Shown here in pieces: positions 1 to 64,000 of a DNA stretch of 64,000 nt (positions within the stretch are counted from its first letter, which is position 1; the number at the start of each line of letters is the position of its first letter). A model generated the notes under the pieces. It was not told the DNA's origin. It saw only the letters and a program-made list of their open reading frames with translations, and searched no databases. The translations under genes and the position numbers were made by a program. The stretch is from NCBI GenBank assembly GCA_000697355.1, contig JNEN01001208.1, positions 124,001 to 188,000 on the forward strand. The letters run 5' to 3'. Origin of the DNA: Syncephalastrum monosporum B8922. Lineage: Eukaryota > Mucoromycota > Mucoromycetes > Mucorales > Syncephalastraceae.

Positions 1-771
1 GGAGCGAAGAAATTCCCAATGATCCTGCTTTCAACACTGACGTTATGGTGTGTTGTCACGTTCGTTTATACGTACCCGACGTGCTGGTACATGTTTTCTG
101 GATGCCAAGAAGTGAAACATAAGCGCGGTTGGCGGGGATGTTGTTGCTACAGTAGTTAGTTTTACAGCTTGTACTGTACTTGAGCAGCTTTACCTCTTTA
201 TTTTATTTAATTTTTTTGTTCTTGTTGTGGCACGTGTCAGTGTGAACAAGGCGTCGGGGGCGCTTTGGCGCCAGCAAATTTCTGAATCGTTAGCTCAAAT
301 AAAATTATTCAGCCCATTGCTTGCCAATGAAAATTACCATGGCGAGTAGCCCTGGCTTATTCGGCACTCGTTTAAGTGGACCTACACATCATAAAGACGC
401 ACTAAACCCTACTTTCTCCATACATGCCATTCTTTCGAATAAACTCGCGTAATACACCTTGCAGCCATGCTTATATCAAATACGTACACTCTTCTTATTA
501 TATTCAGCGTCAGCACGGTAGTATGGTATGATTTGATTTAATGAACAACCCATCCCATGTGTAGGAAGGGACAAATTCCTGGGGAAGAAAGAAGGTTTAA
601 ATGACTTGGAATTTTTTTTGTGTGTCGGTCGGTGAAGTTCCAAAATTTATATTGTGTAGTGGGGAAAGTGGGCGGGATTTCTTTGCTCACGGCAACCAGA
701 GAACAGCTTCACTTTCACTTCTATTCACACGCATATCAAAGAGACACATCAAAAGCTACGGCACAGCGCTC
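1..771. other. 5' flank without a recognised gene
   Basis: No open frame here shows a recognisable domain. The stretch has a GC-rich patch around 255-275 with a GGCGCC-containing core, and the last 200 bases lead into the hydrolase gene that starts at 772. It probably holds the promoter and leader of that gene, but I see no clear TATA box. Confidence 0.4.
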
Positions 772-2114
772 ATGGTGGTCTACTTGTTGTATTTGCTGTA
801 CTTTGTTGTCAGCATTACAATCGCCTTCACCGGTCTGCTGTACCTTTACCAGTGCGATTTACTCTACCCGGCCTTCTTTCCGAGCGGCTCGAGATCGGTC
901 GTACGTCCCATACCCGACTCACCTTTGCTTGGTCGAGTCATCCCGTTCATGCTCTTTTTAACTCCATTCTAGGTGGCTCGGCCATCCCAGTACGGTTTAC
1001 CCGAGAAGGAGGAGATCCTTGTCACCCCGGACGGCGTGCGTCTGCGCAGCTATATTCTTGTTCAGCACGACGATGGCGTCGCTATTCAATCCCCAACCAT
1101 TCTCTGTCTTCATGTAAGCCTGCTTACTTATCCCCAAAAATTCAAAAAATAGCAGACATCCCTTCCCCCACGACTCACCTTTATGTTTTTTCGTTATAGG
1201 CCCATACGGGTAACATGGTACATGCGCTCAACAGGAAGAAATCATACGAGGAAAACTGAAAACTGATCTTTTTTTTTTTTTTCAGGGCCACCGCTTGCCC
1301 ATAGCGCAAGTGTTCTACAAAAAGCTAGGCTACAACGTCGTTATGCTGTCCTACCGAGGGTATGTATGCCTTGTCTGCTTCGACAAAAGCACTCGCTGAA
1401 TAAGGAGGCCGCAATAGGTATGGACTGAGCGAGGGAAAAGCAAGCGAAAAGGGCCTTCAGATCGATGCACAGGTAAGCTTCAGGGAAGAGGGAAGTTGCG
1501 TGCCGCGTATTGATGGGCTGTGTCTTTGGTAGACCATTTTGGGCTATATTCAACGACACCCCATCCTGAAACACACCAAACTCGTCGCGTACGGCCAATC
1601 CCTCGGCGGTGCGGTAGCTGTCGATTTGGTCTCTAAGAACGAACACCGGTTCCATGCGCTGATTATTGAAAACACCTTCCTCAGCATTGTATGTTCCCAT
1701 GAGACACGTCACGCAAATCGAAGCACTAAAGACGCATCTTCTCTTGTAGCCGACCTTGATCCCACATGTATTCCCGCCGCTGCGCCATCTGGTGTACCTC
1801 GTCCATCAAGAATGGAAGTCATACCGGGCCATCAAATTTATTCGGCAGGTTCCGATTCTCTTCTTATCCAGTCTCAAGGACGAGCTTGTGCCGCCATCCC
1901 ATATGAGGAAGCTCTACAAGGGCGCAGAAACGGCTGGCCTCAAGATGTGGCGTGAGTTTGAAAATGGCACTCATAACGACACTTGCATGCAGGTAAGGAG
2001 GAAAGAAGGAAGTCTGTCGTGATGAGAGTCACTCAACGTTTTTATGTTTTGCAGGAAGGATACTTTGATTGCATCGGCGAGTTCATACGCGACAATGTGT
2101 GGGAGGTGGAGTGA
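772..2114 (+). CDS. BEM46/ABHD13-family alpha/beta hydrolase
   Basis: A membrane-anchored serine hydrolase of the BEM46 family, which in fungi sits at the ER or plasma membrane; the substrate is unknown. The start at 772 gives one hydrophobic segment (about residues 2-24), then the family motif CDLLYPAFFPSGSR. After splicing, the core reads TPDGVRLRSYI, NTG/HTGNMGHR-type oxyanion region, LSYRGYGLSEG, the nucleophile elbow GQSLGG, the acid in SLKDELVPP and the catalytic histidine in NGTHND. At least six introns are needed (for example acceptor AG before 972, donor at about 1109, introns near 1361-1418, 1472-1532, 1690-1749 and 1993-2054). The stop TGA is at 2112-2114. Length, order of motifs and the N-terminal anchor all fit the family. 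Exact exon borders are by eye. Confidence 0.88.
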
Positions 2115-2539
2115 AATGCTTATCTGCTCCTGCACTTCCCCCAAGAAAAAACAAGGTCCACAAAAATTTCATCCCACCGTTCTACATATCTGATCCGCGC
2201 CCCTGTATTCTCTATACTCTCTACCTCTCTGTTTTCTTTTACTGTTTCCTGTCTCCTCCGCATAGCACTCTTCTTCTTTTCCGCTGCTCGCTCTTTCTTA
2301 TTGTCTTCTTCTTCTCACGTACACTTTATCATTTTGCCAAACAACAACCATAAAAAAGGAATGCATTCATCTCAGCCCAACTTTATGTGGATCCCAACTT
2401 CAGAGACAGCCGCGGAAGGACCAACCACGCCCCAGGTACGGGACAAAATTGTGCCGTCAAAAGGAAAAAGTATGAGACCCACCTAAGAGCGAACCGAGGA
2501 TGGATGCTCTCTTGACACCGCTTTTGCTTTCATAACCAC
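2115..2539. other. Intergenic region and leader of the acetyltransferase gene
   Basis: Pyrimidine-rich sequence follows the hydrolase stop. An ATG at 2361 opens a short frame that ends in a donor-like CAG|GTACGG at about 2435. I could not splice it in frame to the acetyltransferase body because a TGA lies just upstream of 2540 with no AG in between. It may be a non-coding leader exon or an upstream ORF. Confidence 0.4.
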
Positions 2540-3436
2540 ATGTCCTCTGCCTACGGAAAAATTCCCAAGCCTGCAGCAGCAGCAGATCTGAGCCATATCT
2601 TGCCCATTGAAAAGACCCTGCGCAATGGCGCCAAGGCCGTGCTCCAGGCGGTGGATTCCACCAACCTCGAATTGGTCAAGCATTTGCACAAGATGTTCAA
2701 CGGTGAAATCGAGGCTGGGTAATGCAGTAGCATCGGGAGTCGCTCGACGTGGAGCTCACCTTGTCATAATTTTAGCTCGACCTACCCGCAGGAATTTCCC
2801 CTGACCGAGGAACAGTTCCACGACTACTTTTTGGGGTATGCTGATGAAAGATCCTTCTAGAAAAGAAGAGTGCTTAGTATCTTTTTGCGTAGATACGATG
2901 CTTTTGTCCTGAGTAAGGATGGTCCTATCGAGCCTGGTCAGTCTTATGACTGGAATGACAAGGTCCTGGGCATGTACTACGTCAAACCAAACTATCCCGG
3001 CCGCTGCTCCCATGTAGGCACACCTCACTAAAGAGTCCCCCGCTTTTTCATCTTACTAAATGAACAAATTTGCCGTCATAGATCTGCAACGGCGGTTTCT
3101 TCACATCCAACCAGCACCGCGGCCTGGGTGCGGGTGTGGTGATGGCTGAGACGTTCCTGGTCACCGCTCCTGCCTTGGGCTACAAGGCCTCGGTGTTCAA
3201 TCTCGTCTTTGCCAATAATGAGGCCTCACTCCGTATCTGGAAGCGCCTCGGTTTCCAGCAAGTTGGCTGCATCCCCAAAGCGGGCAGGTGAGAAAGATCT
3301 GGATATAGGATGGAGCGTTTGGCACTCAACCTTTTTAATGTCGTGTTCTAGGTTGGCCAATTCGCCGGACGAGCTCGTGGACGCACACGTGCTGCACTAT
3401 GATTTCACAAAGCTGCCTACGGGTGGTAACGCCTAA
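2540..3436 (+). CDS. GNAT-family N-acetyltransferase, Mpr1-like
   Basis: A GNAT acetyltransferase resembling the yeast Mpr1 / fission yeast Ppr1 group, which acetylates toxic proline analogues and related imino acids using acetyl-CoA; the substrate here is inferred only. The spliced protein runs from MSSAYGKIPKP through FNGEIEAGSTYPQEFPLTEEQF, a beta-strand with WNDKVLGMYYVKPNYPGRC, and the acetyl-CoA region FFTSNQHRGLGAGVVMAE, followed by NNEASLRIWKRLGFQQVG, the classic C-terminal GNAT signature. Introns lie at about 2719-2774, 2836-2892, 3015-3081 and 3288-3352, all GT...AG. The stop TAA is at 3434-3436. The start is uncertain: 2540 is the first ATG open into the body, but an upstream spliced exon is possible. 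Confidence 0.8.
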
Positions 3437-4240
3437 ACATGTGGGGATGTATATCTATCTATCTATTTCTACTTCTACTATCTATTAAAAAAATGTTGAA
3501 GACTTTTCTCCGAAAATTCATAGTAAAAATAGAGAAAAAATTCAAAGGGAAATTAGCCGTAATGTGTCTTTGTGACATCGTTATCTACATATACCATCAT
3601 ACACGTCGTCCCTTTAATGACATACAGGTTGCATGTATTCGGTATCTACATACTGTATACGGTATGTATATATGCATACATATAGAGGAAAGTCTTGCAA
3701 CATAATATTCACTCAATGTTCCTATCGGTAACTGGGTACGAACCCCCCGACAAAGGGATCTGGGGCCTTCAGCCCAAGCTAGCTTTCGACTCGGACAGGA
3801 GACACCCGAAGAACAAGTGCAAGCTGTGATGACCTGTAGTTGCACGCGAAGGGGCTCAGCCGCAAAAGACGCAGCTTGAAGGGTTACGAATGACCGTAGC
3901 AAAGAGATCGCGAACCTGGCTGATTTATGGAATCATATCATGCACCGGTGGCCGATACGAATTTTTTTTATATGTTCCAGCATGTTATGAAACCATGAAG
4001 TCTGACCTATGCACTGCTCTACCAAAGGTATACGTAACTATTATTAGCCGACATACATTGTATAGCTATATGCTATCATATCAAACGATGACTCGGCTGT
4101 AGTGATTCTCCTTATCCTTTCATCTCCCGAGTGCCATTCATCGAGATATAGAGAGAACAGATATAAATCTGCATATCTGACACGTCTTCCGTGGAGCACA
4201 TATGGCATCAACACCCTTTTCATGAGGACTCTGTCCTCAT
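3437..4240. other. Non-coding intergenic stretch
   Basis: AT-rich, with TATA-like and CATAC/GTATG alternations around 3650-3690 that form imperfect palindromes. No open frame shows domain content or codon structure. A tRNA-like patch near 3725-3790 on the minus strand did not hold up. Confidence 0.5.
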
Positions 4241-4241
4241 C

Positions 4242-4475
4242 GGTAAATATGAACCGCGTGATGGAACAACAGGCCAATGGATTCTTTGAAACGCGAAAAG
4301 GTAGTTGACGTCAACCCATGTCAGGGACCATATCTTTGAGCTCTTTTTCCCCATTGGTAAAACGTGGATTGCGTGATAGCTTGGTTAGCCAATGGAACCT
4401 ATGAAACTTGGAAAAAAGCTCGACGTCAATCCCTGTCAGGTCCTTATCTTTTACTTCTCCTTTCCCATTGGCACA
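4242..4475. repeat. Tandem duplication of ~115 bp with CCAAT boxes and a CRE palindrome
   Basis: Two adjacent diverged copies (about 4242-4355 and 4356-4475). Each carries, in the same order, GGTAAA..., GCGTGAT, GCCAATGG, TGAAAC, GACGTCAA, TGTCAGG, TATCTTT and CCCATTGG. So each unit has a forward and a reverse CCAAT box around an ATF/CREB-like GACGTCA core. In unit 1 the core is a perfect palindrome TTGACGTCAA (4305-4314); in unit 2 it has decayed to CGACGTCAAT. The block lies 150-400 bp upstream of repeat copy A and looks like a duplicated promoter module. Confidence 0.7.
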
Positions 4476-4659
4476 GCCGGCCCGCATTCTTGCATGAATA
4501 TCGATTGACACGCGCCCTTTCTGATAAATGTCTTTTGTTTTCTCTCACGTCTACTTTTCTTCTTCTTCTTCTTTACCCTGGTCAAGTCTTACGCTGGCAA
4601 GTATATACGAAAGGATTTTGGTTACAAGTATAAACTAATAAGAAGTGCAACATAGACCA

Positions 4660-5130
4660 CTACATTCCCCAAAGTCCCTCTGCCACCGGTTGCCCGCCCC
4701 CTACTGCACCGGTGTGTACGACAGTAAGTTCTCGCGTCAATAGTACATGGTCTTGGACAACACTAACCTCCTTCTGAATGTATACTTAGCTTGCCGTCTT
4801 CTTGCTCGCCTCTCCTCCTGTCTTCTCTTCCGCTCGCGCCTCTTCCACCTCCTTTTCGCTTGCTGTCCTCCCATCAGAGGCTTTTTTTCCGCTTTTTCCT
4901 CTGCCCGTAAGTGAAACAGATTCGTGTCTATGCATTGAATATGAGACATTAACGCACGTTTCAGTTCCGCTCCTTTCTCGCGTCCCCTTTGCGTCTCTTC
5001 CTCTCCGCCTCCTCTGCCTTTCTTCTTTCCCGCTTGCGACCCACTAGCCGACGATCGGTGGCCACCGTTGAAAACACCCTCATAGACATCGCCATCGCGC
5101 CAAATGTCTGCTCCCCGCCCACCGGTAAGT
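4660..5130 (+). repeat. Dispersed repeat, copy A, with splice-like signals
   Basis: One of three diverged copies in the window, all in the same orientation. Shared landmarks in order are TCTGCC near the left end, GTCAA(T/A)AGTACAT, CTTGC(C/T)GTCT followed by a long pyrimidine tract, a poly-T run, GA(T/A)ACAGA, ATGAGAC...TTTCAG, a CCACCGTTG block and, in A and C, CGCCAAATGTCTG...CGCCCACCGG. On the plus strand copy A has three convincing intron signatures: 4724-4789 (GTAAGT, branch-like CACTAAC, TTAG), 4907-4964 (GTAAGT...TTTCAG) and 5125-5177 (GTAAGT...TTCAG). A TATA-like TATAAACT sits at about 4630. It may be a young non-coding or small-protein gene family; no product is recognisable. Confidence 0.7.
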
Positions 5131-5177
5131 GTTTTGCAACTGGGTAATGCGCCACTGTGACTCAAACGTGTATTCAG

Positions 5178-6452
5178 TTCAGGTGAGGCGGCGGCAGCGC
5201 GCCGTGAGCGCGCATCAACGACCCCACGCGGTATGTATATTAAAAATGAAGGGTAGTCCACGAGAACTAATTTCGGAACGAAATTTCGTAGGCTAGTTAT
5301 CTGTATTATTACTACATTATAGCACAATAGACCTTATTCTGTGAGATCAAATTACATAGCTGATGAAGACTTGCTACATCGCGATAGTATTACGGTTGCT
5401 TGTTCTTTTGCAAGTATGTCTCTATGTGTACGTGTCCGTCTTGCGCGCCAATAATGATATAACACGGAAAACACAAGTGTCGAGTTACGAAGCTGAGCAA
5501 CATGACGAGGTAACCATACCTTCAGATGTGCAGCTTACTACTACATATGCTACCTAATATGTATGTATCACGGTTGATACCAGATCGAATATATGGGTGC
5601 TAGCCATGGTAACCTAAGATTTCGAAACAAAGAGTTTGACTAGCTAGACATATGCAATTCGTAACAAGCTCAATCAAGCCTGTTTCGCTTCAAAAGCGGA
5701 CACCGATATCATTTAAAAGGCGAGCAATTTGGGGATAGTCTCTGGGTTGCAGTTGTTGGCAATCCAAATATGATCAATGCCTACTACTGCCACTCTACTT
5801 TACGGTATAAATAGCTTCTTTCTTATTTAATAACCTCTGCTGTATACCCATACGTCTACCACTTCCTCTTCTACTGTGGAAGACAACGTTCACAATATTC
5901 CTTCATCTAATTCTGCACAGTCATAATTGACTCTAGAGCACATACACATACAAAAAAAAAAAAAAACGACTGGTTTGATCAGACTATTTGAATTCTTTTG
6001 CCTTCGCAAGATCTTCTTATAGCGTACTCTCATAAGTTGCAATGTGTAAAAGATGAAGCAATTACGGCAATCACGTGGGTACCTTTTTGTACGCATCTTT
6101 CAACGGATGAACTTATTATGCCTGAGCTGATAATAATATAGATGTGACATGTGTGCATATATCGCTATAAAGTCTTCATTAATGACTTTATGTTGTGGAC
6201 GTGTCAGAAACCCTATTAATAGAGTCACTTCTAATTGCTTAACCAATTAGTATAGAGCCATACATGTACAGAAACGCTGGTGAGACCCTCTCTGTGTAGA
6301 GTTTCTCCATGTGTAGATAGTCCCATTATTTCTTCATAAGGATGAGTATCATAACCTTCTATGAAAAAAAGTATGGCATATCTTTTTATTTAAAGGTCAA
6401 AACAAGACATGGAAGATTAGCTTTTCCACGAGACTTTCCAAGTTTAGTCGCA
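5178..6452. other. Non-coding intergenic stretch
   Basis: AT-rich sequence without a recognisable gene. It contains a poly-A tract at about 5951-5966 and several TATA-like runs. It lies downstream of repeat copy A and downstream of the convergent monooxygenase gene. Confidence 0.5.
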
Positions 6453-7782
6453 CTACTCGAGATCCCTTTCTATCCTCTTTTTGTGAGCCTCTATGCGCTG
6501 CAAGAAACTTGCATTAAAGCTTTCTGCCATGGCAAGATTGGAGCTGAGCGAACCATGAAAAAATTGGGTTGCTTCGCGTGACGAAAGAACGGCATCTGAC
6601 CCGCGCGGGATCATTTCTTCCTCAAAATCCGTCACCGCATCTGCGAGCGAGATTTCGTTTTGGTACACCTTTGTCAGGCCTTGCGCCAGTTTAATCGCAT
6701 CGACCATGGCGTGATTACCACCTACGTTCATAGTTCCCATAATGAGAAGGTGCCACAAACACATCTTGTTCATCTGATCGAGCATTACCTTCACCCCGAT
6801 TGGGCGTCATACAGTGCGCTGCGTCGCCTACAATGACCACACGTGGGTGCTGAGCACGGCTGTCTCGGAGTACGTTCGGATCTCGTTCGAGGAATGTGAT
6901 GGGCATCACCGGTGTGCCGTCGGGAATACTCTGGAAGAAATCGCGACTCCTTCCCTTCATGGATCGATTGGCCCAGTCTTTGAGCTGCTCCAGCCGTTCC
7001 TGATCGCTGTCGTAGGCAGGCTCCGTGTCAGCCAAACACGAAATACCAAACTGGACCGTGTAAGCCTGCTCTTGCTCAGGATTGTAGTCCACCACGCAAC
7101 TGAAACCGCGGTACGTTCGCTTATCGTCCTCAGCAAACATCATTGCCAACGTCTGTGAGACATCCGCAAAGGGTTTCCACTGTTCCTCCGTCATATGCAT
7201 GGTACCGAAAAGGGCCCGGACAGGGTTGCTCACGGTGCTCTCCAAGAAAGTGTCCTTTCCGAGACGGTGTTGGCAGACGCGCGATCGAGCACCATCCGCG
7301 CCGACGACCACGCTGCCCCGGGCTTGCGTGCCATCTTTGAACTTGACCGTGACGCCATCCTCGTCCTCCTCAATGGTTTCAAAGTCCTTATTCCACTCGA
7401 CGTTGATGTCTTCCATCAGCCAGTTCCGGAAGCGGTGGCGGTTGATGCGGATGTAACCTCCGACCAATTCGTTGAGGTCGAGTTTGGTGAGTATTTCGTT
7501 GGGATCGTTGTCTGCATTGACCAGCGCAAATTCGAGCTGCCAAGGATTCTTCGGGTTGACGGACACCTTTTCAGCCATGCTACTGTATTTTTCAGGGCCG
7601 AAGCTGCTTTTGATGTACGGTAAAGCGAACTGGACATTGATCGACCACCCCTGGGTACGACCAGTTGGGCTCGCGTCGCGTTCAAATAATCGGTAAGGTA
7701 CACCGTTCGTATCCAGTACATTGGCAAGCACCAGTCCAGCGAGACCGCCACCGATAATGAGAACAGGGTCATCCATCGTCAT
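6453..7782 (-). CDS. FAD-dependent aromatic-type monooxygenase
   Basis: A flavin monooxygenase of the p-hydroxybenzoate hydroxylase/UbiH fold, about 420 residues, using NAD(P)H, O2 and FAD to hydroxylate an unknown substrate. Visible motifs are the N-terminal Rossmann fingerprint VLIIGGGLAGLVLA (residues about 7-20), the DG motif VVGADGARSRV and the GD motif VGDAAHCMTPNRGEGGN. One intron of 67 nt (6722-6788) splits the GD motif and restores GEGGN; glutamine is more usual than the first glutamate. Exons are 7782-6789 and 6721-6453. There is no signal peptide or membrane anchor. The gene stands alone between two long non-coding stretches, so a cluster context is absent and the substrate cannot be inferred. 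Confidence 0.88.
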
Positions 7783-9830
7783 GTTTCTGTCGTGTTTACT
7801 TGATGTGTGTCAAAAAAAATCAGGCGTCTGTTACGAATTTATACTTACTATCCACGAATGGAAATTTCGCAGCTTGACGCACAGGCCCCGGTTGACCGCG
7901 CACGAAAAATTTGGGCTTTTACCGACTAAGCCTAGCTCACCATCATCTGATCTGAGCCGCCACATTTCTTGGCACCTAGCGATGTATAAACAACTTTTTT
8001 TATCGTCACGTAAACTTAAAACTACATGCCACAGTGACGTTATCTGCGATCTGTATGGCCAGATTAGGAAGCATATAATGCGATGCGTTCTCTCATCAGG
8101 AACACATAATTACAAGAGGCGTTATATGGTTTTAACTATTGATATAGTTACGTATGTATAAAAGCTACACTAATCTAGCTGAATACGGCACCGTTTTTGA
8201 CTTATGATCATGCAAGGAAAACCAAATAATGTTGACCAGAATGGAAGGGAATCTGTCTCAGGAACCCCATGATACCAGAACGATTGCGCAGCATATTTCG
8301 GCTGCGCTGCTGAGTTCTAATGCCCATCATGAGCCCGTATTGACAGTATGAAGCGTACCTGTGCCTTCTGACCAATCGATAAGTACCTAAAATTACAAGC
8401 GCCAAGTGCGCTTTAAAGGCTGGTATCGTCGAGTTCTTGAGGAAGGTCGTAGATGTATTAAGATAGTAAGAGGAGCGGGAGATAGTCATTGGTAGGATAC
8501 TATCTATTTCATCAAAGCTGCGACTGGTAGGAATCAATCGCTCGGTACCTTATGTGCAAGCATAGCACTAGATATAACCATAAGTCTCCCAGGAAATAAT
8601 TACTAAGTATGCAAACTATAACAAGAGGTGCGAGAATAGTTGAAAGTTGCACGATGTGCTGTTGGCCTCAATTTCTACGTGTCCCACACATTTGTTGTGG
8701 CTATTAGCCACCATATGTCTTTCAAAGGAGCGCCGCTACCTCACAGGGTGGAGCGCTTCATTCGTGATTAATCCTTCGAATGGTCACGGGTTAATTCATT
8801 CAAGTCCCTCATACCTGGCGATAGGATACATTGTTTCGTGAATCAGAATATCGGACGATTGATGATACAATCTAACAGACGCCTATATAATGGCTGATGT
8901 ATATTTCATAGCTTGGTTACTTTCATGTTTCGCTGATAAGTCAGTGTTTCTGCCCAACGTTTGAGTACACTCTAAATGCAATCATAGGTGTAGAGAATAA
9001 TGCTTTCCAACATCAGTATATAAGGCTGTAGATGGTTAAATTACAAGAATTAAGACCTGTATGACATGCTTAGATATTCTCATGAAAAAGACGATGAAGA
9101 GAGTAATAAATATGCTTAGCGTTAGGTAATCAAATGAGTAGCAGGATCCACCGAAGTTACAAATTAACTAGATGTGCCTGTCACGATACACAAGCGCTTT
9201 AGGAGGTGTGGGGGGAGATCTTTAATCTCCCCCCACGCACAGTCAGACTATTTGCCAGGTATCCTGGCTGCTAGAAGAGATAGGAATATGTACCTCGAAG
9301 GCGCCTGCACTTGAATTTGGCGTCGACAGCTTCACTGCCCAAGTCTGCTATCATTGAGTAACCCAATAATATCAGTAATGACATACATGAATGGGCGTCT
9401 TAGTAGATCAAGGTATGTTGCAGTTATTTCTCAAACATGTGGGGGCACTCATGAAAGATTGCCGTAGCTGTGTTATTGTGACCATCAATATCACTGCTTT
9501 CGCCTTTCAACCATGTATAATGCTTAGAAGCCCTACCTGTTCTAAATAGATTACTTTTCCTTCAGGGCTTATCGGTCACTCATATACTACAGGTACTATT
9601 ACTCAATAACCGTGCTTCACCACCTGGTTGATGTATACGGGCACGATGTGTAAGTGGTATAACAATGAAGCAACACTTTCATACAGTAGTAAATAGTGTA
9701 CTGCACGTGTACAAACACAACTCCACTTCGAAACTAACTTGACCAGATGATAGCAGTAAGTGAGTCGCACCTTCAGATACCACTGCCTTCCCTTTACCAA
9801 GGCCCAGCCATGATTATGTTCAATCGTAGA
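7783..9830. other. Long non-coding intergenic stretch
   Basis: About 2 kb of AT-rich DNA between the monooxygenase and the PPR gene. Open frames here are short and show no domain content. The only clear structure is the perfect hairpin at 9208-9236. Confidence 0.55.
9208..9236. repeat. Perfect 12-bp inverted repeat (hairpin)
   Basis: The arms GTGGGGGGAGAT (9208-9219) and ATCTCCCCCCAC (9225-9236) are exact reverse complements around the 5-nt loop CTTTA. The stem is GC-rich, unlike the AT-rich surroundings. It could be a cruciform, a remnant of an inverted-repeat element, or an RNA hairpin if transcribed. No gene end is adjacent, so a terminator role is not supported. Confidence 0.85.
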
Positions 9831-11879
9831 TTACTTTATTGCTTTACTTCCATCTACTTTGGAGAGCCTATCGGACCAAGAGCGCGCTGAGCCGTGCCAG
9901 CCTCGCGCTTCGGCTGCCTTGGACATGATGGCGACGGTGCTTTCGTCGGGGTCGATGCCGGTTGGAGCGAACCATTTGATAAATTTTTCCGCGCCGATGT
10001 AGTCCTTTTGGTAGACGGCAAGCGCACGCACCCAGACGTTAAGCGTGCCATGATTGACGGTGCCGCGGTCGATCGCTTCCTTGAGCAGTGCGACGGCCTG
10101 GGAGGGTATGATGCGAGAAGAAGAAGATTGTGCATTGACGTGCTTTGCGTGCAAGAGGTGTGCTTTCATCATGATATTGTACAGGATCGTGGTCGACAGT
10201 GTATCGCGGTGTGTGCGGCCTTTGAGTTGCCCTAACATCATCTGAAACAGTCCGGATAGGTGCTGCGGGTTGCAGTTTTCCTGCTTGGCCAGGGCGTGCA
10301 GCAGGATGGACTGCAGCGCGGCATTGGGCTCGAGATTGAGCGAGAGCATCTGCTTGTAGAGGCTCTGCACGGTCTGCAACCGTTCCGGGCCAGGATCCGG
10401 GCCGTTTGCGTAGCCGTGAATTAGGGTCGTGAAACTAACCACGTCGGGTGCGGGTATTCGCAGACCGGCGTCCTGTCGCACCATGCTGTCAAACACGTTA
10501 TGCGCGCCTTCCACGTCACCTTGTTTGATTAAGGCATGCAGCAGTAGATTGTATGTACAGATGGACGGCGTGGCACTGTCTTTTGCTTTTTGCTGGAGCG
10601 AGCTCTTGAGGATGGAGAGCGCCAGCTCGGTGCGGTCATGTCGCAGCAGCGCAATGACGGCTGTCTCGAGCAGACCGTCGGATGCATGGAGCGGGACGGT
10701 CTTGGCGACGCGCTCGATGGCCTTGACGAGCTGTGGCGCGTTCTTGTGCACCTTAGCAGCAGATAGAAGGATGCGGAGGGTGATGCCGGTTGCTGATGAA
10801 TGAGTCTGAAGTCTATGAAGCCATTGGCGCATTTCGGACCAGCGCATGCGCCGAGCCATGTGGTTGATGAACATGTTGTATGTGGCAGGGCTGGGTGGGA
10901 TGCCAGCACGGACCATGTTGTGGAAAAGCTGGGTTGCACCTGCGACGGAAGACTGCTTCTTGCCCGTCATGAGCTGTGACCGGATAAATATGTTGTAAGT
11001 CACCGTATCCGGTTCCAAACCAAGGTCGTTCATGCGCTGCGTCAGAATTTCGAGGTGGTCGTGCTTGCGTTGCCGGAGGGCGGCATCCATCGCATTGTTG
11101 TGCAAGACGAGCAGCGCGGCGGGATCCACGTGGACAGCCGAGTCGAGCGATGTGGTCAGAGTACTTAGGTCGAGTGTGGATCGGTACCGCGTGGTCATGT
11201 GTGCGAAGAGGTACTTGAGCAGTCGGCGGTCTGGATCATCGTCGCTGTGGGCACAGACGCGTATGGCGTGCTGCAGGTCGCGGGTGGAGAGACGCAAGAG
11301 AACCTGCTTGAACACCTGCTGAACGTTTCTCTTATGGATCGAGTCGACCCACGGCCGGAAAAGGTGGACGACCTGGTCTGGCGTGTTTTCCTCTGCGAGG
11401 ACGTCCACGACGAGCGCTTGTTCTTCTGCTGACAGGGGTGTGCCGTCGCAGAGGTCATGCAGCACCTTGTCCCATTCCTTATTACCATAGATACGCCCTA
11501 TTTCATCGGGTCCGATGATATACGGTGCAGGGTCCTCCTTAGCAACGACGACATCGGCTTCATTGCGAGAGTAGGTCTTGTCAAACACATCAAGGACTTC
11601 GAGCGGCTCAAGAGAGTCTTCTGTCAAGGCGTGTTCATCCACGGTGAATGCACATGAGGAGGTGGTGAGGGTACGTGAAAGGCGACGGGGTCGGATTAAA
11701 GAGGGTGATTGGCAGCAGCATGGAGGAGGGTATCTCGGTTGACAAGGGCGGACGGGTTGCGCAGCGGCCGGGGTGAGGGTTAATTTGAGAGAAGAAGAGA
11801 ATGGTTTTGCGAGGATAATGCGCCTCGTGGTTCGAGAGAGTTGACGTTGACTGGTAGGATATAGACCGGAGCAAAGCAT
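9831..11879 (-). CDS. Pentatricopeptide repeat protein, mitochondrial
   Basis: A single-exon gene for a 682-residue PPR protein, the class of helical-repeat RNA-binding proteins that process or help translate organelle transcripts. The first 75 residues are rich in Arg, Ser, Thr and Pro with almost no acids, a typical mitochondrial presequence. PPR-type repeats are clearest at residues 290-360 (DTVTYNIFIRSQL, SPATYNMFINHMA) and 440-530 (ICTYNLLLHALIKQGDVEGA, DVVSFTTLIHGYANG, PNAALQSILLHALAK). I do not recognise a specific orthologue or target RNA. The gene is divergent from Spc7/KNL1 with about 320 bp between the starts. The stop is at 9831-9833. Confidence 0.88.
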   Translation of the reverse strand: MLCSGLYPTSQRQLSRTTRRIILAKPFSSSLKLTLTPAAAQPVRPCQPRYPPPCCCQSPSLIRPRRLSRTLTTSSCAFTVDEHALTEDSLEPLEVLDVFDKTYSRNEADVVVAKEDPAPYIIGPDEIGRIYGNKEWDKVLHDLCDGTPLSAEEQALVVDVLAEENTPDQVVHLFRPWVDSIHKRNVQQVFKQVLLRLSTRDLQHAIRVCAHSDDDPDRRLLKYLFAHMTTRYRSTLDLSTLTTSLDSAVHVDPAALLVLHNNAMDAALRQRKHDHLEILTQRMNDLGLEPDTVTYNIFIRSQLMTGKKQSSVAGATQLFHNMVRAGIPPSPATYNMFINHMARRMRWSEMRQWLHRLQTHSSATGITLRILLSAAKVHKNAPQLVKAIERVAKTVPLHASDGLLETAVIALLRHDRTELALSILKSSLQQKAKDSATPSICTYNLLLHALIKQGDVEGAHNVFDSMVRQDAGLRIPAPDVVSFTTLIHGYANGPDPGPERLQTVQSLYKQMLSLNLEPNAALQSILLHALAKQENCNPQHLSGLFQMMLGQLKGRTHRDTLSTTILYNIMMKAHLLHAKHVNAQSSSSRIIPSQAVALLKEAIDRGTVNHGTLNVWVRALAVYQKDYIGAEKFIKWFAPTGIDPDESTVAIMSKAAEARGWHGSARSWSDRLSKVDGSKAIK

Positions 11880-12202
11880 CCCCGTTGCATTGCTTATGTC
11901 TTGACAAGTAACAGCAATAACTTAAAAGACAAAAGAGTATTAGACACCCTTGACGCCTGACCGCGCTGTTACCCAAGTTGCACGTCTGTGTGTGTGTGTG
12001 TGTGTGCGCCCTCCATTCAGTGGCTTGTCTTCAAATTCCGCACAGCTCCCACTTTTCACCCAATTTCACTTTTGCCAGAGAACAACTCACGGCACGCGTT
12101 TTTCGTGCAACAACCCGCATTTGGACACTCCTTTCTCTTCTCTTTCTCTCTCTCTCTTTTTTTTTATCTTCGCCCTTTTTTCTTCTTGCATGTCCCCCGA
12201 CA
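11880..12202. promoter_or_regulatory. Shared divergent promoter of the PPR gene and Spc7/KNL1
   Basis: The two start codons face away from each other across about 320 bp. The interval holds a GT dinucleotide run (about 11987-12006), then a long CT-rich tract (12120-12185) directly before the Spc7/KNL1 start, as is common in fungal leaders. No TATA box is evident on either side. Confidence 0.6.
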
Positions 12203-15200
12203 ATGTCTGACCGGTCTCTGTATTCGCCTCGTCCCAGAGACGCTGCAGACCACGGGAGATGGACCGTCGACAATTCCGAAAGTCGTTTTATTTCCAACCC
12301 AGTCCATGTGCGTTCCTCTCTAACACCTCACTGCCCTCGTCTCATGCCTTGTCCACCTTTATAGACTTCCATTCGAAGCATTCTCAAAGAACCACAGACA
12401 CCCGCAGCATACCTTTCGCCCGTCTACTCTGTAGCAGAGTAAGAACCACTTCACCATCGTCCGCTTGGCTCATTTTGTTGTAGACGACGCCGACAGCGCC
12501 TTATGGACCGCCGAGTGAGTTTTGCACCCGGTGCGCGTGTGAGGTACAACATTTGGAATCATGCAATTTCTATTTGTCCCGACCAACTTTCTTTTTTTAA
12601 AGATTATTCCAAGAAAGCGACGCGACAGATACCAACACGCGTCGTAGTGTTTCTGGCATTGATCCGCTCAGACCCGATTCAAGCGTCTTTGAAGCATCAC
12701 CGATCCGCAGCCCCTCGTCACGACAAGAAAAGTAATTGAGGTCATCTTTATCGTCCAACCGTCGCTCATGTTTCTTTGCAGCAGTCCTGTGATTACCCAC
12801 TTTCCTGGATCAGCGAACGATAGACGCAAAAAGTATTTGACGGCACCCTAAACACGACATAGCGACTGACTTTCGAGCATGTAGGCGTCCTGATATTTTG
12901 GGCGAATCACCCATCAGTAATAAGATACGAAAGACATTTCACGACGAACAAGTGGATGCATTACGAGATGAGCTGTTTCAGACGCACGACACATCCCCCG
13001 GCCCTGATTTGATGCGCTTCCTCGAGAGCCCAGGCAGAACCGCTGTGCGCGATATTTTTAACGACGATGACGAGCCTCAATCGATTCAACACACGACGCG
13101 AGAAAGCACGCAGACAATATCTGGACGCAATCAACCGGTATTATCCAGAGCAAACCAATCACCGCCATCACCATCACAAGAAGAAGGTGATATGGAATTG
13201 ACTCAAACCACATTCCGACCCGATCATGCCGTGTTACCCAGTACGAACAAGCCGTCGCAACCACCACCGCAAGCAGAAGAAGGCGACATGGAACTGACGC
13301 AAACGATGGAGCTCACGCAACAGACCAATGTCGACAGCCACCCACGGCCTCCACCTGAAGAAGAGGAGCATACAGGACGCAGTTTTCTGACGGCACGGAC
13401 TACCAATGAGGATGACGACATGATGCTCACTCAAGAATATACACAGCAGCATGCAAGAGGGTCCCAGAAAAACCACAACATTAACGTCAACCGCACCAAC
13501 AACGGGCTATCTGACTTCCCTTCCTCCGCACCTGCACGGCGAACCCCCTCACCACCCCCTACTCAGGCACCACAGTCATCCTCGGCCCCGGCGGTACCGC
13601 CTGCATCAAGTCCACCACGACAGCCTTCTCCACCATCACCCATTCTTTCTTCCTCCATGCTGAGTCCCATCCAGACACAGCAACATATCCCATCGAATAT
13701 GCTCTATTCTCCTGTTTTGCATGGATCGGTGGCATCACAAGATCACAACAGCATGTCTGACTTTGCTGATAAATACGGTAGGTAGAGGAATGACTTATTC
13801 AGTTTGTCATATTAATATTTTCATAGACGCCATTCTCGACGAAGAATTCTCCCAGCTGTACAACTCATTTTCAGATGAGGTAAACTAGTAGAAACTCTGA
13901 GTCAAGTCGGCATACTGACCCCAATCTCTAGCCGACTCTGTCCCAGCAGAGCATGCCGCTCTCGCGTTTCCTCAAGTATACGTCTATTACATTTGGTGAA
14001 GCGGACCAAGATGACACGGAAGAAGCACCGATCGTGCCTCGGGGTCGCCGTATAGGTATGTTCTTGTCGACATGAGTCACGACTAACAAACGCATACTCA
14101 TCTGTTATTATACAGAAAACCTCTCCGTGGCGGATAAACTGATGGCAGCCACCATCGCTATACCCGAGCTGGAACTATACCAGAATGTATGATAAACTAC
14201 ATACCGTGTAAACATTGGCTGATTATGTCCTCTCACATCCTAGCTGTCTGAAGAGTTGAACGAGCTCATCACGGCGGACAAGCAATCCATCGACAAAATA
14301 TACCGGACGGTGGGCAACGACAGCCCGGATATTGTCACAAAATACTTTATGGGAGATTACAAGGCGCGCACAGATATGGAAGCAGATTTACAACGTGTGC
14401 AGGAGCAGGCGAATTATGATGCCATACGAATCTGCGGCGAATGGGAGCGCAGCAAACGTGCTGCATTTCATGACCATCTTCGACAATGCAAGTCCAAGCT
14501 CGATGAAGTAAGGCAGTGTAGTTTGCGTCGGTATGCACCCGATATAAATATTGATGTGCTTTGGTAGGATGAGAAGCAATTGGCACCCTTTGAGAAGTCC
14601 ATGGACACATGGCTGGAGAAGTTGTCCGAGTACCGCGACCAGACTGTACGGAGGCTCCAAGAGGCGCGCGTGAGGTAAGTCGAATAAAGTGAAGAAGTGA
14701 TGAGGAGCACAGTACTCATTAGTGTTTTAGAGAATCGGAATATACCCAGATCGACCATGAGCGCATCGCCACTTTGCGGGTCGAAGTCACCGAAAGAAGG
14801 TAAGCTACCGGTTAACTGTGATGGCTGGCGTCGCTCACAAAGGAGACAGGGACACGATTGGCACCTTAAAGACACAGCTGAAAAATGCCAAAGAAGAAGA
14901 AGACCAGGTGAAAAAGGAGCTGGCGGACATGCGAAGGCGGAAAGAAGAAGTCGATGCAGTAAGATATTGCGTCTACATTCGCGTCATTTTACTTAGAATC
15001 GCACATAGGCTATCCAACGTGCAGGAACCCAGTCATATAACTATATCACCCGAGAAGATGTTGACAGCGCTGAAGGTACATCTGCTCCCATTTTTTTTCT
15101 CTTTGTTAGCATTGGGCTCTCACTCACCAGAAGCGGATAGAAAAATACCTTCAGTGCGTTCGGGTGTCAGGTATACAGGCGAGCAGGCCGGACGCCTCCG

Positions 15201-15832
15201 TGACCCAGGTGCGAGTGGCGAACCAATTGCTCTTGGAAGTAGACACAAATAAACTACAGAGCGCAACACCAGGAGCGGTCAAGCTGTCCTTATTGCCCGG
15301 GAAGGCCGAGAAGATGAAGCCTTTCACGGCCTTGTTCAACAGCAAGGAAGCCGAGTTATGTCGCGAATGGCATGTTCAAGAGGTTAGAAAAAGAAGACAC
15401 TATTCAAACAGACCTGCTCATATAAAGCGAAATAGATTGTCCAGAAAACTGTCATCTTTTGGCACCGTGTACGGCTATTCCAGCGTGAATTGGCCCTTGT
15501 CAACTACCGTCATGTGGTAGAAACAGAGCCAACACCAGACGGCAGGGTCATGTTTGTCATCTCTGTGGCATGCAACGAACCCAAGTGCGAAATCGTGATT
15601 CAATTGCTTCTTGGACCTCAAGACCTATTACGATTTCCCGGTCTGGATCTAAGCACGATAGTGGTAGACGTCTATCCCAAGAGATTCAGGTAGGTTGTTA
15701 TCCAAATGTCATTGGCTCTTATTGATAAACTTGATTAGTGATGTCGCAAACCATTGGAAGGAGCAGTTGACAGACCTGATGCAGGACACGGGTATTCTTG
15801 ACTTGACAGACACCATTAAGCAATTACTATGA
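12203..15832 (+). CDS. SPC7: Kinetochore scaffold Spc7/KNL1
   Basis: The outer-kinetochore scaffold that recruits protein phosphatase 1 and, through phosphorylated MELT motifs, the Bub1-Bub3 checkpoint complex. Exons 12203-12307, 12365-12438 and 12484-12543 join to give both PP1-docking motifs: SILK (12377-12388) and RVSF (12512-12523, in RRVSFAPGARVR). Four MELT-like motifs follow at about 13190-13440 (GDMELTQ twice, TMELTQ and DDMMLTQ). The Spc7 domain starts with PLSRFLKYTSITF near 13950, leads into a long charged coiled coil (about 14250-14960) and ends in an RWD-like C-terminal region. About a dozen short introns are needed. The stop TGA is at 15830-15832. Codons are not strongly biased, as expected for a low-abundance protein. 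Confidence 0.92.
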
Positions 15833-15947
15833 TACTACTTGTATCTGTATAATAAATCTATCTACCCTGTATCTAACTTTTAATCCCGCACGCGACGCCA
15901 GTATTGAATCTTGGCTACCGAAGCAAATTCCCGTCGTCTTGTTATCA

Positions 15948-16405
15948 GGTCATATATGAGCTCCCCCAAGACTCTGCCACAGGTCGCCCGCCCTGATTGC
16001 ACTGGCGTGCACGAAGATAAACCGTAGCGTCAAAAGTACATGATCGTGGGCATCGGTAAACCTTCTTTTGATGTATATTCAGCTTGCTGTCTCCTTTCTT
16101 GCCTCTCCTCCTGTCTTCTTCGCTTGTGTCCCTTTCTCCCTGTCCGCTCGCGCACTCTCTGTAGAGGCTTTTTTTTTTTCTCTGTTTTTGCTTTGTCCCC
16201 TGCTCGTAAAGGATACAGACTCATGTTTATCCAACGAATATGAGCCTCAACACATGTTTCAGTAGCATTCCTTTCTCGCTGCTCCTCTGCTCTTCCATTG
16301 GCATCCTCCTGGCCTAGGCAACTGATGGGTACCACCGTCGACAGCAACCTCCCATAGACATGTACTACTGCCCTAAACCTCTTCCCGTTATAGTTTTCAG
16401 TAAGG
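15948..16405 (+). repeat. Dispersed repeat, copy B
   Basis: Second copy of the element described at 4660-5130. It keeps ACTCTGCCAC, GCGTCAAAAGTACATGATC, CAGCTTGCTGTCT, the pyrimidine tract and poly-T run, AATATGAGCCTCAACACATG and ACCACCGTCGACAGCAACC. One intron-like interval is retained at 16206-16262 (GTAAAG...TTTCAG); the first intron keeps its acceptor (AG at 16081-16082) but the donor has decayed. The copy lies about 115 bp downstream of the Spc7/KNL1 stop. Confidence 0.7.
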
Positions 16406-17220
16406 TACATTCATAAGTATACCAACATAATTCGGGTGCAGATATTACATTTGATCTTTTGTCCCCGGCATCGTTAAGATGTTTATTATATGCTGTTATA
16501 TATTGTGTTCTACATGGAAAAAGTGGGAGAATGTTTGCAGACAGGCCCTGTCTTCAGCTGTAGCGACCACATTGCGAGCTCCAAAGATTTTGTACGGTTG
16601 CTTATGTACACTGCACACACGTACACAAGTAGCCATTATGTAAATATCTAATCGTTCTCATATGATACATAATATCACATAAAGTATCAGAGCAAGAGAG
16701 GTTAACATTTTATTCTGTCTTTGCTGCTACTAATTTGATACTATCGATCTGGTCAAAATGGTCAGCACTTTGATCCAAAAAGGTGGTGAATTTCAACAGT
16801 GTGTCTGTCGTATTTTCTTAGTTTTTGTAAGTGGAGACAGAATAGAGGTCCTCATTGAAAGTAATAGAATCTCTATGTAGACAGTAATGTATATACTTTC
16901 CTCAGTTATAGACAATGTATGAGACTGAGTATCAGTGAAGAGCGAGTAATGCGTACTTCTGAAAAGTAATGTATATATCAATGTATTCAGATGCAAGCTT
17001 CTTTTAATTGCAAACAAACAATCTTCCAAGGATTGTTATTGTATTCCTGGTTTTGGGGTCACATGGAACACCAACTTATGCAGCGAGCGGGCTTTCACTG
17101 GCGCCTTCCTGTTTTGGCGCCAAAAAACATATCCGCAAACGATCCATCTTATTTTGTGTGGTTCTTTTACGCTTAACACCCATTCACACCCATTTCTTCT
17201 AGCTGTCTTTTATCATTGCG
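16406..17220. other. Intergenic region and promoter of the Csf1 gene
   Basis: AT-rich and without a recognisable gene until about 17090, where base composition changes and a GGCGCC palindrome appears within 110 bp of the Csf1 start. Confidence 0.5.
17112..17125. promoter_or_regulatory. E2F/MBF-like palindrome TTTTGGCGCCAAAA
   Basis: A perfect 14-bp palindrome 96 bp upstream of the Csf1 start codon. It contains two overlapping TTTGGCGC half-sites, the E2F consensus; a second GGCGCC lies 13 bp upstream. The match is visible; binding and G1/S regulation are inference. Confidence 0.5.
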
Positions 17221-20200
17221 ATGGACGCAGTGGGCACAGTGGCTGCCATTAGCTCAGCTAACAGTAATGTCCAGAACCTTTCTGATTTCTGGATGTTCGT
17301 GGTCTATTGCCTCGTTGTCATTGTCGTCGTACTCTTCTTTCTCTTCTACTTTAATCGCGTACTCGGCCAGATCCTGACTTGGCTGATCAATCAATACACA
17401 TGGCGACGGTACCATGCTTATATTGAAGTTGGTAATAAAGATTCGGAAAGGAGGGCGCATTCACGATCAGCCGATGGAATTCATACGATCCACCTTTTGC
17501 GTGTGCTGTAGACTCTGTACGTGTCACTCTCCTAGGCGCTCGCATCTTGTTCAAGAACTTGCGATATCTTTCAACGAACCAATCGATCTCCATCGTCAAA
17601 GGGCACATATCCATCCAGTACTGGTTGATGAACGTCCGTCAATCTTACACCGAAACCGCAGGCACGTGGTTCCTGAATTCACCGTTTCCGCTCGCTTTCT
17701 TATGATTCCTTCACAGACCCTTCCAATGCCAAAGCACCCTGCCGTATCGTCTGTCGCCTCGAAGGCCTCGAGTGGTTTCTCTACAACAATACACCCGCTT
17801 ACGACGCTCTAAAGAACATACTTGGCATGCCGACCCAAGACATGCGTTCGCCAGCCTCGTCTTTCCAAGGTAAGCCAACCAAAACGGTAACGATGGTGGT
17901 ACCAAGTCAACGTACAGGAACAGGCGACCCCGAAAAACAGACGCCCGTGGCCGAAATGGAAGCCCCGCTGTTTCGGAAGTTGATGCCGCTCCAATTTGAG
18001 TGCACGACCGGGGCCGTCATGATTGGCAACAACGACTTGCGCCATATGATCGTGGCCGAAGTGGCCCAGGCCAGCGGCACCTACAGCGCCACCCGGTCTC
18101 GGACCGAGATGGACCATTACAAGTCAGTGCTCGACCTCTCTTTACGCAAGCCGCAGATCAGTCTTAAGAGCAATATGGATTTCACCCCCGATGAAGTCGA
18201 TAGCGACGACGCGATGGCCGAGACACCGCCTAAAAGATACACCGGTATTTTCAGGTAACAAAGAAAACGCATCAGTTCAGTAAGCATGTATCTGACTTAT
18301 AGCTCAGTGTGTGGGCGTGGCTGATCCGACTCGTGCTGAGGATTTTGCACCCGAACGCGAAAACACGCCAGTTTGGTCACATGCAGCACATGCACAATAT
18401 GATGCGGGCCCAAGCGAACCACGAGGAGCTCTCCGCGCGATCCACGACCTTTCACAAGGAGTATGGTCGCGTGACCAACATGCTCGAGTGCAGCCAGATG
18501 GACGTGCTCTACTATGCCGACTCGCCTGGCCCCGTCCCCTCCGTCTCTCAAGGCGCATCTACGATCGGCCTTGACATCGGAAACGGTGGTTTACCGCCGC
18601 AATGGGGCACTCGCCTGACGGTTTGGAACGCTATGATACACTATGGTCCCTGGACAGACCGGCAAAGGTGACTACTACTGGGCTTACCTCGAAAGGAGAC
18701 TAACAGCCGCGCGTTAAAGGTCGGCCATCCAAGACTACTTTTTTCCCAACTCACACCGCAACAACAAGCCAACGCCCTATCTTGACCCGGGTGATCTACG
18801 CCAGGCCACTGGCTTTGAGTTCCATGTCGACTTTATGACGGAAGCCACGCTTCGGATACCCACGCGCGAAAAGTCCAAAGTAAGGACCGACTCTCTTTTT
18901 CAGGTGACACAAAGCACCATGCTGATAATAAGCTTGAATAACAGGACTGGAAATACGAGACCGAGTCGGGCGAGCTGGATCTCGGCGCCGATGGCTACTA
19001 CACACGACCCTATGGCTGGATCGACATCAAAGTTGCGGCAGGCTCGACTGTCAAAACCGTGACCCCATTTGCATTCGGTGTCGACGGCTGCACCACGACC
19101 GTCGAAGCCAATCTGAAGCACATTGATGCGTCATCAAGCGTCAACTATGCCTCCTTCTTGCAGGCCAAGCGGTTCGAATTGACAATCAACATGCACAACC
19201 CACTTGTTTGGAATGCACATCGCGTATGGTCTTTTGAGACATCCTTGAAGTCTCCTCGGATTTTCTTATTGCGCGACCATGTCTTTCTCTTCCAAGACCT
19301 CATCAAAGACTTTACGTCGACCCCACCTCCCGACCTCCTCCATTTTATACCCGTTACTTATACTTTCCATGCCGACGTGACAGAGCCGTTGCTGTATCTG
19401 TGCGTCAATGAACATAATATTATCAGCAACCCAAATGCCTTGGACGATAATGGTATGTCTGACCACGGAAATAGAACATGTGGACTCAATAATTTACTAG
19501 CTTTCATCCGAGTTCATTCAAATCGACTCAAGTTTAAGATGGCCTTGCCTTTCACCGATTTCGAGCCAGAGATTAATACTATCAAATTTAATGCCGATGT
19601 AAGTTGAATAAAGACTGAAAAACGCGGATGCTGAATAGCACGTAGCTGGAACAATTCAAGGTCGGCATCTCGCTGCAAACATCCCACACATTGAGTGCGT
19701 TTCTCGAAGAGGAAAATGCTCAATTCGGTGTGAGCGTGCATGTTTCAATCGATGGCTCGTACGAATACTATACTTCAGTGGATGTATTGCGGCATATTGA
19801 GTCCATGAACCTCGAGATAAAGGTAAAGGCATTCTTGTATATCCATGTTTCTCGCTCATGTTTCTCGTCAGTTGAACGGTGTAACCTGCAAGTTGTTTGG
19901 CACGGTGATACGCTACCTCATTATTCTGCGTGACAACTACGTAGGAAGCTGGCTCAACTTTTCGACGATCGATGAGTATCGCCAGCGACGCGCAAACCCA
20001 CACCAGTGGCAAGAAATCAAAAGAAAGCAAGCGGAAGCCAAGGTAAATTCACATCCATTATTATAAAATTGACGGCTCTCACAATTTCTTGTATTCAGCC
20101 TGTGCAAGATCCGTTTGAAGTCTACATCCTCGTGGATGTGCAAGATGGATCGCTTCTCCTGCCCGAAAATTTGTATGACTGCTCCAATTGCTCACAACTC

Positions 20201-23200
20201 GAGTTCCAAGAGCTGCAAGTGGAACTGCGCAACTTGGACATCTACATGGGTAAGCAAAATATCAGAAGGACGATTTGTGTACTGATACGATCCTCATTAT
20301 TTAGACATGTACATTAACGTTAGTCCGATCACATGGACTCGCGAGAGTCATCCCGATCGTTCCAAGCGGATACCCTATCGAACGAAGAATACTCGTGACC
20401 AAGGAAACTTCTTATATATAGACGGTAACCACAAGAGAGAAGGCTATCTCAGCATTGAACGCTCATTATTTTCTATTCTAGAGCTTACCATTTATGCGCA
20501 TCGCTTATTTGGCCCCCTCCCGGACATCGCTACATACCTTTGCTATTGGGAATTTGACGTAGGACGGATCACAGGCGAGGTCAAACCCTCCTTCTTGTTG
20601 GGCACTACCTGCTTTGCCCAGACGTTTGTGTACGACATGATCGACGAAGACAATGCAGTGCCGTCCGAGATCGCACCAGCGGCGGATCCAGATGTCACCT
20701 TTGTCAAGGCTAACGTCAAGCACGTCGATGTGTGTCTAATGAACGCACACAGCGCGGCCAAGTTCACGCTGGATGATGGGTTGGCGCTCAATTTCGACAA
20801 TCTTGTGAACCAAGACTATACCCAGCGTGTCAATCTGTCCGTGCCCTCCTTTGCTATCACGGGTCTGGCCAACCAGGATCAATACACGACCCAAAGCTCT
20901 CTCAACCAGGTAAGAGCAAGGAAGCCAAGCCAAAGAAATACTAAAGCCGCTGTTAGGCAAATGAGTTTTCCTGGGTTGAGGTCGCTAAGCTGTCATCCGG
21001 GATGAATGCGACCATCTTTCGGCATGTCAAGGAGTGGCGCAAGCTGCGTAATGCACAGCAAAACTTTATACGGACTCAAGATTATGCAACTCGCCGATGT
21101 TCGCATTTGTATGAGACTAAAACAGAGACAGAAGGTGAGAAAATAAGGCGCGCGATATTTGAAAGCTAAAGTTTTTCTAGAAGAGCATCCAGCCGCGCAG
21201 GAAAGCCACGTGGGTGTACTTTATGCGCCACCGTTCCGTGCATTTTATCAGGGTAGGAAAGAGAGCGCGCGCATACATACAGCCACGAAGTTCGAAAGCT
21301 GAACATGCCCTACACAATATAGATCACAAGGGCCATGGGGTGGACCCTAGTCCGCCATATGTTGCCGTCAGCGAAAGTCACGATGATCCACCTTTTCCGA
21401 TCTATCGAGGCGCGAGTGATGCACCCAGTGCAGCGTCTTACATTGGCAATTGGAGCGACACAGACGAGCCCGAGCTGCGGTCGTCACGGAGCGGTCGCTC
21501 CAATGACAACGAATCATTCCATACCGCCTTTTCAGCCGAGGACATTGTTATGCAGCATCAAAGCGCGGTTCGCACCTCATGGGACACAGATGCGTATGAC
21601 CGGTCCGGCTCAGAAATCGTATCTGAATTAGAAAGCGATGGTAAATCACTGTAGTAGTAACCATGACGGATGTTCTCATACGTGTGAACAGATTCTTGCG
21701 AAGAGCATGAGCCATACTATGCGAGCAGCCCGCAACAGAGCTTACGCGAACGCACGATCCCTCCCTCCATCCCTTATAGCGGCTATTTGAACCGCTATGC
21801 CGTGAAGCGTGCCTCGGCACGCGACAAAAAGTACAATTTCTTCCACCCCTATTTACCACCGCCAAAGACCTATTTCGAACCATTGCAGGCAAGTGCGATG
21901 AGGCGTTGAGGAAAAATAGAACAGTTTACTCACTTTGGTTACAGGAGGATGCAAGTCAGAAAGCGCATGCCTTTGTACCCGATATTGACTCCAAAGTATC
22001 CCATGCCTTCCTATTCCCACAATCCGCCGAGGACATGCCCAAGTCGTATTCAGAGACGTCACCTAACAATCACGAGGAAAAAGATAACTCGGGCAACGAG
22101 GTGATGGTGACCACTGTCCTGGAGGCCACAAGCCCTCTAAAGGTGCTCATGACCCCCATTCTCGTCAAGATTGTTCAAGAGGTGACAGAAGCCATCAATG
22201 GCTATGTAAGCATTGATAGACTTCTCTGCTTTTGTCTCGTTTGTGCTGATTCAAGTGTTATTCTAGGACTGGGATCTGGAAACAATGCTGGACGCGCTCC
22301 AAATCGAATATGTCGGTCAACTCACGCGGTACCTGACCGATCAATTTGTGTGTAGCCGTTTCGCAATTTCGCTACCGGGCACCTATTTCCACTTTATTCA
22401 GAACGTCATGCTACCCGATGACCTGCCTTCGTACAAGAGTGGACAGTCGCGGGTCAAGACGAAATACGATCTGAAGGATACGCTGCTTTGCTCGGCAGAT
22501 GTTTTTCTTAAGGACTTCTGCATGATTGGCAGTCTCAAATTCCAAGACATGGCGTATGATGAGAAGAAGAAATCTGTGGCCGAATCCAAGCTGGTGCTCC
22601 GTGAGTCCCGGGTGCACATCGATTTTGATAGTCTTGGGTGTAAGGTGCAGTATGTCAGTGATCGATATCATCCAGAAGGGCAATCAGTCCTGTTTGGCAT
22701 CCCTCAAGAACGACAATACACGCATCCGAGCTATCACCGGGAGAGCGACCCGCTCGAAACAGACGCGAGCGAGCTGGTTGTTCTGGACCTCCTCTTAAAC
22801 GGCTTTAGCTTCAAATGGCTTGGCGCCAAGCAGCCTAACTACTGCAAGCTGGAAATTGGCGCATTGAATACGATCATTATCACAGAAGCAGTTGAGATCC
22901 TTGTCGGCGCCGTCTATTCATGGCTCGTATTTGTGGATGACCTCAAGACGATCCTCGAAAGCTTCCAGGAACAGCGCTCACGCCAGATACAGGTCTTTAT
23001 TGCCGAGCTCGCCCAATTCTCGACGGACCGCACCACCACGGGCGATCCGCTCTTTTTGACCAAACCAACTAATGTACTTCGGCTCGGCTCGCGCAACTTT
23101 CGCAATGACGTAGGCTGGAAGCTGCTTGCTCGGATGCGCTACTGCCTTCGCAATATTGGCACGAGTAACCGCGTGATGTTGCAACACCGACTGTTCAACG

Positions 23201-26200
23201 AAAAAGTGCTGGACACAGTCAATTCGGATTATCTCTTTCAGACTGTGGTCGACAAGTTCTCGCGCTGGCGCAACTGGGAGATCGACGCGGTCAAGCTGTC
23301 GCGATGCCGCCTGTTTACGCAGCCCTTCCACCAGAGACCACTGCCCAATGACGAAGAGGACGATATCTCCAAACCACTACGCCCGATTGACACATTTGTC
23401 GATTTCTTGGTGACTTCGTTCAACCTAGCAAGCGTGCGCCTCCAGACATTTGACTTCTGCATCTATGAGGAAGAAGAGGAGACAGAGGATAACAGTATCG
23501 TGATTGGGCCTTTTGTAGCCGGACTGGAATGCAGCTACAAGCGCACGGTTATTGGGGACGAACGCACGAGCATGGATGTTGACCGGGCCACGCGGGACGG
23601 GTATCTCGATGTGGTCATCAAGGCGAACCTCGACACAATCAAGATCATGACCAATCCAGCCATTTTGGGCTTTGCGCAACACATGCTAACAGTCCAGCGC
23701 GTATTCACGGCCAAACTTCGCAGCCTTTCGCTCGCGACCAAAGCCGCCGCCGCAACCACCTCGACCCTCCAGCCGCCTTTCGACGATCCTCGGCTGCGCC
23801 AGGAATACGGTCTGCAAGATGTTATATCCGAAATTGACATTGTCGCACATGCCTTGGTGACACTACAAGAAATTGACGTGTGTGCGCGCGCTCAGAAGCT
23901 GACGATGCAAAACGTGGTGCGCGGCATCCAGAGCTCCCTCCTTTTCTCCAACCCAAAACTGACACCGCTACCCATGTTTTGCTCGCCCGACCGCGAGTCG
24001 GAAGCAGGCTCGGGTATGCGTTCCTCCGCCAAAGCTTCGCGCAAAAACACGGTTGCAAGCGCATCGCGCATCATCCTCGAGGCGTCAAGTAGTATCGAAT
24101 ATATTGATATGCGCGTATACGAGATGCTGTCGACGAGCTACCCTCTACGCGAGCTACTGGTAATCAGCTTAGATGGTGTTAACGTCAATGCGTGCATCAA
24201 CCAGTCCACACGCGTACGGAAGCAGTCGAGCAAGACCGACCCGAACCGCCAAATTCTGAACGTATTCTCCAACATTCACAAGTTTAATATTCATACCCCC
24301 CAAAGCCTGTTGCGCCTGTATGGCTTCATTGAGGATTGGCGGACCGAACAGCGCAAACGATACGAGTTCTTGTTCCACAACCTGATGAGTGAATGGGAGG
24401 AGCAGCGACGTCTGGCCGCCGCTACAGCCGAGCCACCATTGAGTAATACACCATCCCAAGGCGTGGGCCGGAAATTTGACATCAAGCTACAGTTCTTACT
24501 CAACGAGTTTGTTATCCTCGCCGACCTGCTCCCGTCTCTGAGCGTTGAGTACAAGATTAGTGACTTTTTTGTCATGGTACAAGAGTCCCAGCTCAAAGCG
24601 CCCGCGCTGCCCGAGGTCCGGTACGCGTTCCAGCTCTCGAAGCAGGAGCTCCATCTGATCACGCAAGGCCAGCCCACACAAGACGAGTATGCTGGTGGCA
24701 CCTTCAGCATCCCTAGCATCCGAAGTACCGGCCGACTGCAGAGGATCGTCCAAAACGAGAAGACCGTACACGTCTTACGCTCCAACCTCTCAGTCGACTT
24801 CATCTCGCTCTCGCTCGATGTGGGTATGATTGACTCGCTCTTGACAGCGCAGTCGCTCGTGGGCAACGAAATCAGCGAATTGATTGAAGTTGTCTCCTAC
24901 TCCAAGCAAAAGCAGCAGCAAGCTAGTCCCATCAGTCCGACCGCCGCGCGCGACTTCAAGTACACGGTTGATGTCGCCCTTAATGGCCTACGCGTCACTG
25001 CCGAAAGCCCGTCTGCGCTGGGTGTATTTGAGTCCAACATTCTGGAAGCCTCCCTATCCAACGATGCAGGATGCCACAACGTCGACGACCGTCTGCGCTG
25101 GCGGATCAAGGGTACCCATTTTGCCTTGTCGCTCGAACACCAAGACAGCGCCGCAACCGACCACCGTCGGAACCGTCTCGCCTACATTGTGGCCGACTTC
25201 AACGTGCAAAACTACCCCCACGCGCGACCCAACAATGACGAGCCGCTGTTGTGCAGCGAGGATGACATGCTCCTCGAGCCATTCTATGTCAATCTGAGCC
25301 GCGTCCATACCGTAATGCAGCCCATCGCTCTCGGCAGACTGGCAGAGATGTACATTTACTACGAGACTGAGCTCAAGAAGAAGAACGAGCAAAAGAAAAA
25401 CGAGCTCGACCGTCTGGCAGATAATACCAAACGCCTGGTCAACTCATTCAAGCGTGATGCGCCCCGTTATCAGGAAGCCACGCATTCGCTCTGGGAAGGC
25501 AAGCTGATCTCGTTCACTGCTAGTCGCCTGGGTGTTGCAATCCCGCTTGATGTCTCGGATGCGTACTATAACCCACCAAAAGAAACTCCAGCACTGCTGT
25601 TTTCGGTGAACGCGATCCATTTCTTGACAAAAAACACAGTCAATAGCGCGGCATTGATGGATAATATCTCATTGCAGTTTGTCAAGCGATTTGATCAAAA
25701 TAACGAGGAGCACTTTTCGGCCGAGAAGCACCCGCGCATGAACCAAATGCACCTCCCCTCGATCGCGTGCCACGTCCAGACCCGCAAGGACAAGCCGACA
25801 CAGCACGTCAGGGTCGATGCCAAGGTGGGCGGCTTTGAGGTGGACATTGACGGCGCGTTCTCTGAATACTTGAATGCGCTCAGCATCATTTATTTCAAGA
25901 GCAAGGATCGCGTAGGCGCCTTTGCGCACCTGGGCACAAACTTGCGCGAGGGCGAGGCACCGCCAGAACGCCTTGCTCAGCCGCATGATGAGCTGGTCCA
26001 TCTAGATATCAAAGGCGTCTTTGAGTATGAAAGCGGCGTCGTGCGCATGTATCCAAGACGCCACTCGAGTGAAGGCAGTCGACGCAAGCGCGGTGCAATG
26101 AGCGACGAAGGGCCGAATTTGAGTGATAGCACAAAGATGGCAACCGTCAAGATACCCGGCCTGACTGCGTTTATCAGCTATCAGACACCCCTTGGTGCCC

Positions 26201-28575
26201 TGTCATCCGGGAGTGACTCACCCCGCCGGTTCCATGGTGACATGCTGATACACGAGAGCGAAAACACGCTGCATCCATCTCTGGTCCTCTTCTTGCACGA
26301 GATAATGACCGGTCTGAAAGTGGGCATGCAGCAGTCGAGCGAGCGCAAAGCCGAGACCGAGACGAGCAGCACTGAAGAACATATTAATGCCTCACTTCTC
26401 GTGCGGCTGTCCAAAACAAAGGTGCATCTGACATGCCAGCCGGCCTCCAAGGTGATCTGCTCGCTCAGCTGGGACCAAAGCGAGTTTTTGATGAACGCGT
26501 TCTCGGACGGAAGTGCCGCATCTAGGACGATGAGTTTGGTGGGCTCTCTGCGCAACATTTCCGGTATCATCAAGCACCAGTTCTCGCCCGAGGCGTGTCT
26601 GCAGACGAGCGTTGATCATGTCTTGTTCAACGCGATGCTGACATCGCAGCGCCACGATGAAGGAGACCGTGACGACATTTCGATTGTCGTCAAGATACCT
26701 ACTATTTCGGGCGATATTAACATGCGCCATCTCCAGGATCTACTTGTGCTCCAGGCTCACTGGCTTCAGCAGCAGCAGGACTCCAAATTATATCCGCGCT
26801 CACTCGCCAGACACCGTCGCACACTCTCAGCAGAAAGCCAAGAGGACACGCTCACCGGAGAAGCACACTCTTTGCCTGCCGCACCCAAGCCGTTTGCTCG
26901 CTTCGTCGCGATCTATACCAAGAAGATCACGCTATCGGTGGATATGGGCCCTGCAATTGGCAAGGTGACGCTTTCGCCCGAGCAGCTCGGCATCCATACC
27001 CACAAGATTCCACGCGCATCACGCGGTGCTAGTATCTCTCTTGGCTCCATCAGCGCGTCCTCCGAAGGCCGACTTTCAGGTAACGCGTACCTGAAAAGAC
27101 TGCGGCTTGAGGGGGTGCAGGATAACCCCGAGGAGCGCGAGCGGTCTGAGAATGTGTCCCCGACGCTTCACTTGATACAAGACGGATTCCATGCCGCATT
27201 TGAGTACGAATACCAGCACATTCTCGACATGGTCCAGGAGCCACTCGAGTTCTTTAGCTGTCTCAAGCGCGGTGACACAGCCCCCGAGCTTCACGTTACG
27301 ATTGACGTCCAGCCCATTGTGGCCAGTGTCTCTATTAAGACGGTGCCTGTGATGATCACCATGTACAAGCGCTTCAACGACCTCCTCGAAAAGAAGAAGA
27401 TTGAAGCCGGCACCTGGCAAGCGCTGAGTGCACCGGCCCAGCCATCGCAGCAGCAGCCTCCTTCTGAGACGCTACCCACAGTCGAGATCACACCTGCAAC
27501 ACCCGCTCTCCTCGGCCGCGTACGTTGCAAGGTGAGCATCGGCATCAAGACGATTGAGATCGTGGTCTATCCGAATCAGTTCCAAGATGTGGATAATGTT
27601 GAACTCTACGGCCAAGAGCTGCAAGTCGAACTCGAGGAAGTCCTGGGTGAAGAAGAGCAAGGGGTGGCGCGACAGCTCCAGATCAGCCTTCGAAAGGCAG
27701 CCCTGCTCAAGAACGTTCAAGGCACCAAGTCGATGGAGAAGCGGCATGTGGAAGAGGCCAAGATTGTCGAAGCAGCCACTCTTGCTGCTTTTGCAGAGCA
27801 CTCTGATGCGGCACCTGAGCCTGTTGCCTCCACCGCGACGCCGGCGGATCAGCAAAAGAAGGGCAGCCGACCGCCGAACGCGCCTGGCGTTTCCATCTTT
27901 GGCATACCCTCCACACGAGTGCAGATGAACTCGCGCCAGACAGAGCATCTCGTGAAGCATACGTTTGCGGCTCATTTTGATGGCCGCATCAATGTATCAC
28001 TCAATCTCGGTCTCATTCGCTACCTGCAAGAGCTGATCAACCTCTTTACGGCGCAGCTGGACCGAGCACTCCAGACAGACAACCGCCGGCGCTCGTCGAT
28101 CGTATCCCAAATCTCAGCCACAACCACAACAAACCAGACGCTTGCGTCCACCCCGTCAGCTCCAAGCGCTGTAGGCACGGGCACGGCAGGAACATCCCAA
28201 GACCAAGAGGAACAGAACCAGTCAATGCAATTACCACGTGCCGACAAGGACGATGATAGCGGGGTTTCGGTCAAGGAATCAGCGAGCCGTAAAGCATCGC
28301 AGAGGTCCCTCAAACCATCCGCGGGAGACAAGGCCGAAAACATGCCCAACATCCAGGTGGACGATAGTGAAGAGGTGTCCGAAGCCAAGCTTGTATATGT
28401 GTCGGATGAGCCTGTCAATTTCTATCCACAGCTGCAAATCATGGGCGATGCGACGCCGCCGGTAGAATGGCTCGGTTTACAGCGCGAAAAAATCCCCGCC
28501 CTCGTGCATGAAAACATCACACTTGTTCTAGATGAGCTCGCACAGGCGCTTTGCAAGCTTCAGCAATCTAAATAA
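17221..28575 (+). CDS. CSF1: Csf1/BLTP1 bridge-like lipid transfer protein
   Basis: A giant lipid-transfer protein of the Csf1 / Tweek / KIAA1109 (BLTP1) group, which forms a long hydrophobic groove bridging ER and other membranes and supplies lipids, for example for GPI-anchor synthesis and cold adaptation. The start at 17221 gives a short N-terminal tail, one membrane segment (FWMFVVYCLVVIVVVLFFLF), then FNRVLGQILTWLINQYTWRRY. Splicing 17431 to 17512 gives IEVDSVRVTLLGARILFKNL, the typical chorein-like entry of Csf1, followed by GHISIQYWLMNVR. Many short introns lie between 17432 and 22270; the last exon (about 22268-28575) alone codes for some 2,100 residues. The total is roughly 3,000 residues, near the yeast protein. 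Low-complexity acidic and Ser/Thr segments occupy the C-terminal third. The stop is at 28573-28575. Confidence 0.9.
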
Positions 28576-30029
28576 TAAACAACTAAATTGTTGCTTAGAT
28601 ATGTACATGAATTCGAAAGCGTCTATCTTTATACGAGCATTAAGTCACGTAGAAACATATTCTATGGTGCACGTCATCATACGATATCTATAAATCAGTA
28701 AAACCTCGAAGAGCATATCTCATACAATAAAGGGGGAAAATGTGGTGATTATAAAGCGCACGAAGATGATTAGGGTGAGAGATATCATAGATTCTATCTA
28801 GAAAGGGTGTCCTCTACACAATCCTTTTCAATATATTTCGTAGCGGGAAAGTATAGGGTACGCCTAAAAAGGCTTGCGTTTGTCGAAAACGCTTGTTGTC
28901 GGTTCAAACACCATTAGACAGGTTGATTAAAGCTATCTATTACTATAATGTAGCATTAGTTTTTAGAGAAACATGAAAAATGTTCCACAAAACGGCTTAT
29001 CTGCGCTGCGACAGCTGCTATGCTTTGAATTGATCCTTATTCACTTAAAGGGGGTAGAGGAGGTGGACCGCGGTGCTGGTGATGGATTGTTAGCGGTATC
29101 AATTATCCCTATCTAGACCACCAGTAGCAACACTCGCGACACTCTTGCTACTAGCACGGTGTCGGTCAGAATCATCGCAAGTACATTATTTATTGGCTAT
29201 GTAGATAGCTCCTTCCACTCAGGACGATGGGTGCATCGATAGCCAAACGGACAAGTACAGCACCACCTACTACCGTGGGTCTAGTAGTGTCATGACATAT
29301 ATGCGACAGCCAGTCATAAGTCGTACTACCCTCCCGTTGGACACGCATTCCTATTCTCTTTGCATTGTTGTTGTTTTTGCTTACCACTTCCACTTTCGAT
29401 ATCGCAAAAGGTATCTTTCTCGTCTACCTCATATCCCTCATCATCCTTATAAATAGTCCTCTATTTTTTGTGATATATATTTCATCAAACTATCTCGCCA
29501 TACTCTCTCCTAGTCCTCTTTGTCTCTGTCTCGCGTCTTGTCTCCCGTCAAGTTTCTTAAGCATCTTTGTACAAGTCCAAGTCCTTGATCTCTGTCTGTA
29601 CCTTTGTGTCTGTCTACCTCGCTCTCCGTTATAGAGTCACATATCGCAGGCTCTACTTGCTTACTGCTTCATGTCTCTGGTTGCCTCGTACGTTCTTGGA
29701 CCATTGTGAAGATGAAGGATTATGATATATAATCTCCTGTAGAATAATCAGCTCGGTATGTGCCTTGTCTGGAGGCGTAGAGTAGTGTCTAGCATCCCTT
29801 CTAGTCCTGTAATTTTTCTCTCTTTGTCGTGTCCTTAAAGCGACAAGTAAATTCCTTGGCGATCAAAGAAACGAACTTGGGAAAATTTGTGGAAGCCCGC
29901 AAGCCGGCATGGAATTTATGCAACTGCTGAAGATTTGACGCGCGTTGGTTCTATCCATGCCCACCTTGACAGATTGGTGACGAAGACAGCCGGTGAACCG
30001 TATGAGAGTATGACTTATTAATAGTCTAC
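28576..30029. other. Non-coding intergenic stretch
   Basis: AT-rich DNA after the Csf1 stop. A pyrimidine-rich open frame at 29365-29634 has no recognisable domain and looks like chance. It leads directly into the hAT relic, whose 5' part may lie here undetected. Confidence 0.5.
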
Positions 30030-31230
30030 ATGCCAGAGACAAAGCACCCGTCAATCAAGTCCTTTTCTACGTCGCGTTCGAAGGAAATTGTCAAGCGGCC
30101 CTTGCCTTTAAATGCATCGTCTGCGGTAGAGGTTTTCAACGTTTGGAGTCGACGATTCACCAGGATGCTACAAGAATGGAGAATTCATTGTATAATCCAG
30201 CCCTATGCCGTGGATGATGGAGTATGGCACAACATTGCCAGCCTCAAGCAGCAGCGGCAGGCCATTTCGGGCGAGTCAAAACCTGTGAGCTCCTCGCCTG
30301 CCAGGCGAAGTCCCATGAAGCAAGACTTCCTCAATGTGACTGCACGCTGGGTCGATGAGCAATGGAAGCAGCAAGCAATGGTGCTTGGGTTCGAAAGCCT
30401 GTCAGGACCCCACACTGGCGAGAACCTGTCGGCAGCATGAGTTTCTGTTCTAGACGCGTATGGCGTCGGGAAAAAGGTTTTATGCTTCGAACATGTACAA
30501 GATGATGACCGTTTTTGAGAGACACTCTCTCTACGTTGACTGGTAACTTTATTTTATTTCTGTTCAACTGACTATTGACATACTGACTTACTTTTCAATT
30601 GTGATAGGCCCTTTCGTGCGCAGACGCATCATATCTCTTGCGTCGCGCACGTTAACAATATCACCGTGCAGCAGATCATCGGGAAAGGGTTGCAATCCGA
30701 GGCGCCCGATAATGACAATTATTATGCTCTCGGTGACGATGTCGATTAAGCTGCGGAGCTCTCTCGGGATGTGAGCACTTGTCTCAGCCGTTTGCGCAAC
30801 GGCATCATTAATATCAGGTACGATTTGGCAAGAAATTTTTATATAGCTTTATCCTAATTTTCCTAGTAGATCATCGCCCATGCGCTTGAATCTGTACAAG
30901 CACTGCTTCCGTGTGTCCTTGTGCGATGAGGTGACCCTCCTGCGCGATGTCCGGAAGCGGTGGAACTCGACGCAGGAGATGATCTCCCGGGCGATACGGG
31001 TCAAGAACATCTACAATTCGTTCTGCTTGTCTGAGCCATGCATGGCTCGTGTTGAGGAAGACTGGACCTTTCTGGAGCAGCTTGACTCCCTTCTTGTGGT
31101 GTTCAAAGAGATCACAACTACTTTGTCTGCCAGCCAGTATCCGACGATCAGCCGCACAATCATTTCAGGATTACTCCTTCGCTCGCTGCGATACAATTTG
31201 GGTGGCAGGGAATCGTCTCGTCAAGATGGC
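30030..31230 (+). mobile_element. Decayed hAT-family transposase
   Basis: Fragments of a hAT (RNase-H-like) transposase in consistent order. First comes FLNVTARWVDEQWKQQAMVL then GFESLSGPHTGENLSAA (about 30330-30437), matching the hAT segment 'sVTaHyiDe.W.L......f..l.gpHtGenla'. After an in-frame TGA (30438-30440) the frame continues VSVLDAYGVGKKVLCFEH, then ISCVAHVNNITVQQIIGKGL (the C..H..N conserved block, about 30620-30690), and after a further stop DVRKRWNSTQEMISRAI (about 30945-30995) and LSASQYPTISRTI. The second catalytic Asp expected after KVLCF is absent. I find no terminal inverted repeats or 8-bp target duplications. The element is inactive by stops and a lost residue. Confidence 0.8.
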
Positions 31231-32010
31231 CCAGTTTATTCCTTGCCCCAATGATATCACGGATCCAACGCCGGCCTGCGTTCGTACGTCAGCTATCAGC
31301 AGTACAGTTAAAGTGGTGAATGGCGAATCCATGAGCCAATGCATCGACATGCCAGTATATGGAGAACAGACCTGTTATTGCCTCAAACAACCTTTGGCTT
31401 CAAGCCAAGTAGTCTCCAAAAGAACCTGGATCCCCGAAAGGATTACCCTTGATCAAAAGATCAAGCCAGTTAGTATTGGACCAAAGCCTGGTTCGTTATC
31501 GGCATTGGACAGGGCACTCCCGATACAGCGCATGGTCGCAAAATCGATCTCCTGCTCAAGCGTGCCAATAATGGCAATGACATTGAGCTATCGAGTAACG
31601 AGTTCAAGCGTCATCGCATTTCAAGTGCTTGTGCCTTGTCGCAACTAAGCAAGAACCTGCGGACAAACGGAGCCATCCTCGCCCATATCGAATCCATCGA
31701 TCATCAGCATGGTCATCGTCATACAGTTGCAATGGATTGGATCGGCAACATTAGCTACCTTTATATGCTAGCGAACGTGGACGGCATATATTTCGCGGAG
31801 AAGATCGACATCCTGCGACTGCCAAGACCGCTAAACGACGTCTGTTCTTTCAAAACGACGTTACAGCCGCTTCCGATTCCGATACCAAAGCTTCACGTTG
31901 CAACTGCAAGCGCAACAGTTACAATCGTTATTTGCACCCCGTTTCCTTCTACCTTGAGTCATCAACGTCACCATAGCTACCATTCTACAAGCAGTATACC
32001 AATAAGATGA
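31231..32010 (+). pseudogene. Broken C-terminal half of a PD-(D/E)XK-like multigene family
   Basis: A frame running from the hAT relic reads GNRLVKMAQFIPCPNDITDP and then VKVVNGESMSQC (about 31305-31340). A second frame, open from 31474 to 32010, reads WFVIGIGQGTPDTAHGRKID (31489-31548), LLLKRANNGNDIELSSNEFK, then a helical region ending in LPRPLNDVCSFKTTL. The two frames differ by one base, so a frameshift or an unseen intron separates them. GRKID...NEFK resembles a family I associate with Mucoromycota genomes, often with many copies. The Asp in KID and the E-F-K about 20 residues later fit the spacing of a PD-(D/E)XK nuclease core; activity is inference. Confidence 0.55.
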
Positions 32011-33393
32011 TTGCTTATGTTTTTTGTTGACTCAATATATCATTAGTCGTCTAAAAAAAGTTTGAACTCGCTGTAGAAGGAGCTGTAAGGCCAAGCTGAA
32101 GAGGCGACAACGGTTGAGTGCATAGATAACTGCTGTTGAGAAGACGAATAATACGGCAACGTAAATGTTGATGGCTAATGATACAATTCTATATTTGTAT
32201 AAAGATCAACAGTTTCTTGGGATTTTAAAGACCTTGATTACAGTGTAGATAAAACAGTATTCGAGACTAAGTATACATCATGCTTCTATGCAGCTTTGGG
32301 AAAGCAACTCGTATCCAATCTATCAACAAAACCCAAGAGATAGGGTACACCAGGACTTATTTGCTTTACACTGTCGTTACTAGCTTATCCTCCAGTAGGT
32401 CATCTTGCCCTCATGCCTTTATCGCGGGTTTTCCCTGTTGCATTATTACGCTGAAAGACGCACATCACAATCAAAGCAGCCCACGTGATGTGGCGCTTGG
32501 ATAGTCTCTCGTATCATGCCAATTAGGAGCAATTTTTGAACCATTGTAAGGTGCCAAGTCATGCCGAGTGCCTAAAGCGGACGGATTACACCCACTTTCC
32601 TTTTGCATCCGTTTGTTTGATTCTACTTTTGGTGCCTCCCACCCTCCCCTTTTCTTTTCGTTATAGTCCACTCCACCGGCAATACAAGCTACCCATGATT
32701 TCTTTCATACGCCCACAAGAGACGTAACATTCCTCCTGTCTATTCTCTCAACTTGTACAATCAAGAGACGCATATTTCTCTTTGATTCCCTTATCACATC
32801 TATCTGCTTTTCTTCTTTTCTTATGCTCGTACACGTCAAACACATAACTTGTGCTTTGACTGGTGCTTATTACAAACATATTCCACGTCTACCGGTTCCT
32901 CTTTACAAGCCCTCCCTCACACCGTGGGGCGCAAATACATTTTTGCAAAAAGTTGGACAAGTTGCTGCTTCCATAACAAGCTCCAGTTCTCACCTTTTCA
33001 GAAAACCTGCATGTTGAAGGTCTGAAAAAAACCTCGCGTAGCTAAAAATGATTTTGCTCATCATTCTTAGACTTTTGGAAGCTGCCCTTAATTGACTGGA
33101 GATCAGTAACAAAGTTGACCTCCGATTCACGGTAACCAAGGTCAATAGCTCCAAAGACGAAGCCCATGAAGTCTACAGGGCGACGTCATGAGATCCTTTA
33201 ATCGATGATATCTCCACCTTCAGGTCAAAGCACAACGAAATCAACGACACTTCCCACACACCTGAAATCGCCTGCCCAAAAATTTCCCTCGTCACGTGCG
33301 CATTTCGCTGCAGGCACTCACTCCTGCTGCGAGACTCCCTTGGACGCCCAACGACGGTAGCCCACCGGAAGATAGAGTGAAGCACTATACGCC
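32011..33393. other. Non-coding stretch between two family fragments
   Basis: No recognisable coding content. CT-rich patches occur at 32610-32680 and 32740-32820. The final 200 bp are the presumed upstream region of the fragment starting at 33394. Confidence 0.45.
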
Positions 33394-34058
33394 ATGAGCT
33401 ACAAAAATTTCAAAGGCGTACCATGGAATGCCAAAGAGGGACAGCTGCTCGACTCAATCATTGATCATTCGTCCAACGACTGTGCAGGTGGTCTTAATGT
33501 TGGCTATTGCGACTATCCTCAAAAAGCAAGATGAGTTGGATGAAACCGACCTCTCTCTGCTGAAACTGTCTCTCTCTAGCATTGTCAATTTGCTTCACTA
33601 TGATAAAGTTCAGCGCCTGGCAATGTATCTTTCTCGAGGCATCCCTTTCAGTAAATTGGATACTCGGATCAAGAATTTCAAACAAGCACGTATTTATGGC
33701 TAGCTTCTCTGCATTCTGGGACCAGATTTTCGTCAAGGTCGAAAGTGATGGCGCAACCGTCGAAGATCTTCTGGCGCTTATCCTTGATTTGAAGCGTTCA
33801 AAACTGCGAAACAATTGTCCCTCGCGAGAGTATCGTGCCCTTTCCATCTTGGAATACGTCATCGAAGCCGCTGACGATTGGCAGCAAGACGACTCCGAGA
33901 TGACCGTGTACCGCCGAGTAGCCACCATAATGGACTATCTTTTCCGCTCATCGGGTATTAAACTGGTGGATGGCGAATCCATGAATCAATGCACAAGAAA
34001 AACCATAAATGCTCTAGCGTTGCGCGCTCAATGCGACAGGAGCCGGTGGACATTGTAA
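33394..34058 (+). pseudogene. N-terminal half of the same multigene family, truncated
   Basis: The ATG at 33394 opens MSYKNFKGVPWNAKEGQLLD, then coding potential shifts frame (DETDLSLLKLSLSSIVNLLH, about 33535-33600) and again to ASFSAFWDQIFVKVESDGA (from about 33698), running to IMDYLFRSSGIKLVDGESMN (ending about 33990) and a stop at 34056-34058. The segment around IKLVDGESMNQC is nearly identical at DNA level to VKVVNGESMSQC at 31305-31340, so the two loci belong to one family. This copy lacks the GRKID...NEFK domain. Frameshifts could be short introns, but I could not place consistent splice sites. Confidence 0.5.
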
Positions 34059-34339
34059 ATACATATACATGGTAGGATAAAGCATCACATGCTTAATTCA
34101 TCGTTTAATTCGGGAATCTAGACTGTAAAAAAAAAAGAACTCACGCCCGCAGAACCCACTGCCAGAATCTCACGTTTTCTCTGCTTTCAAATACAAAGCC
34201 ATTAAAAAGCACCCCAAGGCAACAGTAATTGCATAGAGTCAATCAAGTGGCAGTCGAAGGAGTGCCAGACGAAGACGTGGTCCAGGAAGAACTATCACAA
34301 AAGCAGGTGGCCATGTAGAATTACTTCAGCAGAGCGTTT
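34059..34339. other. Short stretch without a gene
   Basis: Contains a poly-A run (about 34126-34136). Nothing recognisable. Confidence 0.4.
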
Positions 34340-35590
34340 GTACGGAGACGCCCTCCAGAAAACGGCGACCGAGTAGCGTCGAAAACGAACTATTGGATCC
34401 GTCGGGCATCAACTTGCACCGCTCTGACCACGACGATCATCTCTTAGTAGAAGACTTCGATGTAACCAAGCGTTCTATGACCTGCGACTCTCGATATGCG
34501 ACCACAATGGAAAATGCCCCTCGACAATCACATCCATACTGCAATGGCAGCCAGTCACGTGCTTCTTCTATCCCAAGTCCCACACTCCGAAGACATGGCC
34601 AGGTATTTCACCAAGGAGCAGCTCATGGCAACTGCCGTGCATATGGATACCAAGTACGGTATAAAAACCCCCGACTGTCGATCTAAACGACCAGAAACAT
34701 GATCGACGTGATTGAAGACATGACCCAAGGAGGAACGAGTAGAGAAGACGCTATAATACGTTTTCTTTCACTCGATCTTCCTTTGAAGGAGAACAAATTT
34801 AAAAATGCCTGCGCAAGCTGCCGCGACAGTGCATTACAGACAACGCCAATGAGTACGAGCTGATCACACGCTACATCAACCCATTCCTTTGTGGGTTATT
34901 TGACGATCCTGACCAGGGTACGTTTTCACGATGGACAAACGATACGACTCTCAAAGCCCGAAAGCAGGAAGGATCTTCAATGCAACCCGATGTGACCATA
35001 TCACGCCTACAGGGAAGAAAATGGAGTACAACATACGGATACGGAGAAGTGAAGTCTGCCGCCCAGGGCAAGAGTTGTTTAATGGCATGTCAAGATCTAC
35101 ATCGGGTGGCGCTGCTATGCAAGGACGTGCTGGACCTCCAGGATATGGAAGGCGTTTCGGGAATTCAGATGATTGGGCGGGCTATCACGTTCTACGTCTT
35201 TGTTTTACCAGCAGAAGGCCTTCACGTAAGCGAGAGCTGACAGACATTAAGATGCCGGCTTGCCTGGGTGATGTAACAAAGCTTGTGGTGGATATGTCTG
35301 AAGCATTACTTGTGCCTGCCGTGTTCGACCAAGTCTGCGTTCCATCACGCAACCAATAAGTTTCCGCGCGACTACGCCCAACACCTTCTGCATCCATGTT
35401 GAAAGGCCTCTTCTCAACACCAAAAGATCGCAAGCGGCCATTCCCCCTGAAGAAGGAAGAGATCCGCAAGTCGCGGGACGATGAACAAGGCGAGGAGAGG
35501 AAAAGTAAGAAAAGCAAAGTGTCCAAGGAGCCCAGCGTAAATCTGGAACGAAACGAAGCGACGACAAGTCGGAGCGCTCAAGGCGGCTGA
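34340..35590 (+). pseudogene. Broken PD-(D/E)XK-like gene of a second Mucoromycota-type family
   Basis: Coding segments appear in order but in shifting frames: LLDPSGINLHRSDHDDHLLV (34390 on), MIDVIEDMTQGGTSREDAI (34699 on), LRKLPRQCITDNANEYELIT (about 34808-34867), FLCGLFDDPDQGTFSRWTN, then PDVTISRLQGRKW...GYGEVK (34986-35054), CQDLHRVALLCKDVLDLQDM, QMIGRAITFYVFVLPAEGLH (to about 35225), ELTDIKMPACLGDVTKLVV and a Lys-rich tail STPKDRKRPF after an in-frame TAA (35357-35359). At least two frameshifts and one stop break it. PD...E-V-K (PD at 34986-34991, EVK at 35046-35054) has the spacing of a PD-(D/E)XK nuclease core. The family is known to me only as hypothetical proteins; the function is inference. 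Confidence 0.6.
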
Positions 35591-36119
35591 AGAAGCTCCG
35601 AGCGCTGGAGAAGCAGTCCCGGATTAGGAGAGACGATCCTTAGGGGACGTCTCAGCACGCGGGTCAGACGGCGGTTGAGCACACCGAAACAGTCGACTCG
35701 AACACAATGCAAGGAGGACGTGCGCTCGGAGAAGACTATGTCCGAAGTTTCGAAGGCTATATTGGACGCCTCCTCCAACTTGTCAAAGACAATGCAGGAG
35801 TCGCAAGGCGAGAAAAAGGCAAGAAGCAACGGCTACGCTTCCGTCGATAACGAAATGGACGAAACAGAGTGAGGTATTGAAAGTTTGACGATCTTTCTAG
35901 TGATTTGCATGTTTCTAAACGAGATTTCGACAGGGAAGCCGCGACGGAAGTTCAGCTGTTACCCAGCAGATGGTAGCTTCGCGGGACTTCCAACCAGCCG
36001 CATGCACCAGCTATCTGAATGAACGGTTTCTCTCGTATTAACTTCAAGATATAGCGTACGTAAGTAAAAAGAACTTGTCGCCAGGTTGTAATTAACCTTC
36101 TGTCAACAAGGATTATACC
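35591..36119 (+). other. Probable tail or remnant between two family copies
   Basis: A short frame at 35675-35872 reads a Lys/Ser/Glu-rich sequence (SEVSKAILDASSNLSKTMQE). It may be the low-complexity tail of the upstream copy or the start of the next one. Nothing else is recognisable. Confidence 0.35.
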
Positions 36120-37048
36120 AAAGCTGCCGAGGAAAAACACAAGAATAAGGGAGCCACGATGAAATGTGCACAGAAACTTGCTGCACTGTCCGTCGACCAT
36201 CCAGAGGACGATATGCGCATATTGCTCGATTTATTAGCACTGTGATGGTTTTGTACTGATAATTACATCCACAGCTAATCATCGGATTTAGCAGTGCTGA
36301 CTTTTCTTTCTAATAGTGTGCAGAAACTTACTCTGACGAGTTTGCTGGACGGCACCATCAAGGGAGAAACCGAGCTCTTTACTGCAACCTACGACCCACT
36401 CTTATCAGCACTCTTAACTGATCCAGAGCGTCAGGTCCTTCTGCGCTGGTACGTATTTCATTTGCAGACGTTATATCTAAGGAAAATACTTCTATCGACC
36501 TTGCCGCATAATGTTTAAATGATAATTTAGGTCTAATGTCAATCCAACGGAAGGCAGCCTAGTGGATTGGTCCAAGTCAAGCCTGATGCCATAGTGTGTC
36601 ACATCGATCAGCGGCGTTGGGGACGATCGCTAGGTTATGGCGAAGTTAAACTAGCAAAGCCACGCCAGATCTGGATGTGTTTGGTCAGGATCTTCTAAGG
36701 CTCGGTACTTTGAGTAGCAAGGCGCTCTCAGCCTCAAAGGCAGTGATATGCTTCCATATTCATGGTAGGCTGCTTTTTCAATTACTATTATTTAAGTTTA
36801 TTTACCAGCGCATGGCAGGTTTCCGCATGAAGGTTTATGTCTGCAAGCCAATCCCGGACAGCTCTGCCACTGCAATGCTTCAGATGCCTTCTATCTATTT
36901 TCCGAGAAGCGTGGAAGAGTTAGAAGCATTCGCCACACATCTGTGTGCGACGATGATTGATCTCTCTCAGACTTACCTTATTCCCCTGCTCAAGAACTTT
37001 TCTCCGGAGCCGAGGACTAATCTTGATGGACTCATCCAATACCATTAG
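36120..37048 (+). pseudogene. Second broken copy of the GYGEVK family
   Basis: Order of segments: KLAALSVDHPEDDMRILLDL (about 36175-36235), a putative intron, VQKLTLTSLLDGTIKGETEL (36309 on), FTATYDPLLSALLTDPERQV, an intron (about 36449-36531), SNVNPTEGSLVDWSKSS, a frameshift, PDAIVCHIDQRRWGRSLGYG then EVK (36582-36650), a one-base shift, DLDVFGQDLLRLGTLSSKAL, an intron and FRMKVYVCKPIPDSSATAML to a stop at 37046-37048. PD and EVK occupy the same spacing as in the copy at 34986-35054. The two frameshifts suggest a pseudogene, unless they reflect sequence errors. Confidence 0.6.
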
Positions 37049-38991
37049 TCTCTTCTGGAAAAATTCCGTCCTGAAGAAGGATGAAAAAGCTTGGGGGGGG
37101 GAATGAAAGCGGCCTGGATTCTCTATCTGTGCTGCACCAGATACAATCACCTCCCGACTGAAGATAAAACTCATCCACTAATGATTTGGTTTTCACTGCA
37201 CATTTCACCATTAAGCGTTACATTTTGATCCTTCTTATCTATCACTCTTCTAGACATTCTGTACATATCATATATATTATTTGCACATGTATGACGAATC
37301 CATAACAGTTTTTTATGCTATCGTGCATCACATCCAAATATGCATTATCCAGACGCAGAGCATATCAACTCACGTGTAGTTTTAAATAACAATTGCTTCT
37401 GAGAAGGTTCATCCCGATTTCTATACGATAGGTGACAGCTACCATTACTGGAAAACTGCTTTCAAAACGGCCAATAGCCAAGCTACCTGAGGATGAGTAT
37501 GACATAGGGGCTCCTTATCGAACTCCATATCACAATAATGCGTTATTGCACTGCGTTTCCCTTTTATCAGTATCGATCCTTTATGTCGCATAGAGGTCTA
37601 CCATCTACACAGGGAGATATAGAAGGTAAAATAATATGAACAGTCGAAAAGAGAAGACCGTGGATGAAAACTTCCACGTATGCAAACATGTTGGCACATG
37701 AGGGCTATGGAAGCGCACAGCTTTGGAGTAACCCCATACTTTTCACTCCAGTTATCATCAGGACAACCGGTCTTTCTCCCATCAGAGACAGGGCATAAGC
37801 GCGTAGAAGTGTAGAGACAACTTCCCCATTTTCTGCTCAATCACAGATTTAACAATGCATTTCATTGTCCTTTACGCGACCAAAAACTCTGCTAAACATG
37901 GAGAACCTCGGCACTTGCGCGGTCATTCATGCTGGATATTGGGATTCGCCGCCTTTGCACACTCCTCAGACAAGAACTGGCTACCCGCACATTAAAGTTT
38001 GGTAGACATGGCAGCATGCCTCTCCGAAGCGACGCTGAACATCCGTCAGAGTCAATACCTTGAGCTTCCTCATAATTTTATGAATGACAAGCGCTAATCT
38101 ACACACGAGATTATAATGGCCGGCATCAACAATCAACAAATTGATACCAGTGCTTTTCGTCGTTCGGTCGATTTTCTACGTGCTCTTATCTTCGTATCTC
38201 GTAGGACATATTTCTACATTGGCTCTCGATACATATTATTTCGGTCTATTGCGTCTCACTTGGTATTATAGAACTCGCATCGTCTACCTTTGCATTAGGT
38301 ACATCGATTTGGGCGTTGACTTGAAGAACGCTAACACTAAGGGAAAGGATAAAAGCAGTAGAGAATCTTGACACCATCATGGTGAACAGTGAAAGAGGAC
38401 GACTGTGCGGCACAGGTACATGACGAAATAGAAAAGAGTCCAATTGTATAAATATATTCTGTCACAGTCCCCTACCCCTGAAACAAGTTCTCTCTGGTGC
38501 TCACATGTCAATAGCGTGCACAAGCAAATTCATACGGCCTTCTGTCATATCGACTATCCTGATTTTTACGCCTTTGTGCATGTACATACGCAGTGGTCAG
38601 GTGGGGCCTCGGGCCACGACATCAGAAACTATAAAAAGGGAAACAGCAGAGCAACCTATAGCACCAGGCTATTATCTTGACTTTTTAACTTATATCCGTC
38701 ACAACTTTCTCACTTTGTTCATTGCAGGTGGCAAGCTCTTCCACGGTGATTGCGTTTCGGAGCACATGGTCACTATTATATGGCGCAAAAACATATGCCG
38801 CTTGAAGCAATACATCTGCATGAAGACCCTATGTGCATCAGTACCCGCTATTGCTGAATCCGGTGGTCGATATTGTAGCAAGGCAGAATATGAGAAAGGA
38901 GGAGAAAGCAAAAAGGTTGTATGTAATGAGAAGGTCATTATGTATGACCGGGATATCATCCGAGGGTGTTTTACTATTCACATGTGTCATA
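37049..38991. other. Non-coding intergenic stretch
   Basis: About 1.9 kb with a G run at 37093-37102 and AT-rich sequence. A 188-codon open frame at 38505-39071 overlaps the end of the Lam gene on the other strand and shows no domain, so I do not call it. Confidence 0.5.
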
Positions 38992-40920
38992 TTATCCTTG
39001 GGTGGCAAATTGTCGTAACTGCTTTTCCTGGTCTGCGATATCAAACTGGATACGATCCATCTGTGCTGTGATAGCGTGGATCTGGGAATTCAGGGTAGTG
39101 AGTTGGTCATCCACCGTGGCAGGTCGCTGCTGCTTCTGTTGGTAACTCTGCTGTTGTTGCTGAAAATTTGCGATGCGGTTCGAGACATTGCTCATGCGGT
39201 ACGCGACAAGAAGGTGCGTCAGAACGGCTGCAATGAGGCACAGGGTATAAAGCGGAAGTCGGTCATGCTTAGATTCCGAACGAGCTTGCTTTTCCGTCTG
39301 CTGTTGTTCGAGATACTGTTGAGCGCGCTGCGTACGTAAGAGTGCATCTACCCGTGCAGCTATCCGTTTCTGGCCAACGATCGCGGCCTGCTGCACTGGT
39401 TCTAATCCTACGTGTTAGAAAGCGTCTTCCATACAGTAGCACACACGTCGGTACCTGGGGCCGCCAGGTCGACGTCGAGGGTGATGGTAAGGCGAACACG
39501 GGCGCCGTCGTCAGCGGAGACGTTAGTGACGCAGGTCAGGAGGCAGAGCATACAGGCATTTTCGATGGTAAGCGTTGTTCGTAGCGTGGCATGACCGTCT
39601 TTGGGGCGATCCAGCCGCTCGTCGCGCCGAATACAAGCCGCACGCGTTTGTCGCATCGTGTACCTGCTCTCACGCATGTGGTCCTGCCACGGGCTGATTT
39701 CAAAGGACTCGCCTTCGGCTTTGAGGGCGCGCACGAGAAAGTCTGGATGAAAGAGGAGATACGTCATGGTCTTCACGGTGCCAGGGTAGACGCGATCAAG
39801 AACGGTGACAGGGTAATGGTCGACGCACGTGCAAGGTGAGGGGTGGTCTGCCTTGTCCTCGGAATCGTCCTCGAGGGCGGACCACCATGACGCGGTGTCA
39901 TCGTCATCAAGCTCCACGTTATCGTTTTGGGTCATCTTGTCTGGGGTCTGCAGAGCCCGCAGCACGGTGACGGCGTTATGGTGCATCTGCCACAGACGGT
40001 ACATTTGGTCATAGGTCACGTCGCGCGACATGAGTGAGGCAAAGACATGCTATACAAAAAAAAAGTCAAAGGCTATTGCGATAAAAGAAGATCTCTGTTG
40101 CGTACCTTTGCTTTGGCTGTGGAAATTTGGATGCCGTTGGGGATGATAATGGCTGTATTACGTTTCTCCATGCTAATAATTTCATCGTAGGCGACGACGA
40201 GGTGCGTGACCCAGCCAAAGATGTTGGCGTGAAAGCAGACATGATGCTGGGAGAGGTATAAATGCCCTTGTAGGAGGATATCGCGGTGCAGAGCACACTT
40301 GTAGTCTAGAACAAACAGGAAATGCAGGTTCAGGACGGGTTCGAGGTGACACAGATAAAGTTGCATGTATAACAGGACCAGAACAGACCATCAATCAATG
40401 CGTCGGACTCGGGGACACTGCGGAAGAGGAGATGAAACTCTGAGTTACGCTTGGCGCTCGCGAGTGGAAAAGGCAAGTCGGTCTTCGTTGCGTCTGTTTC
40501 ATCCTCATCACTGCTGTCTGTCTCGCCCTCCTCTTTCTCGTCGTATTCGCCTCTATGCCCGTTGTCGTCCGACTGATCGTCATCCATATCATAGTCGTCG
40601 TCGTGGTCATCATCATCATTTGCATTCTCGTCCTCGTCGTCCTCGCCTTCTTCGTCGTGCGGGTCGTTTCCTGCTGGACCGTCTGTGTCGCGCTCCAACG
40701 TGCTTGGGAAGGAAGACGCGGAGGACGAGGCAGAGACGGAGGCAGAGAGAGGGACCGACTTCCTCGTGTGTTCAAAGGCTGAGCCGGTCATGACGTCTTG
40801 CTGACTGGTGGCGATTGTAGTGGACGGTGAGGAGAGGACATGGGGTGGCTGTGTTAAAGAGGTGCGGTGGTGGCGTGGTGAAGGGATAGGCCTGGGCGGT
40901 TCTTTTGCTGCTGCGACCAT
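38992..40920 (-). CDS. Lam/GRAMD1-type sterol transporter (GRAM + VASt)
   Basis: An ER-anchored protein of contact sites that moves sterol between plasma membrane and ER. The start at 40920 (MVAAAKEPPRPIP) is preferred; an in-frame ATG at 40995 would add 25 hydrophobic residues. A Ser-rich and very acidic region (Asp/Glu tract, about 40500-40670) precedes the GRAM domain: FHLLFRSVPESDALID | DYKCALHRDILLQGHLYLSQ, then HHVCFHANIFGWVTHLVVAY and DEIISMEKRNTAIIIPNGI. The VASt domain follows (CVDHYPVTVLDRVYPGTVKT, FEISPWQ). A C-terminal membrane segment LYTLCLIAAVLTHLLVAY and a Gln-rich coiled coil end it. Introns: about 40309-40366, 40047-40104 and 39407-39456 (GCCCCAG|GTACCG...CACGTAG|GATTAG). 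The stop is at 38992-38994. Confidence 0.87.
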
Positions 40921-41228
40921 CGGGAAAAGGGTAAAAGGGAAAGAGAACAATGCAAAAGGGGGGACACGTCGACCCTGTGTACACAAAACAATCAAATCCC
41001 CGCAAACCCAATCCTCATTCTTATTTGATGTGGTGTTGTCATCCTATCTCTGTCCACCCGTAAAACAACGATAGCCCGTCAATATTTTCACATGGGCAAA
41101 TCTTGAGACATACAGTATATGTTATTGAGTAGGGTAAAATATACAGTGAGAGTGTGTGAGAGAGAGGAGGGCGGCACGCGTAGTTGTGTGTGTGTGTCTG
41201 ACTGGGAGGGTATGACGAGTATAGCATT
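40921..41228. other. Short intergenic region between Lam and Kish genes
   Basis: Contains the promoter and leader of the Lam gene and the 3' flank of the Kish gene. It has an alternating CA/GA-rich patch at 41140-41200. No gene. Confidence 0.5.
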
Positions 41229-41554
41229 TTAAGAAATCAGGATGCTGACGCCCATGACGATGCAGGCCAGCGACACATACGGGCTTAATCGTTCACCTAT
41301 GCGTGCTGCTTTCCAAAAGATACCGAGAGGACTAGTGCAAAGTGAATAAGCCGTGCAGTAGTGTGGGATGGGTGGCGAGATGAAGCCCTTACCCAGTTTT
41401 GTTGCGATCCATCAACGAAGGGGCCTGTGCTCGTGCGTACGTGCAGGTGCAAATGAGGAGAAGCACCGCCAGCAGCAGCGATTGGAAGTTGAAGATAGCC
41501 GACTATAGTCAAGGCGTCAGCGATAGCCACCCGCGCGTCTCTCTAGCTTACCAT
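41229..41554 (-). CDS. KSH1: Kish (TMEM167/Ksh1), small secretory-pathway membrane protein
   Basis: A 72-residue-class protein of the early secretory pathway, essential in yeast, with two membrane helices. Three exons: 41554-41552 (only ATG), 41502-41393 and 41331-41229. Spliced protein: M | [37 protein letters not shown] | [33 protein letters not shown] and stop. The hallmark segments [20 protein letters not shown] and GIFWK-ARIGER-SPYV match Kish proteins closely. Introns are 41503-41551 and 41332-41392, both GT...AG. The first exon consisting of the initiator codon alone makes the gene invisible to ORF scans. It is divergent from TAF8 with 109 bp between start codons. Confidence 0.93.
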
Positions 41555-41663
41555 CCTAAAACAGCAGAAGGGGAAAAAGGAAGAAACCCACTGTGAATTT
41601 CAGCACCCGAAGCGTCTTGCCTGCTTGCCGCCTTTATTTTTCTTCCCATATACTCGCAACTTT
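41555..41663. promoter_or_regulatory. 109-bp divergent promoter of Kish and TAF8
   Basis: The Kish start (41554, minus) and the TAF8 start (41664, plus) are separated by 109 bp, so both promoters and leaders must share this interval. It has no clear TATA box in either direction; a TATACTCG run lies just before the TAF8 start. Confidence 0.65.
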
Positions 41664-42565
41664 ATGACAACTCGGACCGATCCCACAGACGAATGGCAAT
41701 TTATACTCCAGCTACAAAGCAGAGTCATTTCATTGCTCGCCAAAGAAGCTGGCTATGACGCAATACAGACATCTGCACTTGACACCATAAACGATCGCCT
41801 CGAATCTTGTAAGTCTACCATGACTTTGCTTTTGTATTCTTTCTTCTTTGTTCTTACAACACCAAAAGACGTCGAGAAACTACTGTCATCGGCACATGCA
41901 TTTGCTGAACTGGCCAACCGACACAAGCCCAACTATTACGATCTCACACGCGCATTCACGCAATCGGGCGTACAGCTCGCATCCTTTGGCGAGTATTTGC
42001 AAAAGTTAAAAGCCGACGACCGCCTCCGTAAGTCATGTGCAAAAGACGCCGGTTAAGCGTAAGATTTATTCTGTTTCTCGCAAAGAACGTATGGCGATAC
42101 AACCTGAAGCAAGTGTAAAACAAGAAGAGAAGATACCCCAGTTCCTGCCCTCGGACGACGAAGAAGAGGAGTCAGACGAAGAAGACTCTGCTGTTCCTTC
42201 CTATGTTCCAGACCATATGCCGAAATTCCCTAGCAAACACTCTTACAAACAGACTCCAGTAAGCATCACAAGGCACGCGTTGGCTCGTGTGGGGTTCCAA
42301 TGTATTTCTATAGGTCTACATTCGACGACCAGATGACCCACAACGCGTACGCGAATTAAACTCCCAACAATCACGCGTCGTGGAAGAAAACCTCAAACGG
42401 CTCATGTCGGCTGAGAATCAGCTCGTTCGCCCGCCTGAACCTGACGGCCTGGATATGATGGGCCCCGTCGTCAATTACGAGAGTGCAGCACAGCGGAAAA
42501 AGCGGGTCAAGCGCGCGGCATCATTGCATGGGCCAAGGCGCCAGATACCGTCCTCATTACATTGA
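41664..42565 (+). CDS. TAF8: TFIID subunit TAF8
   Basis: A subunit of the general transcription factor TFIID that pairs with TAF10 through a histone fold. Exon 1 begins MTTRTDPTDEWQFILQLQSR; splicing after 41813 gives RLESYVEKLLSSAHAFAELA and NRHKPNYYDLTRAFTQSGV, the bromodomain-associated histone fold. An intron of about 60 nt (GTAAGT at about 42029 to GCAAAG) joins DDRL to QRMAIQPEASVKQEE. An acidic patch follows, then the TAF8 C-terminal signature VPSYVPDHMPKFPSKHSYKQ / TPVYIRRPDD, spliced across an intron at about 42259-42313. The last exon ends in a basic tail; the stop TGA is at 42563-42565. The start at 42037 suggested by a longer open frame is not needed. Confidence 0.88.
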
Positions 42566-42825
42566 TAAATTCGAGAATAAAAGCAAACTAAAAGAGATAA
42601 AGAAGAGGAGGCGACAGTGGAAGCTTGGTGTTCTACCCTTTCGACGGCGATCGGTAGAAAAGTGCGAGTGGGGAAGAACAAAAGAGAGACCGAGAGAGAT
42701 CTGGCTGTAACACAAGCGAACAGATCTTGTTGGACTCGCTTTTTAAAGTTTGGTCTGCGCGTCTGCCACCCCCGCCGTGTCTGTGTCTACTTTGTCGTAC
42801 TTCTTCCCCATCGATTGTTGTCATC

Positions 42826-43670
42826 ATGGACGCTTACATTGACCTGTCCCAGCCCACGCTGTATTATGCCTTGGCCAACATTCTGTTCAACCCCCTCTTC
42901 TGGAATACCGTGGCCCGAGCAGGTAGCACATGACGCGCTCATTCTTTGACGAGTGCTTCCGCCCTAAGCATGCTGACTTGCTTCATTTAGAATACAACCA
43001 CCGTGTCCTGACCAAGCTGGCCGGCGGCAACGCTTACCGCGGCTGCTACATTCTGGCGGTGACCATCTTTAGCATTGGTATCTTCCGTGATATCTTGTAA
43101 GTTGGGTGTCATTTTGCCGGTAAAAGAGAGAAGAAAGACGGCTTACCTTTGATTGACAGATACCACAATGCGCTTGACGCCCAACCGACGCTCGCTGCCC
43201 TGGATACGCCCTTGGTCAAGGTCGCGGCTGCCATCCTCTTTGGCACCGGCAGCGTCCTCGTCCTGTCGTCGATGTGGGCCCTGGGCGTGACCGGCACTTA
43301 CCTCGGTAAATTCCATGCATTTTGTTGGGATGATCTTTCACGTGATTAACTAGGAATGATTCATTAGGTGACTACTTTGGTATCCTGATGGAGGAGCGCG
43401 TCACCGGCTTCCCCTTCAACGTCTGCGAGAACCCAATGTACGTCGGCTCCACGCTCAACTTCCTGGGTACCGCGCTCTACTCTGCCTCGCCCGCTGGTCT
43501 GGCCTTGACCGCCATCGTCTTTGTCGTGTACGAAATCGCGCTCACCTATGAGGGGTAAGTAAAAATTTAACTCATTTTGATTGGCCAATGCTAAACAACC
43601 ACACACGACCAGGCCTTTCACCACTATGATCTATGAGAAGAAGGCTGAAAAGGATGCCAAAAAGAAATAA
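42826..43670 (+). CDS. OPI3: Phosphatidyl-N-methylethanolamine N-methyltransferase (OPI3)
   Basis: An ER membrane enzyme that carries out the last two S-adenosylmethionine-dependent methylations from phosphatidylethanolamine to phosphatidylcholine. The start at 42826 gives [20 protein letters not shown], then [12 protein letters not shown] | [40 protein letters not shown], a Val/Ala-rich helix, [20 protein letters not shown] and the SAM-binding motif [20 protein letters not shown]. The C-terminal helix [11 protein letters not shown] and a Lys-rich tail ending [10 protein letters not shown] (possible ER-retention dilysine) complete about 200 residues. Introns are short and GT...AG (near 42923-42990, 43098-43160, 43304-43366 and 43556-43613). 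It follows TAF8 by 260 bp. Confidence 0.92.
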
Positions 43671-44854
43671 TCAGCACCTCCCCCCCCCCCATCCTCCTCT
43701 TTGCTCTTCTCCTCTCGTGTATTGGGATACTAGACTTACATAAAAAAATCACTGCATGCGTACTCTTTGTGAGATCTTCTTTCCGGATCACTTGTCGTGT
43801 TTGAAGAGACGTCTGCGCTTGCTTGTCTCTGATCACGCGTGCTCCTCATTGTGTTGGTGCGAGTGGGAAATATATGGACAGTGGTCCCGTGAGTGCTACA
43901 GTAAGCCTGAGCTACACTGGTTCCCCCATATTCAGTAAAGTGATCTTCCTATCATACCTTACGGAGTGATAAAGGTCCTCACTTCACATACCTTAGATGA
44001 AGCTGGTTTTCTATATGGACTGGATCCACCGCTGATGCCTGAAAAAGACAGCTTTGCCGTGACTGAAGAAGTTGTCACTTAATGGATATGAGACCGTTCT
44101 TCTCAATTTTATCTTTTTTGCTCGACGCTTTAGTACGTGTATACACATTCTAGGTCGATACCAGTACCAGATAAAGCTCCCGAAGCAATAGTTTACAGGA
44201 ATAATTTGACATAATGTGAATTCCGTTTTTCCATGAAAACCATCACCTACATGGACATATGTGATGATCATATAGCATTACCACGATGTTGTGTGCAACA
44301 AGACTATACTGAGCCAAGAAGCGAGAGTACATCCACGCGTAAGTTACCGCCGCGGGCATCTAAAACTGATACCTTTGGTCTTATGTAATGCTCAAGACGA
44401 TCGTCCGTGCTATTTAACACACACGCATATATATATCAGATACATAACTTTATCTAAAGTGAAGCTCGAAAGATCAGCATGCACGAAACGCGAGATTCTC
44501 TCATTCGCTCGGAATGAGCGGCCCGGGTCAACTGTCGCGGCACTATCACGTGATAACGAATAATTACAGTGATATGGGTTGCCAGCTGTGTCTGTTCCCG
44601 CGTATTCAACAAGAGATACATGCATACATTGGTATGACGTGATGTGCTTTATACCTGAAATATCTCGAAGCCCCGGGGAGTGGTAAGATGGCGCTTTTGA
44701 GGCCGCGCCCGGGATGCCCGCTTTCTACCCCGGAGCCGTTGACAGACGGGATTGTGAAACATGTCTAAATTTGGTGCCTCGATTTTAAAGGAAAAAACCT
44801 GGAATTCTTTCTGCGTATACAACTCTTTTTTTTTCTTCGTTTCTATACACTGCT
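43671..44854. other. Intergenic region and promoter of ERG2
   Basis: Starts with a C run (about 43681-43690). The last 200 bp before ERG2 are unusually GC-rich, with AGCCCCGGGGAG and GCGCCCGGGATGCCCG at 44670-44720, then a pyrimidine-rich leader. No gene. Confidence 0.5.
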
Positions 44855-45660
44855 ATGGCTCCCCAACCGAAAAACAGCAATAGCAACTGTAGCGGTAGCT
44901 GTGCTTCGCGCTTCATGACATGGCTGTCCATTATCACCGTTTTCCTGGCTGCTTGTATTGGGTTCGACCGGATCATGCCCCGCTTTTATTTGTTTGATCC
45001 CAAGGTGTTGCAAGCAGTCGGGCAGCGCAACATGGCCGCGTACGGCAACGACACGCATACCATGATTACACGTATTGCGGAGGAGCTCGACAGTATGTAT
45101 CCCGGTCATATTAATCTCAAGGAGGAATGGGTCTTCAACAATGCCGGCGGCGCTATGGGTTCCATGTGGATCTTGCACGGATCCTTTTCGGAATATGTCA
45201 TTGTAAGCCGCGAAAGACTGTATTTAGAGCCACTTTTAACATGAGACAGATTTTTGGTACTCCCGTCGGTACTGAGGGTCATACCGGCCGGTACTTGGTG
45301 GACAACTACTTTACCATTCTGGAGGGTGAGCAGTGGGCCTTTAGCCCTGGTCAATTAACCCGTGAGGTAAGAACTGGAAACGCCTTGCGGAAATCAGGTG
45401 TATGGTTTTGACTTGTTATACCTCTTTCTCAGGTCTACAAGCCCGGTGAGATTCACCATCTGCCACGCGGTCACTGCCAGCAATACAAGATCCCGGAGCA
45501 CCTGTGGGCCTTGGAATACTCGCGCGGTTGGATCCCTCTGATGCTCCCCTTTGGCTTCGCCGATAGCTTCTTCTCCACCGTCGATATGATCAACGTTTAT
45601 GACCAAGTCCGCATCTACGGCGGCTTGCTCATTAAAGAGCTGTTCAAAGGCAAGATCTAG
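44855..45660 (+). CDS. ERG2: C-8 sterol isomerase (ERG2)
   Basis: The ER enzyme of ergosterol synthesis that moves the sterol double bond from C8 to C7, related to the mammalian sigma-1 receptor. An N-terminal membrane helix ([18 protein letters not shown]) is followed by [46 protein letters not shown] | [60 protein letters not shown] and [20 protein letters not shown]. The family's glutamates and GTEGHTGR motif are present. Two introns: about 45201-45249 and 45366-45433. The stop TAG is at 45658-45660. Length (about 225 residues) is typical. Confidence 0.95.
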
Positions 45661-46844
45661 ATTACTTATAATAAAATCAAATAACTGCTACAATTAATAA
45701 GTGCACACCGCATTCACTTTCACCACCACACATATGTACACACGTATGGGACGTTTCAAGCATCTAAAGGTATAAGGAGAAAACATCAGCAAAAAAATAA
45801 GGTGTTATGTATAGAGCGACACGAAAAGTGAAGACGGTCGTTCTCATCAATTGCCTCTGGATGACCAGGTGAGGCAGAAAGGACGCTTACAGTACACTTT
45901 CCTTGCATAAGCTAGTTATGTTACTTATTTTAAAAACTGAGTACGAGCCAAATAAGCGATGGATATTAATGCTGGCCGGACACAGGGTATGCTGTTGTAG
46001 ACGAGATCTTAGTTCAGGGAAACATGATATAGAGGCTACTAAATTAAAAAAAGCTACAGTACAGTATATTGCTACCAACTCAATCGGTCAATATTGCATT
46101 CGGAAAACAGACGTTAATACGTTATTATTGCGGCAGATAATTTGCATAAAATAATCTCTCTTTCTAGAAGCTGAACAGAAGGTAGTTGAAAAATGAACGG
46201 GATAGGCTATATGAGTATTACCCTGAAGCTTAATCTCTTATCTCCAGTCAACGTGGATCAGAGAAAGTATCGAATACAGTCTATATGACTGTAGGCCACG
46301 TATATTGAATACCTTCAGATGAGTTGGGATTATCATTGGACAATATTTACTCGTATAATTACTGTTTCTGTTTCGTTTTCTGGGATCGATACGTCGTCAG
46401 CCTCTTGCTCGATCTCAACCTCCTTCCTACTGTCAAGACCAAGATTGTCTAATTTCATTCTCTCAAATTTGCTAGTGTCGTTAACCAAGCTATAAAGATA
46501 GCACTTTAATACCTGACACCGCTTCCGCGAAACACATATGACATCTATCTAGTATTTTATTAAGAAGGGCTTTTTTCTCCTTCAGTAAACGTAAATTACC
46601 TGATAGCCAAACAGGCCAGCAAATTCTCGACAGCGCCAAAAATAGTGATGCCGACCCCTATCAGGTCTTTCTTATTCTGCGTTCTTACGAATAACAATCG
46701 ACATGAGTATGTTTTATAAAAGGCAGCTGTTTCCTCTGGCCTCCACTTTCCTTTTCTTTTTTTTTTTCGTCCTTTTAAAGTCTTTTTCAGGTAAATATAT
46801 TCATACAGTGATGACGAAAGCATAAGCTGTTAAGAGCACCATAG
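45661..46844. other. Non-coding intergenic stretch
   Basis: AT-rich DNA downstream of ERG2 with short chance frames only. A poly-T run occurs at about 46758-46768. Confidence 0.5.
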
Positions 46845-47312
46845 ATGATATGACCCCCTCTCTGCCGTCAGTTCCTCCTTCGTGTGTATTAGTAAGCTCT
46901 CGGGTCAAAAGTGCATCATTGTAGACATCATTTAAACTGTGTACATAGCTGGCGGATTCGCATCCCTCCTATTCTTCTATCTCTTTTTCTGTTGCTTCCT
47001 CTCCCTTCTGTCTGCTCGCGCCCTTCCAAAAGGAATGCTTTTTTTTTTTTTGTTTCAGCTCTTTCCTCTGCGAGTGGGTGAGACAGATCTATGTGGACGC
47101 AATGGAAATGAGATATCAACATGCATTTCATTCCTGCCCCTTCTTCCCTTGTAGCTTCTCTTCCACGTTTGCTCCTCTCCTCACCTTTTGTCCGTTTTCG
47201 TCTCCATCCTAGGTCGTCATTAGCCGGTATCACCGTTAGAAATGCCCCCATCTTGTACATATGCATCCCGTACGCCAAATGTCTGTCCTACGCCCACCGG
47301 CAAGAAACAGCA
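46845..47312 (+). repeat. Dispersed repeat, copy C
   Basis: Third copy of the element at 4660-5130 and 15948-16405. It keeps CTCTGCC, TAGTAAGCTCTCGGGTCAAA, the pyrimidine tract, CTGCTCGCGCCCTTCC, poly-T, ATGAGATATCAACATGCATT, GGTATCACCGTTAGAAATG and the right-end block CGCCAAATGTCTGTCC...CGCCCACCGGCAAG shared with A. The first intron-like interval is intact (46892-46948, GTAAGC...CATAG). The second has lost its donor, and TTTCAG reads TTTCAT. Confidence 0.7.
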
Positions 47313-47755
47313 GATACTACTTTCAAAATGTGGCATAAGATTTATTCAGCCGCAGTGAGGTTATCGTCAGTACATTTTAGAGCTTGTTTGACGGCCCTGG
47401 CTTCGGCCGCTCAGATATGCAGAAAAGTGAGGTTAATGACGGTAATTAATTTCGGCATGTAAAAGCTATAGGCTAGTTAGTGTATATATGCATTTGTTTG
47501 ACACCGATGGATTCGCTACCGGATAAAATTGAATTTCGTAGATGAGAAACATATGGGTCCGAAACGACGACATGGTACTAGATACATGGTTTTTTATTCC
47601 GTATTGTATAAATATGTGTTCAATAAAAGACACAACTCACATACGAGCTTGCTGTCCCAGGCGGCTATATTGTGCTAGATCGTCGCCTTTCGGCAAGTCG
47701 CCTTAAAAGTATGTGCACTCTAGTGAGTCTGCTCCACCGGCTCCTTGTTGTCCGG
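47313..47755. other. Intergenic stretch, 3' flank of the repeat-peptide gene
   Basis: AT-rich, with AATAAA-like motifs. An AATAAA-like signal on the minus strand relevant to the peptide gene is not obvious. No gene. Confidence 0.4.
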
Positions 47756-48121
47756 CTAGGCCAGAATGCCCCGCTTGCCCGGTAACTTCTCCACAGGCTT
47801 CTGGTCCTCAGACTCGGCGGTGGCACCCACAGCACGCTTGCTCGGAAACTTCTCCACAGGCTTCTGGTCCTCAGACTCGGCGGTGGCACCGACACGACGC
47901 TTGACCGGGAACTTCTCCACAGGCCTCTGGTTTTCAGGCTCGGCGGCGGTAGCGGCCTGACGCTTGATCGGGGCTACATTCGCAGTGTCCTGGCTCTCAG
48001 GATTGGTGGCTAATTGACGTCTGGAAACTGGCATATGAGTGTCGGACACTGCTTGAGGCGCCGCATGAGATCCAGCAATGAGGAAAGCAGTGGCAATGAT
48101 ACTGAGAGAGGTGAAGCGCAT
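47756..48121 (-). CDS. Secreted repeat protein with Kex2 sites; putative peptide precursor
   Basis: A 121-residue intronless protein. Residues 1-20 (MRFTSLSIIATAFLIAGSHA) form a signal peptide with a likely cut before APQ. Dibasic Kex2-type sites occur at residues 34-35 (RR), 53-54, 74-75, 95-96 and 116-117 (KR), the last four exactly 21 residues apart. The spacers are related repeats: QAATAAEPENQRPVEKFPV, RVGATAESEDQKPVEKFPS and AVGATAESEDQKPVEKLPG, preceded by a diverged QLATNPESQDTANVAPI. This architecture is that of fungal kexin-processed repeat peptides, including alpha-factor-like precursors, and predicts three to four short secreted peptides. I do not recognise the peptide. A TATATAAAG box lies about 58 bp upstream. 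The in-frame ATG at 48193 would bury the signal sequence and overlap the TATA box, so 48121 is chosen. Confidence 0.75.
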   Translation of the reverse strand: MRFTSLSIIATAFLIAGSHAAPQAVSDTHMPVSRRQLATNPESQDTANVAPIKRQAATAAEPENQRPVEKFPVKRRVGATAESEDQKPVEKFPSKRAVGATAESEDQKPVEKLPGKRGILA

Positions 48122-48171
48122 GATGATTAGGAAATATGCTGGTGATCCGCAATGAATGCATGTGCCGTTGG

Positions 48172-48190
48172 AGCCCTTTATATATGTGGG
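48172..48190 (-). promoter_or_regulatory. TATA box of the repeat-peptide gene
   Basis: Read on the minus strand, ACATATATAAAGGGCTCC ends about 50 bp before the ATG at 48121. The position fits a core promoter with a very short leader. Confidence 0.55.
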
Positions 48191-51100
48191 CACACAGGTA
48201 TGAAGGTCGAAAGACTGTTTTTGGTCTGCTTCACGTGGATAACAGTTGATCTTCGAAAGCTCTGGTGCACTCGTCTTTTACCTGTATGAACACAGAGCCA
48301 CACAGTTACTATTGGATGAACTTGGTTTTTTTTACGCCATATCAATAAACACCTTCTATTAAAAGTTAAGCAGTGACCGCAAAATAAATATGCAGCACCC
48401 GCGTCTTTGTAGTGTGCAAGCAAACGCGCACCCCAAGGAAGGGGCAAAACGTCTGTATAGTCTCATCTGCACGATCTGGCGTTTCTTTCATGCATATAGG
48501 TACTTGATAAATATCTAAGCTCGTTCAATAAGAGGAAGTCGTGGTCTTGGAATAAAAGTAACAAACTAAAAGGTTTGTATCGTCACGTCTGTATGCACAC
48601 AACAGATCCATATCTCGTAAGGCTAACAAGCGTATAGGTACGTATAGCATCCTTTATATTTGCATCAACTGCACTCGTTCTAGTCTTTTTCAGCATGTTG
48701 CATTATGGTATTTGCTCGTTGTTTACAATGGCATGATCATATTAGAAACGAAGATTTACATCGGATATTGCCGTGGCAATCTGCCATGAACCGTTGTGAT
48801 CGTAATCGAAGAAGGAGTAACTTCATTTAAACGTAAACGATGGATGATGTGCACTGTAGATGTATGGGTAGTCTCGTATGTTTGATCAATTTATTTTTCT
48901 AGTTGTCTGAAGGCGGCCTAATTTCAATATTTAGACCGAAAAAAGAAAACTCGTGTATTCGTAAGTTGGCAAGGGCTGTTTCTGCTTCCTTTCTTAACGG
49001 CATACATATCGCATAGAAAACAGATGTGAAGACTATCATTAGTCCAAACAAGAACCCCCTAATCATTCTTGACCTAAATATATGTGCACGTACTCAGCCG
49101 AAGGAAAAGGATTATGATATGATAGTGAGACACCCGCTTAGTCTTTGCTATATACTAAAGGTCATTGAATACAAATGGGAGAGGAATAGTTCTTGCATAC
49201 GTATATGTGGCGATGTATATGCATAATAATAACGATCCGTTTATATGGTAATACTTCTTTCGGTAAGCTGGCTCTATTGCTTTCACGTATATGCATGAAA
49301 CATCCCATCACGCAGCGTATGCAACTAATGGCAAAAAACAGGATCCCCAATTGTTTGACAGATGAGTGCTTGATATGTATTAAAGGCGTCACATGGAAGT
49401 ATCAGATGCGCTCAGGCATACAATGGCACCATCAATAATCTGTGAGTTGCCCATGTTCTACTAGCGTGGAAATAAAACGATGGAACCTGAGTCCTATTTA
49501 TTTAGTCGCATCTATCAAACGCTGTACTGGAAGGGTCTACATAGTTTAGCTGGTATTTATGAGGTTATTAGAGGTGAGGACGGACATATTATGTATACAA
49601 ACAGTGAGAAATAGACATATCAAAAGCAGGTCGGTGGATGCATCTACACATACAGCTACCTTATAAACATTTAAATCGACCATCGCCTTATTAAAAGGGA
49701 ATATGCAACGTTTGCTTTTTAATTTGCTCCACATATTGTTATTTGTACGTTTTTTCGCCAACACAATATTGAAGAGGAAGACCGAATGTTTAATAGCGGC
49801 TTCAGCGCGCTGTCCTTGAGCACATATAGCGCACCGCTGCCTATATGTGGAAGTGACCTGCAAATCCTATATTTGGTTAGTCGCGCTTCTTTCATGAGGC
49901 GTTGTTGGCGTAGCGGCGTCTCCTGGCCGACATGCAGAAGACTGCCTTGCAAAAACGACAAATTCTCGTTTGAGTAGGGTATCGAATGGAGAAACATCTG
50001 AAGCAGGAGTCCAGATAAATCGAGCTGAAGAATGTTGTGATCACGGAGACGTGGAAGTCTTCAGGATACCTTTCTACCTGTTTTGCATGATTTGCGCATG
50101 CTTTTGTTGAGTCCTGGTGAGCATACGAATGAAATGCGTTAGTGCAAGGCATCTTATGGCTCGTAGAATATTGTTTAAATCGGATTTGGTAGTGCTTGGC
50201 GCTGGGAATATAACTGCTGTTTGTTTATATATGCAAGTGACGATATTCATTACATTCTGGTTTATGTCCATAACGGCCTTGTTAGTGCCTGTGTGCATAC
50301 ATGTCTGTCTCAGCAAAGTTACTTGGTGATTGATATAATGAATTAGATGTATGTTCTGGCACTCGTTCATGCATAAGACGAACGAAAACCTATGACCGGT
50401 ACATGGCATAGTACCTAGATTCCGTATTGCAACAAATTTCAGTGTAGTACATTACAGTAGTAGAATTAGGAACTGCAAAAAATACACTGCGTTCCTTTGA
50501 TCGGTGGTTAACACACACATGCTGTGCCTTGCAGTAAGAGGGATGACTGTTTATTTTGAATTGTTTGCCACATATTACGCTGCTCTGGAAATTCGCCTTG
50601 AGGGAAAGCTTCCCTTGATAGAAGGACGCAAACAAAATCCATCGCATACGAGCCCATAGTTGGTCTGGGTTAGTCACCCACACATTATGCACTATGTAAA
50701 ATTCACAAAAGTTTGCTTGTTTTGACTGGTATAACATCCGAGATGACCATTGACGACTGATTCGACATCGTACGAGAGACAGAGAAGTCAAATAGTATAT
50801 GGTAGTACTATCACACACGTTTGCTTGTTTTCCTAAGGGAGATGACTGACCTGGGGCAAAATACGTACGCACATGGAACATAGTCGGAGAACAAAAGCAT
50901 AAGACGCCCACTTGGCGTCTGCACTCCTTACATACCGGTATGTGATGATATAGACATGCAAAACAATAAAGTGTCTCATGTCACTACTCCATGTGCGCTG
51001 CTCTATCAATTTGATACATAAGGCATCAAACATGCCCCCCGTGTATGACCGAATGGTGTATATAGGGCCGACTTCAAGGGATGCCTACGTATTGCCGGTT

Positions 51101-51588
51101 TTCAGGCGGAAATACACCCGTATCAGCCATACAGTAGTTTTCTGTGCTTTCATATTTATAGTAAATGCACCTAGTTGGTACTTTTGGGAAAACGTCATAT
51201 GCACCGTCCATTATTAGTTTGCCAATCTGCATCAATATTTTGTGCCGTATGTTGTGGCCGCTCTGAGCCGTATCAAACATAAGTTCCATAATTGGATTTT
51301 CGGGTGCATTGTGTTAGAATCGTAAGATGAAGGCATAACATATTATGTGAGAATTCAACGGTTTGAAATACATATTCCAAGTGAAGCAATAGACATGCAC
51401 TCCAATGTCACCAGTGATGACGTAATGTATGCTTATACAGTTGTGTAAACATTTCACGCACTACTACAAACCACTCCCTGTCAAATAAGGTGTATCTCGA
51501 CATGACCAAAGAGTTATATCGGTAAAGACATGACTTGACTTTTATACCATAGTCCACAGCAGAAAAGATGAACGAGAACAACGATAAA
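48191..51588. other. Long non-coding intergenic stretch
   Basis: About 3.4 kb of AT-rich DNA with many stop codons in all frames. Open frames up to 173 codons (for example 50390-50911, minus) have no recognisable domain and a codon make-up typical of chance. I see no RNA gene. Confidence 0.5.
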
Positions 51589-54500
51589 TTACCAGTCTTC
51601 TTCGTCCGAGTAAACCTCTTCGCCACGCTTGCGGCGCTCCATGCGCTCCTTCTTCTTTTTGCGCAGCTCTTTGGAGGACAGTTTTTCTTTCTTTTTAACG
51701 GCCTTGATCGTGTTACCCTGGGCGTCCACCATATCCTCCTGCTCCTTCTCTTCGATCACGGTCGATCCCTGGCCAGAGACCCAGTTATGGCCAGATGCAA
51801 CAAGCTCACCGTCATCGACCTTCCAGACCTCGGTGCAGAGCGCCTCCGAGAACTCGCGGTTATGGGTTACAATCACGACACCGCCGCCGTATTCGCGAAT
51901 CGCACTCGCCAGTGCGCCGAGCGACTCGCGGTCGAGGTAATTGGTGGGCTCGTCCAAAACCAGCATATGAGGTCGGTTCCACATGGCCGCGCCAATCACG
52001 AGTTTGACCTATATTGTAAATCCATATCAAATTTTGACCTTGTAGCTCTGTTTGTCCGCTTACCTTTTGGCCACCCGAAAGACCGCGAATACGCGAGTGC
52101 GTCGCAAATTCAGCCTCGAGACCCACCTCGGTTAGATGCTTCTCAATCTCCTTTTGAGTGAGCGGACGGTTGAGGCCGGCCTTGGCGGCTTCCTGGGCAT
52201 CGCACTCGGCAATCTTTTTGCCAAAGCCCATCTGCTCGAGGCGCTGGCGAGAGATCCATGTGTTCTCGACCGAGGACTTTCCGACCCAGTGCACCTCGTA
52301 CTCGTACGACTGCTTGAGTTTGCGTCGACCAACGAGTTCCTCCACAATGCGCTTCTCTCCCTCAATCACAAAGTGCTGAGACATTTGCTTTTCTTCTTCC
52401 TCAGTTACTTGACGGTCCACCTAATAAGATCGTTGGTTGTGTTGGTGAATAATATAAGTAGCCAGTTTTTTTCGTACCTTTTCCAATTCTTCTCGGTCTT
52501 CACCGGTAGCATAGCGCCACTGGATGTACTCATTGGGTGTAATATCGAGATGCTTCTCGATATGGTGGAAAGCATGTTGGGCTACATAAGCAATGCGCAG
52601 GTTTGGGTGCTTCCAGACGGTACCCGTCGAGGGCTCAAGCTCACCCGTCAGCAACTTAATGAGCGTGGATTTTCCGGCACCGTTGGGTCCAATGACAGCC
52701 ACGCGCGATGCGAGCGAGCACTGCATCGTAATCTTCTTCAGCTGCTTGCGGTTCGAGCCGGGATACGAAAAGTCCACGTCCTTCATCTTGAGGATCGCTC
52801 GCTCCTTGGTCTTGACGCCCTCAAGCATACCAGGCTCGGGGAATCGGAACGTGATTTGGGCCGCCTCTAGCGAGTAGTAGGACTGCGCGCGGGGGACCTT
52901 CTTGACAAACTCGGACAAGTTACCCTTGTAACGCTTCAGCTTGTAGTTGCCCTCGTAATGGATGATATCTGAGCAAATGTGATCCAGGAAGCCCGAGTCG
53001 TGCGAGACGACGATGGAGGTCACGCTCTTCAAGCCAAGCAGGTAGTTCTCGAGCCAGGCCACATTGACGACGTCCAGATGATTGGTCGGTTCGTCCAGGA
53101 GCAAGATATCCGCGTTCATGAGCATGGCCCGAGCTAGCGCTAGCTTCATCTTCCAGCCCCCCGAGAGCGAGCCGATATTCTGGAATTTGACCATATCCTC
53201 GCTGAATCCGTATTCACGCAGCAGCTTTGCAATTTGGGCCTTGTCCTTCTCTACCACACCTGGCGAGGAGGCAATGAAATCGACCAGACCCGTTTCGGAC
53301 TCGGAACCATCAATGTCGTGCTCGACGTAGACAGTCTTTAGAATCGAGCGAGGCGGGAAGCCCTCTAGCTGCTCATTCGCGATGGCGCGCATCAGCGTCG
53401 ACTTGCCACAGCCGTTCGGGCCGCACAGACCATAGCGACGGCCACGCTTGAGACGCAACGCGGTGCGGTTGAGCAGGATCTTGGCGCCGTACGCGAGCGA
53501 GAACTCGCAGTTGCACAGTTCTTCGCCCTCCTCGTCATCCTCCTCCTCGACGGTGCGTGTCGCAACTGCTTCCTCACAGCTCGCCAAGGCCGCGAGCGCA
53601 AGCTTGGGCGCCTCCTCCGGGTCTTCCTTTTCGGGGTCGTAGCGGCCGGTTACCAGGAGCCAGGTGCCAGCGTTGGGCGCAATGGCATCGATCCAACCGG
53701 CACGGGAGAAATCCTTGGCAAGCGTGAGCGCGACTGCAAGCTCGACCATGTACTTGCGGACGGGACTAAAGAAGCCCTCGAGCTTGGTCTGCATCAGGTG
53801 ATCGAGCGTCTTGGTCACCTTGTCGCGCTTCTCCTGCTCGGTCAGCACGGTCTGGCCGCCGCCAGCTGCGCGGTTCAGTGTTGCCAGCGCCTTTTCGACC
53901 ATACCGCGGCATTCGGGGTCAGCTACGACGTCCTTGACGTGGTCGAGGGCGGGCAGAAGGATGGGCACGAACGGGGCGGCGACGTCGGGATCGTCGACGA
54001 GCTTGGTCATGTTGTCAATAATGACAGCCGACTTGCGCTTGATGGCGGTCTGACGCTCACGCAGGCCGCGCGCAAGGAGGGGCACCATGAGTGCCAAAGT
54101 GGCAGAGTCGACTTCCTGGACAAACGTGGTCGCGCCGAGTTGGTGGATCGTCTCGGGGACTTGGTCAGGGTGGTTGATGCACTCGATGACGGCCGGGATA
54201 AAGCGCTCGATATCTTTGTTGTCGAGCAAACCGCACGCCTCGGCCATGGTGCTGGTTGCGGCGCGCTTGACGTCCTGCTTGGTATCCCACATGCAGTCCG
54301 ACAGGGTGGGCACGAGGTCGGGAATGCACGACAGCAGCGGGAGCGGGTTCTTCTGCGCAAGCTGCGTGATAATGTCGAGCGCGAGCATTTTGGTCTGCCA
54401 CTTTTTCGAGTTCTCCAGACCCCCGAGGCAGAGGTGACAAATGTGCCGCGTCGCGGTCGGATTGACCCCGAGCGCAATGGCCTTGGCCGTGGTTGCCGCC

Positions 54501-54943
54501 AGGTCGCGCACGGGCGCCTGCTTATCGGCCTGCAGTTCGAGCAGAGGCGGAATGAGCGTCACGAGGTGGGGCTCGAGCGTGCCATGCAGCTCGCGGTTCA
54601 CCTCGACGAGTGCGCACGCCAGAGTCATGGCGCCTAGGATACCGGGGGCCTTGGGCTTCTTTGAGAACAATTCGGACGAGAGCACACTGTAGACGTGCGC
54701 GGCCTTGAGAGCGCGCACACCATAGTGGCGCACGACGTCGGCGACCTTGGTGGCTTCCTCTTGCCGCGCCTGGGGCGAATCGCTCGCAAGCAGCGCGTGC
54801 AGCAGCTCCTTGGCGTCGCTGGCTTCTTTTTCACCGATGCGTACGCGCTTCGTCTTTAGCAACTTCTCGAGGTTGCGGCGCTTGAGAAAATCGGTGGTCG
54901 CGGCAGCGCCCGAGGCTGTACTTGTATCATTCACTTCTTCCAT
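51589..54943 (-). CDS. TEF3: Translation elongation factor 3 (eEF3)
   Basis: The fungal ABC-F ATPase that binds the ribosome during elongation and helps release E-site tRNA. It has about 1,080 residues in three exons: 54943-52478, 52420-52064 and 52008-51589. HEAT repeats fill residues 40-360, followed by a four-helix region. ABC1 has Walker [10 protein letters not shown] (508-516), [10 protein letters not shown] (593) and [13 protein letters not shown] (612). ABC2 has GPNGAGKST (752), interrupted by the eEF3-specific chromodomain-like insert ([20 protein letters not shown]), then LSGGQK | VKLVIGA and [14 protein letters not shown]. The C-terminal tail is Lys-rich ([20 protein letters not shown]). 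Both introns lie in ABC2, one exactly inside the signature motif. Codon use is biased toward C-ending codons, as expected for an abundant protein. It is divergent from STE50. Confidence 0.96.
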
Positions 54944-55360
54944 GATATGATAGGGGTTTATAAAAATAAATAGAATGGAAAAAGAAAGAGATTTTTCTCG
55001 TGTGTTGGGCAGCGGAATTTGCTATGGCAATGTCCAGAGCAAGTATTTTGCATGGGTTTCACTAAAGGAAAAGGTCTGTTGCCCTTCGTCATCACCATGA
55101 CTTCTTAGTAGTATCGTGAGAGATGAAAAAAAAAAAGGAAATACTTCTAGGATCCAAGGGTCTACTTAGTTTGGTGGACAAATAAAAATATAATAATGAC
55201 ATGGAATGAATGTCATATATATTCCTCTGAGTGTGTGCAACATCAAAAAAAGTGCTGCACCTCTATAGGGTCCGTCTCTTTGCTTGCCTGCTTGATTGAA
55301 GGCGGTCTTTTGAATTGAGCTGTTCGGCTTTCTTTTTGCTTCGCTTGCCTTTTCTCGCAA
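54944..55360. promoter_or_regulatory. Shared divergent promoter of eEF3 and STE50
   Basis: The starts of eEF3 (54943, minus) and STE50 (55361, plus) are 417 bp apart. The interval has A-rich runs near 55125-55140 and CT-rich sequence just before the STE50 start. No unambiguous TATA box. Confidence 0.5.
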
Positions 55361-57127
55361 ATGGAAAGTGTGCTTCTGTGGGACGAGAGCAAGGTCTGCA
55401 AATGGCTGTCCTCCGTCGGACACGATGCCTATGAGAAGCAAATCAAGGGTAATGTAAAAAAAAATAAAAAAGAAAACCAGGTGGCCTCGACTCATGCACC
55501 TGCGAAACAGAACACGGCGTGACAGGCGATGTCCTGATCCACCTCGACCACGACACCCTCAAGGATCTGTCTGTGACATCCGTAGGCGAACGACTCGACA
55601 TTCTACGACATATCTACAACCTCAAGACCATGTGGCGGATACCCCTCAACGAATGGGACTATGTCCCTCCCAGTAAGTCGCCCCATTCCAGACGTATTGT
55701 TTCACTGCCTTTCTTTCCTTTCTCACCTTTCTATTTTCTCTCTCTCATTCTAGGTGCCCTCTATGAAAACGTATGATAAAAGAGACCAAGAGAGAGTTGC
55801 AAGACTCATGTTTGCATAGGATTGGTTGGGCCAAAATGGCATGGCGGATTATCGCAAGATCGAGACGGCTTTTCAGGAACGAGGTTCGAGTGAAATCAGC
55901 GATCCAGTCGACAGGTTTTATATTGACATCTGTTACAGATAACCACCTGCGGCAGTTGACGGACGATCTGACCCGGTTAAGCACAGAAGTAGCTCGCCTG
56001 CGCGACGAGTTGGCTTATGGCCACAAAGGAAAAGACAAAAAGGTGAGACATCAGCAGAATCATGACAATGTATTTACCTGGGACCTAGGGATTGGGTGCT
56101 TACGATAACGACAAAAAAATCTATGCAAGCAGCAGCAGCAGCAGTGGCGGCGGTAGGCTGCTGACCCCACCCGCCATTGGATATGCCACCGCAGACTACT
56201 TTAGCACATACCATCCGCGCTCCACAGGGAACGACACTCCAAGCACCGATGTAAGCAGTATACACACAGTCGAAATGAAATCCCTTAATGAATATTTTGG
56301 TTTCATTTTCTCAGCTTCGACCGACACCGAGCGTGACCATCAATGACGGAGGCGCCATCAAAGTCTATGGCGAAAAGATAGCCAACAACAGCAAAGTCGA
56401 TCTCGAAGCGTCCAAGGACGTGCGCCTCCTGCTTGACGACCCGTGCTCCAAAGTGATCACGTCCGCGCTCAAGAAATACAACGTCATGGATGACTGGCAG
56501 CAGTACGCTCTTTGGATCCAGTTTGGCTCGCCGGATAACTTGCAAGAGCGTGCGCTCGGCTACGATGAGAGGCCGTTGCGGATTTCTCAGAAGCTCAAGG
56601 ATGCCAAGCAGAACCCGGTGTTTGTGCTCAAGCACGTCAAGGACGGCAAGGTCTTCAACCCAGAGAAGAACGGCCATGCCTTCATCTCACCCCGGCCGGC
56701 GCCGCGGCCAAACAAGGAGAGCGATTGGAAGAAGGGAGAAGGAGGCGAGCCCAAGACGGCCATCACGTCGGGTCGCGTTGGCTATGAAGTCGTCGTGCCT
56801 GTCATGTCATCCTCCATCTCGACCCCCACGCCTACCTCCAGTACCATCACGACCACCCTCACCCCTTCCTCCTCCTCCTCCAACAGCAACAACAACAGCA
56901 ACAGCAACAACAATAGTAATAACAACAACAATGTCACCCTGAATAATAGTACCAGCACGAGCAGTAATAGCAATCCGAATAATACGCCCACGCCGGCGTC
57001 GGCGAAGCGCGCAGGCACCATCAACAAGAATCCGTCAGAAAATTTCCTCTCTGAACTGGGTTTAGAGAGCGGTATTGCGAATGCCATTTATACCATCATG
57101 ATGGACGACAGTCATGACACAAAATAA
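55361..57127 (+). CDS. STE50: STE50-like MAP-kinase adaptor (SAM + RA domains)
   Basis: The adaptor that tethers the MAPKKK Ste11 to membrane-bound Cdc42 in pheromone, osmotic and filamentation pathways. The SAM domain spans exons 1 and 2: MESVLLWDESKVCKWLSSVG, then KQIKEHGVTGDVLIHLDHDT and LKDLSVTSVGERLDILRHIY. Downstream short exons give ALYEN, DWLGQNGMADYRKIETAFQE, a coiled coil (HLRQLTDDLTRLSTEVARL) and a Ser-rich linker. The RA domain (about 56340-56660) reads AIKVYGEKIANNSK, DDWQQYALWIQFGSPDNLQE and RPLRISQKLKDAKQNPVFVL. The C-terminal part is low complexity, with an Asn/Ser tract from (AAC/AGC/AAT)n at 56880-56990. Unusually for Ste50, this tail is longer than the RA domain. Stop TAA at 57125-57127. 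Confidence 0.87.
56870..56990 (+). repeat. Coding trinucleotide tract (Ser/Asn)
   Basis: TCC repeats are followed by AAC/AGC/AAT repeats within the STE50 reading frame, giving Ser5 then an Asn/Ser-only stretch interrupted by VTL. It is likely to vary in length between strains. Confidence 0.8.
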
Positions 57128-57413
57128 ATGTAAATCAATCATTCATTTGTCACGTATGAAGAGGTACTCTAATCTTTTTTGTTTGTTTGTTACTCTTTAT
57201 TATCTTGGGATGTCGTATGCAAATGTAAAAGGGGATCAAATCAAAGGAATGAAGATAGGAAGCGGGGAAGCAGCTTTTGGAGGGCGTGTGCGTGTATTCG
57301 TGCATGTGTTGGGATATACAGAAGGAAGACAGCGACAGAGAGTGTGCGTGTGTTTTTATCTACAGGATACAGTAAAGAGGGGATGGGTGGGGAAAAGCAG
57401 GAAGTAACAACCA

Positions 57414-59147
57414 TTACGCGTCGACCTCCTCGCGTTCGACCTGGATATCCTTAATACTAAGGAGCTCCTGGAGGAAGACGCGCTGCTCCTCTTCCCGTTT
57501 CAGATAGGGCTCGGGTGCACCCATGATGGAGCACGTCAGTGGCTGGAGCTGAACCTCGTCGTCTTCCAGGGGTGGCAACTCATTCGTGGCTGTGACGCTC
57601 CAGCCGCCCGTCTCGCGCACACGGTCACCGACGCGCCAGATCTGGTAGCCGTTGCCGCACGTGTCCTCGATAAACTTCTTGCGCTTGTCGGTGAACTGGA
57701 TCTCGTCCGTGTTGAGGGTGACGAGGGTGTAGAAGCGCGAGTAAAAGCCCTTCTCGGACCGGTTCTTGGCACGCAAGATGCGGCCCATGCGCTGGGTCTC
57801 CTGGCGTCGAGAGCCAAAGTGGGAGGCGATCTGGATCAGCACGGTGGCGGCGGGCAGGTTGAGACTGGTATCACCAATGCGTGACACGAGGAGGGTGTTG
57901 ATCGTGTTCTTGCGCAGGACGCGGATGCGCGAGACCTCGCGCCAATTCATGCCCTCGGTCTCGCGCGGGACCTCGATCTGGAACTTCTTGAGGAGCGTTT
58001 GCTTTTCTTCCTCGGATGTGCCACCGTAAATGAAGTGGCGGTCGAGCATGGCCGCATACCGCTTCATTGCGTCAATATTGTCACAGTAGACCAGGATCTT
58101 GTCGCCGCGGGCCTCGTGGTACTGGATCAAGCGCTGGCAGATCTGCATTTTGTTGGGGTTGGCGACGGCCAGCAAGCCGCGCTTGTGGTATGCCGCGAAG
58201 CCCTTGTCGTCCGCGTATTTCGCGTAGGTCTCTTCAAAGGTCGGCGAGAGCGGCATCTCGATCTGGGTGCACACCACCTTGGCAATGTAGCCCGCGTCAG
58301 CAAGCTCCTTCCAATTGGCAGTGTACAGCGTCTTGCCCACGACCTGTTCCAGTTCGTCGATTCGGTCGTCCTCGCGCAGCATCGTCGCGGTCAAGCCGAG
58401 ACGCATGCGTGACTTTAAGCGGCCAATGGCCTTGCTGTAGTTCTCGGCGGGAACGCAGTGTACCTCATCGAGAATGACAAGGCCCCACTCGGTATTGCGG
58501 ATCAGATCAATCATCTTGACACTCTCGCGCGCACGGTGCTTGTTCTCAATCAGCATGGTATAGGTCGTGAAAATAATGCCGGTCCGGCCGTTGAAGGGCC
58601 ATTTTTTCGAGCCAGCGAGCATACCCATCGATGCCGGGTTGATGGTCGAGAAAGTTCGGAACTCGTCCAGGAACTGTTCGGCCGAGAAGTTGGTGGAACA
58701 CACGACCAAAACCGACTTCTTGATCTCACATGCAATCTGGATCGAGGTCAGGGTCTTTCCTGCACCGCAGGGCAGTACAATGATGCCACTCTTGCCCAAT
58801 CCATTCACAATGACCTTTTCCTTGGCTTCAGCCTGGTAAGGGCGCACTTGGATGTGAGGGCGCAGATCAATCGCAAGGGACGGGATATCAGTGTCATTCT
58901 TGTAATCATAGTCGCCCGGAGTAGTCAATTCAAGCGATCGCTTCTTGGCCTTGTCCTTGTCCTTTGACAGAATCGTGCTGGTCGAGGAAGGAGAACTGGT
59001 CGGCGTGGGCTTCTTGGTCACGTGTTCGGTAGTGCTGTGATCCTCACGTACCCGCTTATGCACCACTGGCATCGTCGCGTTCTCCTTTTGGCGGTTCTGC
59101 ACATAAGCAAGAAGATTGGCCATGCGTTCCTTGCGATTGTTGCTCAT
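57414..59147 (-). CDS. Short XPB/Rad25-like DNA helicase
   Basis: A single-exon SF2 helicase of 577 residues closest to XPB/Ssl2. Motifs: Q-like VRPYQ (101), Walker A LPCGAGKT (125-132), Walker B DEVH (227-230), GLTATMLRED (251-260, including the XPB-type RED motif), VSRIGDTSLNLP (about 421-432) and GSRRQETQRMGRILRA (445-460). Canonical XPB is about 800 residues and carries an N-terminal TFIIH-contact and damage-recognition region; here only about 95 Lys/Ser/Thr-rich residues precede the helicase. An insert (VPRETEGMNWREVSRIRVL) lies between the two halves of helicase domain 2. It may be a second, TFIIH-independent XPB paralogue, as known in trypanosomes. The gene is convergent with STE50, 286 bp apart. 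Confidence 0.82.
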   Translation of the reverse strand: MSNNRKERMANLLAYVQNRQKENATMPVVHKRVREDHSTTEHVTKKPTPTSSPSSTSTILSKDKDKAKKRSLELTTPGDYDYKNDTDIPSLAIDLRPHIQVRPYQAEAKEKVIVNGLGKSGIIVLPCGAGKTLTSIQIACEIKKSVLVVCSTNFSAEQFLDEFRTFSTINPASMGMLAGSKKWPFNGRTGIIFTTYTMLIENKHRARESVKMIDLIRNTEWGLVILDEVHCVPAENYSKAIGRLKSRMRLGLTATMLREDDRIDELEQVVGKTLYTANWKELADAGYIAKVVCTQIEMPLSPTFEETYAKYADDKGFAAYHKRGLLAVANPNKMQICQRLIQYHEARGDKILVYCDNIDAMKRYAAMLDRHFIYGGTSEEEKQTLLKKFQIEVPRETEGMNWREVSRIRVLRKNTINTLLVSRIGDTSLNLPAATVLIQIASHFGSRRQETQRMGRILRAKNRSEKGFYSRFYTLVTLNTDEIQFTDKRKKFIEDTCGNGYQIWRVGDRVRETGGWSVTATNELPPLEDDEVQLQPLTCSIMGAPEPYLKREEEQRVFLQELLSIKDIQVEREEVDA

Positions 59148-60141
59148 GTGCGGTCAAATGAAGGGAAAAGAGAGGAAGGAACTGGCGAACGTTTAGGTTT
59201 CTGCCTTTATTTCGCCGCAGTGAAACAACGGCGAAAAAGGGACAGCCAATGGGAAATCAATAAGCGCTTGCTCTCTCTGTCTCTTCTTGATCTTCGCCTT
59301 TCCGTTCGTTCGTCTTGCATAGACAGCCAGACGTCCCTCAAACTTACTTCTTATCTTTTCAAATTCGGTCCTACAGGATTTACCTGGAGTCCACTCGATA
59401 AGACTTATATCGATGCCAACCTACGACCTATTTCTTGTCAGCTACAAACTGCTCGAATGTAGTATATCACGAGTAAAGCCGTGTAGTGGAGTCTTTCGTA
59501 AAGCATCCTGCAAGTGGAAAGACAAGTCCAATTCTCATGTGTCGTTTTGTCATATTGGATCGTGATCGGGATACACCTACAGTGGTATAATGTATAATGA
59601 CGCTGTAAACAACAATAGTAGCAAAAAGGTTCTTCAACCACGTATGAGCAAAGGTTAGTCTGTGGTTGCCTCCTAAAACGTTTTCGCAAAATTTACAGTG
59701 CTTGTTCACCTGACGTGAAGTATTTAGACTTGTAATGCCTTCAATTGAATACACTGGCACGGTGCGAGTAGCCGAATACATAGTTTACAAAACTAGCACT
59801 GACTCGGGAAGCTATGTAGATTCTCAGCACACAGTATTAGGACCAAAAATAGATTTGATCCCAATTTTTCACATCCTAACGACTCATCAAATCCTTTCTG
59901 TGGCATCTGATGAGCTTCTTGAGTCACCAAGCGCTAACCATATTTTCTGTCAATCCCTTTGGTTTCCTATATCAATGCTTGGAGGAGATGCGAATGATAC
60001 CTCGCTAGGGAAGAAGTAGCGAAAAAGCGAGGTAATGATGGACCAACCAAAGAAGAAGCACATATTGTTGTACATTTTCCAGCATCAATTCGTTATTCGA
60101 CCGTTTGTACTTTCTCTATACGCATTGCCTTACATTTTATT
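59148..60141. other. Non-coding intergenic stretch
   Basis: Nothing recognisable as a gene. It includes a 9-bp perfect inverted repeat TACCTCGCT...AGCGAGGTA (59998-60006 and 60026-60034, loop 19 nt) about 110 bp from the end of the aldo/keto reductase gene. Confidence 0.5.
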
Positions 60142-60496
60142 TCAAAATATGGGGCTCTGCCAAATACTATCCACCTCCTCCGTCTTCAATGGCTCCTCAA
60201 CCGATTTATGTGCTGCCAGCAGCGCATCTTGCACATAGGCCGTGTCGCGCATGCCCGTAAAGACGGTGCCAATCTGGGATTCGGCGAGCAAGAGCCGCAG
60301 CGCCTTGACGGAAAGGGGTGAGTGGGTCGCGTCGTGCTGCTTTCCCAGTGTCGGGCTCATGGCGTTCAGGATCCGGTCCAGTTCACCATTTTTGCGTAGT
60401 GTATCGATGTAGGCGTACGACACAATATCATCCGCCAAATCATGGATACCCTGTGTACAGAGATCAGTCACCATGACTCAACGTCGCACACACACA

Positions 60497-60527
<31 letters not shown>

Positions 60528-62121
60528 GCGCGCAAAGAACTTACCTTGCGGTAGTGGGTGATCCAGTCTTCGAAAGCCGCGACCTTTTCAGGCTCATTCG
60601 CCTGCGCGTATTGGTGAAGGATCTTCAAATCCCGGTCGAGGGCAGGCAAGACAGCTTTGGTCAAATAGTGTCGCGTCGCAAAGTGGTTCTGAGATAACCG
60701 GTTCAGGTTTTCAGACAGGATCTCGCCCCATACAAACTTGGCCGTCAGGGCTTCTTCCTCCAGAGGCACTAATGCGATCTATATGAATATGACTTTCTTA
60801 CTGACTCCTAGCACCATGTGACTCACGTTCTGTCATCATGCGCTGCTCGAGCTCAGCAACATGTTGGAAGACCTGCGAAATACGTTCCATCATCTGATTG
60901 GGGTCTAATATCGTAGTCTGTGTGAGCTCTACGTCTGCAAACCAGTTCTCTTTCACGTACTTTCATTGTCTTCAACGACGTGGTTAACGAGCACCCGAAT
61001 ACGGCCGTCCGCAATGGCATTGAGCGGTCGATTTGTCATGAGGTAGATACCGTTTTCCTAGAATTTTCGCGGTATGAGCATAGTCCAAAGAAGACACAGA
61101 CAGACTGTGGATCGTGGCTGACTTTTCACTTACTTCGGCAAGATCAGCCACTGTCTTTTCTGGGCTGGCTAGGCCGAGTGCATTGGGCACTATGGCCTCG
61201 CGCTCAAAAATATTAAAGGGGACTTGGATCGCGACGAGGTTGTTCGGATTGGCACATGCGTCGAGGACTCTCGGTAAAGAGACGTGATCCTGCGCTGAGG
61301 GCAGCGCCATCGTATTCGAGCACACGCCATAGCCACCAATCACACCTAGAAGAATAGATAAGTGAGCCAGTTGAACATTTTTGTCTATGCAATCCAGCGA
61401 TTTTTACCTTGAGCAACCTGATCATCAAGATAATGGAAAGACTTGGCCAGATCCTTGTACAGGTGGTTCTCGCCATAGGTCTATAGATATAGATATGAGC
61501 AAAAGACAAAAAGAAAGAGAATGGCTTCTACCTTGTTCTTTGCCATGAGCATGCGCTCAGGGGCATTGATCATGAAGATATCGAGTTTGTTCGTCTTGAG
61601 GCGCTGCAGGGACGTCTCGATTTGTTTTTCGAGGAAGGCGGGTGCCAGGGTATGGAAACTTTTGGGGTTGATCTGCACATAGTCGGACGGATTCGCGCCT
61701 TCTATGTCGTCTTGCGTGAGGTAACCCGACTTGGTTACGACCGTCAAATCCTGACAAGAATATATGCATAAGAAAAATCGTATAGGTCTCCTCTATCTTT
61801 ATGTACCCACCGACGTGTCGAGATCGGCGAGCGTGTTGCCAATCACAGTTTCGGATGCGCCTAAAGAAAATAGAATGAAACGGAGGTGAGTGACGGCGTG
61901 TTGCTAGACGGGTTGATCCTGCTACCATTCTCAAAGTTGGCAGCAGTGTCAATAATGTTGACACCGGCCTGAATGGCGGCCCGGAGGGCGTTGGCATGGG
62001 ATTCGTTGGAAACGCGGTAGGCACCAAAACCGAGACGGGTGACGTGTTTGCCTGTCTTGGGTATCACCGCTTTGGGGAGCTGTGTGGAGGCAGTGGACAC
62101 GAGGCGGCGTTGCAATAGCAT
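60142..62121 (-). CDS. Aldo/keto reductase-like protein, probably mitochondrial
   Basis: A member of the aldo/keto reductase superfamily (NAD(P)H-dependent carbonyl reduction). MLLQRRLVSTASTQLPKAV is a typical mitochondrial presequence. The barrel begins RLGFGAYRVSNESHANALR, AGVNIIDTAANFENG | ASETVIGNTL. The catalytic Asp (IDTA) and Lys (VVTKSGYL) are visible, but the Tyr expected in 'DTAxxYG' is Phe. Later segments include LDIFMINAPERMLMAK, GVIGGYGVCSNTMALPS, VAIQVPFNIFEREAIV, YLMTNRPLNAI and near the C-terminus SQIGTVFTGMRDTAYVQDAL, with an unusual helical insertion (SENLNRLSQNHFATRHYLTK). About eight introns interrupt it; one (about 60463-60543) holds a long CG/CA dinucleotide tract. Stop at 60142-60144. 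Confidence 0.8.
60486..60534. repeat. Compound (CA)n(CG)n dinucleotide repeat in an intron
   Basis: About 13 CA units run directly into about 10 CG units inside the last intron of the aldo/keto reductase gene. Alternating purine-pyrimidine tracts of this kind, and CG above all, can adopt left-handed Z-DNA under torsion. Confidence 0.9.

Positions 62122-64000
<1,879 letters not shown>

Follow-up and report, generated by a model that had tools for sequence, protein, structure and literature searches.

KEX2-processed repeat proteins (KEPs) of fungi were defined in 2019 (Le Marquer, PMC6339444). A wider count made in 2020 yielded 7,878 KEPs in 1,345 of 1,461 strains, and 2,560 of these 7,878 proteins had no homologues (Umemura, PMC7329392). 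In Mucoromycota, 357 KEPs were counted in 38 of 39 strains, about nine per strain (PMC7329392); thus the suggestion in the preliminary description of the locus studied here, that a peptide gene in Mucoromycota would be undescribed in kind, is not supported. What KEPs do in early-diverging fungi, Mucoromycotina included, was left open (PMC6339444). Syncephalastrum is not named in the main texts of these two papers (PMC6339444, PMC7329392), and the supplements may list the gene or a relative. The literature was also searched for Syncephalastrum and, within Mucoromycota or Mucorales, for KEPs or peptide pheromones; judging by titles, a study of a single mucoralean KEP was absent among the matches listed.

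KEPs of Coprinopsis cinerea are a second point of comparison. This fungus and other agaricomycetes have three kex2 genes, against one in ascomycetes with knockouts (PMC9769878). When six KEPs of C. cinerea were knocked out, axenic cultures looked unaffected, a result that the authors took as a hint at the biotic environment, and the KEP peptides detected in this fungus are linear, many of them pyroglutamated (PMC9769878).

The DNA analysed here is a stretch of 64,000 nucleotides, further referred to as the window. It was taken to come from Syncephalastrum or a close relative within Mucorales. The EF3 gene of the window (52421–55021) matches a protein of S. racemosum with 96% identity at 95% query coverage, in agreement with the Mucoromycota host lineage assumed in the preliminary description. 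The next named species among the best 120 of 820 matches are Phascolomyces articulosus, Fennellomyces sp. and Lichtheimia ramosa (75–78%). CotH is expanded in Mucorales, and the genome contains 26 CotH stretches. The features of the open reading frame under study, further referred to as the precursor, are listed in Table 1.

Table 1. Features of the precursor and its flanks in window coordinates
Feature	Position	Strand	Basis
Precursor ORF of 121 aa from ATG to TAG, read as a single exon	47756..48121	-	ORF reading
Predicted signal peptide, residues 1-20	48062..48121	-	crude hydropathy and small-residue rule
RR site, residues 34-35	48017..48022	-	translation
KR site, residues 53-54	47960..47965	-	translation
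Peptide unit A, QAATAAEPENQRPVEKFPV, residues 55-73	47903..47959	-	translation, unit comparison
KR site, residues 74-75, followed by R76 (KRR)	47897..47902	-	translation
Peptide unit B, RVGATAESEDQKPVEKFPS, residues 76-94	47840..47896	-	translation, unit comparison
KR site, residues 95-96	47834..47839	-	translation
Peptide unit C, AVGATAESEDQKPVEKLPG, residues 97-115	47777..47833	-	translation, unit comparison
KR site, residues 116-117	47771..47776	-	translation
63-bp tandem repeat array	47772..47972	-	TRF
Post-stop in-frame PDNKEPVEQTH and second stop	47720..47755	-	translation, unit comparison
TATATAAA, 63 nt upstream of the precursor ATG	48177..48184	-	motif scan
AATAAAAA, polyadenylation-like (AATAAA-like), 157 nt past the stop	47591..47598	-	motif scan

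The protein opens with MRFTSLSIIATAFLIAGSHA, followed by 13 residues, the RR pair, 17 residues and the first KR pair; then come units A, B and C, 19 residues each and each followed by KR, and the C-terminal tail GILA before the stop. The signal peptide noted in the preliminary description was also predicted by our crude rule, with a hydrophobic peak of 2.60 on the Kyte-Doolittle scale over a 10-residue stretch; the rule is passed by 18 of 371 window ORFs, the precursor among them. By our reading, cleavage would occur after SHA and before AP, and the rule's own possible cleavage site is residue 16. KEPs are also defined as lacking a membrane segment; past residue 20 no hydrophobic stretch is evident by eye. 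The five longer peptides are all acidic, with pI from 4.05 to 5.08, in contrast to the mature protein before cutting, which is basic with a pI of 9.45.

The four KR sites described earlier at residues 53–54, 74–75, 95–96 and 116–117, exactly 21 residues apart, were confirmed by translation; the RR pair at 34–35 and the KRR at 74–76 had gone unmentioned. The spacing of 21 residues is due to the underlying tandem repeat, for which TRF reports a 63-bp unit, 2.8–3.2 copies, 86–89% matches and a score of 269–273. The separated peptides had been called near-identical. This is correct for the three at residues 55–73, 76–94 and 97–115 (pairwise scores 56, 49 and 81) and does not extend to the peptide preceding KR53–54. 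The score of the latter against unit A was equalled by 64 of 2000 shuffles, and it appears related to unit A weakly at best. When residues of the mature part were shuffled, at least four KR pairs arose in 172 of 100,000 shuffles, and four KR pairs spaced by 21 residues, in 0 of 100,000.

This architecture was compared with the definition of KEPs. As in the described KEPs (PMC6339444, PMC7329392), there is a probable signal peptide, predicted here by the crude rule where the definition uses SignalP, and at least three KR/RR fragments are similar, as judged here by pairwise scores where the definition uses FIMO. Cutting at KR and RR yields six fragments against a minimum of four; the repeats cover 3 x 19 of 121 residues, or about 47%, against a minimum of 15%; and a kexin is encoded in the genome. 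The difference from known KEPs is that the repeat of the precursor matches nothing found here. Given that KEPs are already known in Mucoromycota and that many of them have no homologues, the precursor can be regarded as one more orphan within a group already described.

The specificity of this layout was assessed by a KEP-style scan, in which ATG-ORFs of 60–500 aa were cut at KR/RR and at least three similar fragments were demanded. Among 381 ATG-ORFs of the window, the scan returned the precursor ORF alone, with two ATG starts. Nothing was returned from 31 further genomic loci, some of which overlap, with 749 ORFs in 107,867 bp, or from 30 order-2 Markov windows with 7,800 ORFs. When the repeat demand was replaced by a crude signal peptide and at least three KR pairs, 4 of 371 window ORFs passed, including the precursor, as did 2 of 682 ORFs from the other loci, both being N-termini of the two kexin-type genes. 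From 10 Markov windows with 2,495 ORFs, none passed. Hence, the combination of a signal peptide with KR sites is not unique, and it is the repeat that decides.

The genome was also searched for the processing machinery. Subtilase and P-domain stretches are co-located on contig 156 and on contig 166, and in both cases the best PDB match is Kexin (E-values 5.7e-51 and 1.1e-46, respectively). Therefore the genome has two kexin-type genes, in line with the Kex2-precursor layout proposed in the preliminary description. The N-termini of these genes (contig 156:54597–58277 and contig 166:107802–111413) differ. The genome further contains 24 stretches of the S10 carboxypeptidase family and six of the DPPIV_N family; at the family level, these include candidates for the Kex1 and Ste13 equivalents, respectively.

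For expression, processing, secretion and role of the precursor we infer the following course. The signal peptide would direct the product into the ER. In the late Golgi, kexin would cut after RR35, KR54, KR75 (or R76), KR96 and KR117, and a Kex1-type carboxypeptidase would trim the basic ends of the released peptides. The expected yield is three similar linear acidic Glu/Pro-rich peptides of 18–19 residues, together with one peptide of 13 and one of 17 residues. The peptides predicted to end before KR are QAATAAEPENQRPVEKFPV (or its pyroglutamate form), (R)VGATAESEDQKPVEKFPS, AVGATAESEDQKPVEKLPG and QLATNPESQDTANVAPI. Two peptides begin with Gln, and pyroglutamate is possible there, as detected in Coprinopsis KEP peptides. 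C. cinerea KEP 497993 and related agaricomycete KEPs likewise yield short linear Pro-containing peptides, several with Gln after KR; unlike the precursor, the agaricomycete KEPs are conserved across agaricomycetes and were detected by mass spectrometry (PMC9769878). The likeness considered here is one of layout. By analogy with the linear peptides and the knockouts of Coprinopsis, peptides acting outwards would be favoured over a pheromone. In the best reading, the precursor would be a fast-evolving source of linear acidic secreted peptides, most likely active outside the cell and in a biotic interaction rather than in mating.

Relatives of the precursor were sought in several databases. In a set of 5.8 billion proteins, the 121-aa sequence had 110 candidates and 0 matches at E ≤ 10. 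A lengthened query of 247 aa, with the three units written three times, was meant to let longer relatives become candidates; 7,991 candidates sharing most words were scored, again with 0 matches at E ≤ 10. The search needs shared 5-residue words and is weak for short repeats, the window's own protein being absent from its results; a diverged S. racemosum orthologue could thus be missed. In the genome itself (assembly of 27.5 Mb in 198 contigs), one match was found at E ≤ 10, the gene itself, and no paralogue. A search of the same genome for a DNA pattern of two K-R-like codon pairs gave 35 + 54 matches versus 72 + 88 in the backward control and was discarded as useless. The precursor, which is repetitive and probably disordered, had 0 matches in PDB by sequence at E ≤ 10, and the window had 0 in Rfam at the gathering threshold. 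In Pfam at E ≤ 10 no family exceeded its cut-off; the single family listed was Apidaecin (PF00807; residues 53–68, E-value 0.31, 11.7 bits versus the cut-off of 23.1). This sub-threshold match is probably a chance likeness of Pro/Glu/Arg-rich sequence. KEP type P-4 (Rhizophagus, Diversispora, Trichomonascus) carries the Apidaecin HMM label (PMC7329392). At the depth searched, the precursor appears to be an orphan, its sequence being new as far as searched.

A single-copy gene with no homologues found may also be a young or decaying ORF, that is, an open stretch that was tandemly duplicated, has little or no expression and makes no working peptide. The region past the stop fits such a history. 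The stop adjoins PDNKEPVEQTH. Its score against unit A is 33, which none of 2000 shuffles attained; among 12,230 11-mers sampled from the window, a set that may contain repeats of the gene itself, 7 attained it. Its score is 22 against each of units B and C (equalled by 56 and 42 of 2000 shuffles, respectively). The stretch looks like a degenerate further, terminal copy of the unit, placed outside the present protein by the TAG stop. An intron reading of the precursor was also considered and is thought unlikely: one weak donor (GTGGGT) precedes the stop, three acceptors follow it, and none of the formal introns of 75, 102 and 111 nt has a CTRAY branch site. The 75-nt one would join the end of unit B to the post-stop copy.

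The comparison of units and codon usage bear on the same question. Replacement and silent changes (proportions per site) are 0.22 and 0.17 between A and B, 0.08 and 0.13 between B and C, and 0.24 and 0.23 between A and C. As the two kinds of change are about equally frequent, the units show no sign that the peptide sequence is kept constant. Of the six frames, that of the precursor has the best codon score, at +0.17 bits per codon; all the others are negative. Its synonymous codon preference is weak, 0.03 versus 0.07–0.36 in five long window ORFs, and the values for the three reverse frames are 0.02, 0.01 and −0.24. Against a young or decaying ORF stand the signal peptide (by the crude rule), the 63-bp units that keep the frame with intact dibasic sites after each, a layout absent from the nulls, and the TATA box 63 nt upstream; TATATAA occurs 30–110 nt upstream of 21 of 2447 window ATGs. 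On balance we consider a young or decaying ORF unlikely, but the weak codon preference and the equal rates of change leave it a real share of the probability.

The alpha-factor-like layout raises another alternative, a precursor of a self-signalling or mating peptide acting beside or before trisporic acid. Ascomycete alpha-pheromone precursors similarly contain multi-copy peptides with KR sites, and KEPs whose role was left open occur in Mucoromycota (PMC6339444). Unlike the alpha-pheromone precursors, the precursor has no Ste13 ladder: the peptides after dibasic sites start with QL, QA, RV and AV, and only QA, one of the four, fits the Ste13-type X-A/X-P start. Moreover, W, C and Y are absent from all 121 residues, so that neither an alpha-pheromone nor an ustiloxin-type core is seen, and the pheromone family of Pfam (MF_alpha) does not match. 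STE2 and STE3 each gave 0 matches in the genome, in searches run without a positive control. In Rhizophagus, a STE3 orthologue was found and a peptide pheromone gene was not; the pheromone named for Mucorales in the same paper is trisporic acid (PMC3834313). Carotenoid-oxygenase (RPE65) stretches number ten in the genome studied here, and nine of these exceed the cut-off of the family. Presumably, they fit ordinary trisporoid mating, which also counts against a mating peptide. No tie of the precursor to mating was found by the Ste13 ladder, the Pfam pheromone family or STE2/STE3 (STE2 and STE3 searched without a positive control), and we consider a mating peptide very unlikely. A lineage-restricted secreted linear signal peptide, perhaps pyroglutamated in some copies and acting through a receptor other than STE2/STE3 next to the trisporoid system, is likewise considered very unlikely. 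If it were true, a recent change in copy number would be marked by the stop that adjoins the degenerate terminal copy.

Precursors of the KEP type also feed the ustiloxin pathway (PMC7329392), and the precursor might accordingly be of the ustiloxin (dikaritin) RiPP kind with a cyclised core. Ustiloxin and dikaritin precursors share the KEP-type layout with it and differ in that Tyr is missing here. UstYa (DUF3328) gave 0 matches in the genome, in a search run without a positive control. The window has 75 stop-to-stop frames of at least 130 aa; 16 window ORFs were scanned, and none of them matched UstYa. This assignment seems highly improbable.

Units A–C are hydrophilic and Pro/Glu-rich (GRAVY from −0.69 to −1.10), as might be expected of a secreted disordered surface or cell-wall protein with KR sites that are incidental or partly used. 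A related possibility is a surface peptide like those of Rep1, a KEP of Ustilago maydis that gives rise to peptides active at the wall of the hyphae (PMC6339444). The dibasic sites stand at regular places after each unit, which argues against incidental KR sites, and the hydrophilic character would not suit surface activity. A surface role of either type is highly improbable.

We therefore favour, with fair but not full confidence, a KEP gene whose peptides act outside the cell in a biotic interaction and not as a mating pheromone. It is favoured because three similar units and five dibasic sites follow a signal peptide (by the crude rule), because the layout is absent from the nulls and comes with a TATA box and the best codon score of six frames, and because kexin, S10 and DPPIV_N are present and KEPs lacking homologues are common. 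It is weakened by the failure to find a homologue or orthologue, the weak synonymous codon preference, the units that show no constraint, the stop at the edge of an apparent degenerate copy, and the pheromone and RiPP genes (UstYa, STE2, STE3) searched without a positive control. The gene is new in sequence as far as searched and ordinary in kind. Even so, it adds one more example of an orphan KEP, with a visible change in repeat units. Little work has been done on the secreted peptides of early-diverging fungi, and a precursor that is small, present in one copy and clear in its predicted products lends itself to peptidomics.

About 5 kb around the precursor (window 45300–50300) contain no other stop-to-stop frame of at least 130 aa. 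The neighbours of this stretch are an ERG2-like gene (44789–45241) and EF3. The ORF at 50390–50980 (−) has no Pfam match at E ≤ 0.01. A FAD_binding_3 monooxygenase-like ORF is located at 6715–7809 (−), about 40 kb from the precursor, and is thus too distant for clustering with it. At least two further EF3-like proteins of S. racemosum, about 64–65% identical to the window EF3, are among the best 120 of 820 matches; hence several EF3 paralogues seem to be present in mucoralean moulds. Antisense to EF3, a 422-aa open frame occupies window positions 53369–54637 (+); it probably mirrors codon bias on the coding strand.
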